This document shows positions 1 through 64,000 of a stretch of DNA of 64,000 bases, piece by piece. Every line of letters begins with the position of its first letter. Within the stretch, counting starts at the first letter, position 1. The notes beneath the pieces are model-generated. The model saw nothing but the letters and a program-made list of their open reading frames with translations, was not told the origin of the DNA and did not search any database. The stretch comes from Yersinia proxima (lineage in GTDB: Bacteria > Pseudomonadota > Gammaproteobacteria > Enterobacterales > Enterobacteriaceae). The stretch covers positions 372,001 to 436,000 of the forward strand of contig NZ_CABHYG010000009.1 in NCBI RefSeq assembly GCF_902170785.1. The letters run 5' to 3'. Both the position numbers and the translations under genes were made by a program.

Positions 1-552
<552 letters not shown>

Positions 553-572
553 AGCAGGGAGGCAGACAACGC

Positions 573-1415
573 ATGAACACGTCACTTGAACTTCTCGAAG
601 AGCACCGGATGTTTGGTGGATGGCAGCAACGCTATCGCCACGCCGCCAGCAGCCTGAATTGCAATATGACCTTCAGCATCTATCTGCCACCACCACGGGA
701 TGATAACCCACCGCCGGTACTTTACTGGCTATCAGGGCTCACCTGTAATGATGAAAACTTCACGTTGAAAGCAGGCGCACAGCGGATCGCGGCTGAGCTC
801 GGGTTGGTACTGGTGATGCCAGATACCAGCCCGCGTGGCGATGACGTACCTAATGATGACGGCTATGATTTAGGCCAAGGGGCTGGGTTCTACCTGAATG
901 CGACACAAGCGCCCTGGTCTGAGCATTTTCATATGTACGACTATGTCAGCCAGGAGCTACCTGCGTTGATCCGCCAGCATTTCAGTGTGAGTGATCGTCA
1001 ATCTATCTGTGGTCACTCAATGGGCGGCCACGGTGCGCTGATGTTGGCATTGCGTAATCCTCAGCAATATCAATCCGCGTCTGCTTTCGCACCGATAGTT
1101 AACCCGTGTCAGGTTCCGTGGGGCCGCAAGGCTTTTAGTGCTTATTTGGGTGCCGATGAAAGTCAATGGTTACAATATGATAGCTGCCATTTACTCACGC
1201 ATGCACAAACCCAGTTGCCAATATTGGTCGATCAAGGAGATGGAGATCAATTCCTTGCCGACCAGTTACAACCGGCAAAATTAGCTGAATTGGCACGTCA
1301 GCGTGATTGGCCTCTAACTCTACGTATTCAGCCGGGCTATGATCACAGCTATTTCACCATAGCGACATTTATTGAAGATCATCTGCGTTTCCATGCGGAA
1401 TACTTACATCGCTAA
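573..1415 (+). CDS. frmB: S-formylglutathione hydrolase
   Basis: Hydrolyses S-formylglutathione to formate and glutathione, the second step of formaldehyde detoxification; cytosolic. The 280-residue length matches the family (esterase D type alpha/beta hydrolase). The nucleophile is Ser149 in GHSMGG, with Asp225 (GDGDQF) and His258 (GYDHSY) completing the likely triad; [11 protein letters not shown] near residues 54-63 is the usual oxyanion-side motif. The ATG at 573 has a GGGAGG ribosome site and lies 20 bp after frmA, so the two are co-transcribed. A strong hairpin with a T tract follows the stop codon and ends the operon. Confidence 0.96.
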
Positions 1416-1453
1416 CGGACATAACTCAGCCGATCAACAATAATAGAAACCTT

Positions 1454-1481
1454 AAAGCTCCTTCGGGAGCTTTTTATTTTA
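1454..1481 (+). terminator. Rho-independent terminator of frmAB
   Basis: An 8-bp stem AAAGCTCC/GGAGCTTT closes a TTCG tetraloop and is followed by a T-rich run. It separates the frm operon from the AT-rich darobactin cluster. Confidence 0.9.
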
Positions 1482-1677
1482 TTGCAGATATATAGTTTAT
1501 TCTCGTTACGCTAATAACTAATATTCCTTTAGTTTAATAACATAATTAATAAATTATTATAAAAAGCATGATGAAAAAAACATTGATAAAATCGGAGAAA
1601 AGAATTACAAATAAAGGGCTCAATACTCACCGAGGCTGAGCAGCACAAAAAAGGAAAAAATTTAAAAGGAGATTTAT
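1482..1677 (+). promoter_or_regulatory. AT-rich leader with candidate darA promoter and ribosome site
   Basis: No gene is seen here. A candidate sigma70 promoter is TTGATA (1583-1588), a 17-bp spacer and TACAAA (1606-1611); the -10 match is weak and other AT-rich hexamers are nearby. GCTCA (1618-1622) and TGAGC (1637-1641) could form a small leader hairpin. The ribosome site AAGGAG at 1666-1671 lies 6 bp before the darA start and is the strongest in the cluster. The start of low-GC composition right after the frm terminator suggests that the insert begins here. Confidence 0.4.
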
Positions 1678-1878
1678 ATGTTTACTGCAAATCAATCAAA
1701 AGAAAGAATAAATAACGCTCATTTAATGGCATTAAAGACTAAGTTAGAGTCGTTAGAACAATCATTTAAAAATAATTCATTTTCTATAAATGACCATGAA
1801 ATAGAAAACCTAAAACGCAACAACGCCAACAACCAAATAACCGCATGGAATTGGTCAAAAAGTTTTACACAACAATAA
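1678..1878 (+). CDS. darA: Darobactin precursor peptide with WNWSKSF (darobactin A) core
   Basis: This 66-residue peptide is the substrate of the radical SAM enzyme encoded downstream. Residues 57-63 read WNWSKSF, the amino-acid sequence of darobactin A. In the mature compound the first and second Trp are joined by an aryl ether and the second Trp and Lys by a carbon-carbon bond. Residues 1-56 form a polar leader ending in QITA; residues 64-66 (TQQ) are a short C-terminal tail that must be removed. From memory the leader end and tail position match Photorhabdus DarA (ITA before the core). It lacks a double-glycine site, so maturation probably uses host proteases. Established: darobactins bind BamA of Gram-negative bacteria. 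A hairpin after the gene may keep its transcript more abundant than the rest. Confidence 0.95.
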   Translation: MFTANQSKERINNAHLMALKTKLESLEQSFKNNSFSINDHEIENLKRNNANNQITAWNWSKSFTQQ

Positions 1879-1910
1879 ATCAAACAATGATGCTTTTAAT
1901 TAAAACAAAT

Positions 1911-1934
1911 TAAGATGCTATTAGTAGCATCTTA
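1911..1934 (+). terminator. Hairpin between darA and darB, probable attenuator
   Basis: A perfect 10-bp stem TAAGATGCTA/TAGCATCTTA with a TTAG loop is followed by an AT-rich stretch (ATTATAATAATTATTA) rather than a pure T run. It lies in the 141-bp gap between darA and darB. Partial termination here would give a high precursor-to-enzyme ratio, as is common in RiPP operons; it could also protect the darA message 3' end. Confidence 0.6.
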
Positions 1935-2019
1935 ATTATAATAATTATTATCGTTTGATGAATTTTAGAAAAAAACAACACCATCACTCTATTTCATTAA
2001 AATCAGTGAGATATTTCCC

Positions 2020-4380
2020 ATGCTAACAAGTGAATTCTTCAATGATCTGAAGCTAAGTCCAGCATCAAGTCTGTTAGCAATACTAATAACAGCTATTGGA
2101 TCGATCTCACTATTTTTTGTATTACTTCTTTATTTAACTGATTCTCATATTGAAAAACATAATAGTAACCATAAAGACATATATAGGGTAGAAACATCAT
2201 TTAATCTACCTAACGGCGATGAAGTGAAGTCAGCACAAGTACCCTTCCCACTGATTTCAGTACTAAGAAATGATAGAAACATCAAAAGTGTTGATTACAT
2301 CGTGCGTATTTTCACCCATGTACACGTTAATGATAAGACGTATTCAAATATTGATATCTATGCGGTTAGCAACGATTTTTTTAATACATTAAATCCTTAT
2401 CAACAAAAAAATCTTTCTCTGACGCAGAATGAAATTATCATTACCCCTGAGTTTAATCGACAATATCTTCATCTGGATAACCCTCAAGGGCGTGTCATAA
2501 CATTAGGTGATAAAGGCCAATTTCTTATTAAAGATGTTGTTGAATTTAATCCATCCAGCCGTTTTAAAACGACTGCCGTTATCGCATTCTCTCCTGAAAT
2601 ATTAGATAGTTACCACGATAAAAGACATGATTGGTATGATACCCATGCCTACGCTTTTATCACGATGAAATCTGGGATGAGTCCCACCCCAGAGCAACTA
2701 AATTCTTACGTTATCCAGCATGCACCACAACTTCCTGGTGCCCCTTTTAGCCCCGAAGAATTCATTCAACTTTCTGCACGTAATATTACTGATATCCATT
2801 ATGACAATGCATTACCCGATGAAATCAGCATAGTCGTTTCAAGCTCATACTTAAATATTTTATACGCCTCAGGTCTGTTTGTTTTTTTTGCTACGACAAT
2901 GAATTTCTTTAATATTAACAATGTGATAAATACAAAAAAAAGAAACAGCTTTTATATTAAAAAGGCCGTTGGTGCATCAAACTACCAGCTAATCACTGAA
3001 GCATTTTTCATTGCAACATTACAAACTGCATTTGTGTTGTTAGTAGCTCTACTTATCTTGATGTCACTCGTGCAATATTCAGATAGCGTCAAAGAGCTTA
3101 TCTTTACGCATGGGAATCATAACTTCTCAACCGCGTTGCCTATTACTACAGTGCTAACTTATGCCGCTATTCTACTCGCCCACAGCCTCTTTTTACTGAC
3201 GCTTACTTTGCCCAATAATACCTATACTGTGAAATCATCTCAGTCACGCTATATGACTCGTATTATGTTCTGCATACAGATTATTCTTGCAGGAATCATC
3301 ATATACCTGTGGGCTGGCATAATGACACAGATCCATTTCATGAAAAATGACAACTTTGGTTACGAAAAAGAGAATGTAATAACATTTATATTAAGTGATG
3401 AACTAAAATCGAAAACCGCAATAAACAACCTGCAAGATGAATTAAGGAGTATAGCTGGTGTTAATAATATCTCTTTAAGTAACTGGCGACCATTTGACAT
3501 GTCGCGGCATAATACCTCTGTATTCCATAATAACCAGCAAGAAAAAGACAAACTAGCCACAGTTAACATCCTTAAAGTAAACAAAAACTTTATTAACACT
3601 TGGGGGGTAAATATTTTGGCTGGTGATGAAACCCCCTTATTACCCAGCGATAACAGCAACATTTACCATGCTGTTGTTACAAAATCATTTATGGAATTAA
3701 TGGGACAACAGTCCTATGACCATATACTGAGCACTGAATTTTATATTAATGAGAATAACGTGCAGCAACCAGTTAGGGTGCTGAAAGTAATAGATGACTT
3801 TTATCTGGCAGATCGAAGTGACACACCGCCGCCCTTACTTATCCTCATTCAAAACAACCCCCAACGCTATGGCGCAGTCAAACTTAAAAACATTCAAGAT
3901 TTCGGGAAAGTAGAGAAAGTATTAAATAGCTATCATGTTAATACTGAACACATAAAGTCTGTCAACAACTTACACAAAGAATATTTTAGTAATAATATAC
4001 TTATGTATAATACGATCAATACAGTAACATTATTTTCAGTAATTCTGGTCTTAATAAGCACGGTAATAATAAGTACCTCAGAGACCAAACGACTCGAAAA
4101 AACACTAGCAATCATGGAGTCTATTGGTGGATCAATTTATACGCATATTATTTTCTTTATACAACAGAATATTATACCTATCATCATAGCAGTAATAATA
4201 TCATTACCTATCGGCTTTCTGTTATTGCATAATTGGCTAACACAATACAGTTTAATTAAAAAATCATCTTACATTTATGCGACAGGTTTATTTACTGCTT
4301 TTATTTTATGCATAATTATTGTCATGACAACTACACTTATTTTTAATTGTAATACACTCAAAAATCAGAAGAAGAAGTAA
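2020..4380 (+). CDS. darB: Darobactin ABC exporter, FtsX/MacB-type permease
   Basis: A 786-residue membrane protein of the MacB/FtsX permease type. One membrane segment lies near residues 17-39, followed by a long extracytoplasmic domain (about 45-275). Then come a cluster of four segments (about 280-432), a second large soluble domain (about 435-665) and three C-terminal segments (about 665-780). This is the tandem FtsX architecture that works with a periplasmic adaptor and a LolD-like ATPase instead of pumping through a classical exporter. The likely job is export of the modified peptide, which also protects the producer. darC starts 4 bp after its stop. The ribosome site is weak. Base composition is as AT-rich as the rest of the cluster. 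Confidence 0.88.
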   Translation: MLTSEFFNDLKLSPASSLLAILITAIGSISLFFVLLLYLTDSHIEKHNSNHKDIYRVETSFNLPNGDEVKSAQVPFPLISVLRNDRNIKSVDYIVRIFTHVHVNDKTYSNIDIYAVSNDFFNTLNPYQQKNLSLTQNEIIITPEFNRQYLHLDNPQGRVITLGDKGQFLIKDVVEFNPSSRFKTTAVIAFSPEILDSYHDKRHDWYDTHAYAFITMKSGMSPTPEQLNSYVIQHAPQLPGAPFSPEEFIQLSARNITDIHYDNALPDEISIVVSSSYLNILYASGLFVFFATTMNFFNINNVINTKKRNSFYIKKAVGASNYQLITEAFFIATLQTAFVLLVALLILMSLVQYSDSVKELIFTHGNHNFSTALPITTVLTYAAILLAHSLFLLTLTLPNNTYTVKSSQSRYMTRIMFCIQIILAGIIIYLWAGIMTQIHFMKNDNFGYEKENVITFILSDELKSKTAINNLQDELRSIAGVNNISLSNWRPFDMSRHNTSVFHNNQQEKDKLATVNILKVNKNFINTWGVNILAGDETPLLPSDNSNIYHAVVTKSFMELMGQQSYDHILSTEFYINENNVQQPVRVLKVIDDFYLADRSDTPPPLLILIQNNPQRYGAVKLKNIQDFGKVEKVLNSYHVNTEHIKSVNNLHKEYFSNNILMYNTINTVTLFSVILVLISTVIISTSETKRLEKTLAIMESIGGSIYTHIIFFIQQNIIPIIIAVIISLPIGFLLLHNWLTQYSLIKKSSYIYATGLFTAFILCIIIVMTTTLIFNCNTLKNQKKK

Positions 4381-4384
4381 CATC

Positions 4385-5647
4385 ATGGATATAGATATTG
4401 AGCAGAAAAAAAACAAAAACACAGCGGCTAAGTTAATAGTTTTTTGCGTATTATTGGCAGTAACCGCTAGCCTTTATTATATTTATAATGTATCTAGAGT
4501 TCAGCGAAATTTACTGATATCTCGGGAGGATACTGTTTTTCATACTATTCAATCTGAAGTATATCAGGATGTACTGACAACCCGAGCCATCGCGGTTCCT
4601 AAAGGAAGCATAATTGTATCAAGTGAACGAGGAGGAAAGGTCACTGAAGTCGCTAAACAGGCTTTCGATACCGTCATGAAAGGTGATGTTATTGTCCGTT
4701 TATCTAATTACGATTTCATGCTGGAAGCCACATCCAGAATAGTAAATATTACTGAGCAGATAAACAATCTTCGCAATATGAAAATACAATTAGAACAAGA
4801 TAAACGAGAGACAAAACTTAATTTACAAGAGGATCAACATCAAATAACGACTATTTCCAAAGACTTAGAAAGGCATCAAGTCCTCGATATGAAATCAATG
4901 ATTGCAAAATCTGAGTTAGAAAACCAAGTCGGTATGTTAAAGAACTGGCAAATAAAAAGTGAAATATTAAAAGAACACGATAATAAAAACAAAGAGTCAT
5001 TCCCCTCACAATTCAAAAGTATAGATGATTCTATATTATTACTGGAGAAAATGATGGATATCATTGAAAATGGTATGGAGCAATTAGTTATAACAGCCCC
5101 AATTGATGGGAGTTTATCTATCCTTGATGTAGAGTTGGGTCAACAAATAAAACCTGGTGAAAAAATAGCAATAATAGATAACATGCAATCATACTATTTT
5201 AATGTTTACTTCAGTGAATATTATCTTGATAAAATCAAACCAAAAACTCGAATCATTGCAACAATAAATGGTAAAGATACACCACTGTTGATTGAGTCAG
5301 TATCAACTATTGTTGAAAATGGAAAATTAAAGGCGAAGCTGATCCCACTACATGACACTACCTCCCAGCTTAAAAGAGGGCAATCTATTGAAATACAAAT
5401 TCCATTGCAAAAAAATAATACCCCTGTGTTAATGGTGCCTACTGAGAGTATTATCTCTGATAATAATGGAAATTATTTCATCTACATATATCAGCCAGAA
5501 GATGACCTTGCTATTAGATCTAAAATAGAAATAAAGCGCCGAAGCTCCATGAAAACAGAAGTAATATCTGGAGTAAAAACTGGGGAAATCATTGTTATCC
5601 CGCCAGAAACCAACAATAGTGAATACGATATTATTGAGTTTAAATAA
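4385..5647 (+). CDS. darC: Darobactin exporter membrane fusion protein (HlyD family)
   Basis: A 420-residue periplasmic adaptor. A short cytoplasmic N terminus is followed by one membrane anchor (about residues 15-35), a lipoyl-like half (about 70-110), a helical hairpin with heptad-like Lys/Glu/Gln-rich sequence (about 110-225), the second lipoyl half (APIDGSLSILDVELGQ) and beta-barrel domains to the C terminus. Such proteins link inner-membrane FtsX-type permeases to an outer-membrane channel; none is encoded in the cluster, so a TolC-like partner from elsewhere is inferred. The gene lies 4 bp after darB and one base before the darD start, so translation is likely coupled. Confidence 0.88.
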   Translation: MDIDIEQKKNKNTAAKLIVFCVLLAVTASLYYIYNVSRVQRNLLISREDTVFHTIQSEVYQDVLTTRAIAVPKGSIIVSSERGGKVTEVAKQAFDTVMKGDVIVRLSNYDFMLEATSRIVNITEQINNLRNMKIQLEQDKRETKLNLQEDQHQITTISKDLERHQVLDMKSMIAKSELENQVGMLKNWQIKSEILKEHDNKNKESFPSQFKSIDDSILLLEKMMDIIENGMEQLVITAPIDGSLSILDVELGQQIKPGEKIAIIDNMQSYYFNVYFSEYYLDKIKPKTRIIATINGKDTPLLIESVSTIVENGKLKAKLIPLHDTTSQLKRGQSIEIQIPLQKNNTPVLMVPTESIISDNNGNYFIYIYQPEDDLAIRSKIEIKRRSSMKTEVISGVKTGEIIVIPPETNNSEYDIIEFK

Positions 5648-5648
5648 C

Positions 5649-6308
5649 ATGCTAAATATACAAAATGCTGAGAAATGTTATACCACCAAAACAATTAAAA
5701 CCAAGGTTCTTAATCATCTAAATTTCAGCGTTGAGAAAGGTGATTTTGTTTCTATTATGGGGCCATCAGGTTCAGGAAAATCCACATTACTTAATATCAT
5801 TGGTTTGTTTGACTCTCTTGATAATGGCTCATTTACACTGGCGAAAAAAAACATTATTGGCATGAGCTACTCACAGAAAGTAATATTAAGGAGATTATTA
5901 ATAGGTTATGTATTTCAATCATTCAACCTCATTTCACACTTATCTATTTTTGATAACATTGCCTTACCACTTAAATACCGAGGTATTGGCAAAAAGGAAC
6001 GTACCGAAAAAGTTAACCAAATTTTAAACCTGTTCGACATTGATAACCGGAAAAATCACAAACCAATGCAACTTTCAGGAGGCCAACAACAACGAGTCGC
6101 TATTGCCAGGGCAATGGTGTCTAATCCTACATTGCTCTTGGCTGATGAACCTACTGGCAATTTAGATAGTAAAAATGCCCGAGCGGTATTACAGCAATTA
6201 AAATATATAAACCAAAAAGGTACTACTATCATTATGGTTACACATTCAGATGAAGCCTCTGCATATGGCAACAGAATAATAAACATGAGAGATGGAAAAC
6301 TTACATGA
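5649..6308 (+). CDS. darD: Darobactin exporter ATP-binding protein (LolD/MacB-like)
   Basis: A 219-residue ABC ATPase that powers the DarB permease. Walker A GPSGSGKS is at residues 38-45, the Q loop at Gln90, the signature LSGGQQQ at 142-148, Walker B LLLADE at 162-167 and the switch His at 199. The longer in-frame ORF begins at 5592 inside darC, but the ATG at 5649 directly follows the darC stop (one base between) and gives the normal N terminus of the LolD/MacB ATPase family, so that start is used. The gene ends 17 bp before darE. Confidence 0.9.
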   Translation: MLNIQNAEKCYTTKTIKTKVLNHLNFSVEKGDFVSIMGPSGSGKSTLLNIIGLFDSLDNGSFTLAKKNIIGMSYSQKVILRRLLIGYVFQSFNLISHLSIFDNIALPLKYRGIGKKERTEKVNQILNLFDIDNRKNHKPMQLSGGQQQRVAIARAMVSNPTLLLADEPTGNLDSKNARAVLQQLKYINQKGTTIIMVTHSDEASAYGNRIINMRDGKLT

Positions 6309-6325
6309 AAAAATAGGAATATACT

Positions 6326-7657
6326 ATGGATAATATGATTCTGGTAAAATATATCGATTGCATTAAGATAAAAGAAATAGATCTAAAAAAACTGGAAAAA
6401 CTCGACACATGTGAATATAGAATGCTATCATCTTATCTTATTGGTAAGATACCAGCCCAAAAATTACTGGATAGTAATGAGTTAGATATATTCAACGAAG
6501 AGATAAAGAAAAGTATTTCAGTGAAAAAGATTCAAGCAAAAAAATTGGTTGTTGTATTGAAGGCAACCCGTTTATGTAATCTTCGTTGTACTTATTGTCA
6601 CTCTTGGGCAGAAGGCCCCAATCAAACATTGTCATTTCATACACTTGTCCATACTGTACGGCAGATCCTGGCCATTCCTAATGTAAATAGATTTGAGTTT
6701 GTCTGGCATGGCGGTGAAATCACACTACTAAAACCGGCATTTTTTAAAAAACTCATTTGGTTGCAGCAACAATTTAAACGGCCAGAGCAATATATAACCA
6801 ACACCATGCAATCAAATGTAGTTAATATTTCAGATGAGTGGTTAATATTTATTAAAGGTATTGGTATGAATGTCGGAATTAGTCTTGATGGTGTACCGGC
6901 TGTCAATGATAGGAGGCGGGTAGATTATCGAGGCAGAAAGACATCCGATCGCATAGCAAAAGGAATAAAAAAACTTCGCGAGTATAATATTCCATATGGT
7001 GCTCTTATTGTTGTTGACCGAGAAGTTTATCAAACTGACATGAAAGAAATGTTGGACTATTTTATCTCAATAGAATTAACCCACATTGAGTTTCTTAATA
7101 TAGTTCCTGATAATAGACTCCTTAAAGGCCAGTATGTCGGTGATGGGTTTATCAGTTATGCTGAATTTATCCAGTTTCTCTCAGAACTGTTTACTCTTTG
7201 GGTAAACGGTTATCAGGGAAAAATACATATTGCTGTTTTTGATGATTTTATTCGTGTATTAAAAAATGCTAAAAATAAACCTGCTGCATGTTATTGGTCT
7301 GGCAATTGCTCGCAAGAAATTATCACTGTAGAACCCAATGGAGACATCTCTCCCTGTGACAAATATGTAGGTGATAAAGGTAGCATCTACGGTTCTTTAT
7401 TAGATACTGACCTGGCGGATCTTTTAGCTCATTCATCGCATAATCAACAAGCCATCAATGAAGAAAAAGCGGCAACTGAAAAAATGCATAATTGTGAGTG
7501 GTTTTCTATTTGCCACGGGGGTTGTCCCCATGACCGCGTTATTAACCGCCGACATACCGAAGGATACAACGATACATGCTGCGGAACGGGGAAATTACTG
7601 GCAACTATTCAGCAATATTTAGTCAGTAGTGACCGAAACCAGATTATAGTGACTTAA
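6326..7657 (+). CDS. darE: Darobactin synthase, radical SAM/SPASM crosslinking enzyme
   Basis: This 443-residue enzyme is expected to install both crosslinks in DarA. The radical SAM cluster motif CNLRCTYC supplies Cys84, Cys88 and Cys91, followed by the SAM-binding region near HGGEIT (129-133). The C-terminal SPASM domain has Cys322, Cys328, Cys344, Cys390, Cys396, Cys400 and Cys418/Cys419, enough ligands for two auxiliary 4Fe-4S clusters. Residues 1-75 are a basic N-terminal extension that could act as the leader-binding (RRE-like) domain. Established for the family: DarE makes the Trp-O-Trp ether with oxygen from O2 and the Trp-Lys C-C bond. It is the last gene of the operon and has an AGGAA ribosome site. 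Confidence 0.93.
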   Translation: MDNMILVKYIDCIKIKEIDLKKLEKLDTCEYRMLSSYLIGKIPAQKLLDSNELDIFNEEIKKSISVKKIQAKKLVVVLKATRLCNLRCTYCHSWAEGPNQTLSFHTLVHTVRQILAIPNVNRFEFVWHGGEITLLKPAFFKKLIWLQQQFKRPEQYITNTMQSNVVNISDEWLIFIKGIGMNVGISLDGVPAVNDRRRVDYRGRKTSDRIAKGIKKLREYNIPYGALIVVDREVYQTDMKEMLDYFISIELTHIEFLNIVPDNRLLKGQYVGDGFISYAEFIQFLSELFTLWVNGYQGKIHIAVFDDFIRVLKNAKNKPAACYWSGNCSQEIITVEPNGDISPCDKYVGDKGSIYGSLLDTDLADLLAHSSHNQQAINEEKAATEKMHNCEWFSICHGGCPHDRVINRRHTEGYNDTCCGTGKLLATIQQYLVSSDRNQIIVT

Positions 7658-7679
7658 ATTGTCATGCCACATGATAACT

Positions 7680-7714
7680 CAGTATTCTGCCTTCAATAAA
7701 AAGACAGAATGCTG
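7680..7714. terminator. Hairpin between convergent darE and DUF924 gene
   Basis: CAGTATTCTG and CAGAATGCTG pair with one G-T wobble; after a mismatch the stem continues with CTT/AAG. There is no T tract on either side, so this is a possible bidirectional terminator or 3'-end stabiliser only. Confidence 0.4.
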
Positions 7715-7746
7715 ACAATATGGGGTTTATTAGGAAGAAATTTAGA

Positions 7747-8286
7747 CTAAAAAGCTGATCCGGGTTGCAGTAGAAAAGCCTGCTCCTCGGCACTGGAAAC
7801 TCGTCCAAGAATATGATTGCGGTGAGGGTAGCGGCCGAAGCGATCAATAATTGCTTTATGGCGCAATTCATAATCGAGTTGAGTCTCATTACCTAGTTCG
7901 GTATATAGCTTCAATGCTTGCTGATGAATTAGCGCGGATTCTGAATGCATAAAGGGTAAATAGAGAAACCCCCGCTGCGTATCTGATAACTGCCCGGCTT
8001 TGCCACTGCTGACCGCTTCTTGTGCCAGCACCAAAGCCATACCATCACAGGAAAAAGAAGTGGGTAAATCGCGAAATAGATTTCGGCTAAATTGATCTAA
8101 TATCAGAATTTCTGCCAAGCGTCCCTCAATATTCAGCCGCCAGTGCGCCAGTTCGCCCTTAGAGGCAGCCTGCCAAATAGCACCGAAATTCTGACGTAAA
8201 TGGGTGTCAAAATCCTCATCTTTTTTGAACCACAACTCAGGGTTTATCTCACTAAACCAGAATTTCAGAATTTTTTGATAATCCAT
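7747..8286 (-). CDS. DUF924 family protein
   Basis: A 179-residue soluble protein of unknown function. The WFSEINPELWFKKD N terminus, LILDQFSRNLFRD centre and GRYPHRNHILGR C-terminal motif mark the DUF924 family, an all-helical fold. The longer ORF starts upstream, but the ATG at 8286 has a GGAGGT ribosome site and the family's usual MDYQKILKFW start. The gene is divergent from moeA, with about 200 bp between the two starts. Its codon use and composition are ordinary for the chromosome, so the AT-rich dar insert ends before this gene. No function can be inferred from the neighbours. Confidence 0.85.
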   Translation of the reverse strand: MDYQKILKFWFSEINPELWFKKDEDFDTHLRQNFGAIWQAASKGELAHWRLNIEGRLAEILILDQFSRNLFRDLPTSFSCDGMALVLAQEAVSSGKAGQLSDTQRGFLYLPFMHSESALIHQQALKLYTELGNETQLDYELRHKAIIDRFGRYPHRNHILGRVSSAEEQAFLLQPGSAF

Positions 8287-8485
8287 ATTACCTCCAGTTT
8301 CACCTGACGAAGAAAATACCAATAAAAAGGAATGATACAACTCAGACAGTATCAGACTGTGGCCTCTTTGCCCCCCATCAATTCACCCGCATAGCAATCT
8401 CTGCCATAATGGCGCACTTAATTGATTATTGCCGCGCACCCGTTATAGTTTCTGGCGACGGTGCCATCAGACCACGGAGTCCCGC

Positions 8486-9721
8486 ATGGATCACTGTAAT
8501 ACCTCGGATTTACTCTCTCTGGAACACGCTCTGACCAAAATGCTGTCACAGGTCACGCCATTACAGACCACCGAAACCATTGCACTCACTGATGTTGCGG
8601 GGCGCATCACAGCCAGCGCAATCACATCCCCGATTGCCGTACCCCCTTTCGCTAACTCAGCCATGGACGGTTATGCTGTGCGTTGTAAAGAGCTTAGCAG
8701 CACAATGCCGTTACCAGTGGCAGGCAAAGCCTTCGCCGGTGCACCATTTAGAGATGAATGGCCGGCAAATAGCTGTATTCGAATTATGACTGGCGCTCCT
8801 ATCCCCGCAGGTGCGGATGCTGTCATCATGCAAGAACAAGCCGTAGTGAGTGAACAAGGTGTCACTTTCAGTGGTAATACCCAGGTTGGGCAGAACATTC
8901 GGCTGGCAGGTGAAGATATCCAGCAAGGGGCGGCTGTTTTCCCCGCGGGCGTCAAACTCGGTGCGGCGCAACTTCCCCTCCTGGCATCACTAGGGATTGC
9001 TGAACTGACTGTTTTCCGCACATTGAAAGTGGCTATTTTCTCTACCGGCGATGAGTTGCAGCCAGTTGGGCAACCCTTGGGAGAAGGGCAAATTTACGAT
9101 ACCAACCGCTTTGCGGTTCGTTTGATGTTGCAACAGTTAGGTTGCCAAATTATTGATCTGGGTGTTATCCGTGATGACCAACAGGCATTACGCAAAGCAT
9201 TTGAGCAAGCTGATGCCGTCGCCGATTTGGTTATTAGTAGTGGTGGCGTTTCTGTCGGTGAAGCCGATTACACCAAACAGATGCTGGAGGAACTGGGTGA
9301 TATTGGTTTCTGGAAGTTAGCCATAAAACCCGGCAAACCTTTTGCTTTCGGTAAATTGGATCATGCCTGGTTCTGCGGCCTACCGGGTAACCCAGTCTCT
9401 GCGGCGCTGACATTTTATCAGTTGGTACAACCACTGATTGCGAAACTTTCCGGCCACTCTCAATGGCAGCCACCGCTACGTTTGAAAGCAAAAACAATAA
9501 CGAAGTTGAAAAAAACACCAGGCCGTTTGGATTTCCAACGTGGCATTTTCTCAACTAATTCTCGCGGCGAACTGGAAGTACGTACCACTGGCCATCAAGG
9601 TTCACATATCTTCAGCTCATTCAGCCAAGGTAACTGTTTTATCGTGCTTGAGCGGGAACGTGGTTCGGTAGAAGTCGGTGAAGTTGTTGAAATAGAGTTG
9701 TTTAATGAACTATTACGCTAG
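8486..9721 (+). CDS. moeA: Molybdopterin molybdenumtransferase MoeA
   Basis: Inserts molybdate into adenylylated molybdopterin, the last step of molybdenum cofactor synthesis; cytosolic. The ATG at 8486 gives 411 residues, the length of E. coli MoeA; the ORF extends 19 codons upstream without family similarity. [13 protein letters not shown] (53-65, with the active-site Asp61) and the molybdopterin-binding motifs STGDEL and [12 protein letters not shown] are present, then KPGKPFAFG and GLPGNPVSA. moeB follows 36 bp downstream, as in E. coli, so the two form an operon. Confidence 0.96.
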
Positions 9722-9757
9722 TTGATTATTGGCGTAATAAATTACTGAGAGCCTGAT

Positions 9758-10522
9758 ATGTTGCCTGAACTTTCCGATGCGCAAGCCCTGCGTTATAACC
9801 GGCAGATTGTCTTACGTGGTTTTGATTTTGACGGTCAGGAAAAACTGAATGCCGCTAAGGTATTAATTGTTGGATTAGGTGGCCTCGGGTGTGCCGCAGC
9901 ACAATATCTGGCGGTAGCTGGTGTGGGTCATCTCACTCTGCTGGATTTTGACCGGGTTTCTCTTTCCAACCTACAAAGGCAGGTTCTTCACCGTGATAAC
10001 CGTATCGGCATGGCTAAGGTAGCTTCTGCGACACTGACTTTGTCTGAGATGAATCCCAACCTGATAATCAAAACCATTGATGCCCAGTTAGATGATGAAC
10101 AACTTGCCATTGCCATAGCTGAACATCAATTGGTGTTAGATTGTACCGATAATGTCGCCAGTCGTGAGCAACTTAACCGCTTATGCCATGCACAGCGTAA
10201 ACCATTGGTTTCAGGTGCGGCGATCCGTATGGAGGGGCAAGTCAGTGTATTTACCTATCAAGAGGATCAGCCGTGCTATCGCTGCCTGAGCCGGTTGTTT
10301 GGTAATAACGCCCTAACCTGCGTTGAAGCTGGAGTCATGGCTCCATTAGTGGGTATTATTGGCAATCTACAAGCGATGGAAGCCATAAAGTTACTGGCCG
10401 ATTATGGACAGGTGATATCAGGTCGTATACTGATGTATGACGCCATGACAGCAGAGTTTCGGAGTTTAAAACTGGCAAAAGACATCAACTGCGAAGTTTG
10501 TAGCAACAGCGGGTTGGAATAA
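9758..10522 (+). CDS. moeB: Molybdopterin-synthase adenylyltransferase MoeB
   Basis: Activates the C terminus of MoaD by adenylation for later thiolation; cytosolic, ThiF/E1-like fold. At 254 residues it is close to E. coli MoeB (249). The nucleotide-binding loop GLGGLGC is at residues 39-45, the Asp131-containing DCTDN motif follows, the zinc ligands are Cys173/Cys176 (CYRC) and Cys245/Cys248 (CEVC), and Cys188 is the conserved extra cysteine. It is the second gene of the moeAB operon and is closed by a strong hairpin. Confidence 0.96.
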   Translation: MLPELSDAQALRYNRQIVLRGFDFDGQEKLNAAKVLIVGLGGLGCAAAQYLAVAGVGHLTLLDFDRVSLSNLQRQVLHRDNRIGMAKVASATLTLSEMNPNLIIKTIDAQLDDEQLAIAIAEHQLVLDCTDNVASREQLNRLCHAQRKPLVSGAAIRMEGQVSVFTYQEDQPCYRCLSRLFGNNALTCVEAGVMAPLVGIIGNLQAMEAIKLLADYGQVISGRILMYDAMTAEFRSLKLAKDINCEVCSNSGLE

Positions 10523-10852
10523 ATGGCTGACAAACCTATTTTATAGCATCAAGAGAACTGTACCCTGAGGGAGGCTCATGGCCTCCCTTAGTTTTGGAAT
10601 TCCGAAATTTTAAGGACTATCTATTATTTTACTTTCTTAAGAAATAAGGCCGTAAGTTACACCGGGAGACTTATTTACCATTATTTTCCATAACTTTTTT
10701 TGAATTTTTTTGACTTTCTTGTGCTCTGCATTAGTCCAATAGTTGAGTCAAGAATTTATGTACTAAGATACTTTCCTCACGAATTCTTTCTTAACTTAAT
10801 TCAATCTTCATCTGCATATTATTGGAGTTGAATGCTATCCGGAGATAGTATT
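10523..10852 (+). other. Intergenic region moeB to M60 protease
   Basis: After the moeB terminator there are about 255 bp of AT-rich sequence with runs of T and A and no credible ORF. This is the likely promoter region of the secreted protease; no single promoter stands out. Two starts compete at its end: ATG 10832 (GGAG only 4 bp away) and ATG 10853 (GGAG at 10841-10844, 8 bp away). Confidence 0.5.
10565..10596 (+). terminator. Terminator of moeAB
   Basis: A 7-bp GC stem GGGAGGC/GCCTCCC with a TCATG loop is extended by weaker outer pairs and followed by GTTTTGG. It lies 43 bp after the moeB stop. Confidence 0.85.
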
Positions 10853-12841
10853 ATGTTTCGCCCTGCTTTTCGCAATACGCCTATTGCCCTGAGCCTATTA
10901 ATGGCACTGAGCTTTTCCTCTACGTTATCTGCAGCTATTGCAGATGTTCCGAGCAATATATCAGTTCAGCGAGCTGAAACTGCAAATAGTAATATTACAT
11001 CTGAAGCATCACGGCAAATTCGCTTGGTTCAAAATGGTTCACCACTATATTGGAATGAGCAACAAAAGCGTCAATTCCTTACTCATCCAACGCAATCCAG
11101 CGGCTTCTGGGCTAACAAAGGTGATAACCTACGTATTGAATACCAGCATCAAGGGGAAGATATTGATGTATTGCCTGAGCTGTGGATTGTGCCGGTTAAG
11201 AAAGGCAAAGAAGAAAACTTTGAACGGCAGGTAGTTAAACTGCAACAAGGCATCAATGAAATTGAAGTTGAGAATACCGGCCCACTTTATTTTGTAGCAG
11301 CTAACCAACAAGGTAGCAGTGAGATCAAGATTAATCTGCTCGAGGGTGGCAAACCGATGCCACGCTTTATTCTGGGCGAAAATACCATTGAAGATTGGCA
11401 AGCACAGTTAGTGAAGTTTGGGGATTCACCTTTCGCTGAACTAGTGGGTAAGCGTATGATCCTCACCATGCCAATTAAAAATATGCGTAAACAAGCGACT
11501 GATCCTGAGGGAGTTTTGGTCTTGTGGGACCGTATTGTCGACCTGGCGGAAGAACAATTTGGACTCAGCACCGAGAAAGCCTTCCCCCATCGAGCTACAC
11601 CTTTCCAATATCAATTTGTCGGTAAACCAGATAGCACATCAGGTTATATGTCAGCATCCAATTACTGGCTAGGTTCTAATGCTGCTGGCTTTTTGGAAGT
11701 CATTAATACCTATAAATTACAAAATAATGGTTGGGGGTCATGGCATGAGTTGGGTCACCACTATCAAATGCCAGCATGGACATTTGATAGTGATATAGAA
11801 GTTACGGAAAACCTGACTTCATTGTATGTTCAGCGTGCTTTAGGCGGAACTTCGCGTATGGAAGCAGAATCACGTTGGGATGAAATTGCTGATTTTCTGA
11901 ATAAAAGAAGCAAAAAATATGAAGATGGCGACGTGTTTGTCCGTTTAGGTATGTTTTGGCAACTGGATTTAGCATTTGGTAAAGACTTCTACCAACGCCT
12001 TGGTGACCGTTACCGCACGCTAGCTGCCGCTGAATGGCCAAAAAATGACGATGAGAAAAAACAACGTTTTCTGCTGGAAACCAGTCGTGTTGCTGGCATT
12101 AACCTAAAATCATTTTTCCATAAGTGGGGAATAAAACCGACAAAAGAAACCAGCGCCCAATTAAAAGCAATGAACTTGCCAGACCTAAGGGAGCCTATTT
12201 GGGAGAATAGAGACAGTAATATTGCCTACAGTTATTCGTTAACCCAGCAAAATATCACCGGAGATGTACGCCTGCCTGATACAGTTAATGTGGGGGATAT
12301 CTTCACCGTAGCTGTCGAAGTTACGAACCGTAATACATCAACCTTGACTTACCAGTGGGATATTCCAAAAGGTGTTGAAGTTATTACGGATAATGGTAAA
12401 GAAATAACTCTGCGAGCACCACATAATGTATTACAAAATACCATGCTATCTATTCCTGTTACGGTAACAGATAGCAATAATATCGCAATGAGACTGGCAA
12501 GCTCGATTCAATTGAAAACGCCAGGTGAAAATATTTCTCCCCGCGAGGCTTATGATCAACTAATTAAGCAGCGTTACAAATTAGAGGGTGACCTTAATCA
12601 TTGGGATAGTGCATCACATCAAGGCAGCCCAGGCACTATCTATTTATACGATAACCATTACACAGGAACTCGTGATTATTTCCGTTTAAAAACGAGTTCG
12701 TATTGGTATTTCCCAACGAATCAAACCAGCAATACATATTGGGAATATTTGGAGAGTTACGATAGTAACCAATATCTGAATGACGATGTTATTAAGCAAG
12801 TCACGGCGATCACATCAGCAGCAAAACCCGATGAGAAATAA
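10853..12841 (+). CDS. Secreted M60-family (enhancin-like) zinc metalloprotease
   Basis: A 662-residue protein with a signal peptide (MFRPAFRNTP, hydrophobic IALSLLMAL, cleavage near residue 27-30). The zinc site is HELGH at 298-302 with the third ligand likely Glu319 in VTENL, the spacing of peptidase family M60, whose members cut mucins and other glycoproteins. Residues 75-175 look like the beta-rich N-terminal domain usual in M60 proteins. About 480-560 is an immunoglobulin-like beta region (VNVGDIFTVAVEVTNRNT), and the C terminus may bind substrate. The start at 10853 was chosen by ribosome-site spacing; 10832 would add seven residues. It stands alone between terminators. A role in mucus or peritrophic-matrix breakdown is inference. 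Confidence 0.85.
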   Translation: MFRPAFRNTPIALSLLMALSFSSTLSAAIADVPSNISVQRAETANSNITSEASRQIRLVQNGSPLYWNEQQKRQFLTHPTQSSGFWANKGDNLRIEYQHQGEDIDVLPELWIVPVKKGKEENFERQVVKLQQGINEIEVENTGPLYFVAANQQGSSEIKINLLEGGKPMPRFILGENTIEDWQAQLVKFGDSPFAELVGKRMILTMPIKNMRKQATDPEGVLVLWDRIVDLAEEQFGLSTEKAFPHRATPFQYQFVGKPDSTSGYMSASNYWLGSNAAGFLEVINTYKLQNNGWGSWHELGHHYQMPAWTFDSDIEVTENLTSLYVQRALGGTSRMEAESRWDEIADFLNKRSKKYEDGDVFVRLGMFWQLDLAFGKDFYQRLGDRYRTLAAAEWPKNDDEKKQRFLLETSRVAGINLKSFFHKWGIKPTKETSAQLKAMNLPDLREPIWENRDSNIAYSYSLTQQNITGDVRLPDTVNVGDIFTVAVEVTNRNTSTLTYQWDIPKGVEVITDNGKEITLRAPHNVLQNTMLSIPVTVTDSNNIAMRLASSIQLKTPGENISPREAYDQLIKQRYKLEGDLNHWDSASHQGSPGTIYLYDNHYTGTRDYFRLKTSSYWYFPTNQTSNTYWEYLESYDSNQYLNDDVIKQVTAITSAAKPDEK

Positions 12842-12856
12842 GTAGAGTTCTGTAAA

Positions 12857-12911
12857 GCAGGGGAAACCCTGCCTTTAGACAGTAGAGCTGATGCCATCAA
12901 TGCATCAGCTC
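12857..12911 (+). terminator. Two hairpins after the M60 protease gene
   Basis: GCAGGG/CCCTGC (12857-12872) closes a GAAA tetraloop. GAGCTGATGC/GCATCAGCTC (12885-12911) is a perfect 10-bp stem. Neither has a strong T tract. They lie between convergent genes and probably limit read-through from both sides. Confidence 0.5.
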
Positions 12912-12935
12912 TCATATCAACACGCAGTCATATAA

Positions 12936-14531
12936 TCAGGATTGAATACCTTGGCTACGCAGATAGTCTTCGTAGTTACCGGTAAAGTCGATCAACTTAC
13001 TTGGCGTCATTTCAATCACTCGGGTCGCCAGTGAACTGACAAACTCACGGTCATGGGAAACGAAGATTAACGTACCTTCATACATTTCCAATGCCATGTT
13101 AAGGGCTTCAATCGATTCCATATCCAAATGGTTGGTTGGCTCATCCATTACCAAAATATTAGGGCGCTGCATCATCAGCTTGCCAAACAGCATCCGCCCT
13201 TTTTCACCACCCGACAAGACCTGTACTTTCTTCTTGATATCGTCCTGGCTGAACAGTAAACGGCCCAGCACACTGCGCACAGCCTGCTCGTCGTCCTTTT
13301 CCTGTTTCCACTGACTCATCCAGTCAAATACCGTCAGATCAATTTCAAAATCACTGGCGTGGTCCTGTGCATAATAGCCAATCTTGCTGTTTTCAGACCA
13401 TTTCACAGTACCAGCATCTGCTTCATAATCCCCGACCAGGGTTTTGAGTAAAGTCGATTTACCAATACCGTTCGGCCCAAGAATAGCGACTTTTTCACCC
13501 ACTTCCAGGCGCAGATTCAGGTTTTTAAACAGTGGACCGTTATCAAAACCTTTAGTCAGCATTTCAACTTCCAGCGCATTACGGAACAACTTTTTATCCT
13601 GATCAAAGCGGATAAACGGATTTTGGCGGCTAGACGCTTTCACTTCATCAAGCTGAATTTTATCAATCTGACGAGCGCGTGAAGTTGCCTGTTTGGATTT
13701 AGAGGCGTTGGCACTAAAGCGGCTGACGAAAGATTGCAGCTCGGAAATTTGGGCCTTTTTCTTCGCATTATCAGAGAGTAGACGCTCGCGAGCTTGTGTC
13801 GCCGCAGTCATGTATTCGTCATAGTTACCCGGATAAACACGCAGTTCGCCGTAATCCAAATCCGCCATGTGGGTACAGACCATATTCAGGAAGTGACGGT
13901 CATGGGAAATAATGATCATGGTACTGCTACGTTCGTTCAGAACTTGTTCCAACCAGCGGATAGTATCGATATCCAGGTTGTTGGTCGGTTCGTCGAGTAA
14001 CAAAATTTCTGGATCTGAGAACAAAGCCTGTGCCAGCAATACACGCAATTTAAAGCCAGGCGCAATTTCGCTCATCAAACCATAATGCTGTTCAACTGGA
14101 ATACCGACACCCAGCAGCAATTCACCAGCACGGGCTTCTGCGCTATAACCATCCATTTCACCGTAGGCAACTTCCAGATCAGCCACTTTATAGCCGTCTG
14201 CTTCGCTCATTTCAGCCATGGCGTAAATGCGATCGCGCTCTTCTTTCACTTCCCACAACTCGCCGTGACCCATAATAACTGTGTCCAGCACTGTGTTGTT
14301 TTCAAAGGCGAATTGATCCTGACGCAACTTACCCAGACGCTCATTAGGGTCGAGGAATACGTTACCGGCACTTGGTATCAGATCACCACCAAGGATTTTC
14401 ATGAATGTGGATTTACCACAACCATTAGCACCGATCAGGCCATAGCGATTACCGCCACCGAATTTTACTGAAATGTTCTCAAACAGCGGCTTGCTGCCGA
14501 ATTGCATGGTGATATTGTTAGTACTTAGCAC
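12936..14531 (-). CDS. ybiT: ABC-F family ATPase YbiT
   Basis: A 531-residue soluble protein with two ABC ATPase domains and no membrane segments; ABC-F proteins act on the ribosome rather than as transporters. Walker A motifs are GANGCGKS and GPNGIGKS, signatures around [13 protein letters not shown] and LSGGEKGRM, Walker [12 protein letters not shown] and [11 protein letters not shown], and the linker between the domains is Lys/Arg-rich ([15 protein letters not shown]). The sequence follows E. coli YbiT (530 residues) throughout. The longest ORF begins at 14642, but the GTG at 14531 gives the family N terminus ([11 protein letters not shown]). The gene converges on the M60 protease gene. 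Confidence 0.92.
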
Positions 14532-14710
14532 AGAGCTCGCTCTCGATTGGATTACTGAATAAGGGTATTCAAGAATACTAGAAAATGTGATTCGGCGCGC
14601 ATTATGCCACAAGATGGCAAGAGTATCGCCTCCAGTTTGCATGAAATCTCAGCAGCAGCGGAAAGTGAGCAAGATTTGGGGTCGAACAGCCCCATTAAAT
14701 AGATGAGATA

Positions 14711-16120
14711 TTAGCCTTGAGCGTCATTGGTACATTGCAGTGCGCTGTATTTATCCAATAGGAAAGGCCGTAGATACCCGACTGTATTGGACATCGGTAG
14801 CACCTCTTCGCTGAGATGAATATTGAGTATATTACTGAGGTAATCACGCCGTTTTTGTATTCTTTGCCAAACATCGGGGTAATGGGCGGCCAGTTCATCA
14901 CGCAAATGTTGATCAGCCAATGCAATACAGTCCTCAGCACTCGCACCCGCGTAACCTTGTACCGAAGGAATGATATCGATTTGGAATAACATTCCACTGC
15001 GAATTCTTTCTTCCGAGCCATTATAAATAGGCGAACACAACCATTCTTCATCCGCGACCAAATGCCCAGGGTTTAATGACCAATGGTATTGCGACTTCGG
15101 TAAAACAGCGTCAATTGCTGTATACATCTCTTTGCCGGACATACCAATACGGATATTTTCCAGCCAGGTTACGACCGCGGCGTAATAAGGAATAGCAACT
15201 CTCTCGAGATAATCCCTTTGTGCCAAAGGCAGCTCATCGCTGTGATGTACAGCATAACCCGTTCTACTGCTTAGGCCACCTTTATACCCGGTGGTTAATG
15301 ATATTTTATCACCAGGTTGCACAATTTTATCACCAGGATACAAATTAGCCTTTTCAAAGCGATCGCCGGTTGCAGCAATCATCACAACAGTATTCGGCTG
15401 CCCTTCATCTGCCAGATAAGAGCCAAGTTGCTTCTCAGTTACGCCGATATCTACCGCAGTTAATGCATTAAGAATACAATTAGAGGCCAGATTAGCCCCA
15501 TATTCGTAATGAGCTAACTCATTGGCATTATTAGTGACTCTGGCTGCTGCATCACTACCAATAAATAGGTTTGTTGCGTTAACAACTAAAGTTGACGATG
15601 AAACTGTTTGCTTTATTGCAGATAAAATAAAATGTGGAATATCAAATAATTGATTATTATCATCCAACTTGCTGGTAAATAACTTCCATCCAACAATGCC
15701 GATTTTTTTAGCCTGCTGCACGCCAGTGTCCGCCAATAATTCAGCTAACGTTTTGCTGTTCTCCATGGGTTGATTCGGTAGCGAAAAATAGGGAACATGA
15801 ATAGCTGTATTGCTAACCCGCGCATATTGAGACAGTTTTAAATTCTCGTTGCCTAGCAATAAAAAGACTTCCCCTGATGCATGTAATACCAAAGCGGCCT
15901 CTTCAAATCGGGGGATAAAGCCAGTCAGATACTCAAAGTTACCACCATGTTCCTTATCGGCATAAACCAGCAAATAATCAATATTAGCCTGAGCCATATT
16001 GGCGATAACTTTAGCTTTTCGAACAATGATTGTTTCATCGCTAATCGCTACCTTAGTGACAGCATTGAATCTCGGGGGTGCATCGATAGGGCTAAGTTTA
16101 ATATGACGTTGAGCGCTCAT
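14711..16120 (-). CDS. M24 (aminopeptidase P/creatinase fold) protein with degenerate metal site
   Basis: A 469-residue protein with an N-terminal creatinase-type domain (about 30-180) and a C-terminal pita-bread domain (about 195-400). Metal-dependent M24 enzymes need two Asp, one His and two Glu ligands. Here the region that normally reads DxG...SDxTRT is SLTTGYKGGLSSRTGYA (274-290), with Thr/Ser in place of both Asp. The His is kept in NPGHL (His353), the usual first Glu is Asp382 (QIDIIP) and the last Glu may be Glu396 (SAEDCIAL). It may therefore be a metal-free hydrolase like creatinase, or non-catalytic. It lies 51 bp after a CDF transporter gene on the same strand, so the two may share a message. 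The substrate is unknown. Confidence 0.8.
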   Translation of the reverse strand: MSAQRHIKLSPIDAPPRFNAVTKVAISDETIIVRKAKVIANMAQANIDYLLVYADKEHGGNFEYLTGFIPRFEEAALVLHASGEVFLLLGNENLKLSQYARVSNTAIHVPYFSLPNQPMENSKTLAELLADTGVQQAKKIGIVGWKLFTSKLDDNNQLFDIPHFILSAIKQTVSSSTLVVNATNLFIGSDAAARVTNNANELAHYEYGANLASNCILNALTAVDIGVTEKQLGSYLADEGQPNTVVMIAATGDRFEKANLYPGDKIVQPGDKISLTTGYKGGLSSRTGYAVHHSDELPLAQRDYLERVAIPYYAAVVTWLENIRIGMSGKEMYTAIDAVLPKSQYHWSLNPGHLVADEEWLCSPIYNGSEERIRSGMLFQIDIIPSVQGYAGASAEDCIALADQHLRDELAAHYPDVWQRIQKRRDYLSNILNIHLSEEVLPMSNTVGYLRPFLLDKYSALQCTNDAQG

Positions 16121-16171
16121 TTTTATTACCTCGATTAGTTAATATAAACCACTGCCCCATAGCTGCTTACA

Positions 16172-17110
16172 CTACAACCATTTAGGATTGCGCGTAAATG
16201 AGATGGTTAACCAGCGATGTGGCCCTGATTCACCAATCGCGTGAGAAATTTCATCGCGTATCTTGTCAAAATAAGACACGCCGCTGTTTTCCATTTCTGG
16301 TGGAATAACCACATGAATCTCAACAAATAAGCCACGGCCAATGCGGGTAGCGTAATGCGAATAATCGATAAATTGATATTTCGCCATCAGTTTATCCATC
16401 AAACTTTCCATAGAGGCGTCTAGCGTATCCGGTGTCATTTGTAATACTTCACGGACAGCAGCGATAACAGTCTTTATTGGAACAGATATCAATATCAGCG
16501 TTAACAGCGCCAGTACTGCAGGGTCAGTATAAACAATCAAATGTTCATAACGCGTGCCTTCCATACTCCAGGAAAGTAAAAAAGCCACTAATAAAGCAGA
16601 ACTGATACACGCCGACATTAACCAACTTTTGGTATCCAATGCGATTAACTCGGACTTAACACGTTTATTTAAACGACGTTGCTTTAAAAAGATAGTAAAA
16701 CAGAAAACACTGACTACTAATGCATACACAATCGCCCAACCCAGCTCTAATTCACGCCCGCCATCAATAATGCCTTTTATCGCATTAACAAAAGCATACA
16801 GACAGAGAAAGGCCAGTAGACTGCCATTGAAAGCTAATACCAGAGGCTCTACATGCCAGAAACCATATTGAAAACGGCGACTATTGGGTTGCCCCAGCAA
16901 TCGAGATACTAAGAGAGATAAACTGCACATCCCCGCATCCAGAGCAGAGAACATGCCATCAAAAATTATCGACATCGATCCACATATAATGCCGAAAACA
17001 ATCCCCATAATGGCAATGAATAAAGTACAAAAAATCGAGCGCCGCAAAATTTGCTGCTCAAGTTTAGTATCATGCAGTATAGGTGCTGCCTGTTCACTCA
17101 GTGTTGTCAT
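16172..17110 (-). CDS. Cation diffusion facilitator family transporter
   Basis: A 312-residue inner-membrane protein with about six hydrophobic segments (roughly 30-50, 60-80, 95-115, 130-150, 165-185, 195-215) and a C-terminal cytoplasmic domain (about 225-312), the CDF layout. The second segment contains FDGMFSALDAG, the counterpart of the CDF metal-site region but with an Asp pattern differing from ZitB/FieF, so the metal cannot be named. The C-terminal domain, with HYATRIGRGLFVEIHVVIP, fits the family's ferredoxin-like domain. It is the first gene of a probable two-gene unit with the M24-fold gene. Specificity is unknown. Confidence 0.85.
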   Translation of the reverse strand: MTTLSEQAAPILHDTKLEQQILRRSIFCTLFIAIMGIVFGIICGSMSIIFDGMFSALDAGMCSLSLLVSRLLGQPNSRRFQYGFWHVEPLVLAFNGSLLAFLCLYAFVNAIKGIIDGGRELELGWAIVYALVVSVFCFTIFLKQRRLNKRVKSELIALDTKSWLMSACISSALLVAFLLSWSMEGTRYEHLIVYTDPAVLALLTLILISVPIKTVIAAVREVLQMTPDTLDASMESLMDKLMAKYQFIDYSHYATRIGRGLFVEIHVVIPPEMENSGVSYFDKIRDEISHAIGESGPHRWLTISFTRNPKWL

Positions 17111-17608
17111 GATTACAACCTATTTTAGACCAACCTATTGTTTTATAAACCCTATTATTATTCACTCAGCTTTATGTGCAAATCACGACAGAGACAATGA
17201 AGGCAAATCAAAGCTAATAATAGTGTGTCATATTATTCCATTTTTACCAGTAAATTAGGTTGTAACGTCCAAATAAAAAACCTTGTTAATATCTTGTTTT
17301 TACTTATATAAAATAAGATGTTTTTGATCAGAAGAGATTTTATAGCGCTGATTAACATTTAAATAGATTTATTTACCGTTCCATTTTCGTCTTTATCTTA
17401 AAGATATTAACCATCATCACTTTATACTTATAACCAGCAACAGATTTTGTTAATTTTAATAACATATAACGACAAGCTAACGTTTCAATTAACAACAGAT
17501 ATTCAATTAACAATAGCCATATTAAATGAGTAGAAGTTGTTATTCATCAAGAATAGCGTTTCCGCATAAAGATATTATGCACCGCTTAATACCCGTCCTG
17601 GGGGAAAT
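17111..17608. other. Divergent intergenic region, CDF transporter and alpha/beta hydrolase
   Basis: About 500 bp of strongly AT-rich DNA between divergent genes. It holds no convincing ORF and no clear hairpin. ATTCAATTAACAA-type sequence occurs twice near 17485-17515, but the repeat is short. Promoters for both neighbours must lie here; none is clear enough to name. Confidence 0.4.
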
Positions 17609-18301
17609 ATGGAAACAAAACTTAATATTTTATTAGTACATGGCGCGTGGGCTGATGGTTCGCAATGGCGGCATATTATTCCAGCCCTGCACGCTTTGGG
17701 ACACAGGGTTATTGCAATACAAAATCCGTTAACATCGTTGGCAGATGATGTCGAGCGCACCATCAAGCTAACAACTGCGTTGTATGGCCCAACATTATTA
17801 GTCGGTCACTCTTACGGTGGAATGGTGATTACTCAAGTCGGACATTTGCAAAATGTCGTGGGGATGGTTTATCTCGCCGCTTTTGCACCGGATGCAGGAG
17901 AAAGCCTATCCAGTACTTATGCATTACGTAAACCACCTGTTGGTGCGGCTTACATTCGCCCTGACGATAACGGTTTTTTATGGATAGACACAGACCAATT
18001 CCATGAGAATATGTGCCAAGATATTGATGAAAGTGAAGCGCTAGTGATGGCTTTGGCACAAAAACCTTTAGCAGCCCGTATTCTTACGGATAAGTCTGCT
18101 CAGCCAGCCTGGCGCGTCAAACCCTGTTGGTATCAGATTTCAACAGAAGACAGAATGCTGCCCGTTGAAACACAACGCGACTTTACCGCACGAATTAAGG
18201 CACAAAAAGTGATTGAACTGCCTTCTGGCCACTCAGCTCATCTATCTCACCCGCAACAAGTTATTGATCTAATTACTGATGCAGCGAATGCCGTCAGATA
18301 A
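17609..18301 (+). CDS. Alpha/beta hydrolase family protein
   Basis: A 230-residue cytosolic hydrolase related to the EstC / salicylate-binding-protein type esterases. The oxyanion motif LLVHGAWADGSQW is at residues 9-21, the nucleophile elbow is GHSYGG (Ser about 70), and the C-terminal His is in LPSGHSAHLSHP. No signal peptide is present. The acid is probably the Asp in STEDRMLP. A bidirectional terminator follows, shared with convergent ompX. The substrate cannot be read from the sequence or the context. Confidence 0.85.
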   Translation: METKLNILLVHGAWADGSQWRHIIPALHALGHRVIAIQNPLTSLADDVERTIKLTTALYGPTLLVGHSYGGMVITQVGHLQNVVGMVYLAAFAPDAGESLSSTYALRKPPVGAAYIRPDDNGFLWIDTDQFHENMCQDIDESEALVMALAQKPLAARILTDKSAQPAWRVKPCWYQISTEDRMLPVETQRDFTARIKAQKVIELPSGHSAHLSHPQQVIDLITDAANAVR

Positions 18302-18341
18302 TCTCTAATTTCTTACCAAAACTACCACGATAACAGACGAA

Positions 18342-18367
18342 AAAAATCCGCCCGAAAGCGGATTTTT
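18342..18367. terminator. Bidirectional terminator between hydrolase and ompX
   Basis: AAAAATCCGC/GCGGATTTTT, a 10-bp stem with a six-base loop, gives a T run on both strands, so it can end both convergent transcripts. Confidence 0.9.
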
Positions 18368-18421
18368 ATCAAATACAGGATTCACCTTTAAAGATGAATG
18401 CTGATCATCCTAAGCTGTTGC

Positions 18422-18949
18422 TTAGAAAGTGTAACCAACGCCAGCAACCCAAGTACCAACGTCAACGTTACGGATGCGGCTCTGTTCGTAAGAAACGTCC
18501 AGGGCAACATTTTGCATTGGGTTAAACTGCAAACCTGCGCCGTAGGTGAAACCGTAATCGCTGGTGCTGTTCTTGTCGCTAAGAGATGTTGGGTAGTTCT
18601 GGCTGAAACGGCCATAACCCACACCAACCAGGCCATAAACGCTAGCCCAATCGTTGATACGGTAAGCTGGGCCAGCTGTGATGGCGTTGTATTGTGCTTT
18701 GTTGTAAACAGACGCGCTGTCGCCGAAGCTGCTTTTTTCAGTGTGAGTGAAAGAGGTGATATAACCCAGTTGAGAATCACTCCACTCATAACGGTATTTC
18801 AGGTTGAAACCTGAAGATTTGTTAGCAACACCTGAGTAATCGCTCTGGGCATAACCACCAGAAACGGTGCTTTGACCTGCAAAGGCTGAACCTGCGGTCA
18901 CTGCTAATACACAAGCTGCTACAGCTGAAAGACATGCAATTTTATTCAT
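18422..18949 (-). CDS. ompX: Outer membrane protein OmpX (Ail/Lom family)
   Basis: A 175-residue precursor with signal peptide ending AFA-GQ; the mature chain forms an eight-strand outer-membrane beta-barrel. The motifs FNLKYRYEW, ITAGPAYRINDWASVYG, YGAGLQFNPMQNVALDVSYEQSRIR and C-terminal GVGYTF closely follow E. coli OmpX. The ATG at 18949 with GAGGTGG upstream was chosen over the in-frame GTG at 18955. In Yersinia, OmpX and Ail are adhesion/serum-resistance proteins; this one is in the OmpX map position next to rhtA, so it is the housekeeping member. A long leader region lies upstream. Confidence 0.95.
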   Translation of the reverse strand: MNKIACLSAVAACVLAVTAGSAFAGQSTVSGGYAQSDYSGVANKSSGFNLKYRYEWSDSQLGYITSFTHTEKSSFGDSASVYNKAQYNAITAGPAYRINDWASVYGLVGVGYGRFSQNYPTSLSDKNSTSDYGFTYGAGLQFNPMQNVALDVSYEQSRIRNVDVGTWVAGVGYTF

Positions 18950-19351
18950 AACCACCTCGAAAGACGCAAATTTTTAGATGAAACTAAAACACCATGAAAT
19001 TATAACAAAAAGTAGCGTGAAACTCTGCTTACTAATGATTGTCTAATCATTTATTTGGTGTAACAAAGAGTTTCAAGCATCATCTATCCTACTAATACAC
19101 TTATGAATTTTGGCTATGTTACTCCTTTTTGTGACATTCATCACCAAAACCTATTCCAGACTATTCTTAATTTTATCGCTCAATAAAACAACAGAAGCAG
19201 CGTTAAAAAACAGCAAGATCAGAAACAAATTATTTATTTTTTTATTTTTTCCCCTTTGTTATGTCCATCAGTAATTTTTAAACACTCAATCGACATTTCA
19301 TTTACACTGGCAAGGATTGATACCGACTATTTTTCTTTGAGGCTCAAAAGG
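18950..19351. other. Divergent intergenic region ompX / rhtA
   Basis: About 400 bp, AT-rich, without a credible gene. It must hold the ompX promoter and 5' leader (the strand running left) and the rhtA promoter. The ORF that includes rhtA extends to 19256, but those 32 codons lack family similarity. No terminator or strong palindrome was seen. Confidence 0.4.
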
Positions 19352-20239
19352 ATGTCTTTGTCTCCTCCATCCAAACATTCACTTCCGTTACTCCCTATTT
19401 TCTTACTTGTGATCGCCATGATCTCAATACAAAGTGGCGCATCGTTGGCGAAAAGTCTGTTCCCACTGGTCGGCGCACAAGGGATTACGTCGTTACGACT
19501 TGGCATCGGCACGCTGATTCTGTTTATTATCTTTAAACCCTGGCGGATGCGGTTTGAAGCGGGCAGCCGGTTACCCTTGCTGATTTATGGGGTGACCTTG
19601 GGGGGAATGAATTTCCTTTTTTACCTGTCATTAAAAACGGTGCCATTAGGTATTGCCGTCGCCTTGGAATTCACCGGCCCGCTGGCAGTCGCCATGTTAT
19701 CTTCACGTCGTCCGGTTGATTTTATCTGGGTGGGGTTGGCGATTCTGGGTCTCTGGTTCCTGTTACCTCTGGGAAGCAGCATCGGAACCATTGATCCATT
19801 TGGCGCAGCTTGTGCTCTGGGTGCGGGTGCCTGCTGGGCGCTTTATATTATTTCTGGGCAAAAAGCTGGCGGTGACCATGGGCCAGGGACGGTGGCAATT
19901 GGCTCTTTAATTGCTGCGTTGGTTTTCTGCCCAATTGGGGTAGCTTATAACGGTCTGGCGCTGTTCGATCCCGCAATTTTACCGGTTGCTTTAGCCGTCG
20001 CTATTCTGTCTACCGCCTTGCCCTACTCACTGGAAATGGTCGCATTGACCCGCCTGCCTACTCGCACATTTGGCACATTAATGAGCTTAGAACCGGCATT
20101 GGCGGCAATTTCGGGGCTGATATTCTTAAATGAACATCTGACGCTGATTCAGTGGCTGGCTCTGGCATCCATTATCAGCGCCTCCATTGGCGCGACTCTG
20201 ACCATAAAATCTAAACCACAGATAGACGAAATTGCTTAA
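19352..20239 (+). CDS. rhtA: Threonine/homoserine exporter RhtA (EamA family)
   Basis: A 295-residue inner-membrane exporter with ten hydrophobic segments in two EamA repeats, the length of E. coli RhtA (YbiF). IQSGASLAKSLFPLVGAQG at residues 24-42 is a near match to the E. coli protein, as is the LRLGIGTLILF segment. The start at 19352 has GAGG 9 bp upstream and gives the family length. It exports threonine, homoserine and some amino-acid analogues. Its position between ompX and dps is the ancestral enterobacterial order, here interrupted by the GNAT, FAS1/ECF and tam genes. Confidence 0.94.
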   Translation: MSLSPPSKHSLPLLPIFLLVIAMISIQSGASLAKSLFPLVGAQGITSLRLGIGTLILFIIFKPWRMRFEAGSRLPLLIYGVTLGGMNFLFYLSLKTVPLGIAVALEFTGPLAVAMLSSRRPVDFIWVGLAILGLWFLLPLGSSIGTIDPFGAACALGAGACWALYIISGQKAGGDHGPGTVAIGSLIAALVFCPIGVAYNGLALFDPAILPVALAVAILSTALPYSLEMVALTRLPTRTFGTLMSLEPALAAISGLIFLNEHLTLIQWLALASIISASIGATLTIKSKPQIDEIA

Positions 20240-20252
20240 ACAGGAGCCAAAT

Positions 20253-20744
20253 ATGGAAATCAGAATAGCAACAACAGACGATTTTACTGAAATTTGGCCA
20301 CTGTTTCGGGCGGTGATCAGTAGTGGCGACACCTATGTATTCACACCAGACACTCCCGAACAAGACGCCTATGACTACTGGTTTGGGGCTGGTGTGCGCT
20401 GCTGGGTAGCCCTGCACGAGGGGCGAGTTGTCGGCATGTACAAATTAATCGATAACCAGCGCGGCCTCGGTAACCATGTCGCCAATGCATCTTTTATGGT
20501 GGATGGAGAAGCTCGTGGGCTGGGTATCGGCAAAGCTCTGGGATTGCATTGTATCGAGCAGGCAACCGCTCTTGGTTATCGGGCCATACAATTCAACTTT
20601 GTGGTCAGCACCAATACTCTGGCGGTTGCCCTATGGCAAAAACTCGGCTTTGAGATTATCGCCACACTGCCTGGCGCGTTTAATCACAACCAATTGGGTT
20701 ATGTGGATGCCTATGTGATGCATCGAGCGCTGCTCCCTAATTAG
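20253..20744 (+). CDS. GNAT family N-acetyltransferase
   Basis: A 163-residue acetyl-CoA-dependent acyltransferase. The beta4 segment NASFMVDGEARGLGIGKALG (about 79-98) contains the Arg/Gln-x-x-Gly-x-Gly/Ala acetyl-CoA loop (RGLGIG), followed by the helix with CIEQATALGY and beta5 IQFNFVVSTN. The C terminus VDAYVMHRAL is usual in the PhnO/Pat-like branch. The start with AGGAG at 20243 was chosen over an in-frame ATG at 20232. It starts 13 bp after rhtA and may be co-transcribed with it; a strong terminator follows. The substrate is not known. Confidence 0.87.
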   Translation: MEIRIATTDDFTEIWPLFRAVISSGDTYVFTPDTPEQDAYDYWFGAGVRCWVALHEGRVVGMYKLIDNQRGLGNHVANASFMVDGEARGLGIGKALGLHCIEQATALGYRAIQFNFVVSTNTLAVALWQKLGFEIIATLPGAFNHNQLGYVDAYVMHRALLPN

Positions 20745-20790
20745 CGCTGAACACGCAGTTTCCCGCCAAAGACAGATTCATTAATAGCAC

Positions 20791-20825
20791 GCCAGCCCAG
20801 TCATTAAGCGGGTTGGCTTTTTTTA
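20791..20825 (+). terminator. Terminator after the GNAT gene
   Basis: GCCAGCCC pairs with GGGTTGGC (one G-T wobble) across an 11-base loop and is followed by seven T. Confidence 0.92.
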
Positions 20826-20847
20826 TTCATTATTTTTCACTTTTTTT

Positions 20848-20876
20848 GCATCCAAAACACCCTGCTGATTCGTATA
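20848..20876 (+). promoter_or_regulatory. Candidate ECF-sigma promoter for the FAS1 gene
   Basis: GCATCC (20848-20853), a 17-bp spacer and CGTATA (20871-20876) lie 45 bp before the FAS1 start. The hexamers resemble the CCATCC / CGAATA-like elements recalled for SigK-type ECF promoters. The link to the sigma factor encoded downstream is inference from similarity and context. Confidence 0.5.
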
Positions 20877-20921
20877 GGTAGATGTGAGGCAAGGCTTCAC
20901 CTCAACCTACAGGAAAACATT

Positions 20922-21482
20922 ATGAAAACGCTCATTCGTACCGCTATCTGTGCTTCTTTAGTATTCAGCAGTGTTTCTATGGCCGCCATGATGTCTGACA
21001 CTGTCATGGTGGGGGGCGCGTCGATGCTCCCAAGCAAAAATATTATCGAGAATGCAGTCAACTCAAAAGATCACACTACCCTGGTTGCCGCGATTAAAGC
21101 TGCCGGATTGGTGGATACCCTACAAGGGGCTGGCCCCTTCACCGTGTTTGCACCCACCAATGCCGCCTTTGCAAAATTGCCAGCAGGTACGGTTGAAAAT
21201 TTGGTCAAACCAGAAAATAAAGCCTTGCTCACGCAAATCCTGACCTATCACGTAGTGGCCGGGAAGTACGATATGAAACAACTGCAAAATAAAATCAAGG
21301 CCGGAGGCGGGACTGCTGAGCTGAAAACGGTCAACGGCCAACCACTATGGATTATGAATAATGGTTCGCATAATATTCAGATTAAAGATGGCAAAGGTAA
21401 CATCGCGAATATCAGTACCTATGATGTACAACAGAAAAATGGTGTGATCGATGTTATTGATACTGTCCTGATGCCTAAATAA
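20922..21482 (+). CDS. Secreted FAS1 (fasciclin) domain protein
   Basis: A 186-residue exported protein. A signal peptide (MKTLIRTAICASLVFSSVSMA, cleavage near residue 21-22) is followed by one FAS1 domain: the first conserved box is FTVFAPTNAAFAKLP, the central His motif is LTYHVVAGKY, and the second box is NGVIDVIDTVLMPK at the C terminus. FAS1 proteins serve in adhesion or envelope roles. No lipobox or membrane anchor is seen, so it is probably periplasmic or extracellular. The adjacent ECF sigma and RskA-type anti-sigma genes suggest it is a target of that pair. Its function in Yersinia is unknown. Confidence 0.9.
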   Translation: MKTLIRTAICASLVFSSVSMAAMMSDTVMVGGASMLPSKNIIENAVNSKDHTTLVAAIKAAGLVDTLQGAGPFTVFAPTNAAFAKLPAGTVENLVKPENKALLTQILTYHVVAGKYDMKQLQNKIKAGGGTAELKTVNGQPLWIMNNGSHNIQIKDGKGNIANISTYDVQQKNGVIDVIDTVLMPK

Positions 21483-21485
21483 AAC

Positions 21486-21530
21486 CCGTCTATACTGGGT
21501 GCAGTGTCTCACTGCACCTGACGGTTTTTT
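21486..21530 (+). terminator. Terminator between FAS1 gene and ECF sigma gene
   Basis: GGTGCAGTG/CACTGCACC with a TCT loop is extended by outer CCGTC/GACGG pairing and followed by six T. Strong, so most sigma-factor transcription needs read-through or its own promoter. Confidence 0.9.
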
Positions 21531-21542
21531 AGGGATTGGCGC

Positions 21543-22097
21543 ATGAATGAATGTTCTGTGGAACAGCAGGTCGGGCTGATAGATGCCATTGCTCAAGGCG
21601 ATCAGTCTGCTTTTGAAAAACTTTACCGTCTCACATCTCCTCGATTATTCGCAGTCGCCCAACGCATGCTGCGTAATCCCGCCAGGGCAGAAGAAGTTTT
21701 ACACGACAGTTTTCTCACGGTCTGGAGCCGGGCCGGTCATTACAATGCGCAACTCAGTGCGCCACTCACTTGGTTAACTCATATTGTTCGCAACCGGGCT
21801 ATCGACCTGATGCGGGGCCGTGATAATCACCTGCAATCATTAGACGATGACGAGACCGACTCGCTAACCGACAACACTCTAACGCCGCTGGCGCAATTGC
21901 AACAAGACAGTGAGGCTAAACAACTAGCCGACTGTCTGACACATCTGCCCGTTGAGCAGCGCCAAAGTATTATGCTGGCTTATTATCAAGGGCTTTCTCA
22001 TGGGGAAATATCTGTTCATTTGCAGCAACCCCTCGGTACGATAAAAAGCTGGATACGTCGTGCACTGGAGCACCTAAAGGACTGTGTAGGCTTATGA
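21543..22097 (+). CDS. ECF RNA polymerase sigma factor (SigK-like)
   Basis: A 184-residue sigma-70 family protein with only regions 2 and 4. Region 2 spans about residues 20-90 (ARAEEVLHDSFLTVWSRAGHY; TWLTHIVRNRAIDLMR), and region 4 about 125-180 (LPVEQRQSIMLAYYQGLSHGEISVHL, then GTIKSWIRRALEHLKDCV, the DNA-recognition helix). The stop overlaps the start of the anti-sigma gene by 4 bp (ATGA), the usual coupling of sigma and anti-sigma. Together with the RskA-type partner and the FAS1 gene it resembles the SigK (ECF19) group. The ribosome site is AGGGA, 7 bp upstream. Confidence 0.92.
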   Translation: MNECSVEQQVGLIDAIAQGDQSAFEKLYRLTSPRLFAVAQRMLRNPARAEEVLHDSFLTVWSRAGHYNAQLSAPLTWLTHIVRNRAIDLMRGRDNHLQSLDDDETDSLTDNTLTPLAQLQQDSEAKQLADCLTHLPVEQRQSIMLAYYQGLSHGEISVHLQQPLGTIKSWIRRALEHLKDCVGL

Positions 22098-22759
22098 AAA
22101 ACAGACGCGAATATGACTCAGCACTCGCCGCAGAGTATGCGCTGGGCACCCTACGCGGGCTGGCACGGATGCGTTTTGAACGCAAAGTCCGCCGCGATCC
22201 ACGGCTGGCCGCTGATGTTGCCAGTTGGCAAAGCCTATTTACTCAATTAGATAGTCAGCTCGACCCACTTGCGCCACCTGAGCGCGTTTGGAAACGGCTG
22301 GAGTTGCAGTTACCACCGATCAATGCCCGCCACATGAAACGTAACCCATGGTCTTATGCTGGTTGGGCCGTTGCTGCGGGCCTGGCAGCAATATTGCTCA
22401 TCCCGCGTTTATGGGTCGAGCCGCCGACAGCCATACCGGTGGCCGTGTTGTCCAATAGCCAACAGAACGGCCAATGGGTTGTCAGTCTGGAGAAATCGAC
22501 TCGTAGTTTGACGTTAACACCACTGAATCCGGTGACTGTCAGTGATACGAATAGCCTTGAATTATGGAGTATTCCAACTGGAGAAAAACCACATTCATTG
22601 GGGTTACTGAATACACAAGGGCCGACACAACTGACATTGGCTGAGAACCAGTTAACAGGTCATTCAATACTGGCAATCAGTTTGGAACCTCATGGTGGCT
22701 CGCCTACTGGCCAACCTACCGGGGCAGTCTTGTTTAGCGGACCATTACAAAATCTATAA
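22094..22759 (+). CDS. RskA-type transmembrane anti-sigma factor
   Basis: A 221-residue protein with a cytoplasmic N-terminal domain (about 1-88; [25 protein letters not shown]), one membrane segment (about 91-112, [17 protein letters not shown]) and a periplasmic anti-sigma-K C-terminal domain (about 113-221). The domain shows the family pattern [18 protein letters not shown]. It is expected to hold the sigma factor at the membrane until proteolysis releases it. The gene overlaps the sigma gene by 4 bp. Residues [15 protein letters not shown] match the usual end of RskA domains. Confidence 0.9.
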
Positions 22760-22784
22760 GACGTTTTTCTACCGGAGGCCACAC

Positions 22785-23564
22785 ATGCAAGACTGGGATC
22801 CCGATTTATACCGCCAATTTGAAGCAGAGCGCACCCGCCCCGCTCACGACCTGCTGGCCCATATTCCAGCGACAGTAATCCCGCAACGTATCAGCGACTT
22901 AGGCTGCGGGCCAGGCAACTCGACTCAACTGTTGCGTCAGCGTTTCCCCGACGCCCAACTGGTCGGTATTGATACTTCGCGGGCCATGCTGCTCAGTGCA
23001 CAACAGCGCTTGCCCGATTGCACCTTTCTCGAAGCCGATATCAGCCAATGGCAACCTACCGAGCCACAAGACCTGATTTATGCCAATGCATCGCTACAGT
23101 GGCTAACTGACCACCAGCAACTCTTCCCTTATCTTTTTTCTCAACTGGCCGCCAACGGAATACTTGCCGTGCAGATGCCGGACAATCTGGATGAACCTAG
23201 CCATAGAGCCATGCGAGAAGTCGCTGAAAATGGCCCGTGGCAGCAGACACTGCAAGAGGCAGGAGTGGCGCGCGCCAAAGTGCTCACCGCCAATCAATAT
23301 TATGACTTACTGGCCCCCCATGCTGAGCACGTTGATATCTGGCGCACCACCTATTACCACCCGATGCCGTCAGCGCAGGCGATCGTCGATTGGCTACGCG
23401 CGACCGGTTTACGGCCTTTCCTTGAACCGCTCTCTGAGTCTATGCGATTGGATTTTCTGCAAGATTACCTGACTATTATTGATGCTGCATATCCACAACA
23501 AGTGGATGGACGGCGCTTACTTGCATTTCCTCGCTTATTTATTGTTGCTCGTGCGCGGAAATAA
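22785..23564 (+). CDS. tam: Trans-aconitate 2-methyltransferase
   Basis: A 259-residue SAM-dependent methyltransferase that methylates trans-aconitate, a toxic by-product of the TCA cycle. SAM-binding motif I is [12 protein letters not shown] (about 34-45), followed by [10 protein letters not shown] and [29 protein letters not shown] and [13 protein letters not shown] align with E. coli Tam (252 residues). The ATG at 22785 has GGAGG 7 bp upstream; the longer ORF overlaps the anti-sigma gene in another frame. It lies 25 bp after the anti-sigma gene. Confidence 0.94.
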
Positions 23565-23572
23565 TCTGTTGA

Positions 23573-23603
23573 GTATGCCGGTTAAATTAATTTACCGGCA
23601 TAC
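23573..23603. terminator. Perfect hairpin after tam
   Basis: GTATGCCGGT and ACCGGCATAC form a 10-bp stem; the loop TTAAATTAATT can pair further. It lacks a T tract, so it may stabilise the 3' end or terminate weakly. Confidence 0.55.
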
Positions 23604-23879
23604 GATACTGATATAACACACTAAAATAGTTTACATATAAAACCACTTATATTTTTAAATGTAAAAATATATATGAATCATAGTAATAGCCATTATCAAT
23701 TGGACGTAATAATAAGGATGATAATATTTTAGCCATGAAACACAAAATTACATTTTCAAACAGATTTAGCAATGAGCTATTTAATTGATAGGCACTATCT
23801 GTCCTGCAAAATTAAATATCTTTGTTATACTTATTGCGGTGAAGAAATTGGTAATCAACTCAATAAAGGGATACCTATT
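23604..23879 (+). promoter_or_regulatory. dps upstream region with candidate promoter
   Basis: AT-rich region with no gene. TATACT at 23826-23831 resembles the dps/sigmaS-type -10 of E. coli; the -35 (CCTGCA at 17 bp) is poor, as usual for sigmaS promoters. A weak Fur-like palindrome lies near 23679-23697 (GATAATGGCTATTACTATG on the minus strand, about 13 of 19 consensus positions). Both are tentative. Confidence 0.35.
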
Positions 23880-24383
23880 ATGAGTACAGCAAAACTGGTA
23901 AAAGCAAAATCTTCCGAACTCATTTATACACGTAATGATGTTGATGAACATACTAAAACGCTGACGATTAAACTATTAAACGAGATGGTTATTCAGTTTA
24001 TTGATCTGTCGCTTATCACCAAACAGGCGCACTGGAATATGCGCGGTGCCAATTTTATCGCCGTCCATGAAATGCTCGATGGCTTCCGCACTGCCATCAA
24101 TGATCATCTGGATACCTTTGCAGAGCGCGCAGTACAACTCGGCGGCGTTGCTCTTGGTACTGCACAACTTGTCACTGATAAAACACCGTTGAAGAGCTAT
24201 CCAACCCACATTCATACCGTGCAAGATCACCTAAAAGAGCTGGCTGACAGATATGGTGTGGTCGCAAACTTCGTGCGTAAGGCCATAACAGAAGTCAAGG
24301 ATGAGGATAGCGCAGACATGTTTACTGCCGCATCGCGCGACCTTGATAAATTCCTGTGGTTCCTCGAAGCCAACATAGAATAA
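23880..24383 (+). CDS. dps: DNA-binding ferritin-like protein Dps
   Basis: A 167-residue subunit, the same length as E. coli Dps. The dodecamer oxidises Fe(II) with hydrogen peroxide and coats DNA in stationary phase. The Lys-rich N terminus [12 protein letters not shown] binds DNA. The ferroxidase ligands lie in [12 protein letters not shown] (His) and [22 protein letters not shown] (Asp/Glu). LKSYP and [16 protein letters not shown] match E. coli almost exactly. The start at 23880 gives the family N terminus; the ORF extends 36 codons further without similarity. It stands before glnHPQ, as in the E. coli dps-gln arrangement, with ybiI inserted. Confidence 0.97.
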
Positions 24384-24451
24384 CCAATCAGCACAGGTAA
24401 CTCTTTGCGACAATACAGGGCCGGCTATCCGGCTCTGTTCACGGAGGTCAT

Positions 24452-24718
24452 ATGGCAAGTGGATGGGCTGGTGACGGTGCAGTACAAGAGCAAATTGACT
24501 CCACTCTTGAAGATGCTATTGAGCGTGCCCGCCTTGCGCTGGGCAAAGGCGATAGCGAAATATATTGCCTGGAATGTGGTCAAATCATTCCAGAAGCGCG
24601 GCGCAAAGCGCTGGCCGGTGTTAAACATTGCCTGACCTGCCAAAATGAATTAGATAAGCGTCAAACAACCCATTCCGGGTATAACCGCCGTGGCAGTAAA
24701 GATAGCCAACTCAGATAG
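24452..24718 (+). CDS. ybiI: DksA/TraR-type zinc finger protein YbiI
   Basis: An 88-residue cytosolic protein, as long as E. coli YbiI. A short acidic helix region is followed by a C4 zinc finger: YCLECGQ and HCLTCQ (Cys at about 39, 42, 60 and 63), then a basic tail. It belongs to the DksA/TraR family, but the N-terminal coiled coil of DksA is missing, so RNA polymerase secondary-channel activity is uncertain. The ribosome site is GGAGG, 6 bp before ATG. It lies 68 bp after dps and may be read with it. Confidence 0.92.
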   Translation: MASGWAGDGAVQEQIDSTLEDAIERARLALGKGDSEIYCLECGQIIPEARRKALAGVKHCLTCQNELDKRQTTHSGYNRRGSKDSQLR

Positions 24719-25104
24719 TTCCCCCTCTCCCCCTTGTTGCCCCCTTTTCGAACAAAAATCCGATACAGTTAACAATATTGTTACATCAATGTTAGTTATG
24801 GATTGATTATCATTGGCTCTAGAGTTAATAATAAGTAAATAATTGGATGTTTGCACCATAATGATAGTAACGCACCATTTTGGTGATCCAGTTTGGTGCA
24901 ATCAAAGCAAGCTAAGTAGTGGCATGCTAATTAGTTTGAGAAAATTCTTTATTTTTAAATAACTTGCATTTCTGGCACGATCTTTTCATATTGCACCCTG
25001 AAATATAAAAATGGATCCCCATGCCCCGCGCGGTTGGCGTTGTAGTTTGACCGCAATATCAACAACAACGGGTAATCCACAAAAGCACAAAGGAACTCCC
25101 ACTT
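24719..25104 (+). promoter_or_regulatory. glnH control region: NtrC sites and sigma54 promoter
   Basis: NtrC-like sites are CACCATTTTGGTG (24873-24885) and flanking half sites TTGCACCAT (24851-24859) and TTTGGTGCAA (24892-24901). The sigma54 promoter is TGGCACG (24973-24979), four bases and TTTCA (24984-24988). The -24 element is perfect; the -12 element has T where TTGCA is expected. From memory, E. coli glnHp2 has the same -12 deviation. The NtrC sites lie roughly 100-140 bp upstream of the predicted start near 25000. Confidence 0.8.
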
Positions 25105-25848
25105 ATGAAGTCACTTGTCAAAGTTTCATTGGCCGCTCTCGCGCTGGCCTTTGCCGTTAGCTCCCACGCCGCAGAAAAAGAACTGATTGTTGCCACAGAC
25201 ACCGCGTTCGTTCCTTTTGAGTTCAAACAAGGGGATAAATATGTCGGTTTCGATATCGACTTATGGGATGCCATCGCGAAGAAACTGGATCTGAAATACA
25301 CCCTGAAGCCAATGGATTTCAGTGGCATCATTCCGGCGTTGCAAACCAAAAATGTGGATCTGGCCCTGGCTGGCATCACCATTACCGATGAACGTAAAAA
25401 AGCAGTCGATTTCTCTGATGGCTATTACAACAGCGGCTTGCTGGTGATGGTTAAAGCGAATAACAACGACATCAAAGGCGAAGCTGATCTGGCAGGCAAA
25501 GTGCTGGCAGTGAAAAGCGGCACCGGCTCTGTCGATTATGCTAAAGCCAACATCAAAACCAAAGACCTGCGCCAATTCCCGAATATCGACAATGCGTATT
25601 TGGAGCTAGGTACAGGCAATGCTGATGCTGTTTTGCATGACACCCCCAACATCCTTTACTTCATCAAAACTGCCGGTAATGGCCAGTTCAAAGCGGTGGG
25701 TGATTCCATTAAAGCCCAACAGTATGGCGTCGCATTCCCACAAGGCAGTGACCTGCGTGAAAAAGTTAACGCAGCGCTGAAATCCCTGAAAGAAGACGGC
25801 ACTTACGCAGCAATTTATAAAAAATGGTTTGGCGTAGAACCTAAGTAA
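25105..25848 (+). CDS. glnH: Glutamine ABC transporter periplasmic binding protein
   Basis: A 247-residue precursor; the signal peptide ends SSHA-AEKEL (about residue 22). The mature protein is a type II periplasmic binding fold that binds L-glutamine: [33 protein letters not shown] is the family N terminus, [19 protein letters not shown] holds ligand-binding residues, and [10 protein letters not shown] and HDTPNILYF follow. It is about as long as E. coli GlnH (248). It is the first gene of glnHPQ and lies under NtrC/sigma54 control. An ERIC element separates it from glnP. Confidence 0.96.
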
Positions 25849-25866
25849 TTCATTTTTAAATTTTTT

Positions 25867-25994
25867 ATACTCTAAATAATTCGAGTTGCAGGAAGGCGGC
25901 AAGCGAGAAAATCCCGATGAACTTACTGTGTTGTAAGTGATTCGGGTGATTGAGCGTAGCCAACGCACCTGCAGCTTGAAGAATGACGAGTGTA
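25867..25994 (+). repeat. ERIC element between glnH and glnP
   Basis: A 128-bp imperfect palindrome with the ERIC core (GGCGGCAAGCGAG, AATCCCGATGA, GTAAGTGATTCGGGTGA, GCCAACGCACCTGCAGCTTGAAG). Its right end is only 16 bp before the glnP start, and the ERIC RNA would fold as one long hairpin inside the operon message. A second copy lies at 38172-38296 in the opposite orientation. Confidence 0.93.
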
Positions 25995-26010
25995 GACCAG
26001 GAGAATATCC

Positions 26011-26667
26011 ATGCAGTTCGAATGGAGCGCTATTTGGCCCGCCATCCCAATCCTGCTTGAAGGCGCCAAGTTAACCCTATGGATTTCGGTCCTGGGGTTG
26101 CTTGGCGGCCTGATTATTGGGGTTATAGCAGGTTTTGCCCGCGCCTATGGCGGTTGGCTGAGCAGTAATATCGCATTAGTGTTTATTGAGCTAATCCGTG
26201 GCACGCCAATTGTGGTGCAGGTGATGTTCATCTACTTCGCGTTGCCGATGATGATGCCAGTGCGCATCGATCCTTTCACCGCAGCCGTGGTGACGATCAT
26301 GATTAACTCAGGCGCATACATCGCGGAAATCACCCGTGGTGCGGTGCTGTCAATTCATAATGGGTTCCGTGAAGCCGGTCTGGCGTTGGGCTTGTCCAAA
26401 CGCGACACCTTGCGCTACGTGATTGCACCTTTAGCTCTGCGTCGTATGCTGCCACCATTAGGTAACCAATGGATCGTCAGCATCAAAGACACCTCACTGT
26501 TTATCGTGATTGGCGTAGCTGAACTGACTCGCCAGGGTCAGGAAATTATTGCCGGTAACTTCCGCGCCATGGAAATTTGGAGTGCGGTTGCGGTTATCTA
26601 CCTGATAATCACCTTGGCTCTGAGCTTCGTTCTGCGCCGGTTAGAAAGAAAACTGAAAATAATATGA
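26011..26667 (+). CDS. glnP: Glutamine ABC transporter permease
   Basis: A 218-residue inner-membrane permease of the polar amino-acid family, with about five hydrophobic segments (roughly 15-40, 60-80, 90-108, 150-170, 185-207). The coupling (EAA) loop is [36 protein letters not shown], and [17 protein letters not shown] is the HAAT family signature. The ribosome site AGGAG lies just after the ERIC element. The gene overlaps glnQ by 4 bp (ATGA). It forms a homodimer that takes glutamine from GlnH. Confidence 0.95.
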
Positions 26668-27386
26668 TTGAATTCAAAAACGTCTCCAAACACTTTGGTA
26701 AAACCCAGGTGCTCCACGACATCAATCTGAATATCACCAAGGGAGAAGTGGTGGTTATTATTGGTCCTTCCGGCTCGGGTAAATCTACCCTGCTGCGTTG
26801 TATCAATAAGCTGGAAGTCATTACCAGTGGTCAGTTGATTGTCGATGGCCTGGATGTCAATGATCCCAAAGTTGATGAACGCCTGATTCGCCAGGAAGCA
26901 GGCATGGTATTCCAACAGTTTTATCTGTTCCCGCATTTGACTGCGTTGGAAAACGTGGCATTTGGCCCCATCCGTGTGCGTGGCGCTTCTAAGGAAGCAG
27001 CCAACAAACTCGCTATGGAGCTATTGACCAAGGTGGGATTGGAAGAGCGCGCTCATCATTACCCGGCAGAACTGTCCGGTGGGCAACAGCAGCGCGTAGC
27101 TATTGCCCGTGCTCTGGCGGTCAAACCTAAGTTAATGCTGTTTGATGAACCAACCTCAGCACTGGATCCGGAATTGCGTCATGAAGTCTTGACGGTCATG
27201 AAAGATTTGGCTGAAGAAGGTATGACTATGGTCATCGTCACCCACGAAGTGGGCTTTGCGCAAAAAGTGGCATCACGCCTGATCTTTATCGATAAAGGCC
27301 GGGTGGCGCAGGATGGTGACCCAGATAGTTTAATCTCAAATCCTCCCAGTGAACGTTTACAGGAATTCCTGCAACACGTGTCCTGA
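26664..27386 (+). CDS. glnQ: Glutamine ABC transporter ATP-binding protein
   Basis: A 240-residue ATPase, the length of E. coli GlnQ. Walker A is GPSGSGKS (about 33-40), the signature LSGGQQQRV, Walker [15 protein letters not shown] and the switch His in VTHEVGFA. The start overlaps the glnP stop, which fixes it; the longer ORF runs into glnP. It powers glutamine uptake with GlnP. Confidence 0.96.
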
Positions 27387-27432
27387 TATGTGATTTAGCA
27401 CAGCCATAAAATCACGACATTAAAATTGAAAA

Positions 27433-27605
27433 GGCGGGCATCTTTACTGATACCCGCCTGAGCTTAATGGCGAAGTTGTTGATAACTTAGTAAGTGAAGG
27501 GTTTACCGCACCTCGGGGCACTCCGGTCGCTTACGCGACTACGACCCCAACGGCACGATTCCCCTTCATTTGACCTGTGGCGGGCATCTTTACTGATAAC
27601 CGCCT
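27433..27605 (+). repeat. Duplicated terminator stem flanking an 80-bp palindromic insert
   Basis: A 27-bp sequence beginning GGCGGGCATCTTTACTGATA occurs at 27433-27459 and again at 27579-27605, with one mismatch. Between the copies lies an element with inverted ends (AAGTGAAGGG at 27492-27501; AAATGAAGGGG on the other strand at 27561-27571) and an inner stem GGTCG/CGACC. It looks like a small palindromic element in the glnQ terminator with a long flanking duplication. The insert was not recognised as a known family. Confidence 0.7.
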
Positions 27606-27610
27606 TTTTT
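27579..27610 (+). terminator. glnHPQ terminator (second, T-tailed copy)
   Basis: GGCGG/CCGCC with loop GCATCTTTACTGATAA is followed by six T. The first copy at 27433-27459 has a similar stem (GGCGGG/CCCGCC) but no T tract, so this copy is the better terminator. Confidence 0.8.
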
Positions 27611-27624
27611 GTGCTAATACTCAG

Positions 27625-28929
27625 TCATACATGGGGTTGCTGATTCTTGACCTGAGAAAACGCCGTCATCAACTTCACCACATCTTGCATCCCAATATTC
27701 ACCTGATGGATAACTTCACCGGCATCTTGGGTCAGCGTGACTCCGCCGCCAGCCTGCTCGACACATACTCCCATGCCCTTAATCGCCGCCATCACACCGT
27801 TCTGAATCGTCTTGGTCATATGCTCGATTTCAGTGGCTGCTTTACGTGAACTTTCTGCCAATATGCGCACTTCACTCGCCACCACCGAAAAACCCTTACC
27901 GTGTTCACCGGCATGAGCCGCTTCTATTGAAGCATTGATTGCCAATAAGTTAGTTTGCGAGGAAATTTTGCGAATGGCTTCAACAATAGTGCCAATCTCG
28001 TTCGAGCAACGGCCTAACTCGCTGATAACATCTGAAGTTTCGCGAGCAACCGACTCCACTTCCTGCATTCCGCGAACTGCCTGCTGGACAATCTCAGCCC
28101 CTTGCGACGCTGACCGGTCGGTGGTTAATGATAAATGGTGCACATCACGAATCAGATTCTCTTCCTGCTCCTGCTGCAACATCAATTGCGTAATATCCTG
28201 CGCGATTTTCACCACTTTCAGTACCTGCCCCTCCTTGTCCATAATCGGGTTATAGCTCGCTTCCAGCCAAACACGCTGACCACGACTGTTCATGCGCTCA
28301 AAGCGCCCAACAATGAACTCACCACGGGCTAGCCGCTGCCAATGCAGACGATATTCATCGGAGTGAGCGAACTCTGGAGTACACAAAATCTGATGAGACT
28401 TATGCCGAATATCAGCCAGTGAATAACCAATAACATTTAGCAAATTATCATTGGCATCTAAAATAATACCTTGGGGTGTGAAGGTGATCATTCCCATTGA
28501 GCGATTTAGCGCAGCCAATAAACTCTGATGTTCCTGAGACTGCAACATTCGCTCAGTGACATCACTGGCAAGTTTAATAATTTCCACCACCCGGCCTTGG
28601 CTATCGAGCACCGGCGTATATGTCCCTTGTAGCCAAATAATAGTACCGTCTTTGCGAATGCGTTTAATATTATCGGTAATGGCCCGCCCTTCATTGAGCG
28701 ATTGCCAGTGACGACGGTAAGCATCACTTTGTACATATTTCGGGTCACAAAACAGTTTATGATGCTTCCCGACGACCTCTTCTCGTTGGTATCCCATAGC
28801 CTGTAGAAATAAGGTATTAGCGTGTTTTACTGTGCCATCAGGTTTGAAAATAATCATAGGGACGGCACTATCAATCGAGGTCAGTTCGGCGCGCTTTGAT
28901 ACATGAGATGAGCTGAAATTGAACAACAT
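27625..28929 (-). CDS. Soluble PAS-PAS methyl-accepting chemotaxis protein (BdlA-like)
   Basis: A 434-residue cytoplasmic signalling protein. PAS domain 1 spans about 18-130 and PAS domain 2 about 140-255; each ends with a PAC motif (VVEIIKLASDVTE, VLKVVKIAQDITQ). The methyl-accepting signalling domain is about 265-425, with the conserved tip SSQTNLLAINASIEAAHAG (residues about 346-364). No membrane segment or signal peptide is seen. This is the layout of Aer2/BdlA-like proteins, known to sense redox or control biofilm dispersal. Each PAS domain has nearby His and Cys residues, but a cofactor cannot be assigned. It is not near a che or fli cluster in this window. Confidence 0.88.
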   Translation of the reverse strand: MLFNFSSSHVSKRAELTSIDSAVPMIIFKPDGTVKHANTLFLQAMGYQREEVVGKHHKLFCDPKYVQSDAYRRHWQSLNEGRAITDNIKRIRKDGTIIWLQGTYTPVLDSQGRVVEIIKLASDVTERMLQSQEHQSLLAALNRSMGMITFTPQGIILDANDNLLNVIGYSLADIRHKSHQILCTPEFAHSDEYRLHWQRLARGEFIVGRFERMNSRGQRVWLEASYNPIMDKEGQVLKVVKIAQDITQLMLQQEQEENLIRDVHHLSLTTDRSASQGAEIVQQAVRGMQEVESVARETSDVISELGRCSNEIGTIVEAIRKISSQTNLLAINASIEAAHAGEHGKGFSVVASEVRILAESSRKAATEIEHMTKTIQNGVMAAIKGMGVCVEQAGGGVTLTQDAGEVIHQVNIGMQDVVKLMTAFSQVKNQQPHV

Positions 28930-29314
28930 AAGTTGAGTCCTTATGGTGAAAGATCGTGCTGCAAATAAGTCATGTGACCATTAACGTGTTTGCACAACAA
29001 AACCCAGAAAACCCTTAATAGAATTTTCTTTAAGTTTTATTCTTCACCCTGGACGATGAGATAGTTGAGTAAATAAAATTAAATATAGAGAAAAAATCAA
29101 AATAAAACCTACACTTGTCGGCTATATTGCCTAACTAAGAATTATCTTAATTAGCATAGCCGAAAGTATTTAGATTGACAGCCAACTAAGCAATATTGAA
29201 ATAAAATATTAAGAAATAGGGCAATATCCAGATAAGTGGATATTGCCACCAGACGGCCAGTAAACCTATTACGTTAAACTGATACAAGTCAGTGATTCGG
29301 GTAAATGCACCCCG
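28930..29314. other. Intergenic region between MCP and rlmF, with rlmF terminator
   Basis: 385 bp with no gene. Part of it is the promoter region of the MCP gene. GGCAATATCCA/TGGATATTGCC (29220-29247) forms an 11-bp stem that, read leftward, is followed by CTATTTCTTAATATTTTATTT, a plausible terminator for rlmF on the minus strand. Confidence 0.6.
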
Positions 29315-30310
29315 CTAATCCTGCTGTAGCGTCAAGGACGTAGGGGATGACCAGCGTTCAGCTTTCCAGGCCGCCTGTTGCTCCGGCGTCAGGAACGTCC
29401 ATGCAACAAAGCGGCTGACTTTCTGCCCTTGGGCCATATCAATGGTACGAACTTCAACCGCATTGGCGTAACGCAGAGCATGATAGATAGCAGGTAATGT
29501 TGTCTTTTTAGAGATCAGTGAAGTAAACCAGAAGCAGTTTTGTGCCTTGGTCGCGCTCTCTGCCACCATGCGGCTGACAAAACCTTCTTCCCCGCCCTCA
29601 CACCACAGCTCACTATTTTTGCCACCAAAGTTTTGCACCGGCTTGGCTGCAACTTCACTTTTACCCAGTTTATGCAGTTTGCGCCGCGTGGTTGCTGCTG
29701 CTTCTTCTGCTGAGCCGTGGAACGGTGGATTACACAATGTGGCATCGTAGCGTTCATTCACCGCCAAGATACCGTCGAAAATCGCTTGCGGATTTTTTTG
29801 TTGCTTAAGTCGCAGGGTATTTTTCAGTGTCGGATTCATGGATACCACCATTTTGGCCGCACTCAAGGCTTGCGGGTCAATGTCAGTCCCGGTGAAGCGC
29901 CAGCCGTATTCCCGTTGACCAATAATAGGATAAATACAGTTCGCTCCCACACCAATATCCAGTATCGTAATATTCTTACCTTGCGGGATAACTCCGTCAT
30001 TGCAGCTGGCTAATAAATCAGCGAGATGATGCACATAATCGGCACGACCTGGAATCGGTGGACATAAAAAGTCAGCCGGAATATCCCAATATTCAATACC
30101 ATAAAAATGTTTTAATAATGCTTTATTCAGCATTTTTACTGCCAGTGGGGAGGCGAAGTCGATAGAAATATCCCCGTAAGCAGTCGGTGCCAAAAAAGGG
30201 ATTAGCTCGGGGCAACTCGCTGAAAGAGCATCAAAGTCATAACGTGAGCGATGACGGTTGCGCGGGTGCAATCCACTTTTTTCTTTCGGGAATACTTTTT
30301 TGTTTTCCAT
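29315..30310 (-). CDS. rlmF: 23S rRNA (adenine(1618)-N6)-methyltransferase
   Basis: Methylates A1618 of 23S rRNA using SAM. The 331-residue reading from ATG 30310 has the family N terminus KSGLHPRNRHRSRYDF, the SAM-binding motif DIGVGANCIYPIIG, the catalytic N6-adenine motif NPPF (in TLCNPPFHGS) and WCEGGEEGF. The ATG at 30355 is also in frame and would add 15 residues; the later start has a GAGAG ribosome site. E. coli RlmF is 308 residues. Confidence 0.93.
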   Translation of the reverse strand: MENKKVFPKEKSGLHPRNRHRSRYDFDALSASCPELIPFLAPTAYGDISIDFASPLAVKMLNKALLKHFYGIEYWDIPADFLCPPIPGRADYVHHLADLLASCNDGVIPQGKNITILDIGVGANCIYPIIGQREYGWRFTGTDIDPQALSAAKMVVSMNPTLKNTLRLKQQKNPQAIFDGILAVNERYDATLCNPPFHGSAEEAAATTRRKLHKLGKSEVAAKPVQNFGGKNSELWCEGGEEGFVSRMVAESATKAQNCFWFTSLISKKTTLPAIYHALRYANAVEVRTIDMAQGQKVSRFVAWTFLTPEQQAAWKAERWSSPTSLTLQQD

Positions 30311-30481
30311 CGTACTGACTCTCTGATAGGCATTTTCTGGCGCGTAAGATAGCATAAATTCATGTGAAACGGGTCAGCAGCAAAAGAGGCTACTCGCTAT
30401 CCGTCGATTTATCTCAAACCAGAATACCGGATGAATTAATCTTTTCTGGCCTTATCTGACCATGGTGCAATGTAGGAATGT

Positions 30482-31123
30482 ATGAGCGCAGAAAACTATT
30501 ATTACTACGAACCAGCAGCAGGCCACGGTCTGCCGCATGATCCACTGAAATCCATTATTAGCCCGCGTCCAATTGGTTGGATCTCCTCGGTAAGCGGGTC
30601 TGGGCAACGTAATCTTGCACCTTATAGTTTCTTTAATTGCTTTAGTGACCGCCCACCAATTATTGGTTTTTCCAGTAGTGGTTGGAAAGATAGCGTAGCG
30701 AATATCACCGAAACCGGGGAATTTGTCTGGAATCTGGCGACCCGCCCACTGGCCGAGGCCATGAATAATAGCTCAGCCTCTCTGCCACGGGATCAAGATG
30801 AGTTTCAGTTTGCCGGATTGACAGCCAGACGTGGACGCCGAGTCAATGTCGATTGCGTGGTAGAAAGTCCGGTTAATTTTGAATGTAAATTGACGCAATG
30901 CATTCAGTTAAAAAATGCTGAAGGTGCAGTAATTGATAACTGGCTGGTATTAGGTGAAGTTATCGCTGTGCACATTCATGCTGGACTGCTCAATGCCGAG
31001 GGGATTTACCAAACGGCCGCTGCTCAACCTATTTTACGTGGCGGTGGCCCCAGTGCTTATTACCAGATTACCGATGATTTGCGGTTTGATCTGTTACGGC
31101 CAGAGGGGATGAAACCTCGGTAA
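30482..31123 (+). CDS. Flavin reductase-like FMN-binding protein
   Basis: A 213-residue protein of the flavin reductase-like, FMN-binding split-barrel family. The N-terminal YYEPAAGHGLPHDPLKSIISPRPIGWISSVSGSG motif is typical of its conserved domain (residues about 18-170): SPRPIGWIS begins the FMN loop, LAPYSFFNCFSDRPPIIGFS follows, and LVLGEVIAVHI is near the end. The C terminus YYQIT binds near the flavin in homologs. Homologs reduce flavin or act in small-molecule oxidation. The start has a TAGGAA ribosome site. It is divergent from rlmF; no operon is apparent. Confidence 0.88.
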   Translation: MSAENYYYYEPAAGHGLPHDPLKSIISPRPIGWISSVSGSGQRNLAPYSFFNCFSDRPPIIGFSSSGWKDSVANITETGEFVWNLATRPLAEAMNNSSASLPRDQDEFQFAGLTARRGRRVNVDCVVESPVNFECKLTQCIQLKNAEGAVIDNWLVLGEVIAVHIHAGLLNAEGIYQTAAAQPILRGGGPSAYYQITDDLRFDLLRPEGMKPR

Positions 31124-31181
31124 TTATAAGTCAAATATTTTGAATGAATAACTCAATTCTATCCGGTTTTAAAATTTCAAC

Positions 31182-31220
31182 AAGGGCGTAATATAGCTTC
31201 CATCGAAAGGAAACGCCCTT
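31182..31220 (+). promoter_or_regulatory. Hairpin in the leader of the YbiJ-like gene
   Basis: AAGGGCGT (31182-31189) pairs with ACGCCCTT (31213-31220), and an inner TTCC/GGAA can extend it. It lies 29 bp before the ATG and could be a transcript leader structure or the tail of flavin reductase transcription. No T run follows. Confidence 0.35.
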
Positions 31221-31249
31221 TCAATCTTAAAATCGAATAGGAATACATC

Positions 31250-31510
31250 ATGAAAAGCATCAAAAATTTCGTTGCAGTTATCGCCCTGTCTACTTTATCT
31301 TTCGGTAGTTTTGCTGCTGAATACGTTAGCAGCCAGGATGCAGCTAAATTAGAGCAAGTTGGTGTAATCTCCGTCAGTGGCGTCACTGACCTGAGCAGCT
31401 TGAAAGCACAACTGGCAGAAAAAGCAGATGCTGCTGGTGCTAAAGCCTTCACTATCACTTCAGCGACAGGCAATAACTTGATGCACGGTACTGCGGTTAT
31501 TTATAATTAA
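31250..31510 (+). CDS. ybiJ: YdgH/BhsA/McbA-like (DUF1471) periplasmic protein, YbiJ-like
   Basis: An 86-residue exported protein, as long as E. coli YbiJ. A signal peptide (cleavage after GSFA, about residue 22) precedes a single DUF1471 domain: LEQVGVISVSGVTDLSSLKAQLAEKADAAGAKAFTITSATGNNLMHGTAVIYN fits the family pattern. DUF1471 proteins are small stress-responsive periplasmic proteins linked to biofilm and acid or peroxide response. The symbol is given from similarity and neighbourhood (E. coli ybiI, ybiJ and ybiC are close together). A strong terminator follows. Confidence 0.82.
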   Translation: MKSIKNFVAVIALSTLSFGSFAAEYVSSQDAAKLEQVGVISVSGVTDLSSLKAQLAEKADAAGAKAFTITSATGNNLMHGTAVIYN

Positions 31511-31575
31511 TTTACCCTTAGATACATTACAGCAATGTAGTTGGAGTTTATCAGCCCTGTCATTGCCGTAAGAGA

Positions 31576-31609
31576 AAAAGCCCATCAGCAAACCTGATGG
31601 GCTTTTTTT
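31576..31609. terminator. Bidirectional terminator, YbiJ-like gene and M3 peptidase gene
   Basis: AAAAGCCCATCAG/CTGATGGGCTTTT with a CAAAC loop, with T runs available on both strands. Confidence 0.93.
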
Positions 31610-31628
31610 ATATAAAAAAAACAATACA

Positions 31629-33491
31629 CTATACTGACTTGAGCCGTGCATTTATTGCGCTCGCGAATGTGCGACACATTGCCTCATCACCTTGCAGATT
31701 GTCAGCCAGCTGTTCATCCCCATCAACTACTCGCAAAGTGACATTTAAGTCAAAATCTGCTGCCGATTGTGGGCGTATTGCCGCCAGTTCAATTGTCTTC
31801 TGTGCCTCGCACCAGGCTTCTTCAACGGTTTGATTACACACCTTGGCCAGATAATCTGGATTGAAACCTTCTCCGGTCAAGCTGCGCAATGTCTCATCGT
31901 GACTGACACTATTACCAGGACGCCAATAATGTTCGGCGAGATCAGGGCCAATAGCCGGGTTGTCCGTCAGATAACCGTCACGCTTGAGGAAGAATGCCCT
32001 GGTCTGCTCTACGGCCATCAATGCCAATAAATAACCTTGATAGGAGCAAGCGGATTCCATTGATAACAAATGCGGGATAGCCAATGTCGGACGTGGACTG
32101 CCGCTGACACCCAGAATTTTTAGCTCAATATCTCGAGCAAGCTGAGTCATCGCCTCTGGCGTGCATTGTGATTCATCCCACTGATAGAGCTGCCATTCAA
32201 AATAGGGCACCAATAAAATATGGCGATCATTAAAAGCTCGCATAGGTTGTCGCGCCTGAATACTGTCCTGAATTAATGCATCAGGAACGGATTCACCCGC
32301 ACTATTTTTAGCATAACGTTTTAACCAATCAGCATCATCAAGCAGGCTATCACAGAACATGGATTGCGTTTCGGCATAAGCCATCGAAGTTGGTGGGAAT
32401 TCCTGTGAGAAACATGGCGAGTTTTGCACAATATTAGAAAAATGAGCCGCATGACCACCTTCGTGGAATAAGGTATTTAGGCCCGAAGCACCACTTCCAA
32501 CCTGATCCGGTTTAGCCAAACTCGTGAAGTTGATCCGCGCCGGTATCCATTTCCCCTGATCAACAAAAGGCGGTACTGGCCCATGCATAAACCCATTTTC
32601 ATATTTCCCTTTGCGCACCAGCAGGTCTAAATTCATCTGTGCGCCACGAAAACCAATATGCAGCCGCTTAAAGCTCTTGATCCAGCGGTCGAGTGACTCA
32701 GCAAAGGGGAAATAAGGGTCTAATTGGCGGGTAACATCACCCCCACTGGCGAAGCGGATATTCCATGGTTCCAGCGTTTCTGGGCCTTTCTCTTCAGCTA
32801 ATTGCTGCAAACTACGTAAATTTGCCTCGCGCGTCTGTTCTTCGAAACGATCCAAAATGGCAAATAGCTGTTCCGGCGTCATCTGTTCGGTTTTATTTAC
32901 TTTGTAATCAAAATAATTGCGATAACCTAATTTTCGCGCAAAACGATTACGTAAACTAATTAGTTCAGGCAAGCCATTGCGTAGTAGCCATTGTTCCAGC
33001 TCACGTAATGCCAAATGCGAACTGTATCGACATTCCGCATTCTCATTGGTGCCTTGGTTAGTCAGTAACTCCCCCAAGGAAGCCGGAACCCGCTCACCGG
33101 CAGTATTTAAATGTGTCAAGGTGAAGGCTTTGCGCCGCTGGTAAAACGATGATTCGGCAGCAATAATCTTATCAAGTAAGGCTTGTGTGCTCGGATCTTC
33201 AATGGCATTACAATCAAAAAAGCGATACCACCCCTGCAAGCCGTGCAGTAACTCATCACGCTCCGCGGTAGCGGGTTCACTTTCTAACTGAGTAATCAGA
33301 TCACGTAATTCCTTTAAACGATGGCTCTGTGAAATAAAACGCTTATAAACAGTCTCAGCCGCGGAAAACTGCTGTGCAATATCATCTCCACCCAGCCCCA
33401 TGTAGTTCTGCCAGAAAAGATCTTCTTTGGCCTGATGAACAGCCAGATAATCCTTGTTCAAAGCAGTAAAGTAGTTCAATGCTTGTTGCAT
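31629..33491 (-). CDS. M3 family metallopeptidase
   Basis: A 620-residue zinc endopeptidase of the oligoendopeptidase F / thimet class. The zinc site HEGGH is at 343-347, with the third ligand Glu374 in YAETQ. No signal peptide is seen, so it is probably cytosolic. The start at 33491 has AAGGAACGCT upstream; the ORF begins six codons earlier at 33509. It probably degrades short peptides. The mixed acidic and aromatic region near residues 270-330 forms the substrate channel in family members. It is not in an operon with the neighbours; ybiB lies about 220 bp upstream. Confidence 0.88.
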   Translation of the reverse strand: MQQALNYFTALNKDYLAVHQAKEDLFWQNYMGLGGDDIAQQFSAAETVYKRFISQSHRLKELRDLITQLESEPATAERDELLHGLQGWYRFFDCNAIEDPSTQALLDKIIAAESSFYQRRKAFTLTHLNTAGERVPASLGELLTNQGTNENAECRYSSHLALRELEQWLLRNGLPELISLRNRFARKLGYRNYFDYKVNKTEQMTPEQLFAILDRFEEQTREANLRSLQQLAEEKGPETLEPWNIRFASGGDVTRQLDPYFPFAESLDRWIKSFKRLHIGFRGAQMNLDLLVRKGKYENGFMHGPVPPFVDQGKWIPARINFTSLAKPDQVGSGASGLNTLFHEGGHAAHFSNIVQNSPCFSQEFPPTSMAYAETQSMFCDSLLDDADWLKRYAKNSAGESVPDALIQDSIQARQPMRAFNDRHILLVPYFEWQLYQWDESQCTPEAMTQLARDIELKILGVSGSPRPTLAIPHLLSMESACSYQGYLLALMAVEQTRAFFLKRDGYLTDNPAIGPDLAEHYWRPGNSVSHDETLRSLTGEGFNPDYLAKVCNQTVEEAWCEAQKTIELAAIRPQSAADFDLNVTLRVVDGDEQLADNLQGDEAMCRTFASAINARLKSV

Positions 33492-33710
33492 AGCGTTCCT
33501 TTTCAGCAATTATTCGTTAAAACCTTATTAAGGCAGGAAAACAAAACGACTTATTCAGTCTATCACTATCAAAAATGACAACAAGCCACGATTATATTTA
33601 AATAAAAAACTTTATATTTTATAAAGTAAGATTCATTTAAATAGAAAAATATCCATTACAACTATTCATATAACCCAAACTTAATAAAATATACAATAAC
33701 ATCATGACAT

Positions 33711-34691
33711 CTACCGAGTGATGGTGATTCCGTATAAGTCATTAATCTGTTGCTGTGCAAGTTCGACTGTGTTCACCTGCCCCGCGGCAACTAAACAGCA
33801 TGCCAGCTGTTTTTGGATAGAATCTGGAATAGGTAAAACACCAGCCAAACAATCCTCAATCCAGCGTGCGGTTATAGCTGCATCTTTCGACGAAGGTAAT
33901 TCAAGCTCACCCGGTTCTGGTTGGCGATCCAGTAAAATTTGCTGCTCACCGTTATTGATATAGTGAATTGGCGGGCAACGTAACGGGTTTGCATAAACTT
34001 CCCCTTCAGTCCCTTGTTGTAGCAGTGCTGGAGCACTGATCGCCTGGAAAAAGCCGCCAACTTTTTGCATATATTCTGGATGAGATACACTGGCAAGGCG
34101 CAGTGCTTGATCGTGAATAAAGGGTGTAGCCAACTTTGCCAAAGTGTGACTGCTGTTTCTGACCCCCATACGCCAGCGTTGCTGTAATTGTTCGTCCAAT
34201 TGAGCGGATAGCGCTGAAACGGGAATAAACACCGGCAGCCCGTTATCCAAACGCTGTTGAGCCTCTGCTGAGTTGTGTGACCAGGGGATGTTTAATTGTT
34301 GGAAAATCTCGGCGCTGGTCACCCGACTGCTATCTTCTATCACACCGTGAACCACTACCGGCAATCCAAGGCGTGAAAGCAATAATGCTAATAACGGGGT
34401 GAGATTGGCTTGTTTACGCGCTCCGTTGTAGCTCGGAATGACGACGGGTAATGGGTGGCCAGCAGGGGCACGCAATACCATCATCTGTTCCTGCATCGCC
34501 TGATAAAATCCCAGAATTTCCTGCTCTGACTCACCTTTGATACGAAATGCAATCAGAATCCCTCCCAGTTCCAGCGCCGGTACTTGCCCTGCCAACATAG
34601 CTTTATACAATTCGTAGGCGGTGTTCTTATCCAGGTCACGGGCATGATTTTTACCACGCCCAATCTCTTTGATAATTTTGCTGTAATCCAT
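33711..34691 (-). CDS. ybiB: YbiB, TrpD-like nucleic-acid-binding protein
   Basis: A 326-residue protein of the anthranilate phosphoribosyltransferase fold (glycosyltransferase family 3). The N-terminal helical domain is about 1-65, and IPSYNGARKQANLTPLLALLLSRLG is the core. E. coli YbiB (320 residues) was shown to bind nucleic acids nonspecifically rather than act as TrpD; that function is taken from the homolog. It lies downstream of dinG in E. coli, as here with aqpZ between. The start is preceded by a weak ribosome site. Confidence 0.9.
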   Translation of the reverse strand: MDYSKIIKEIGRGKNHARDLDKNTAYELYKAMLAGQVPALELGGILIAFRIKGESEQEILGFYQAMQEQMMVLRAPAGHPLPVVIPSYNGARKQANLTPLLALLLSRLGLPVVVHGVIEDSSRVTSAEIFQQLNIPWSHNSAEAQQRLDNGLPVFIPVSALSAQLDEQLQQRWRMGVRNSSHTLAKLATPFIHDQALRLASVSHPEYMQKVGGFFQAISAPALLQQGTEGEVYANPLRCPPIHYINNGEQQILLDRQPEPGELELPSSKDAAITARWIEDCLAGVLPIPDSIQKQLACCLVAAGQVNTVELAQQQINDLYGITITR

Positions 34692-34854
34692 GGTGCGGCA
34701 TTTCCCCTATCAATGTTCCGAAAATATATATTACTTAAACTTTATCATCGATAGGGATGGATATGCCCGAAATAGTTATCAGGTTAAGTGGGGGATAAAA
34801 ACTGAAGATAGCAATATCTCTGGCGGGCTAATGGCAATAAGTTAGCGGGGGGAA

Positions 34855-34888
34855 ACAGACCACTGCGGAGAGTGAATCAGTGGCCTGT
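34855..34888 (-). terminator. Hairpin after aqpZ
   Basis: ACAGGCCACTG and CAGTGGTCTGT (one G-U pair) form an 11-bp stem just after the aqpZ stop, read leftward. There is no good T tract, so terminator function is uncertain. Confidence 0.45.
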
Positions 34889-34895
34889 ATATTCT

Positions 34896-35600
34896 CTATC
34901 TATTATTTAACTCTTCCGGTGGGCTAAACAACACACGGTAGATAGCTCCTCCTAAGGCTCCGCCGACTAAAGGTGCTAACCAAAATACCCATAACTGCTG
35001 TAATGCAATTCCACCAGCAAAAATGGCTACCCCGGTGCTACGGGCTGGATTAACTGAAGTGTTATCTACTGGAATGCTGATTAAGTGAATCAGTGTCAGG
35101 CACAGACCGATCGCCAGCGGAGCGGCGACTGCCGGAGAACGTATATCCGTCGCCCCCATAATCACCATCACGAACCCCATAGTTAGAATCACTTCGGCGA
35201 CCAATACCGCTTGTAAGCTATAACCCCCCGGTGAGCGTACGCCAAAGCCATTACTGGCAAAACCAGCGCTGACATCAAAACCGGCCTTGCCACTGGCGAT
35301 TAAATACAAAACCGCCGCTCCCGCTAGCCCCCCCAGCACTTGTGCGATGATATAGGGGATCAATTGCGTACCCGAAAAACGACCTCCGACCCATAAACCA
35401 AGCGATACCGCAGGATTAAAATGCGCACCAGAGACGTGCCCTAATGCATAAGCCATCGTGACAACAGTCAGCCCGAATGCCAACGCCACACCGAGAAATC
35501 CAATACCCGCCACCGGGAACATTGCCGCCAATACTGCACTGCCACACCCGCCTAACACCAGCCAGAAAGTGCCAATAAACTCTGCCATTAGCTGTTTCAT
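34896..35600 (-). CDS. aqpZ: Aquaporin Z
   Basis: A 234-residue inner-membrane water channel with six membrane segments and the two half-helix NPA motifs in [13 protein letters not shown] (about 61) and [11 protein letters not shown] (about 186). The selectivity-filter Arg follows the second NPA, and the His in [10 protein letters not shown] fits a water channel rather than a glycerol facilitator. It is about the same length as E. coli AqpZ (231). The ATG has a weak GATC-rich upstream region and no clear strong ribosome site. It is transcribed alone between dinG and ybiB. Confidence 0.95.
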
Positions 35601-35916
35601 TCTGATCTACCTCTGCCCGCCAAATATGTCGATAGCAGTTAGCATTGCCGCTAACCAATAACCAGCAATTTTCACCGGAGGTACTGCCAGGCTTAACTTG
35701 TCAGAGTCAGCTCACCAGCGGTTGATATAATATTAGTCACTGGATTTATGCCTATCAGAAAAGATTTCAGATCAAATGGTTTTTTTCAGAAATTATTAAT
35801 TTGAGGGATGATATTTGCCATGAAATTGCAGTAAATCGCAATATAGGCTGGCAGATTATCAATCGGAATAATCACTCGCTCCGTTTCAATAATCAAACCA
35901 GCTTATCAAGCGGCTA
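35601..35916 (-). other. Intergenic region between aqpZ and dinG
   Basis: 316 bp without a credible gene, holding the aqpZ promoter region and the 3' end of the dinG message. GATATAATATT at 35723-35733 contains TATAAT on the plus strand; no matching gene is seen there. No strong terminator or repeat was found. Confidence 0.4.
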
Positions 35917-38100
35917 CTATAAGGCGGTTCGTTTTCTTCGTGCTTTCTTCCCTGCGGCCTTAGCAGCCGTCTTCACCATGGGAGTAGTAACAACTTTGCC
36001 CTCCGGCATCTCCGGTTGTTCGATGGGAAAAACAGGTAATGCTGCCAGCAACCGTGAGCCATAGCCTTTGGTTAATAAACGCCGGTCATAAATAACAATT
36101 TCACCGTGGCATTGGTTACTACGAATCAAACGTCCAACTTGTTGAATCAAATTAAATGACGCACTAGGCAAACTTTGAACTTCAAACGGGTAGCGATTCA
36201 ACGATTTAAGCCATTCCCCTTCAGTCAGAATTACCGGGCTATCAATAGGAGGAAATGAGATCTTGTGGATATGAACCTGAGTTAATAATTCACCTTTCAA
36301 ATCCAATCCTTCAGCAAAGGATTGCAAACCTATCAATACACTGGCTGTGCCCTTTTTCACCCGCTTGCGGTGCTCTTCAACCAGCCGATAACGCGGTTGA
36401 TCGCCCTGAACTAACAACATTAAGCGCAGATCAGTGACATGACTGAGGAAAGTTTGCATCGCCCGATGGCTGCTAAATAGGATCAACATGCCCTTGTGTC
36501 GCCCACTGGCTTGTTGCGCACGGAAGAATTGCGCCATTTCTGCCAGATGCTCAGCTTCATGGGCCATTGTCGGTTCAAAGCGCATTTTGGGAATAATCAA
36601 CTTCCCTTGCTCGATATGATTAAACGGCGATGACAAGGTTTCAAACCGGTCTCCGGCTTTCTCGCTCAATCCGCTAAGTTCCTGCAAACGCGCAAAACTA
36701 TTAAGCGAACGTAAAGTGGCCGATGTGACAATGACATGTGGCACTTTACGCCACAGCATTTTATCCAACTGATCGCTGACGCGGATTCCCACACAATGGA
36801 AATAGAGGTGCGTCTGGTTCTCGCGATAATCGCGAGTAACCCACTTGGAAATCGGCGCATTCGACGCTTTTGCCATCGCCGCCAAGCGCCAAAGTTTGCT
36901 CATGGCCTCCAGATAACCCAATGTCCGGCTCATTTGCAAAATGGCACGATGTAACCGCACGATATCGTGCTTGCCGGTTTGTTCACTTAAATCATTGAGA
37001 ACAAACTCAGCCAGGCCACGCAAAGCGTCGGTTAACTTGAATAATTTGGCACAATCTTCCGTCAAGCTGCCGGGTAGTTCGCCCATTTCAAAACGATATA
37101 CTGCCGGACTGCCATCGGCAGGCAGCAATTGGCTTACTTGCTGCTCGACACTCAGCATCAGCTCACGCAGTTGTTCGCAATGGTCTTTTAAACGTTCGGG
37201 ATTAGCTAAACCGGGGGGGTTTTTAGGCCGATATTGCACCATGCATTGATCTACCAACCGAACAATCATATCCAATTGCATATTGGCAAAAACAGCGGTG
37301 ATTTCACCTTCAATCTCGAGTGCATCACGGGCGACATCGGGCAGATGATGCCCCTCATCCAACACCAGCAGCAGCTCTTTAGGATTAGGTAATACGGATT
37401 CAGTTTCCAGTGCCGCCATGACTAATGCATGATTGGCAACCACCACATCCGCACTCTCGATTTCCTTGCGGGCAATAAAGAATGGACATTCACGAAAATA
37501 ATGGCAATTACGCCCCAGGCAATTGACTTTATCGGTACTTAATTTAGCCCACAAACTGTCACTGAGTGATAACTGATGATGGTCACGCAGCCCGTCCCAG
37601 ACATGGCTGTTCAATGATTTGGACAGCGCTAAACAGGTTGCCTGCTCCTCACCATTGGCAGGTGCCAACTCATCGCCGAGAAAGAGTGATAAATCCCCTT
37701 GCCCGGAGACATCGGTGCACATCGCCGCCAAATTACGCGGACAGACATAGCGCCCACGCCCAAAGGCACCGGTGAACTTAAGGTCGGGAATAATCTTCTT
37801 CAACAGCGGCAAATCTTTACTGTAAATCTGATCCTGTAACGCCACATTTGCGGTACTGACCACCAGCGGTTTGCTTTCTGCCCGGCCGACAGCAATACCA
37901 GGGATCAGATAAGACAGGGTTTTACCGACCCCCGTCGGTGCCTCGATAGCCAAATGTCGGCCAGCATCACCGGCCAGCGTTTTCGCCACTTCAGCGATCA
38001 TCTGGCGCTGCGGCGTACGGGAAATAAAATCCGGAATCTGCTGCGAAAGAGCCTTATACCACTGACTTATTTGTTCTTTTACTGCCGGGGACAACGCCAT
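35917..38100 (-). CDS. dinG: ATP-dependent DNA helicase DinG
   Basis: A 727-residue superfamily 2 iron-sulfur helicase (E. coli 716). The ATG at 38100 gives the family N terminus (ALSPAVKEQISQWYKALSQQIPDF); the longer ORF starts at 38154. Walker A is APTGVGKT, DEGHH is the DEAH box, and SATLRSLNSFARLQE and GLQSFAEGLDLKG, then QQVGRLIRS are motifs III-VI. The cysteines in RYVCPRNL and VNCLGRNCHYFRECPFF can ligate the 4Fe-4S cluster. It unwinds 5'-3', and resolves R-loops and D-loops. In E. coli it is LexA-regulated; no clear CTGT-N8-ACAG box was seen upstream here. The C terminus is basic (KKARRKR). Confidence 0.96.
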   Translation of the reverse strand: MALSPAVKEQISQWYKALSQQIPDFISRTPQRQMIAEVAKTLAGDAGRHLAIEAPTGVGKTLSYLIPGIAVGRAESKPLVVSTANVALQDQIYSKDLPLLKKIIPDLKFTGAFGRGRYVCPRNLAAMCTDVSGQGDLSLFLGDELAPANGEEQATCLALSKSLNSHVWDGLRDHHQLSLSDSLWAKLSTDKVNCLGRNCHYFRECPFFIARKEIESADVVVANHALVMAALETESVLPNPKELLLVLDEGHHLPDVARDALEIEGEITAVFANMQLDMIVRLVDQCMVQYRPKNPPGLANPERLKDHCEQLRELMLSVEQQVSQLLPADGSPAVYRFEMGELPGSLTEDCAKLFKLTDALRGLAEFVLNDLSEQTGKHDIVRLHRAILQMSRTLGYLEAMSKLWRLAAMAKASNAPISKWVTRDYRENQTHLYFHCVGIRVSDQLDKMLWRKVPHVIVTSATLRSLNSFARLQELSGLSEKAGDRFETLSSPFNHIEQGKLIIPKMRFEPTMAHEAEHLAEMAQFFRAQQASGRHKGMLILFSSHRAMQTFLSHVTDLRLMLLVQGDQPRYRLVEEHRKRVKKGTASVLIGLQSFAEGLDLKGELLTQVHIHKISFPPIDSPVILTEGEWLKSLNRYPFEVQSLPSASFNLIQQVGRLIRSNQCHGEIVIYDRRLLTKGYGSRLLAALPVFPIEQPEMPEGKVVTTPMVKTAAKAAGKKARRKRTAL

Positions 38101-38171
38101 GCATATCTTATCTAAACTGAATGTTGCCCTATTGTCCCACACCGCAACGCTCACGTCAGCCCGAAAGCACC

Positions 38172-38296
38172 ATACCCGTCATACTTCAAGCTGCAGGTGT
38201 GTTGGCTACACTCAATAACCCGAATCACTTACTTATGTAAGCTCATCGGGATTATCTCGCTTGCCGTCTTCCTGGAACTAGAATTATTTAGGCTAC
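38172..38296 (-). repeat. ERIC element upstream of dinG, inverted copy
   Basis: A 125-bp palindromic ERIC repeat whose reverse complement matches the copy at 25867-25994 along its whole length (CTAAATAATTC, GGCAAGCGAGA, AATCCCGATGAGCTTAC, GTAAGTGATTCGGGTTA, TGCAGCTTGAAGTATGACGGGTAT). It lies 71 bp upstream of the dinG start, between dinG and the porin gene. Confidence 0.93.
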
Positions 38297-38489
38297 AGAT
38301 GAAGTGTCAGTTTAGCGCCAATAAAAATGAACAATATTTACGCAATGTCGCAGTTATTTATGTTTTGTCATAAATATATCACACAGATGCGGTAAAAATT
38401 CTGCGCTGGATGAATTCAGACAGATATTGAATACAGCAAAAAAATTCTACTACTCGCGTCTTTTTAAATAAGAGAAACAGGGCAAAAAT
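38297..38489 (+). promoter_or_regulatory. Porin promoter region
   Basis: About 190 bp of AT-rich DNA between the ERIC copy and the porin start. TTTTGTCATAAATATATCAC and AAAAATTC runs could hold OmpR-type sites and a promoter, but no consensus stands out. The ribosome site is AGGGC/GAAAC-like and poor. Confidence 0.3.
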
Positions 38490-39605
38490 ATGAAACGTAA
38501 TATTCTGGCAATCCTTGTACCAGCCTTATTAGTTGCCACAACTTCACATGCAGCAGAAATCTATAATAAAGACGGCAATAAACTCGATTTATACGGAAAA
38601 GTAAAAGCACTGCACTACTTCTCTGATAATAATAAAAGTGATGGCGACAAGTCTTATGTCCGCTTTGGTTTTAAAGGTGCGACTCAAATTACCGACCAAC
38701 TGACAGGTTATGGTCAGTGGGAATATAACGTTGCAGCTAACTATGCTGAAAGTCAGGAAACAAAAGATAATAAAACGCGTTTAGCCTTTGCCGGTTTACG
38801 TTATGGGAAATTAGGCTCGATCGACTATGGTCGTAACTACGGCGTATTATATGATATCGCTGCCTGGACCGATATGTTGCCAGAATTCGGTAATGACAGC
38901 TACACCAGAACCGACAACTTTATGACTGGCCGTACAACAGGTGTTGCCACTTATCGTAACACTGACTTCTTCGGTCTGGTTGATGGCCTGAAATTCTCAC
39001 TGCAATATCAAGGCAAGAATGGCAGTGAGTCTGACAGCGCCAATGGCCGTGCCGATGCTACTAAACAGAATGGCGACGGCTTCGGTTTGTCTTCCAGCTA
39101 TGAAATTGGTGCAGGTGTTAGTGTCGGTGCGGCCTATGCCTCATCTAACCGCACCACCGCACAGAAAGAAGGTCGATTTGGTAAAGGCGATAAAGCAGAT
39201 GCCTGGACTACCGGCCTGAAATATGACGATAACGGTGTTTACTTAGGTGCAACTTACGCCGAAACACGTAATATGACGCCTATTTCCGGCACTGCCGTTA
39301 TTAATAATGTCTCAACCAGCGTCAGTGGTTTTGCTAATAAAACACAAAACGTTGAATTAGTTGCGCAATACCTGTTTGATTTCGGATTAAAACCTTCTTT
39401 GGCTTATATTCAGTCTAAAGGAAAAGATATCGAAGGGATTGGTGATGCCGATTTAGTTAAATATGTTGATATCGGTGCTTACTATTACTTCAATAAAAAC
39501 ATGTCTACCTATGTTGATTATAAAATCAACCAACTTAACGACGATAATAAGTTGAAACTGAACACTGATAACGTTCTGGCTGTTGGCCTGGTCTATCAGT
39601 TCTAG
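38490..39605 (+). CDS. General porin of the OmpF/OmpC/PhoE family
   Basis: A 371-residue precursor; the signal peptide ends [10 protein letters not shown]. The mature chain is a 16-strand trimeric porin: [20 protein letters not shown] is the classic first strand and ALGLVYQF-type VGLVYQF is the last. The constriction-loop motif is around [20 protein letters not shown]. It is similar to OmpF/OmpC; the neighbourhood (not asnS/pncB or rcsD) means the exact paralog cannot be named. An extended loop near [22 protein letters not shown] varies. The AAAC/AGGGC ribosome region is weak, and a terminator follows. It is divergent from dinG and has an AT-rich promoter region upstream. Confidence 0.93.
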
Positions 39606-39696
39606 TCGTTATTGATTTGCATTACCCTCATTGCGTTATTGTTTGAATGCTTCATCGTGTTTTGTGAATTTATTTTATTAGCAGTCATCACATTTT

Positions 39697-39722
39697 GCCG
39701 GGAGATCCCTCCCGGCTTTTTA
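39697..39722 (+). terminator. Terminator of the porin gene
   Basis: GCCGGGAG/CTCCCGGC with an ATCC loop, followed by TTTTTATTATT. It is perfect and lies about 90 bp after the stop. Confidence 0.93.
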
Positions 39723-39729
39723 TTATCCA

Positions 39730-41040
39730 CTATTTGTTAACCGATACAGATAATAGTCCAAGGTCACGCAAGGCTTCAGTTGCCGCACCTTTTCGCTGGT
39801 TATTTGTAGCAGAAAAGTCAGCTTGCTGTATCCATTGTTGATAGCGATTTTCACCCAACGCTTTGTCTGCCTGAACCATCAGAGGCACGAGTCGTACACC
39901 AATATGATCAAGACTAGGGTAGGGCCATTTGTTTTGCTCGTTAGAATAAGGAGCCATAAAATCAAGCGCTTTAATTAAACCACTGCCATTCGGAGTGCGG
40001 TAATGCCACAGATCGACATGAACTTTATCCGCCAATTGGGCCATCAGTATAGCCGCTTGCAAACTGAAGTAGCTGTAATGGAATGAGCGCGTTCGTGCCA
40101 ACTCCAGCGGCTGTGAACCATCTGCTGCTAATTGGGTATTCAGTTTGGTCTTCAGCAACTCAGCCATCTCAACCACGACCGCTGGTTGTTGCAAATACCA
40201 GGCGATACCCGCCACTTGTACCACATACCAATTACCGTGATTATTCTGCGCCGCAGCTTCTTTTTTACCTGCTGCACTGTAGCGTAACCACTGTAGATAC
40301 TCTGTCATCCAGTGCTGAATCTGCTTTTCATCTTGCACCGTCCAGTTTGTATTCTGCTGTAGCATAATCAACGAATCGACAATGCGAGTGGCAAAATAAC
40401 GCCCATCCAAAACTCCAGTTCCGCGCCCTGCAGCAATTCCCGGCACTCCCTGAGCGAAATCCAGGTTAGGATTCATGCGGGTATCCGGGTCAATAAACCA
40501 GGTTCGAATCAGGCTAATGGCTTTATCCGCATATTTCTGTTCACCGGAAAAATACCAAGCTAACGTCAATGCCTGTACTTTTGCAGTAAAATCAGCCAAA
40601 CGTACAGCATCACTGTCTTCATTTTTACTGGCGGGATTAATCTGCCCGTCTTTGCGTATCCAAGGTAAACCATCACTTTTCTGACTATCTGGCCACCAAT
40701 ACGCACTGAGACTCAGATAATCATGCTTAGAGCCACTGGGCGGAACTCTGGTTTTATCCATGACACTGGGGTTGGGTTGTTTCAGTATTTTGTCCGCTTG
40801 CTGCAATAACTGGCGATAAGCCTGCTGTGTTGCCACGGGGCTCTGCTCTTGCCCTTTCTCGTTATTTTGCGCGACAGCCCGTTGGTTATGCTGTAACGCG
40901 CTGAGAGATAAAAAAGCATATTCACTCTGTGCCGCCTCGGCTACTGGCATCATAAACAGTGACAACAGTACCGCCAGGCCAGAATAAGCACGTATAACAT
41001 TAGTAATCCGTATTCTAATCTGACTCCCCATCGGCCCCAT
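39730..41040 (-). CDS. Alginate lyase family (PL5-like) periplasmic protein
   Basis: A 436-residue protein with an N-terminal signal sequence (hydrophobic AYSGLAVLLSLFMMPVAEA, cleavage near residue 37) and an all-helical alpha/alpha toroid. Motif NNHGNWYVV (about 267-275) contains the conserved Asn-Asn-His of PL5 lyases, and RTRSFHYSYFSL (about 316-327) the Tyr/His/Arg region. Its substrate is not certain: Yersinia does not make alginate, so a related uronate polymer or a different glycan is likely. The start at 41040 has AGGTGAG 8 bp upstream. No polysaccharide genes lie next to it. Confidence 0.83.
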   Translation of the reverse strand: MGPMGSQIRIRITNVIRAYSGLAVLLSLFMMPVAEAAQSEYAFLSLSALQHNQRAVAQNNEKGQEQSPVATQQAYRQLLQQADKILKQPNPSVMDKTRVPPSGSKHDYLSLSAYWWPDSQKSDGLPWIRKDGQINPASKNEDSDAVRLADFTAKVQALTLAWYFSGEQKYADKAISLIRTWFIDPDTRMNPNLDFAQGVPGIAAGRGTGVLDGRYFATRIVDSLIMLQQNTNWTVQDEKQIQHWMTEYLQWLRYSAAGKKEAAAQNNHGNWYVVQVAGIAWYLQQPAVVVEMAELLKTKLNTQLAADGSQPLELARTRSFHYSYFSLQAAILMAQLADKVHVDLWHYRTPNGSGLIKALDFMAPYSNEQNKWPYPSLDHIGVRLVPLMVQADKALGENRYQQWIQQADFSATNNQRKGAATEALRDLGLLSVSVNK

Positions 41041-41320
41041 AAATCACTCACCTTGTCTGATAATTGTCATATAAGCTCAGTTAAGCTACCTGATTTTATG
41101 CATCATGCCTGAAGCAATTTTTGCTTTCTTGAGAAGAGTAGCTTTTGTCACTGTCTATTAACCCGGCAGTTGTTAACCATAAGAATAACCCTCTGTTTTA
41201 ACGAAAATTTTAGACGAAAAATTAAAACGTAAAAAAATAATAAAAACCTTTGGTAACCATCACTATTCTCATGTTTACTGATACATCTCTGTTTTACTGC
41301 TCCTTTCCTATTGAATAACT

Positions 41321-42211
41321 ATGCTGAAGCAAAATAGTCGTAATCTGTGGTTGCTGGTCGGTTCACTGTTCACCTTATACTTCGTCTGGGGTTCTACCTA
41401 TCTGGTCATTCGAATCGGGGTCGAAAGCTGGCCACCGTTGATGATGGCGGGATTACGCTACCTGATTGCCGGGGTCTTACTGTTCAGCTTCCTGGCTATT
41501 CGCGGTCATGCTCTGCCGACTTTGCGCCAATGGATGGGTGCCAGCGCAATTGGTATTTTACTATTGGCTATCGGTAATGGCTTGGTCACCATTGCAGAAC
41601 ACCAACATGTCCCCTCCGGTATTGCTGCCGTTATGGTCGCGACCGTTCCATTATTCACTCTGTGTTTCAGTATGTTATGGGGAATGCGTAATACTAAGCT
41701 GGAATGGTCGGGTATTGCTCTTGGGCTAGTGGGCATTATATTACTCAATACCGGCAGCAACTTATTAGGTAACCCGCTGGGTGCGATGCTGATATTACTG
41801 GCGTCTGCCAGTTGGGCATTCGGTTCGGTCTGGAGCTCACGGCTGGCATTGCCCAGTGGAGCGATGTCTGGTGCGGCGCAAATGCTGGTTGCTGGCGTTG
41901 TTCTGTTGCTTGCCAGTGCATTAAGCGGCGAAGAACTCAATCAAATGCCCTCGATGGGAGGAATTCTCTCACTACTCTATTTGATTGTTTTTGGTTCCAT
42001 GCTGGCTATCAGTGCTTACATGTTCTTGCTGAAAAATGTCCGTCCCGCTGTTGCCACCAGCTATGCCTATGTCAATCCGGTCGTTGCGGTATTGTTGGGC
42101 ATTGGTTTTGCCGGTGAAAGCCTATCCACCACAGAATGGTGCGCGTTAGCCGTCATCGTTTCCGCAGTGGTTTTGGTGACACTGGGGAAATTTTTGTTCA
42201 AACCACGCTAA
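41321..42211 (+). CDS. yedA: Drug/metabolite exporter YedA (EamA family)
   Basis: A 296-residue inner-membrane protein with ten hydrophobic segments in two EamA repeats. It follows E. coli YedA (306 residues) closely: YFVWGSTYLVIRIGVESWPPLMMAGLRYLI at the N terminus, NGLVTIAEHQHVPSGIAAVMVATVPLFTLCFS in the first repeat, and SYAYVNPVVAVLLGIGFAGE near the C terminus. The transported molecule is unknown. It lies divergent from the alginate-lyase-family gene and ahead of a small membrane protein. Confidence 0.93.
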   Translation: MLKQNSRNLWLLVGSLFTLYFVWGSTYLVIRIGVESWPPLMMAGLRYLIAGVLLFSFLAIRGHALPTLRQWMGASAIGILLLAIGNGLVTIAEHQHVPSGIAAVMVATVPLFTLCFSMLWGMRNTKLEWSGIALGLVGIILLNTGSNLLGNPLGAMLILLASASWAFGSVWSSRLALPSGAMSGAAQMLVAGVVLLLASALSGEELNQMPSMGGILSLLYLIVFGSMLAISAYMFLLKNVRPAVATSYAYVNPVVAVLLGIGFAGESLSTTEWCALAVIVSAVVLVTLGKFLFKPR

Positions 42212-42232
42212 TTGCCTGAGAATGCAACATGG

Positions 42233-42260
42233 TTGTTTCATTTAGCCAACGGGCTATAAT
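42233..42260 (+). promoter_or_regulatory. Candidate sigma70 promoter for the small membrane protein
   Basis: TTGTTT (42233-42238), a 16-bp spacer and a perfect TATAAT (42255-42260), 33 bp before the ATG at 42293. Confidence 0.55.
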
Positions 42261-42292
42261 TCACGCTGTTTAGATAAAAAGTGAAAATAATT

Positions 42293-42481
42293 ATGCTGAG
42301 AAAAGCACTCATTATCCTGATCGCGGTAATGGCTCTGAGTTCATTAGGTGGCGTTTTTCTGGCTGGGCTGAACATTTATACCCGTTCAACCACCCCACAT
42401 GAAACTGAAACCACACAGTCCAGTCCATTGTCTGATATTGGCCCTGAGGGCTTATCCAATAACGGTCAGGAATCACCGTAA
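42293..42481 (+). CDS. Small single-span membrane protein of unknown function
   Basis: A 62-residue peptide with an N-terminal membrane segment (about residues 4-26, KALIILIAVMALSSLGGVFLAGL) and a polar, Ser/Thr/Pro-rich C-terminal tail of about 35 residues. Without a lipobox or charge-rich motif, no family could be recognised. A GTG at 42281 in frame would add four residues; ATG 42293 has an AAGTGA region upstream. It has its own promoter-like sequence. Its last 16 bp overlap the end of the convergent LysR gene. Confidence 0.55.
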   Translation: MLRKALIILIAVMALSSLGGVFLAGLNIYTRSTTPHETETTQSSPLSDIGPEGLSNNGQESP

Positions 42482-43380
42482 GTTCCCATCCATTCGCGGC
42501 ATCGCTGCTGCAAAAAAGTCTGCAAGCCCCTAACCCGTTCTGACACCTGTGAGCGGTGGGGGCATAATAGATTTAAGGGTAAAACTTCACCCTGCCAGTC
42601 CGGTAGTACCTGAACCAAACGCCCTGCACGAATATCCTCTATCACATCAATAGCGGCTTTATTGGCGATCCCCAGCCCCGCCAGTGCCCAACGCCGGGCA
42701 ATTTCACCATCATCACTGATGTATTCACCAGACATAGTGACTTCCTGAATATCGTCTTGTCGCATTAATCGCCATTGATTATAAAGGCGGCCATTACGCT
42801 GATATAACACCGATTGATGATTCACCAATTGTGCTGGCGTTTGCGGCACACCATTCCGGGCAAGATAGGCTGGGCTGGCGCAGAGCATCCGCCGATGGTG
42901 AGACAAAACGGGTAGAGCCACCAAACTGGAGTCAGTCGGCACGCCAAAACGTAAGGCAACATCAACCGGCTCCCTAAAAAGGTCGGCATGGCGATCGTTA
43001 AGTAACAAGTGCAATTGAATATGCGGATGTTGTTGCTTGAAATCATTGAGCCAGTTAACTAATAAATTGCGACCAAAATCTGAAGGCGCTGAAAGTTGCA
43101 AAACCCCAGATAATCCGGTCATTTTCCGCTGAATGGCCTGCTCCCCCTCAATTAATGCCCCTAGTGCAATACGCGCACTATCCAGATAACTAATACCTTC
43201 CTCTGTTAGCCGTAAACTGCGGGTTGAGCGTACCAATAAGCGAACACCCAATTGTGATTCCAGACGTTTTACTGCAATGCTGGCCGCTGCTGGCGTTATA
43301 TTCAACCGCCGAGCCGCTTCAGATAGACTCCCGCAGTCAACCGTACGAACAAAGATATCCAAATCACTAAATGAGATCAT
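42466..43380 (-). CDS. LysR family transcriptional regulator
   Basis: A 304-residue regulator with an N-terminal winged helix-turn-helix (about 1-60; GSLSEAARRLNITPAAASIAVKRLESQLG) and a C-terminal substrate-binding domain (about 90-295). GVLQLSAPSDFGRNLLVNWLNDF begins the effector domain. The start at 43380 has AAGGAA 8 bp upstream; the longer ORF adds 19 codons. It is divergent from the SDR gene with about 109 bp between starts, so it probably controls that gene and itself. The effector is unknown. Confidence 0.9.
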   Translation of the reverse strand: MISFSDLDIFVRTVDCGSLSEAARRLNITPAAASIAVKRLESQLGVRLLVRSTRSLRLTEEGISYLDSARIALGALIEGEQAIQRKMTGLSGVLQLSAPSDFGRNLLVNWLNDFKQQHPHIQLHLLLNDRHADLFREPVDVALRFGVPTDSSLVALPVLSHHRRMLCASPAYLARNGVPQTPAQLVNHQSVLYQRNGRLYNQWRLMRQDDIQEVTMSGEYISDDGEIARRWALAGLGIANKAAIDVIEDIRAGRLVQVLPDWQGEVLPLNLLCPHRSQVSERVRGLQTFLQQRCREWMGTYGDS

Positions 43381-43489
43381 TATTAAAATTCCTTTATAAG
43401 TGATTGTCTTTTTAGTCGGTTGTTCAATGACTTTCAATGATTGAGTATAGATAAATATTAAAAATCATTACTCCAGTATGGGACTCATT

Positions 43490-44236
43490 ATGAACATCAC
43501 TACATTAGCGCAGCATCAATTCAGCTCTTCATTAAACCAGCAAAAAGTAGTTATTCTGGGTGGAAACAGCGGGATCGGGGCAGCGGTGGCTTATGCTGCA
43601 GTGGCCCGGGGAGCCAAAGTGGTATTGGTTTCGCGACGTTCAGTTGGGGCAATATCTTCCTGTGATAATAGCGCCATACTGCGTATGTCCGCAGATATGA
43701 CCAATGAAGATTCATTGAAAAAGGTGTTTAACCAAGCTGGGGCATTTGATCATTTGGTCATCACCGCCGGGCCTGCAGTGAAAGCCAAACCTCTAGCGGA
43801 AACCTCTCTCACCGAAGCTCAGGAAAATTTTGATGTGAAATTGTGGGGGGCTCTACGGGCGATTCAGGCAGCTTTGCCTTATCTCAATGAGCAGGGTTCA
43901 ATAACACTGACATCAGGCTTGTTATCACGTAAATTTATCAGTGGCCAGTTTATTAAAACAGCCATCAATGCGGCATTAGAAGCAGTCGGTAAGCAATTAG
44001 CCAAAGAACTGGCACCGCGCCGGGTCAATATTGTCAGCCCAGGTGTAACAGCAACAGAAGCCTATAGCGGAATGAACAGTGAACAACGTCAGGCTATGTT
44101 TACCAAAGTTAGTGCTTCACTGCCAGTGGGCAGAGTGGGTCAACCGGTTGATATTGCTAGCGCCTATATCTTATTACTGGAAAATAGCTTCATGACTGGT
44201 AGCGTGATTGATGTTGAAGGTGGCGGCCTGCTGTAG
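43490..44236 (+). CDS. SDR-family protein with altered catalytic motif
   Basis: A 248-residue Rossmann-fold protein of the short-chain dehydrogenase/reductase type. The cofactor motif is GGNSGIG (24-30), the NAG-like motif ITAGPA (91-96) and Ser142 are present, and NIVSPGVTATEAY is the C-terminal SPG motif. In place of the usual Tyr-x3-Lys the alignment gives Lys156-x3-Asn160 (GQFIKTAINAAL), so both catalytic residues seem to be missing. It is divergent from the LysR gene. It may be non-catalytic or use another base; the substrate is unknown. The ATG at 43490 has GGGA 7 bp upstream. Confidence 0.87.
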   Translation: MNITTLAQHQFSSSLNQQKVVILGGNSGIGAAVAYAAVARGAKVVLVSRRSVGAISSCDNSAILRMSADMTNEDSLKKVFNQAGAFDHLVITAGPAVKAKPLAETSLTEAQENFDVKLWGALRAIQAALPYLNEQGSITLTSGLLSRKFISGQFIKTAINAALEAVGKQLAKELAPRRVNIVSPGVTATEAYSGMNSEQRQAMFTKVSASLPVGRVGQPVDIASAYILLLENSFMTGSVIDVEGGGLL

Positions 44237-44255
44237 CTATTCATAATCTCAGGCC

Positions 44256-44281
44256 TAAGACGGTATTTTACTGCCGTCTTA
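44256..44281. terminator. Hairpin between SDR gene and PhnD-like gene
   Basis: TAAGACGGTA/TGCCGTCTTA, a 10-bp stem with one wobble and a TTTTAC loop between convergent genes. No T tract follows. Confidence 0.45.
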
Positions 44282-44334
44282 TACCTGAACCTCAACATAC
44301 TACATCAAGAATCAGGGCTTCAATATTCCTTGCT

Positions 44335-45132
44335 TTAAAGCGTTATTACGCCTAATGCCGCAGCCTTTTTTTCCATCTGCTTAATCACGTCATAGGCCGA
44401 CCACGGCAACGTGCTAAATCCTTTGATCAATAATTTATCCTTAGCAGAGCTTGCCTCGGGAGAGTTGACAGTGGCTGTTATGGCCTGACGTATCAGGGTT
44501 AGTTGCTTTTGGGATGTCGCTAACGAGGTAATCAATGGCAAGCCTGGAGCAATATCGGTTTGCGCGATAACTTTTAATCCGGTAACCGCTGATGGGTTAT
44601 CACGCTGTAATAATGCAAAACTTACGCAATCTATCGCGGCAATATCTGCTTGCCGCTGTTGAATCATTTCGATAGAACGATAGTGCCCACCTGAAGCTAC
44701 TGCACGAGAAAAGAACGTCCCATTGATCGCCAGTGGCGCAATCAAAGCACGCAAAGCATTATATCCTGACTGGGAGTCTGTGCTGTTGAATACAACGACA
44801 CGATAGCGAAAGTCAGAAAGCTGCTGCCCTTCTTCATTTGCACGGACCACCACTAAACTGCGGTAATACTCCCCTGAGCAATAAGGTGATTGATAGCTGA
44901 ATGCGCCAACCAATTGAACTTGCTGTTGTAATAAAGTCACGAGAGGAAAACCACAGGCCTGACTCAAAAGCAGCGTAGGATCACGCCAATGTTGCAGTAA
45001 ATCTGAGGGCCAACATAACTGTTCAGGAACTGTGGTGACGTCATGATTGTGCAATTGCTGCAACAATAATTGCCCAAAAGGTTGTACGTCTTGTTGTGGT
45101 CTAACCCCGTACATCGGCAGTGAAATCAGCAT
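44335..45132 (-). CDS. PhnD-like phosphate/phosphonate-binding-type protein, no signal peptide
   Basis: A 265-residue protein of the PhnD-type substrate-binding fold: GVRPQQDVQPFGQLL, VQLVGAFSYQSPYCSGEYYRSLVVVRANEEGQQLSDFRYRVVVF and FSRAVASGGHYRSIEMIQQRQADIAAID fit the pattern of the ligand-binding clefts. No clear signal peptide or lipobox is seen, unlike usual periplasmic members, so it might be cytosolic or mis-started. It lies 34 bp after yehW on the same strand and may be the last gene of that operon. The ATG 45132 has AGGTG close upstream. Its ligand is unknown. Confidence 0.72.
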   Translation of the reverse strand: MLISLPMYGVRPQQDVQPFGQLLLQQLHNHDVTTVPEQLCWPSDLLQHWRDPTLLLSQACGFPLVTLLQQQVQLVGAFSYQSPYCSGEYYRSLVVVRANEEGQQLSDFRYRVVVFNSTDSQSGYNALRALIAPLAINGTFFSRAVASGGHYRSIEMIQQRQADIAAIDCVSFALLQRDNPSAVTGLKVIAQTDIAPGLPLITSLATSQKQLTLIRQAITATVNSPEASSAKDKLLIKGFSTLPWSAYDVIKQMEKKAAALGVITL

Positions 45133-45166
45133 TGTCACCTACTTAAGAACAGTAAAAACCGAAGTA

Positions 45167-45997
45167 TCAGTGATCTTTTGCGACAGAAAGAGATTGTAAT
45201 TCTCGCCAGCGAGATAAACGTCGATTCCAACGGGTAAACATCATATCGGTAATAATCGCTAATAGTGCGACTACAATCGCGCCCTGGATAACATAAGCAG
45301 TATTAAAACCACTGAGCCCGATAATAATGGGTGATCCCAAGGTTTTCGTCCCTACCGTGGAAGCAATAGCAGCAGTACCAATATTGATAATGACTGACGT
45401 TCGGATCCCCGCGACAATAACCGGTGCAGCCAACGGTAACTCCACACGCCACAAGATCTGCCTGGCGCTCATGCCGACTCCTTCAGCAACCTCACGGATA
45501 TCTCTGGAAACAGACTCAATACCTGTGATAGTCCCTTGTAAAATAGGCAATAAGCCATACAACACTAAAGCAATAATGGCGGGTTTTTCGCTAAAGCCCA
45601 TCACTGGTACAGCAATAGCAAGCACCGCCACAGGAGGAAATGTTTGCCCCATCGCGACAATAGTTTCTACCACCGAACGAAATTCTTTTCCCCCAGGACG
45701 CGTCACGGCAATACCAGCACTAACCCCAATAAAAACAGCGATAATGCTGGAAATGAGCACCAGGAAAACATGAGCGACGACCAATGACCAAAATGTATCT
45801 TGCGCATATATCGGCCTGTCGAGATCAGGGAATAACGCCGAGAAAAGCCCCCCCAGGGAGGTCATACCAAAAACCAGGCTGACCAATAAGAGCAATGCCC
45901 AACAAAGAGGATCAGTTAGCCCACACCGGAGCCCTGATTTAACCCTCTTAATCAGGTGTTTTTTTTCCTTACCCATCTTTATGGCGGTCGGTTTCAT
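45167..45997 (-). CDS. yehW: Osmoprotectant ABC transporter permease YehW
   Basis: A 276-residue permease with about six hydrophobic segments and the EAA-type loop [43 protein letters not shown]. It is longer than E. coli YehW (243), mainly because of an N-terminal basic stretch of about 25 residues. It overlaps yehX by 4 bp (ATGA). It belongs to the betaine/choline OpuB-like permeases and forms the channel with YehY. Confidence 0.9.
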
Positions 45998-46938
45998 ATT
46001 CCTCCCATATCCGCATCCGCAATTAAATCAGCGAAGTAAAGTACACCCAATGGTTGCCCCTGTTCATCGACTACCAACAACTTATCAGTCTGGCGTGATA
46101 CAAATAGGGAAAGAGCTTCACGCAAGCTCGTTGTACCCAGTATCGGTTGCCCTATTATGGCTTCACCCTGCCTGACACGTTGTTCTGCCCTCCCGAGTGA
46201 CAACAACTTAATACCTAAATCACTGCGACCAAAGAAATCACGAACAAAGTCATTCGCGGGCTGAGTCAACATTTCCAGAGGTGTGCCTTGTTGGATAACT
46301 CGCCCACCATCCATCAACACGATACGGTCAGCCAAAGCCAATGCTTCATCAATATCATGGGTAACCAGCACAATAGTCCGACCCGATAATTGATGAATAC
46401 GAGTAATTTCGAACTGTAATGCCGAACGTGTCACTGGGTCTAATGCCCCAAAGGGTTCATCCATCAGCAATACTTCCGGATCTGCAGCCAAAGCTCGAGC
46501 TACACCTACCCTTTGTTGCTGGCCACCTGATAATTGATGAGGATAACGATGAAGAAATTGTTCTGGGTCCAGATGCAATAACTCAAGCAATTCAATCACA
46601 CGCTGTCGAATACGCTCCTGAGGCCATTTGAGCAATTGTGGTACGGTGCCAATATTGCGTTCCACAGTCCAATGGGGGAATAGCCCTATTGATTGGATGG
46701 CATAACCCATGCGACGGCGTATATCTTCGGGCTTATAATTACGAATTTCCTCTCCGGCAAAATGAATTTCCCCTTCATCATGCTCAATAAGTCGGTTAAT
46801 CATTTTTAGTGTGGTCGACTTACCGGAACCCGAAGTACCTATCAGTACCGTAAATTCCCCCTTCGCTATCTGTAACGTTAGGTTATCTACTGCCCGTTTA
46901 CCGGCAAAATATTTACTTACCTGATGGAAATGAATCAT
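45994..46938 (-). CDS. yehX: Osmoprotectant ABC transporter ATP-binding protein YehX
   Basis: A 314-residue ATPase (E. coli 308). Walker A is GTSGSGKS (about 34-41), the signature LSGGQQQRV, Walker [13 protein letters not shown] and the switch His in VTHDIDEA. The C-terminal CBS-like tail (about 245-314; [20 protein letters not shown], then [17 protein letters not shown]) is typical of glycine betaine/carnitine/choline ATPases of the OpuA/ProV class. It overlaps both yehY and yehW by 4 bp. Confidence 0.93.
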
Positions 46939-48089
46939 CGATGCGAAGTATCCATAAAAATAACGATGAATTTAAACAGCGAATCAACTACTACCGCCAT
47001 CACTATCACGGGAATTACACCCAACAGTACCAAATCCAATGCACTACTGAGTAAACCTTGAAATACAATCGCGCCCAGGCCACCCGCACCAATTAATGCG
47101 GCGACAACAGCCAGCCCGACTGTTTGCACTGCAATAATCCGAACTCCGGATAAAATAAGTGGCATAGCAATGGGTATCTGCACTCGAAAAAACAACTGAC
47201 TGCGGGTCATTCCCATTCCTTGTGCCGATTCAACAACACTGTCAGGCACAGCTTCTAACCCGGCAACTACATTACGTACTAGCGGCAATAAGGCATAAAG
47301 CACCAGTGCAACAATCGCTGGCGCTAATCCGATCCCACTCACTCCATGCTCTGCCAGCCAGGGAATAGCCGCAGCCAATCCCGCCAAAGGTGCAATCAGT
47401 AGACCAAACAAAGCAATAGATGGAATAGTTTGAATGATGTTTAATGTTGAAAAAATAGCACCTTGAAAGCGAGGAGAGCGGAAGCAGATCAGGCCAAGAG
47501 GAATACCCAGAAGTACAGCGGGCACTAACGTTGCAAACAGGATTTGAAGGTGTTGCCATAATGCATCATTAAACACATCTTGCCTATTAACATATTCTTT
47601 CAGCAATGACAGTTGATCGAGTTGCCCGGTAGCCAACAATATTACGACGGGCAGAATCAGTAAAATATTAGCGATACTACGCCAGATAGGGTTTATAACC
47701 GCACGAGACAAGCTATCGATAGCAATCAAAATGCTCATCCCGCTCATCAGCCAGAACCCACCGCCAAGGGATGTGCGAACCAGACTTTCTTCGCCGCCAG
47801 CAAGTTGTGTAGCGGTTGTACCAGCCAGTAGCAGCAAACCGAACAACAGCAGTTCGGCTATCAAAACTGTAGCCCAATACAGCACAATACTTGGTTTAAA
47901 GAAAGCGAAGCTAGCCAGCATCAATATTGGCACTAACAACCACCAAACTGGCCCTGTTACTAACGATATTAATGAAATTCCCTGCCCTGATATCAAACGA
48001 TTGGGTGCATGACTGACAAAAGAAAGCCCGGCCCCTGATAAAATCATCAAAATAACCAGCGCCAACAGGACTCGGTTTTTTACAGCCAT
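46935..48089 (-). CDS. yehY: Osmoprotectant ABC transporter permease YehY
   Basis: A 384-residue inner-membrane permease (E. coli 385) with an N-terminal bundle of about five segments and the C-terminal transport domain (about 180-380). The EAA loop is ESAQGMGMTRSQLFFRVQIPIAMPLILSG. The ATG at 48089 was chosen: the longer ORF would start at a TTG (48110), and GGGAG lies 10 bp upstream. It overlaps yehX by 4 bp. With osmF 108 bp upstream it forms the osmF-yehYXW operon. Confidence 0.93.
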   Translation of the reverse strand: MAVKNRVLLALVILMILSGAGLSFVSHAPNRLISGQGISLISLVTGPVWWLLVPILMLASFAFFKPSIVLYWATVLIAELLLFGLLLLAGTTATQLAGGEESLVRTSLGGGFWLMSGMSILIAIDSLSRAVINPIWRSIANILLILPVVILLATGQLDQLSLLKEYVNRQDVFNDALWQHLQILFATLVPAVLLGIPLGLICFRSPRFQGAIFSTLNIIQTIPSIALFGLLIAPLAGLAAAIPWLAEHGVSGIGLAPAIVALVLYALLPLVRNVVAGLEAVPDSVVESAQGMGMTRSQLFFRVQIPIAMPLILSGVRIIAVQTVGLAVVAALIGAGGLGAIVFQGLLSSALDLVLLGVIPVIVMAVVVDSLFKFIVIFMDTSHR

Positions 48090-48197
48090 AAAAATCCATC
48101 TCCCTGACAAATAATCCTTATTGGAACAATGAATTATCTGTTTATTGGAAAGTGCTTTACCTATTGATAGCTATAGCACCCTCCCTGATACACATGA

Positions 48198-49130
48198 CTA
48201 TCCTTTCACAAACCCTTTTTCTTTCAGATAATTGGCTGCAACTTTCTTGGCATCCTGGCCTTCAACCGAAATACGAGCATTCAGTTTTTGTAAGGTTGCA
48301 CTATCAAGGGTGGCAAATACGGGATCGAGCAAAGCAGGGATATTAGGATGCGCTTTCAGTGTGGCTTCACGGATTATTGGTGCTGGCGCATAGATAGGTT
48401 GTACACCTTTGGTATCTTCCAACGTTTGCAGACCTAGTGCCGCTACCGGGCCATCGGTGCCATACGCCATGGCGGCGTTCACTCCCGAGGTCTGCTCAGC
48501 GGCTGCTTTAATTGTTACCGCGGTGTCACCACCAGCCAATGACAAGAGTTGGTCTTGGTTCAATTTGAAACCATATGCTTGTTGGAAAGCAGGCAGGGCA
48601 TCAGGTCTTTCAATAAACTCAGCTGAAGCCGCCAATTTGAATTTGCCACCCGTATTAATCCATTTACCTAAATCATCCAGTGTTTTCAAATTATTAGCGC
48701 TAGCTAAATCCTGGCGAACAGCAATAGTCCAGGTATTGTTCGCTGGCGCAGGTGAAAGCCACACCAGTTTATTTTTCTCATAATCCAGCGCTTTTACTTT
48801 TTCATAACCTGCTTTCGCATCTTTCCAGGCAGGATCTTTTTCATCAGAGAAGAAAAAGGCACCATTACCCGTGTATTCAGGGTAAATATCAATCTCGCCA
48901 GCAGTGATAGCCCCACGCACCACTTTGGTGGTGCCCAACTGGGATTTATTGGTGGTTTTAATCCCGTTAGCATCAAGAACCTGCACAATAATATTGCCCA
49001 GCAATGAGCCTTCAGTATCAATTTTTGAGCCAACACGGACAGTATCAGCAGCCTGTGACGCACCACCTGAAACAGCCAACATTACTGTAGCTAACGCAAA
49101 AATCCGGCTACGGGTTAAGGTCTTTGCCAT
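48198..49130 (-). CDS. osmF: Glycine betaine/osmoprotectant-binding protein OsmF (YehZ)
   Basis: A 310-residue precursor (E. coli 305) with a signal peptide (cleavage SQA-ADTV, about residue 27). The mature chain is an OpuAC-type binding fold: VRVGSKIDTEGSLLGNIIVQVLDANGI at the N terminus, GEIDIYPEYTGNGAFFF (about 80-96) and VNAAMAYGTDGPVA. The E. coli homolog binds betaine weakly and is sigmaS-induced at high osmolarity; specificity here is not proven. It is the first gene of osmF-yehYXW. Confidence 0.92.
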   Translation of the reverse strand: MAKTLTRSRIFALATVMLAVSGGASQAADTVRVGSKIDTEGSLLGNIIVQVLDANGIKTTNKSQLGTTKVVRGAITAGEIDIYPEYTGNGAFFFSDEKDPAWKDAKAGYEKVKALDYEKNKLVWLSPAPANNTWTIAVRQDLASANNLKTLDDLGKWINTGGKFKLAASAEFIERPDALPAFQQAYGFKLNQDQLLSLAGGDTAVTIKAAAEQTSGVNAAMAYGTDGPVAALGLQTLEDTKGVQPIYAPAPIIREATLKAHPNIPALLDPVFATLDSATLQKLNARISVEGQDAKKVAANYLKEKGFVKG

Positions 49131-49495
49131 GCTTTACCTCTATGTGCTCAAGGGTTATTGAAAGTTCATTCATTAATATCGGTGAAATGCCAATTTCAGC
49201 AAGGCTGAAAAAAAACCATTAACAAATCAGCAACTATATTAGATTTAGTCGAAAATAAACCAAATAACCAATTGATATTAAATATATTATTCAAGTCAGA
49301 CTAGGTTAACTGGTCTGCCACTTCTATAGATAACAGTATGATAGCTAAGTATTTAAACACGTGTTACTGACAAGGATGACTGTTAAGATTACATAATTAG
49401 CTGTATATAACAACAGTAAAATACAGATAAGTGAAAACAATACCTCCGATCTTGTAGAAGGTCTGATGCCTTCATTTTCACTTTGATAAGTCACT
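49131..49495 (-). other. Intergenic region between osmF and desaturase gene
   Basis: 365 bp, AT-rich, with no credible gene. It holds the osmF promoter and the 3' side of the desaturase gene. Short TTTCAGC/GCTGAAA arms at 49191-49207 could form a hairpin, but a T tract is not in the right place for termination of either gene. Confidence 0.4.
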
Positions 49496-50554
49496 TCAGA
49501 CTGACTCGGTATGCCCATCTCCCCTGTCAATTACAGTGTGCAGCCTTTCCTCAGCCCGAGCTTTATTTTCACTATCGTAAAAAGGATGAATTTCTATCGC
49601 CAAAGCTGTAAAAACAAATGCTTCGAACCATTCAGTATAGCCATTCACCACAAATTGCTCGCTGCGATGCTGATATTGAACCCAACTTTCCAGATAAATC
49701 CGGCGCAATCCATACCAGGGCAAAGCCGGTAAATCGTGGTGAACCAAATGATAATTGAGGTTTAAAAAGAGTAGACGCCATGGCCATGCGGCCTCATTCA
49801 GGGTTGAACGTGCTGCGCTGTTTTCAGCCGCGCGATGCTCAAAAAAGGATCTTACTTTGGTCAAACTAAGGGCGGGATAGCTAATTACCAAAATATAAAA
49901 AATAGCCGAAATACCATAACCAGCCATCCAGTAAAACAATAAGCCAAGTAAACCAAAATGAACCAACCACATTGCAATCGCCGGACGATCGCCAGTAATA
50001 AAAGCACGGATTGCACTACGATTGGTGGCGATGATATCTAACGCGGGTCCCAAAATTAATCGGCCAGAAAAGGTATTGCTAATACGGACAATACCTTTGA
50101 ATAATTGCGGAAAATTTTGCCATTGCTTTGCAGTGTAATAATAGCTCTCTGGATCTTTTTCAGGATGAGTCAGATCCTCATCTTTATGGTGTTGAATATG
50201 GGAGTCACGATAAAGGCCATAGGGGTACCATACTGCCAGTGGCAAAGTACCTAACAGCTGATTTACCCGTCGCCAGCGCGTTGGATGGCCATGAATCAGC
50301 TCATGTTGTAATGACGTATACCACGCGGTAAATAATATTAGCAGTATGCTTCCCAGTACTGTGCCTAATTGCTGCCAATAAATAACACAGGCAAACCAGC
50401 CAGTATAAATAACCCCTATCAATACCCAGGTAGGCAATTCCAGCCGCCATACCCAAGAGCGAGACAATAGTTTTATTCTAGCCCGTTGTTGCTCGCTAAG
50501 ATAATAAGCAGCCCCGGCTCCACGGTGATTAGATTTGGTATCAGCAGCAGGCAT
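49496..50554 (-). CDS. Fatty acid desaturase family protein
   Basis: A 352-residue membrane protein with four or five hydrophobic segments and three histidine boxes: HELIHGH (about 89-95), HIQHHKDED (about 124-132) and NLNYHLVHHDLPALPW (about 265-280). These bind the diiron site of membrane-bound desaturases and hydroxylases. The layout is near the DesA/DesB type acyl-lipid desaturases or alkane-type monooxygenases, and cannot be narrowed. It has no ferredoxin domain of its own. It is transcribed in line with the oxidoreductase gene upstream (156 bp gap), so co-regulation is possible. Confidence 0.85.
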   Translation of the reverse strand: MPAADTKSNHRGAGAAYYLSEQQRARIKLLSRSWVWRLELPTWVLIGVIYTGWFACVIYWQQLGTVLGSILLILFTAWYTSLQHELIHGHPTRWRRVNQLLGTLPLAVWYPYGLYRDSHIQHHKDEDLTHPEKDPESYYYTAKQWQNFPQLFKGIVRISNTFSGRLILGPALDIIATNRSAIRAFITGDRPAIAMWLVHFGLLGLLFYWMAGYGISAIFYILVISYPALSLTKVRSFFEHRAAENSAARSTLNEAAWPWRLLFLNLNYHLVHHDLPALPWYGLRRIYLESWVQYQHRSEQFVVNGYTEWFEAFVFTALAIEIHPFYDSENKARAEERLHTVIDRGDGHTESV

Positions 50555-50710
50555 ATTGAGGACTCATACTTGGCATAATTCTCACCAGTATCAGCTTAAT
50601 GATCCCTGCTGCTAACTAACTTAAAATACTATGTAAATATGAGAATGTGATAATCGCCTTCTGTTTTGATCTGACTAAACTCAAAAAGCGTTGAGCGATG
50701 ACGAACCACA

Positions 50711-51841
50711 TCAATTTTCAACTACATTAACCCAGCACTGTTCCTCTGCTGAAGTAGCAATAGCATCGAGTACTCTGGACACTTTCCATCCTTCTTCGAA
50801 ATCCGGCCACATACGATCACCGGCAGCAATTCCGTTAATCAAATCACGGATCTCGACCGTTTTTTGGTCGTTAAATCCAATACCATGCCCAGCACTTACA
50901 CAAAATGCTGCATAGTCGGGGTGCAATGGCCCTGTAAGCAGTGTTTTAAACCCTTGTCTGGACTGGGGTTCATCGTGGCGATAGAGCTGCAATTCAGCCA
51001 TTCGTTCTTGTGAATAACTGATTGTACCTTTGGTTCCTGTGACCACATAGGTCAAACCCATTTTGCGGCCACAAGCAATACGTGAAGTCTCAATAGTCCC
51101 CATTGCTCCATTGGCAAAACGAACTAGCGCACTGGCCTGATCTTCATTTTCTACTTCACGTAACAATGAGGGATTTTTTGGATCAGGCCGCTGCTTAATC
51201 ACCGTCTGCATATCACCACATACATTAGTGATATCACCCACCAGATAATGGGCCATATTGACAATGTGTGCGGCTAAATCACCTAATGCTCCTAGCCCCG
51301 CCTGCGCCTTAGTGCAGTGCCAATCCAACGGTGTTTGCGGGTCTGCCAGATAATCTTCATTATGAGTGCCATAAAAATGCACGATATCGCCAATCTCGCC
51401 ATTGGCAATGATCTCGCGGGCTAACTGGCTAGTTGGGTTCTTCATATAGTTGAATCCCACCAACGTTTTCACCCCTTTAGCGCGTGCTGCCTCGGCCATT
51501 TCTTTGGCATCTGCGGCATTAAGAGCCAGCGGTTTTTCGGAATAAACATGCTTACCATGCCTTATAGCCGCAAGAGCCATTTCTTTGTGCAAGAAATTTG
51601 GTGCACAAATATCTACGACATCAATAGCTGGGTCAGAAACCAATTCTTGCCAGTTTGCAGTCGACCGGGAAAAACCAAATTCTTCAGCTCGTTGTTGAGC
51701 CAATTCAGGTGTGACCTCTGCCAGCATTTCTAATACAGGCAAACCCTTTAAAGGAAAAACCGTCGCAACCTGCGCATAAGCAATAGCATGACAGCGACCA
51801 ATATAACCAGTACCAATAAGGCCAATTCGAACCTTTTGCAT
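50711..51841 (-). CDS. Gfo/Idh/MocA family oxidoreductase
   Basis: A 376-residue NAD(P)-dependent dehydrogenase. The N-terminal Rossmann fold begins IGLIGTGYIGRCHAIAYA (about 5-22); DIVDICAPNFLHKEMALAAIRHGKHVYSEKPLALNAADAKEMAEAA carries the EKP catalytic Lys region (about 93-110). The C-terminal domain includes HIVNMAHYLVGD and a conserved His in DWHCTKAQAG. Substrates in the family are sugars, inositols and sugar acids; the specific one is unknown. The ATG has GAGGGG at about 10 bp. Confidence 0.88.
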   Translation of the reverse strand: MQKVRIGLIGTGYIGRCHAIAYAQVATVFPLKGLPVLEMLAEVTPELAQQRAEEFGFSRSTANWQELVSDPAIDVVDICAPNFLHKEMALAAIRHGKHVYSEKPLALNAADAKEMAEAARAKGVKTLVGFNYMKNPTSQLAREIIANGEIGDIVHFYGTHNEDYLADPQTPLDWHCTKAQAGLGALGDLAAHIVNMAHYLVGDITNVCGDMQTVIKQRPDPKNPSLLREVENEDQASALVRFANGAMGTIETSRIACGRKMGLTYVVTGTKGTISYSQERMAELQLYRHDEPQSRQGFKTLLTGPLHPDYAAFCVSAGHGIGFNDQKTVEIRDLINGIAAGDRMWPDFEEGWKVSRVLDAIATSAEEQCWVNVVEN

Positions 51842-52231
51842 TCTATTCCCCTCGCTTGTTTAGGATTAAGGCCCCGCGAGGAACCTCTACTTGTCAACGG
51901 TTATACGAAATTAAAATTTCACACTCAAGATCAAATTGGAATGAAAAACCTTTTTTGCGAAGCAACTCATTTAATCTTCTCAGTCCGATGAAATTTTGCA
52001 TTAACAAGTAGTAAACCAAGCCACTTAGCTCACAAAAAGAAATCATAAAAACCAGCAAATGAATTATTTATTCTTTTTATGAAACGAATGAAATTATAAA
52101 TTTAAAATTTGCGGAGCAATATGCATTGCTGACAACTCTGGGTTTCAATACGATGATTTAGTTATATAGTGAACACCACGATGAAGCACTCAACTAAGCG
52201 GCTTCTTTATAATTTCGACAGGTAACTTGCT
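51842..52231. other. Divergent intergenic region, oxidoreductase and sulfurtransferase
   Basis: 390 bp of AT-rich DNA with no gene or notable hairpin. Promoters for both flanking genes must lie here; no clear one can be named. Confidence 0.4.
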
Positions 52232-53086
52232 ATGAACTCATCTTTTTTGGTTACACCACAATGGCTGACAGAACATATTGATGATGCCAACACCGTTATT
52301 CTGGATGCCAGAATGTCACCGCCAGGATTAATCCCTAAAAGAGATATTCAGGCCGAGTTTGAGCAAGGACATATTCCCGGAGCTGTTTACTTTGATATTG
52401 ATGCAATTGCCGATAGCAGCACCGATTTACCTCATATGTTGCCATCTCCACAAGTATTCAGTGAGATGGTCGGCCAATTAGGGGTCAGTGAGCAGCATAC
52501 CTTAGTCATTTATGATGATGGAAACCTATTTTCAGCGCCGCGGGTTTGGTGGACATTCCGTATCTTCGGTGCCCAAAATGTATACATACTGGCCGGTGGT
52601 ATCAGCGGGTGGCAACAGGCAGGTTTTGCATTAGAAAGTGGCCCAACATTTCCAACAGCTCAAACCTTCAACGCAACATTCAATGATGCTGCCGTCAAAA
52701 ATATTCATGAGGTTTTAGCCGTACTAGGAAACAATGAAATACAGATTTTAGATGCTCGTCCTGCAGGCAGATTTAAAGCCCTGGAACCAGAACCTCGTCC
52801 TGGATTGCGTCTTGGTCGCATCCCCGGCAGTATTAATGTGCCTTGGGGGAGTATGGTTGAGAATGGCAACCTGAAATCACCACAAGAACTGGAAGCTATT
52901 TTTGCCGCCCAAGGGGTGGATTTAACCAAGCCCATTATTACCAGCTGCGGCTCAGGTGTTACAGCTGCAGTGGTTGCTCTGGGATTAGCCGCTGTCAATG
53001 CACCGTCGGTAGCACTGTATGACGGTTCTTGGGCTGAATGGGGTGCTTCTGATTCGCTCCCAATCGATAGCACTCAATTGCCATAA
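52232..53086 (+). CDS. sseA: 3-mercaptopyruvate sulfurtransferase (SseA type)
   Basis: A 284-residue enzyme with two rhodanese domains (about 1-145 and 155-280). The catalytic Cys lies in CGSGVTA (about 235-241), the loop of mercaptopyruvate sulfurtransferases rather than thiosulfate ones (CRKG). Cleavage of 3-mercaptopyruvate gives pyruvate and a persulfide. VILDARMSPPGL at the N terminus and LDARPAGRFKALEPEPRPGLRLGRIPGSINVPW in domain 2 match E. coli SseA (281 residues). It converges with the urtE gene 7 bp downstream. Confidence 0.9.
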   Translation: MNSSFLVTPQWLTEHIDDANTVILDARMSPPGLIPKRDIQAEFEQGHIPGAVYFDIDAIADSSTDLPHMLPSPQVFSEMVGQLGVSEQHTLVIYDDGNLFSAPRVWWTFRIFGAQNVYILAGGISGWQQAGFALESGPTFPTAQTFNATFNDAAVKNIHEVLAVLGNNEIQILDARPAGRFKALEPEPRPGLRLGRIPGSINVPWGSMVENGNLKSPQELEAIFAAQGVDLTKPIITSCGSGVTAAVVALGLAAVNAPSVALYDGSWAEWGASDSLPIDSTQLP

Positions 53087-53092
53087 AATGAC

Positions 53093-53791
53093 TTAAATAG
53101 CGACCAGGCTCCGGACACCGTCAAGCTCCATATCAGTGCCGTGACCTCTCTGGACAATTTTGCCGCGCGACATCACCAGATAGCTATCCGCCAGTTCTGC
53201 GGCAAAATCATAAAATTGCTCAACCAACAAAATAGCCATATCCCCACGGGCGGCCAGCTGCTTGATAACCAACCCGATTTCCTTAATCACCGAGGGCTGA
53301 ATACCTTCTGTGGGTTCATCAAGAATAAGTAAACGAGGTTGACAAGCCAGCGCCCGCCCAATGGCCAATTGCTGCTGCTGCCCACCCGATAAATCACCAC
53401 CACGGCGATGCTTCATATCCTGTAAAACGGGAAAGAGTTGATAAATATGTTCTGGCACAACCTGGCTTTGTGAACCGGAGAAGCGGGAAAGACCTAACAG
53501 GATGTTCTCTTCTACTGTTAATCGGGGGAAAATTTCCCGCCCTTGTGGCACATAGGCTATCCCCCCTTTAACTCGCTGATGGGGTGATTGATGGCTAATA
53601 TCTTTCCCCTCCCAAGTAATGGTACCGTTCTTGGCAGGCACTAACCCCATCAGGCATTTCAGTAATGTTGTTTTACCCACACCATTACGCCCCAATAAGC
53701 AGGTTACCTCACCTATGGCGGCCTCGAATGACAGGCCACGCAAGATATGGCTTCCACCATAATATTGATCAAGTTCATTCACTTGCAGCAT
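53093..53791 (-). CDS. urtE: Urea ABC transporter ATP-binding protein UrtE
   Basis: A 232-residue ATPase of the LivF type. Walker A is GRNGVGKT (about 33-40), the signature DLSGGQQQQ, Walker B LLILDEPTEGIQP, and the switch His is replaced by Gln in LVEQFYD, as is usual in LivF/UrtE proteins. Together with UrtD it drives UrtBC. A 127-bp gap separates it from urtD, longer than the other urt junctions; no gene was seen in the gap. Confidence 0.93.
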   Translation of the reverse strand: MLQVNELDQYYGGSHILRGLSFEAAIGEVTCLLGRNGVGKTTLLKCLMGLVPAKNGTITWEGKDISHQSPHQRVKGGIAYVPQGREIFPRLTVEENILLGLSRFSGSQSQVVPEHIYQLFPVLQDMKHRRGGDLSGGQQQQLAIGRALACQPRLLILDEPTEGIQPSVIKEIGLVIKQLAARGDMAILLVEQFYDFAAELADSYLVMSRGKIVQRGHGTDMELDGVRSLVAI

Positions 53792-53918
53792 ATTTTGCCC
53801 TTAAATATCCAAATAACGAGATATGAGAAGAAAGCGGCGCAACCACTGTGAATCAACGTGCGACCCCCGAGGTTTGGTCACCCCAAATGAGGAGGAGGAA
53901 ACACAGAGTCAGAGCGGT

Positions 53919-54755
53919 TCAGCGCCCTAAATACACCTCTATCACCTGCTCATTTTCCTGCACCTCGGCCAGTGTTCCCTCAGCTAACACTTGCCCCTGA
54001 TGTAATACGGTGACATGGTCGGCAATGGTCTCCACAAACCCCATATCGTGTTCCACCACCATCAATGAATGCTTCCCCGCCAATTGATTAAACAGCTCGG
54101 CAGTATAGGCCGTTTCCGCATCCGTCATCCCAGCAGCTGGCTCATCCAACAGCAGTAAATGTGGGTCTTGTACTAATAACATGCCGATTTCAAGAAACTG
54201 TTTTTGCCCGTGAGATAACAAACCTGCGGGTCGCTGGCGCATCTCATTTAAGCGCAGCATAGTTAACGTTTCATCAATTTGATCCCGCTGTTCACTGTTT
54301 AACTTAGCGCGTAAACTGGCCCAAACAGTTTTGGTATTTTTTTGGGCCAATTCAAGGTTTTCAAACACGCTCAACGCTTCAAATACTGTCGGTTTTTGGA
54401 ATTTTCGCCCAATACCCGCTTGAGCAATTTCAATCGTATTCATAACAGAGAGATCATGGTGTTGGTCGTACATCATCTTGCCGCTCTGTGGGCGAGTTTT
54501 ACCGGTAATGACATCCATCAACGTGGTTTTACCTGCACCGTTTGGGCCGATAATACAACGCAGTTCACCGACGCCGATTTGCAGTGAGAGGTTTCTCAAC
54601 ACATGGAAACCATCAAAACTGACATTGATATCTTCCAAAGTCAGTACCGGATCCCGCTGCTGGCGATACTTATCCGCAGCATGCTGTACTACACCGGGCT
54701 CCTGAGCAATAATTTCAGGGTAAATAAGTTGTTCTGTAATTTGAAACCGACTCAT
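53919..54755 (-). CDS. urtD: Urea ABC transporter ATP-binding protein UrtD
   Basis: A 278-residue ATPase of the LivG type. Walker A is GPNGAGKT (about 70-77), the signature LLSHGQKQFLEIG (SHGQ in place of SGGQ, usual in UrtD), Walker B LLLDEPAAGMTD and the switch His in VVEHDMGFV. The N-terminal 35 residues precede the ATPase domain. It overlaps urtC by 4 bp (54752-54755). Confidence 0.94.
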   Translation of the reverse strand: MSRFQITEQLIYPEIIAQEPGVVQHAADKYRQQRDPVLTLEDINVSFDGFHVLRNLSLQIGVGELRCIIGPNGAGKTTLMDVITGKTRPQSGKMMYDQHHDLSVMNTIEIAQAGIGRKFQKPTVFEALSVFENLELAQKNTKTVWASLRAKLNSEQRDQIDETLTMLRLNEMRQRPAGLLSHGQKQFLEIGMLLVQDPHLLLLDEPAAGMTDAETAYTAELFNQLAGKHSLMVVEHDMGFVETIADHVTVLHQGQVLAEGTLAEVQENEQVIEVYLGR

Positions 54756-55828
54756 TTGTCTTTTCCCCGTTTCAGCAAGCCAATAACCCCTTTAGGTAAG
54801 AACAACGTCACCAAAATAAAGATCAAACCGAGGAAAAATTGCCAATATTCGGGCATAGCCATGGTGAACCAACTTTTTGCTCCATTGACAATACCAGCCC
54901 CCAGCACCGGGCCAATCAAAGTGCCACGCCCACCTAACGCAACCCAAATTGCAGCTTCAATAGAGTTAGTGGGTGACATTTCACTGGGATTGATAATACC
55001 CACCTGCGGCACATATAGCGCACCTGCCAGAGCACACAGCACGGCTGATAACGTCCAGATAAACAGCTTGAAACCTTTAGGATCATAGCCACAGAATGTC
55101 AGGCGGTTTTCAGCATCGCGCACCGCGGTCAGTATCCGGCCAAATTTGGTTCTCGCCACGGCAAACCCGAGAGCCAAACTGGCAATAAGCAGTGCGAGTG
55201 TTGCCAGAAATAAGGCTATGCGTGTGGAGGTTGCTGATACCGAAAAACCCAACATAGTTGTAAAACCGGTGAAACCGTTATTGCCACCAAAACCGGTTTC
55301 ATTGCGGAAAAACAGTAGCATACCGGCATAGGTTAATGCCTGAGTCATAATGGAAAAGTAGACACCTTTTATTTTGGAGCGAAAGGCAAAGTAACCAAAA
55401 ATAAAAGCCAATAAACCGGGCACTACCACAATCAAGCACAACGCCCAAATAAAATATTGGCTACCACTCCAAAACCACGGCAATTCAGACCAAGAGAGAA
55501 AAGACATAAATGCGGGCAAACCATCACCGGCCGCTTGCCGCATCAGGTACATCCCCATGGCATACCCCCCTAGGGCAAAGAATAAACCATGGCCGAGAGA
55601 TAATAATCCGGCATATCCCCATACCAGATCCAATGCAATAGCAACCACCGCATAACACAGAATCTTACCTACAACTGTTAAGGTATATGTCGAGATTGCC
55701 AGTGGGTTATCCGCAGGTAGTAATGCCAAAAAAGGAAGAATAATCAGTAAAATAGTGACTATCCCTGCTAATGACAGACTAAGGGTTGGGGCTTTCTTCG
55801 CCAAGGTTATAGCCAAAGGTTGATTCAT
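54752..55828 (-). CDS. urtC: Urea ABC transporter permease UrtC
   Basis: A 358-residue branched-chain-type permease with about nine or ten hydrophobic segments. The LivM signature GYAGLLSLGHGLFFALGGYAMGMYLM (about 69-94) and the LTAVRDAENRLTFCGYDPKGFKLFIWTLSAVLCALAGAL cytoplasmic loop are clear. It overlaps urtB by one base (stop and start share A at 55828) and urtD by four bases. Confidence 0.94.
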   Translation of the reverse strand: MNQPLAITLAKKAPTLSLSLAGIVTILLIILPFLALLPADNPLAISTYTLTVVGKILCYAVVAIALDLVWGYAGLLSLGHGLFFALGGYAMGMYLMRQAAGDGLPAFMSFLSWSELPWFWSGSQYFIWALCLIVVVPGLLAFIFGYFAFRSKIKGVYFSIMTQALTYAGMLLFFRNETGFGGNNGFTGFTTMLGFSVSATSTRIALFLATLALLIASLALGFAVARTKFGRILTAVRDAENRLTFCGYDPKGFKLFIWTLSAVLCALAGALYVPQVGIINPSEMSPTNSIEAAIWVALGGRGTLIGPVLGAGIVNGAKSWFTMAMPEYWQFFLGLIFILVTLFLPKGVIGLLKRGKDK

Positions 55829-57480
55829 TAGTCACTCACCCTGCCCTTGAGGGCAAACAGACCTTGCGGTCGTTTTTGAATAAACAAAATGATCAGCACT
55901 AAAATCAATATCTTGCCCAGCACTGCACCGATCTGCGGTTCCAGAATTTTATTTAGCATGCCCAGCCCAAAGGCGGCCACAACACTGCCAGCTAATTGCC
56001 CGACCCCGCCAAGCACCACCACCAGGAAAGAGTCGATAATATAACCCTGACCTAATTCCGGGCCGACGTTCCCAAGCTGCGATAGCGCAACGCCACCCAA
56101 GCCGGCAATACCAGAACCTAATCCAAAAGCCAACATATCGACTTTCCCAGTTGCTACCCCGCAACATGCGGCCATTGCACGGTTTTGTGTCACTGCTCGT
56201 ACCTGCAATCCAAGGCGAGTTTTATTCAGCAATAACCATGTGAGCAGCAAAACAATCACAACGAAGGCAATAACGGCAATCCGATTCCACGGTAGAACCA
56301 GATTAGGTAAAAGTTGCACTCCACCCGATAACCAGGCTGGATTGGCCACTTCCAAATTTTGCGCGCCAAAAATCATTCGTACTCCTTGAATAAGCATCAA
56401 ACTGATGCCCCAGGTTGCCAGCAGGGTTTCTAGTGGGCGGCCGTACAGATGTCGAATCACGGCTCGCTCTAAAGTCATACCAATTCCGGCGGTAATAAAG
56501 AAAGCAACCGGTAAAGCGACTAATGGATAGAGCGCCAGCCAATGTGGTGCAAATTGTTGAAACAGTGATTGCACTAAATAGGCGGAGTAGGCTCCCAGCA
56601 TCAGCATCTCGCCATGAGCCATATTGATGACGCCCAATAAGCCGTAAGTGATTGCTAATCCCAGCGCGGCCAACAGTAAGATAGATCCCAGCGACAGCCC
56701 GCTAAATACCTGCCCGATCACATCTCCCACCATCAATCGGTTTTGCACCTGTTTTAAACTACTGGCCGCCGCTGCACGCACCTGTGCATCAGGCTCGGCC
56801 TTGTTATCAGTTAAGTTTTGCAGCCGTGATTGAGTTTGCGGTGAGCCCGATTGCCCTAACAGTTGAACGGCTTTTAACCGTATTTGCGGGTTGCTGTTGG
56901 TCAGTTGCAAATTTGCCAGCGCAATGTTCAGTGCTTCTTTGACTTCGCTGTCAGTTTCTAATTTCAAACGCTGATTAAGTAGCGGCAGTTGATCACTTTG
57001 CGCCTGCTGCTGTAATTCTAATGCTGCTTGTAAACGCACTGATTTGTCGTCACTGACCAGCCGTTGAGCCGCCAAAGCATTGGCAATCAAAATACGTAAC
57101 CGGTTGTTGAGCCAAATCTTCTTAGGTACGCCGGTCGGTTGTAACTGCCCCTCCAGCGGGGTGAAAACCTGATGATTCTGGACAAAAACCTGCCCAGCAC
57201 TGTCTATCACTAACGTTTCTTGTTTCAGCGCTTGTAATAATGCTAAACGGCTCGCATCCGGTTCTGTCGCCCATTGCTGCAACATCGTGGCCTGTTGCGA
57301 ACGATTAGCTGCAGCAAAATCATGAACTGTCCCTGCCATCGCAAATGTCGACATGCTGAGTAACAGGAACAGCATCACCTTAAGCAAATCATTAGCCGTT
57401 CTACTCCAAACAGGAATTAACGATTTCATAGGCCCACTCATCACGGATATGTGGCAAAAAAGAGCCGGAGGCAGCAACAT
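55828..57480 (-). CDS. urtB: Urea ABC transporter permease UrtB with N-terminal HEAT-like extension
   Basis: A 550-residue protein. After a hydrophobic signal-like segment (about residues 33-49) a periplasmic all-helical domain follows (about 55-240) rich in Ala/Leu/Gln repeats (LRLEAALELQQQ-type, IRLKAVQLLGQSGSPQTQSRLQNL, RAAAASSLKQVQNRL), a HEAT-like layout seen in proteobacterial UrtB. The LivH-type permease occupies about 245-545 (LGLAITYGLLGVINMAHGEMLMLGAY; RAVTQNRAMAACCGV; LGLGMLNKILEP). The start at 57480 has CGGAG 9 bp upstream; later ATGs at 57441 and 57429 are possible. It lies 23 bp after urtA. Confidence 0.93.
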   Translation of the reverse strand: MLLPPALFCHISVMSGPMKSLIPVWSRTANDLLKVMLFLLLSMSTFAMAGTVHDFAAANRSQQATMLQQWATEPDASRLALLQALKQETLVIDSAGQVFVQNHQVFTPLEGQLQPTGVPKKIWLNNRLRILIANALAAQRLVSDDKSVRLQAALELQQQAQSDQLPLLNQRLKLETDSEVKEALNIALANLQLTNSNPQIRLKAVQLLGQSGSPQTQSRLQNLTDNKAEPDAQVRAAAASSLKQVQNRLMVGDVIGQVFSGLSLGSILLLAALGLAITYGLLGVINMAHGEMLMLGAYSAYLVQSLFQQFAPHWLALYPLVALPVAFFITAGIGMTLERAVIRHLYGRPLETLLATWGISLMLIQGVRMIFGAQNLEVANPAWLSGGVQLLPNLVLPWNRIAVIAFVVIVLLLTWLLLNKTRLGLQVRAVTQNRAMAACCGVATGKVDMLAFGLGSGIAGLGGVALSQLGNVGPELGQGYIIDSFLVVVLGGVGQLAGSVVAAFGLGMLNKILEPQIGAVLGKILILVLIILFIQKRPQGLFALKGRVSD

Positions 57481-57503
57481 TTGACTGACTCCGGGTGTCA
57501 GCG

Positions 57504-58772
57504 CTACTGGGTACTTTTCACTGGATGGTCTGGTTTTTTGTCATTTCCGGCGATAAATGGGCTCCACGGCTGAGCGCGGATAGGGGCATCCGTCTGCCAC
57601 ACCACATTGAACTGCCCATCGGCTTCAATTTCGCCAATCATCACGGGTTTATGTAGATGGTGATTAGTCTCATCCATGGTTAAGGTAAAACCGGAGGGTG
57701 CTGGATAGGTTTGCCCAGCCATTGCGGCGCGCACTTTATCCACATCGGTTGATTTGGCTTTCTCCACCGCCTGCGCCCACATATGCATGCCAACCCAGGT
57801 TGCTTCCATCGGGTCATTGGTCACAGCGGTATCAGCATTCGGCAACTTGTGAGCTTTGGCATAGGCTTTCCATTGCTCAACAAACTTTTTATTAGTTGGA
57901 TTATCTACCGATTGGAAGTAGTTCCACGCCGCGAGATTGCCCACTAATGGTTTAGTATCAATACCGCGCAGTTCTTCTTCGCCCACGGAGAAAGCAATGA
58001 CTGGCACATCAGTGGCTTTAATGCCCTGATTGGCTAATTCTTTGTAGAAAGGAACATTCGAATCACCATTGATGGTGGAGATAACTGCAGTTTTGCCATC
58101 AGCTGAGAACTTTTTAATATTACTCACGATCGTTTGATAATCGCTATAGCCGAACGGTGTATAAACCTCCTCGATATCTTTATCCTGAATACCTTTACTG
58201 TGCAGGAAAGCGCGTAAAATTTTATTGGTTGTTCGCGGATAAACATAATCAGTACCTAACAGAATAAAGCGCTTCGCCGCACCACCATCTTCACTCAATA
58301 AATATTCCACTGCGGGGATAGCTTGCTGATTTGGTGCCGCGCCGGTGTAGAAAACATTCGGTGACATCTCCTCACCTTCATACTGTACCGGGTAAAACAG
58401 TAAACCATTAAGCTCTTCAAATACGGGTAAAACTGATTTACGAGAGACCGAAGTCCAGGCACCGAAAACAACCGCGACTTTATCTTGTGTTAATAATTGC
58501 CGTGCTTTTTCGGCAAATAACGGCCAGTTAGATGCCGGGTCAACAATAACCGGCTCAAGTTGTTTACCTAATACTCCGCCGTGCGCATTGATATCATCAA
58601 TACTCATTAACGCCATATCTTTCAGGGGTGTTTCAGAAATAGCCATCGTGCCGGACAACGAGTGCAAAATACCCACTTTAATAGTATCAGCGGCCAGTGT
58701 GCCAAAAGCCACACCCAGACTGATAACCGAAGCTGAAAGCGCAAAAACCTTAATTAAGTTACGATGTTGCAT
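57504..58772 (-). CDS. urtA: Urea ABC transporter substrate-binding protein UrtA
   Basis: A 422-residue precursor with a signal peptide (NLIKVFALSASVISLGVAFGTLA-ADT, cleavage near residue 29). The mature chain has the Leu/Ile/Val-binding fold; IKVGILHSLSGTMAISETPLKDMALMSIDDINAHGGVLGKQLEPV and FGYSDYQTIVSNIKKF are urea-type UrtA patterns. The start at 58772 has AGAGG 8 bp upstream. It is the first gene of urtABCDE, under sigma54/NtrC signals. No urease genes are present in this window. Confidence 0.93.
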   Translation of the reverse strand: MQHRNLIKVFALSASVISLGVAFGTLAADTIKVGILHSLSGTMAISETPLKDMALMSIDDINAHGGVLGKQLEPVIVDPASNWPLFAEKARQLLTQDKVAVVFGAWTSVSRKSVLPVFEELNGLLFYPVQYEGEEMSPNVFYTGAAPNQQAIPAVEYLLSEDGGAAKRFILLGTDYVYPRTTNKILRAFLHSKGIQDKDIEEVYTPFGYSDYQTIVSNIKKFSADGKTAVISTINGDSNVPFYKELANQGIKATDVPVIAFSVGEEELRGIDTKPLVGNLAAWNYFQSVDNPTNKKFVEQWKAYAKAHKLPNADTAVTNDPMEATWVGMHMWAQAVEKAKSTDVDKVRAAMAGQTYPAPSGFTLTMDETNHHLHKPVMIGEIEADGQFNVVWQTDAPIRAQPWSPFIAGNDKKPDHPVKSTQ

Positions 58773-58824
58773 AGCGTTAACCTCTGGTCGTTGAGTAAAA
58801 ACACACAAGATTGAATAACTCTGC

Positions 58825-58839
58825 GCAATCGCCGTGCCA
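58825..58839 (-). promoter_or_regulatory. Sigma54 promoter of urtABCDE
   Basis: Read on the minus strand, TGGCACG, four bases and TTGC occur at 58839-58825, a near-perfect -24/-12 sigma54 element. The predicted start is near 58813, about 40 bp before the urtA ATG. The GG and GC doublets have the required spacing. Confidence 0.82.
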
Positions 58840-58913
58840 GTTTTATATCTTGATGATTTAATTTAACATTATAAATATTTCGACCAAATAGCCTGATATA
58901 CAGCCTAATTATC

Positions 58914-58951
58914 TGCACCATTATTGCGCAACAAACGAGCACATATAGTGC
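58914..58951 (-). promoter_or_regulatory. Candidate NtrC sites upstream of urtA
   Basis: GCACATATAGTGC (58939-58951) is a 13-bp palindrome with the GCAC-N5-GTGC pattern of NtrC sites; TGCACCATTATTGCGCA (58914-58930) is a weaker partner. They lie about 100-140 bp upstream of the sigma54 start, a normal enhancer distance. Confidence 0.65.
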
Positions 58952-59035
58952 AACACAGAAAGGGGGTGAGATATAAAGAAAAGACTAACTGAGATAGGCT
59001 AATTTAAAAATAGAGTGAGGTTATCTCGTTAATTA

Positions 59036-59070
59036 ACGAAAAACAGGAATAGCAAATTGCTACTCCTGTT
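59036..59070 (-). terminator. Terminator of yehS
   Basis: On the minus strand AACAGGAGTAGCA and TGCTATTCCTGTT pair with one mismatch around a short loop, followed by TTTTTCG. It lies 46 bp after the yehS stop. Confidence 0.75.
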
Positions 59071-59116
59071 CTTTTACCGATAATCGACATCCGATTTTAT
59101 ATCAACATGATTATTT

Positions 59117-59587
59117 CTATTTTTTAGGGCCACGTATACGTAATGTCAAACCCTTAAGGAAATAACGCAACACCTGATCGCCACATGGACGGAAGTTTTT
59201 GCTGCCTTCTTTACGGAACAATGCATTTAACTCAGGTTTGGATACTGGGAATTCGACCGCGTTGAAAACGTCATGCATATCGGTGTCTTTCAATTCAAAT
59301 GCTACACGCAGTTTTTTTAGCACGATATTGTTAGTAATGACTGGCTCTACCGCAGGTGCCGGGAACTTGTCATCCTTACCGCGTCTAAAGAAAATCAGGC
59401 CATTAAGGAAATGTGCCATCACCAGATCAGGGCAATCCTGATAACCGGCTTCATCTTCTTTTTTAAGAAAATTAACGACATCCGCATTGTCCACTTCAAA
59501 GTCAGCCAGCTTAATGATTTCAGTTATCTTGGTATCGTTTACGTTAAGCATATAGCGAACACTACGGAGCACATCGTTGTTGATCAT
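59117..59587 (-). CDS. yehS: DUF1456 family protein YehS
   Basis: A 156-residue cytosolic protein, as long as E. coli YehS. It has two DUF1456 repeats (about 1-68 and 82-150): NDVLRSVRYMLNVNDTKITEIIKLADFEV with ADVVNFLKKEDEAGYQDCPDLVMAHFLNGLIFFRRGKDDK, and NIVLKKLRVAFELKDTDMHDVFNAVEF with FRPCGDQVLRYFLKGLTLR. The function is unknown. In E. coli yehS is near the osmF-yehYXW genes; here they are 10 kb apart with the desaturase, oxidoreductase, sulfurtransferase and urt genes between. Confidence 0.94.
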   Translation of the reverse strand: MINNDVLRSVRYMLNVNDTKITEIIKLADFEVDNADVVNFLKKEDEAGYQDCPDLVMAHFLNGLIFFRRGKDDKFPAPAVEPVITNNIVLKKLRVAFELKDTDMHDVFNAVEFPVSKPELNALFRKEGSKNFRPCGDQVLRYFLKGLTLRIRGPKK

Positions 59588-59785
59588 ATTACTGCCCTAT
59601 TCCTATTATTTAGATTAGACGTGCGCGAATATCGCAAGAAAAACAAAAATCTTCTTTAACGTCTAGCGGGCAGTATTGTATAGATCCACGCCGATTTTCT
59701 CAATGTAAATCTGGTTGATGATAAAAGCACACATATAGCAGGAAATAAAATAATCATGATATACAATTATTAATTAACTATTTCC

Positions 59786-59833
59786 AATAAAAAACAAATT
59801 AAGGCAAGAGATAAATAAATACTTACCTTAATT
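59786..59833 (-). terminator. Terminator of the phosphonate transport operon
   Basis: On the minus strand AATTAAGGTAAG and CTTGCCTTAATT form a stem with one mismatch, followed by TTTGTTTTTTATT. It lies 14 bp after the last phnE stop. Confidence 0.72.
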
Positions 59834-59846
59834 CGTAGAATAGAGA

Positions 59847-60752
59847 TCAAACTTTAGATTTAATATTATTGGTTGGCTGATAAAGTGCAATTTCCTCGCC
59901 AACAATATACTTCTTCCGCAAAGTGGCAGAGATCTTGTCCATAATCATGACAATAACCACCATAATTAAAGTAATAAACATCACGACATCCCAATTCCAC
60001 AAGCGCATGTTCTCTGCATAAACTAAGCCGATCCCTCCAGCCCCGACAAAACCTAATACTGCAGCCGAACGGGTATTCGATTCAATTTGGTAAAGACTTA
60101 AAGCTAAAAAAGTGGGGAAAGACTGAGTGAAAATACCAAAACGCTGTTTTTGCAAAGCATTGGCTCCCATTGCAGTTAAGCCGCGATTAGGCGATTTATC
60201 TACCGCTTCATGCCCTTCCGCATAAAGTTTACCGAGCAACCCCATATCTTGCATAATAATCGCCAACACCCCAGCAAGTGGCCCCATACCCACTGCGCGC
60301 ACAAAAATCAGCCCCCAGATCGCCATATCAATACCACGGAAAATATCCAGGAAACGTCGCACGACAAATGAAATAAGGCGTAAACTCGGTGTCGACATCA
60401 CATTTCGCGCCGCCAGGAATGATAGGGGTAAAGCAATCAATGTGGCAGTAATTGTCCCGGCAAAAACAATAGCTAAGGTAATAAAAATCTGACCAAAGTA
60501 ATATCTAAATGGCCAATTAACAAAATCATGCCAAACAAACATGCGCAAAAAATATCGGCTTATTTGCTGACTGCCATTAACAAATGTCTGCCAGGGGATG
60601 CCAAAAGTTTTAAAGAAAAAAAGGTAATATAAAAAGATACCTACAACAATTATCGAGACCCACTTTATATACCGTTTTTGCTGTAAGAAAATCTGCGGAT
60701 GCTGCTGTTTCAGTGTTGCTAGTTGCCCTGCGCTAAAATGGCCTGTCAGCAT
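59847..60752 (-). CDS. phnE: Phosphonate ABC transporter permease (second PhnE)
   Basis: A 301-residue permease with about six hydrophobic segments. The EAA-type loop is EGHEAVDKSPNRGLTAMGANALQKQRFGIFTQSFPTFLALSLY, with SNTRSAAVLGFVGAGGIGLVYAENMRLWNW as the PhnE family C-terminal signature. The N terminus FSAGQLATLKQQHPQIF is polar. It overlaps the first phnE by one base. Two different PhnE subunits are usual in systems with phnCDEE order. It is the last gene of the operon. Confidence 0.92.
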   Translation of the reverse strand: MLTGHFSAGQLATLKQQHPQIFLQQKRYIKWVSIIVVGIFLYYLFFFKTFGIPWQTFVNGSQQISRYFLRMFVWHDFVNWPFRYYFGQIFITLAIVFAGTITATLIALPLSFLAARNVMSTPSLRLISFVVRRFLDIFRGIDMAIWGLIFVRAVGMGPLAGVLAIIMQDMGLLGKLYAEGHEAVDKSPNRGLTAMGANALQKQRFGIFTQSFPTFLALSLYQIESNTRSAAVLGFVGAGGIGLVYAENMRLWNWDVVMFITLIMVVIVMIMDKISATLRKKYIVGEEIALYQPTNNIKSKV

Positions 60753-61615
60753 TATGAAACTCCTTCCACAACTCGTTTGCGTAATTTGCCAGATGTGTAA
60801 TCCAATAGTGAAACTACAATAATAATCAGCAGTAGTGTCATACTCACCTGATCATAACGATCCAGTTTGATTGAGGTCATTAACTCCTGGCCAATCCCCC
60901 CCGCCCCCACCAAACCCAAAATAGTCGATTGACGAAAATTAATTTCCAGCCGCATAAAGCTATAGGAAAGAAATATGGGTTTGACTTGCGGCCAAAGTGC
61001 AAAACGCATTCGCTGTAATTTACCGGCGCCACAAGCAGCGAGTCCGCGGACAGGTTTATCCGATGCGGTTTCCAATGATTCGTAAAACAACTTAGTTAAG
61101 CTGCCAATAGTGTGTAAAGCCAGCGCCAAAAAACCGGGAATCGCCCCAATTCCAAAAGCCATAACAAACATAACTGCCCATGCCAATTCTGGCATAGTGC
61201 GTAAAAAGGCGACAAAGGTTCGGATAGATAATCTCAACCATGATGGGCTTTGAGTATTATTCGCCGCCAAAAAAGCCAGAAGGATAGCAACCATTACCGA
61301 TAAAATTGTCGATGCCACTGCCAGTTGCAGAGTTTCCCAGATTAGCGGTAACTGAATCGGCAGACGATAGCCCCAATAAGCCAACGAACCTTCCGTATGA
61401 CCATCCGCGAATAGTTTATGCCAATGGAGTACGGGGACAGTTTCAACCAGATAATCAAAAAAGTGCGGAATAGAAATAAAAACAGTATGCAAATTAAACT
61501 CAGCAATACTTCCCGCACCAAGATAGATAATGATCAGCGTCAATGACCAAAGCAATGTTTCACGTTTCTGTTTAGTGCGAACCCGCTGATAGTAATGGTT
61601 AAAGTCTGTATTCAA
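60752..61615 (-). CDS. phnE: Phosphonate ABC transporter permease (first PhnE)
   Basis: A 287-residue permease of the PhnE type with five or six hydrophobic segments. The EAA-type loop is ETASDKPVRGLAACGAGKLQRMRFALWPQVKPIFLSYSFMRLEINFRQSTILGLVGAGGIGQELMTSIKLDRYDQV. It is separated from phnD by a hairpin-containing gap of 71 bp and joined to the second phnE by a one-base overlap. Confidence 0.92.
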   Translation of the reverse strand: MNTDFNHYYQRVRTKQKRETLLWSLTLIIIYLGAGSIAEFNLHTVFISIPHFFDYLVETVPVLHWHKLFADGHTEGSLAYWGYRLPIQLPLIWETLQLAVASTILSVMVAILLAFLAANNTQSPSWLRLSIRTFVAFLRTMPELAWAVMFVMAFGIGAIPGFLALALHTIGSLTKLFYESLETASDKPVRGLAACGAGKLQRMRFALWPQVKPIFLSYSFMRLEINFRQSTILGLVGAGGIGQELMTSIKLDRYDQVSMTLLLIIIVVSLLDYTSGKLRKRVVEGVS

Positions 61616-61637
61616 AATTAGCTACCACCTAAAAGCA

Positions 61638-61662
61638 TTAGCTCCGGCTTTGCCGGAGCTAA
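61638..61662 (-). terminator. Hairpin between phnD and phnE
   Basis: A perfect 11-bp stem TTAGCTCCGGC/GCCGGAGCTAA with a three-base loop. Read leftward it is followed by TGCTTTTAGG, a weak T run. It probably keeps the phnD message more abundant than the permeases through partial termination or 3'-end protection. Confidence 0.7.
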
Positions 61663-61686
61663 TAAATTTATTTCCGTAGAGTCAAC

Positions 61687-62616
61687 TTAACGGTCGCCTT
61701 TGGTTAACTCACGCTTCATATCAATAATTGTTTGATACTCGCTAAGTGATGTCTCACCAATATGCTGTTTACCGCCCATCGCTTTGATAAAGCAGGCGTG
61801 ATCTTCTTTATCTAATTTTTTAACCGCAGCTACTAATTGCGCCTTAAATTCAGGCGGCAATGCACCACGGACTAAAATCGGGCCATTAGGAATAAGTGGA
61901 GATTCCCAGATGATACGGATCTGCTTCATTAAATCCGGGTGATCCATCCTAATCATGCGGGTGAATGCGCCGCTGGTATAACCGGTATTGTAGTCACCGA
62001 TCATTGATGCCCATGTTACTGCTCCGTCAAATTGACCGTTAATAACACCCAGAATATCCTGCTCATGGCCGCCAGAGAATGTCACGCTAGAGAAGAAATT
62101 GTTATATTTGTTATCAGCTGTCCCGCCTAATTTCTGTTTAAAGACTTGATTAGGGATCAAGAAACCTGAAGTTGAGTCTGGATCAGCGAAACCAAATGCT
62201 TTGCCCTTTAAATCTTCAATTTTCTGATAAGGGCTATCGGCTTTGACGACCACAACTGAGTGATAACCGCGCGATTTGTCAGTGTCATCAATAGCAATAC
62301 CCACGATATCGACGGCTTTAGGATCTTTAATATAAACAGAAGCAAAAGAGGACGGAGACATACTTAATACCAGGTCAATCTTCCCACCTAGTAAACCTTG
62401 AATCACCCCTGAGTAGTCAGAAGCATTATGTAGATTGGTTTTAACATTTAATTCTTTATCTAAGAATTCTTTGACACACATATTATCGCCAATTTGCTGT
62501 GTCGCATTCTGTCCGCCCAAAATACCCAGATTAATTTCTTTTGGCGCATCCGCTGCCGTGGCATTAAATACCATCATACTTGCCAATAATGAGGTAAGAC
62601 AAAGTACTTTTTTCAT
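61687..62616 (-). CDS. phnD: Phosphonate ABC transporter substrate-binding protein
   Basis: A 309-residue precursor with a signal peptide (LTSLLASMMVFNATA-ADAP, cleavage near residue 21). The PhnD-type binding fold shows INLGILGGQNATQQIGDNMCVKEFLDKEL, GKIDLVLSMSPSSFASVYI and FGFADPDSTSGFLIPNQVFKQKLGG (the TSGF/S-type phosphonate-binding loop). It is the second gene of phnCDEE, 36 bp after phnC. Confidence 0.92.
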   Translation of the reverse strand: MKKVLCLTSLLASMMVFNATAADAPKEINLGILGGQNATQQIGDNMCVKEFLDKELNVKTNLHNASDYSGVIQGLLGGKIDLVLSMSPSSFASVYIKDPKAVDIVGIAIDDTDKSRGYHSVVVVKADSPYQKIEDLKGKAFGFADPDSTSGFLIPNQVFKQKLGGTADNKYNNFFSSVTFSGGHEQDILGVINGQFDGAVTWASMIGDYNTGYTSGAFTRMIRMDHPDLMKQIRIIWESPLIPNGPILVRGALPPEFKAQLVAAVKKLDKEDHACFIKAMGGKQHIGETSLSEYQTIIDMKRELTKGDR

Positions 62617-62652
62617 TAAAATAACCTATTCTGATAAAGGGATAAGTGGGAA

Positions 62653-63489
62653 TTAATGCAAAAGCTCAGTTGATTCGTCGCTATATATATCCTGAATAAT
62701 AGAGTCATTCAGTACAGAGGGATGCCCGTCAAAAATAATTCGTCCATGAGCAATGCCAATGACTCTTGTACAATACTCTTTTACTAAATCGACAGAGTGT
62801 AAGTTAACGACGACTGCAATATCGTCTTCACTTATTTTCTGCAAGGTATTCATAATGCGAGTGGTGTTTTTTGGGTCCAAAGAAGCGACGGGTTCGTCAG
62901 CCAATAATATTTTGGGGTTTTGCATCATGGCACGACAAATAGCCACACGCTGCATTTGTCCACCCGAGAGGTTTTCTGCACGTTGCAAGGCATGTGGCAG
63001 CATATTAAGCCATTGCAACAACTCGATTGCCCTGGCGCGATCTTGGTCTGCAAAAATTTTAAAAAATGATTTTAGTGTGGAGGTGTAACTGAGGCGACCT
63101 AATAAAACATTAGTCATAACATCGAGACGCGGCACCAAACAGAAATCTTGAAAAATCATGCCACATTTGGCTCGCCATTTTCGCATCTGCTTGGTTGTTA
63201 GGGCTGCAATATTCTGTGTCTCACCATTGTCATGGTAATTAATAATTTCACCAGCACTGCTGGGAATAGTGCCATTTAAAACATGCAACAATGTCGATTT
63301 ACCGGCACCAGAACGGCCAATTATTGCAACAAACTCACCCGCGTAAAGCTCAAAATTAATATCATCCAGAACGCGATGCTGTGACTTATACGCCTTAACT
63401 AAACCTTTAACAGTAAGTACCTTTTTACGCGATTCTGACACCGCAACTGGATAATCAGCCACAGTGAATTTACGTAACGCCTGGCCCAT
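62653..63489 (-). CDS. phnC: Phosphonate ABC transporter ATP-binding protein
   Basis: A 278-residue ATPase. Walker A is GRSGAGKS (about 57-64), the signature [10 protein letters not shown], Walker [14 protein letters not shown] and the switch His in [11 protein letters not shown], the PhnC pattern. The N-terminal 20 residues are polar and extend beyond the usual family start. The ATG at 63489 has GAGAG about 8 bp upstream. A PHO box lies 62 bp upstream of the start, so the operon should respond to phosphate limitation through PhoB. No C-P lyase or phosphonatase genes lie in this window. Confidence 0.93.
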
Positions 63490-63550
63490 GTTATGTCTCT
63501 CAGATTACCTGTAGTCATGAACCATTAACGAATATTTCTATTGCATATTG

Positions 63551-63568
63551 ATGATAGTTTTATGAGAG
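63551..63568 (-). promoter_or_regulatory. PHO box (PhoB site) upstream of phnC
   Basis: On the minus strand CTCTCATAAAACTATCAT matches the 18-bp PHO consensus CTGTCATAWAWCTGTCAY at 16 positions. It lies about 60 bp before the phnC ATG, at the usual position in place of a -35 element; ATATGCAAT follows at roughly the -10 distance. Confidence 0.8.
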
Positions 63569-63685
63569 AAAGGTGACAAAACTTAGCCACCTTTCCTATA
63601 TTTTGAAGAGTCTATATTTTTTGATATATACTAATTTCAGCAACTAATAATATTTAAAATTACTGTAAAAACATTTAAATAGCTT

Positions 63686-63934
63686 CTAGCTTCTCAACTT
63701 TCGGTAGACAAATAGCACAACCAAAGAGCCGATAACTGCTACCACAAAACTACCAATGTTAAAACCATCAACCTTACCCATCCCAAAGAAAGTGCTGATA
63801 TAGCCACCAACCAACGCACCCACTACGCCGAGGATTATAGTCATAATAAAGCCACCGCCATCCTCTCCTGGCATAATCCACTTAGCCAAAATACCGGCGA
63901 TAAGGCCAAAAATAATCCAAGATAGTATGCCCAT
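63686..63934 (-). CDS. GlsB/YeaQ/YmgE family membrane protein
   Basis: An 82-residue hydrophobic protein with three membrane segments (about 3-22, 27-49 and 58-77). The pattern GILSWIIFGLIAGILAKWIMPGEDGGGFIMTIILGVVGALVGGYI marks the transglycosylase-associated family (GlsB/YeaQ/YmgE), known for stress-induced expression. Enzymatic activity is not established. The start at 63934 has GGAGGT 4 bp upstream; the ORF begins nine codons earlier. It is on the same strand as phnC but 196 bp upstream, and it is a separate unit. Confidence 0.88.
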   Translation of the reverse strand: MGILSWIIFGLIAGILAKWIMPGEDGGGFIMTIILGVVGALVGGYISTFFGMGKVDGFNIGSFVVAVIGSLVVLFVYRKLRS

Positions 63935-64000
63935 AAGCACCTCCATAAAATTAAAAATCACTGATAGCAGATTTGCCTATATCACTCATTGCAAACTTAA

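What the first reader, a model, noticed from the sequence alone, without database searches (positions are those of the whole stretch)
1678..1878. Darobactin A precursor in a Yersinia chromosome
The 66-residue peptide carries WNWSKSF (residues 57-63), identical to the darobactin A heptapeptide. It sits first in a five-gene unit with an exporter and a radical SAM/SPASM enzyme, the order of the Photorhabdus dar operon (recalled). Established: darobactins inhibit BamA. Seen here: exact core, leader ending QITA, tail TQQ. Inference: this strain makes darobactin A. The family is described, so this is a recognised system in a different host rather than a new one.
Basis: partly seen in the sequence, partly recalled or inferred. 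Interest (0 to 1): 0.93.

Follow-up and report, generated by a model that had tools for sequence, protein, structure and literature searches.

The report
A known darobactin gene cluster, intact
This Yersinia chromosome carries a complete, already described gene set for the peptide antibiotic darobactin A; the same set is common in the genus, so the find is sound but ordinary, and production by this strain is unproven.

Summary
Window 1678-1878 encodes a 66-residue peptide with WNWSKSF at residues 57-63, first in a five-gene unit. Darobactin clusters in Yersinia, with the A core, are in print: PMC8694152 Table 1 lists a Y. enterocolitica precursor identical at 59 of 66 positions. DarE of Y. intermedia builds the bicycle on an Arg core (PMC9055067). 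PMC8694152 screened five predicted producers, four of them Yersinia, and detected no compound. Of 25 Yersinia species genomes, all five genes are present in 14, degraded in 6, not found in 4, undeterminable in 1; darE is damaged or missing in all 6 degraded copies. The site behind frmB is shared. BamA shows no carrier-specific residue. A hairpin between darA and darB shows compensatory changes and may keep precursor expression high. Verdict: already known; interest low. Side finding: a WNWSKGF precursor beside a complete darBCDE in another genus; that string was in 0 papers of the library.

The parts
1678..1878 (+). darA, darobactin A precursor: leader 1-56 ending ITA, core WNWSKSF 57-63, follower TQQ
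   Evidence: NF038004, 82.3 bits, cut-off 45
1846..1866 (+). codons of the heptapeptide core WNWSKSF
1667..1671 (+). AGGAG, ribosome-binding-like site of darA
   Evidence: by reading
1454..1473 (+). intrinsic-terminator-like hairpin behind frmB; suggests that dar has a promoter of its own
   Evidence: the promoter itself is inferred
1908..1937 (+). 13-bp hairpin between darA and darB, conserved with compensatory changes; possible attenuator or RNA-end stabiliser
   Evidence: (82-base fold, z -5.5); role inferred
2020..4380 (+). darB, export permease with FtsX domain, 786 aa
   Evidence: (NF038008, 1215.7 bits, cut-off 700)
4385..5647 (+). darC, periplasmic adaptor, 420 aa
   Evidence: NF038010, 701.6 bits, cut-off 450
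5649..6308 (+). darD, export ATPase, 219 aa
   Evidence: NF038007, 434.1 bits, cut-off 375
6326..7657 (+). darE, radical SAM/SPASM crosslinking enzyme, 443 aa; CNLRCTYC at residues 84-91; 7-9 residues longer at the C-terminus than in 12 relatives compared
   Evidence: (NF038005, 839.1 bits, cut-off 650)
573..1415 (+). frmB, S-formylglutathione hydrolase; left neighbour of the dar site
7747..8286 (-). DUF924 gene; right neighbour of the dar site

Best explanation
This is an intact Yersinia darobactin A operon, mostly inherited vertically within the genus. DarE, a radical SAM/SPASM enzyme, would install the Trp1-O-Trp3 ether and then the Trp3-Lys5 C-C link on the WNWSKSF core of DarA. Housekeeping proteases would remove leader and follower. 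DarBCD would export the product, which blocks BamA of Gram-negative competitors, and may also spare the producer. The darA-darB hairpin may keep darA transcript above that of the downstream genes. Shown here: complete genes, family identity, order, site, conservation. Shown in print for relatives: the chemistry and the BamA target. Inferred: expression and production in this strain, exporter-based self-protection, the hairpin's role.
For: Five of five proteins over curated equivalog cut-offs. CNLRCTYC, the motif PMC9055067 names for the P. khanii enzyme, plus Radical_SAM and SPASM domains. Core identical to that of the P. khanii DSM3369 precursor. Median pairwise dN/dS 0.07-0.12 for darB-E (13 or 14 genomes) and 0.02 for frmB: constrained genes. 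Pairwise identity of DarB, C, D and E tracks FrmB across 13 genomes (Mantel r 0.68-0.70, 0 of 2000 permutations as high), and 20 of 21 genomes with any dar gene have it behind frmB on the same contig. Hairpin: 33 cells changed on both sides against 11.8 in shuffles.
Against: Published screening of five predicted producers, four of them Yersinia, found no compound (PMC8694152). An Arg-core Yersinia DarE made only the ether on Photorhabdus DarA (PMC9055067), so full crosslinking by a K-core Yersinia enzyme is not shown in any passage I read. No promoter stood out: 2 sigma-70-like sites against 3.3 in shuffles, one before the frmB terminator and one inside darA. Hairpin: pairs with double change exceed shuffles only modestly (8 against 6.4; 48 of 500 shuffles reach it).
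Confidence: 0.93

Rival explanations
1. The operon is complete but silent, or makes too little to matter: a genus-wide relic on its way to loss.
For: 11 of 25 Yersinia species genomes lack a demonstrably complete set: 6 degraded, 4 with no dar gene found, 1 undeterminable. No product was detected from the five predicted producers screened in PMC8694152.
Against: In this window all five frames are open and darB-E show low dN/dS in the genus. The core is WNWSKSF in 12 of 18 DarA although the leader varies.
Confidence: 0.3
2. The enzyme makes only a monocyclic, ether-linked heptapeptide on its own precursor.
For: Arg-core Yersinia DarE gave only the +14 Da ether product on Photorhabdus DarA (PMC9055067).
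Against: That was a mismatched pair; the same enzyme gave the full bicycle on its own precursor (PMC9055067). Here enzyme and precursor are native to each other.
Confidence: 0.05
3. Chance resemblance: an ordinary radical SAM maturase and an unrelated small ORF.
For: None found.
Against: Curated precursor and enzyme models over cut-off and the same five-gene order in relatives.
Confidence: 0.01

Closest known systems
Yersinia darobactin clusters (PMC8694152 Table 1; cluster III of PMC9055067)
   Same: Core and TQQ follower; DarA identical at 59 of 66 positions to the listed Y. enterocolitica A precursor. Same gene content and order in fetched relatives
   Different: Seven leader substitutions against that entry. 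DarE is 443 aa against 434-436 in the 12 relatives compared
dar operon of Photorhabdus khanii (L131/G161, identified by its DarA alone)
   Same: Order darA-B-C-D-E, WNWSKSF core
   Different: DarE 56%, DarD 60%, DarC 33%, DarB 31% identical to the window; follower QEI
DarW, dynobactin synthase DynA, anaerobic sulfatase maturases
   Same: Radical SAM/SPASM enzyme models matched by the same protein
   Different: All below their own cut-offs: DarW 513.7 against 650, DynA 193.3 against 450, sulfatase maturase 236.9 against 349.45

Membership tests
darobactin A cluster | precursor with a W-x-W-x-K/R-x-F core, here exactly WNWSKSF, over the DarA model cut-off | tested here: met
darobactin A cluster | DarE radical SAM/SPASM enzyme with CxxxCxxC | tested here: met
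darobactin A cluster | DarBCD exporter in the same unit and order | tested here: met
darobactin A cluster | bicyclic heptapeptide of 965.403 Da | not testable with these tools
   needs expression and mass spectrometry; expected mass from PMC8694152
darobactin A cluster | product inhibits BamA | not testable with these tools
   published for darobactin A (PMC8694152 abstract); not for this strain's product
DarW or dynobactin systems | enzyme over the DarW or DynA model cut-off | tested here: not met

The most novel reading that the evidence does not exclude
In Yersinia the warhead genes decay repeatedly at one shared site (darE in every degraded copy seen), while the exporter DarBCD can stay behind alone and under constraint (complete darB, darC, darD in G016 with no darA or darE found), because DarBCD protects the cell from darobactin made by neighbours. 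DarBCD would then be a free-standing immunity exporter.
Probability: 0.12. Interest if true: 0.45.

Novelty: already known. Interest (0 to 1): 0.15.

Why it matters
Darobactin A is a lead antibiotic against Gram-negative bacteria, so a complete natural cluster has some practical use. For knowledge the gain is modest: one shared chromosomal site, frequent loss of darE, no carrier-specific BamA residue, and a conserved darA-darB hairpin. These make two questions, which the passages I read leave unanswered, easier to test: how producers spare themselves, and why Yersinia strains seemed silent.

Tried and rejected
Chance match of the heptapeptide: rejected. Anaerobic sulfatase maturase, DarW or DynA instead of DarE: rejected by cut-offs. 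A solved structure of DarE itself: none among 5 sequences matched at E 0.001 or better; the nearest are anaerobic sulfatase-maturating enzymes. Recent plasmid origin: of 71 plasmid records matched, one is at 60% identity or above (Vibrio crassostreae, 62.6%); only 20 of the 71 were listed to me. Site and divergence fit vertical descent within the genus. Resistant BamA as self-protection: no alignment column separates the 14 carriers of all five genes from the 4 genomes without dar genes. E. coli positions 418-448 are uniform in 25 of 25 Yersinia genomes except 447, with L at 426 and V at 442 where the E. coli strain fetched has F and A. This weakens, but does not exclude, target-based protection. 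Rfam: no family over its gathering score in the window. Exporter-alone idea: median pairwise dN/dS of G016 for darB, C, D (0.122, 0.085, 0.067) lies within or just below the range of the others, but such medians do not isolate its own branch and many pairs are near saturation, so this is weak. No structure prediction or fold search was run; the family assignment did not need one.

Limits of counts. dN/dS used 14 genomes for frmB, darB, darC and darD and 13 for darE, Mantel 13, of 25: G004 was left out as split on two contigs, and the degraded ones except G016; alignment columns with gaps were dropped pairwise. The hairpin count used 16 of 18 sequences: G022 has no hairpin there, G013 duplicates G019 in it, and I chose the stretches around the hairpin myself. 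The double changes fall largely in the same five genomes (G001, G008, G012, G014, G018), so independent events are fewer than cells. darB, darC and darD were sought only in the fetched stretches, not genome-wide.

Full report
What is there. Window 1678-1878 encodes a 66-residue peptide with WNWSKSF at residues 57-63, leader ending ITA and tail TQQ. Four genes follow on the same strand, and all five proteins pass NCBI's curated cut-offs for the darobactin system: DarA 82.3 bits (cut-off 45), DarB 1215.7 (700), DarC 701.6 (450), DarD 434.1 (375), DarE 839.1 (650). DarE has CNLRCTYC at residues 84-91, the motif PMC9055067 names for the P. khanii enzyme, and a SPASM domain. The own genome gave a single DarA match.

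The dar locus of G161 (L131) has the same order. Its DarA is letter for letter the P. khanii DSM3369 entry of PMC8694152 Table 1. Identities to the window are DarE 56%, DarD 60%, DarC 33%, DarB 31%, and DarA 49% over 41 residues.

Already in print. I read passages and section 5 of PMC8694152, passages and part 1 of 2 of section 8 of PMC9055067, passages of PMC10107326, PMC11531245 and PMC12079272, and otherwise search listings only. PMC8694152 states that orthologous clusters occur especially in Yersinia and tabulates Yersinia precursors with cores A, C, D and E. The Y. enterocolitica A entry matches this DarA at 59 of 66 positions. PMC9055067 places mainly Yersinia enzymes in its cluster III and shows by MS and NMR that Y. 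intermedia DarE makes the bicycle on its WNWSRSF precursor. The primary report of 2019 I did not see; I know of it through these papers.

Production is not shown. PMC8694152 screened five predicted producers, four of them Yersinia, and found no consistent activity and no mass. One of them, Y. aldovae ATCC 35236, has a darE whose reading frame is split in its draft record: two overlapping matches in different frames in G001, whose contig has the same length as the ATCC 35236 contig of L009. Draft error is possible, and I put nothing back.

Distribution in the genus. One genome per species, 25 searched. DarA was found in 18 of 25: core WNWSKSF in 12, WNWSRSF in 5, WSWSKSF in 1. DarE-like matches were found in 18 of 25 as well, but not the same 18: they include a fragment in G011, half a gene in G023 and, in G021, only a distant relative (32% identity) elsewhere in the genome. 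frmB was found in 25 of 25, the DUF924 gene in 23 of 25 (partial in G021, interrupted in G006, no match in G022 and G023). Of the 21 genomes with any dar gene, 20 have it behind frmB on the same contig (with a transposase-like ORF between in G007), and 19 have a DUF924 gene or piece of it beyond the dar genes on the same contig; the two without are G022 and G023.

State of the copies. All five genes are present without inner stops or frame splits in 14 of 25: G000, G003, G004 (over two contigs, darB cut at a contig end), G005, G006, G007, G010, G012, G013, G014, G019, G020, G022, G024. The single stops that searches report in some of their darE lie at the C-terminal end, where the window's frame runs on. 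Degraded in 6: G001 (darE split), G002 (only darB 1-83), G008 (darB and darC interrupted, darE 1-69), G011 (darB in four pieces, darE 350-443), G016 (darB, darC and darD complete, no darA or darE found), G018 (darD split, no darE found; darB runs to a contig end). G023 cannot be judged, since half of darE lies at a contig end. No dar gene found in 4: G009, G015, G017, G021. So darE is damaged or missing in 6 of 6 degraded copies, while darA with its core survives in 4 of those 6 (G001, G008, G011, G018). This window holds one of the complete copies.

Descent and constraint. dar genes are AT-rich (29-36% GC against 45-51% in the four neighbouring genes measured; window 44%). This would suit an old import, but identity of DarB, C, D and E tracks FrmB across 13 genomes (Mantel r 0.68-0.70; 0 of 2000 permutations as high), and the site is shared, so descent within Yersinia is mostly vertical. 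Median pairwise dN/dS is 0.116, 0.121, 0.071 and 0.075 for darB, C, D, E against 0.024 for frmB; high dS makes these rough.

Regulation. frmB ends in a terminator-like hairpin (1454-1473), so dar probably has its own promoter, though none stood out (2 sigma-70-like sites, 3.3 in shuffles). Between darA and darB lies a 13-bp hairpin, 1908-1937 (82-base fold, z -5.5). Hairpins follow darA in 17 of 18 Yersinia DarA loci, not in G022. On 16 aligned sequences 91.8% of cells pair (77.9 in shuffles), 33 cells have changes on both sides (11.8 in shuffles) and the covariation score is 0.481 (0.234 in shuffles). Against this, the count of pairs with double change is only modestly above shuffles (8 against 6.4; 48 of 500 reach it), the further pair types are below them (12 against 14.4), and many double changes are shared by the same five genomes. 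There is no terminator-like T-run on the + strand (the scan marks it on the - strand only), so an attenuator or RNA-end stabiliser seems likelier than a full terminator. That role is inferred.

Self-protection. BamA was aligned from 25 of 25 genomes. No column separates the 14 genomes with all five genes from the 4 without dar genes. At E. coli position 426, which PMC10107326 names in the darobactin-binding pocket, all 25 have L where E. coli has F. Being genus-wide, this does not mark producers. Exporter-based protection by DarBCD is the remaining simple idea and is not shown; PMC9055067 saw no effect of DarBCD on synthesis in E. coli.

Verdict. Correctly spotted, correctly named, and ordinary: a complete copy of a published antibiotic cluster in a genus where it is common.

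Noticed in passing
L135 (G308) 7755-13403; L099, L100, L101, L102: DarA-like precursors below the model cut-off with core WNWSKGF (Ser6 to Gly) in 4 genomes (G046, G190, G273, G308) of two other genera of the family. In L135 the precursor gene lies before complete darBCDE, DarE over its cut-off; in L134 (G046) darE is incomplete. The string WNWSKGF was in 0 papers of the library. Possibly an undescribed natural darobactin.
   Followed up: partly
L097/L132 (G258): DarA with core WNWSKAF and follower GGDN beside darBCDE in another genus. That string occurs once in PMC10107326; its context was not read.
   Followed up: partly
L120 (G016) 3315-7650: Complete darBCD with neither darA nor darE found: exporter left alone at the usual site.
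   Followed up: partly
window 6326-7657: DarE here is 443 aa; the 12 intact relatives compared have 434-436, so the frame runs 7-9 codons further here.
   Followed up: no
L110 (G006) about 9574 onward: The two pieces of the DUF924 gene lie about 29 kb apart, as if split by inserted DNA.
   Followed up: no
L111 (G007) 7932-8981: A 349-aa ORF resembling a transposase by eye lies between frmB and darA.
   Followed up: no
window 10853-12838: Peptidase M60 (enhancin-like) protein with HELGHH, downstream of what looks by eye like a moeA/moeB pair.
   Followed up: no
window 18422-18955, minus strand: Small outer membrane protein matching Pfam Ail_Lom.
   Followed up: no
L129 (G023) 11-6055: Two ORFs of 526 and 1474 aa that look by eye like a two-partner secretion pair lie next to a cut-off darE.
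   Followed up: no
Vibrio crassostreae plasmid NZ_AP025478.1, 33829-35040: A DarE on a plasmid (62.6% identity), so the gene can also sit on a mobile replicon.
   Followed up: no
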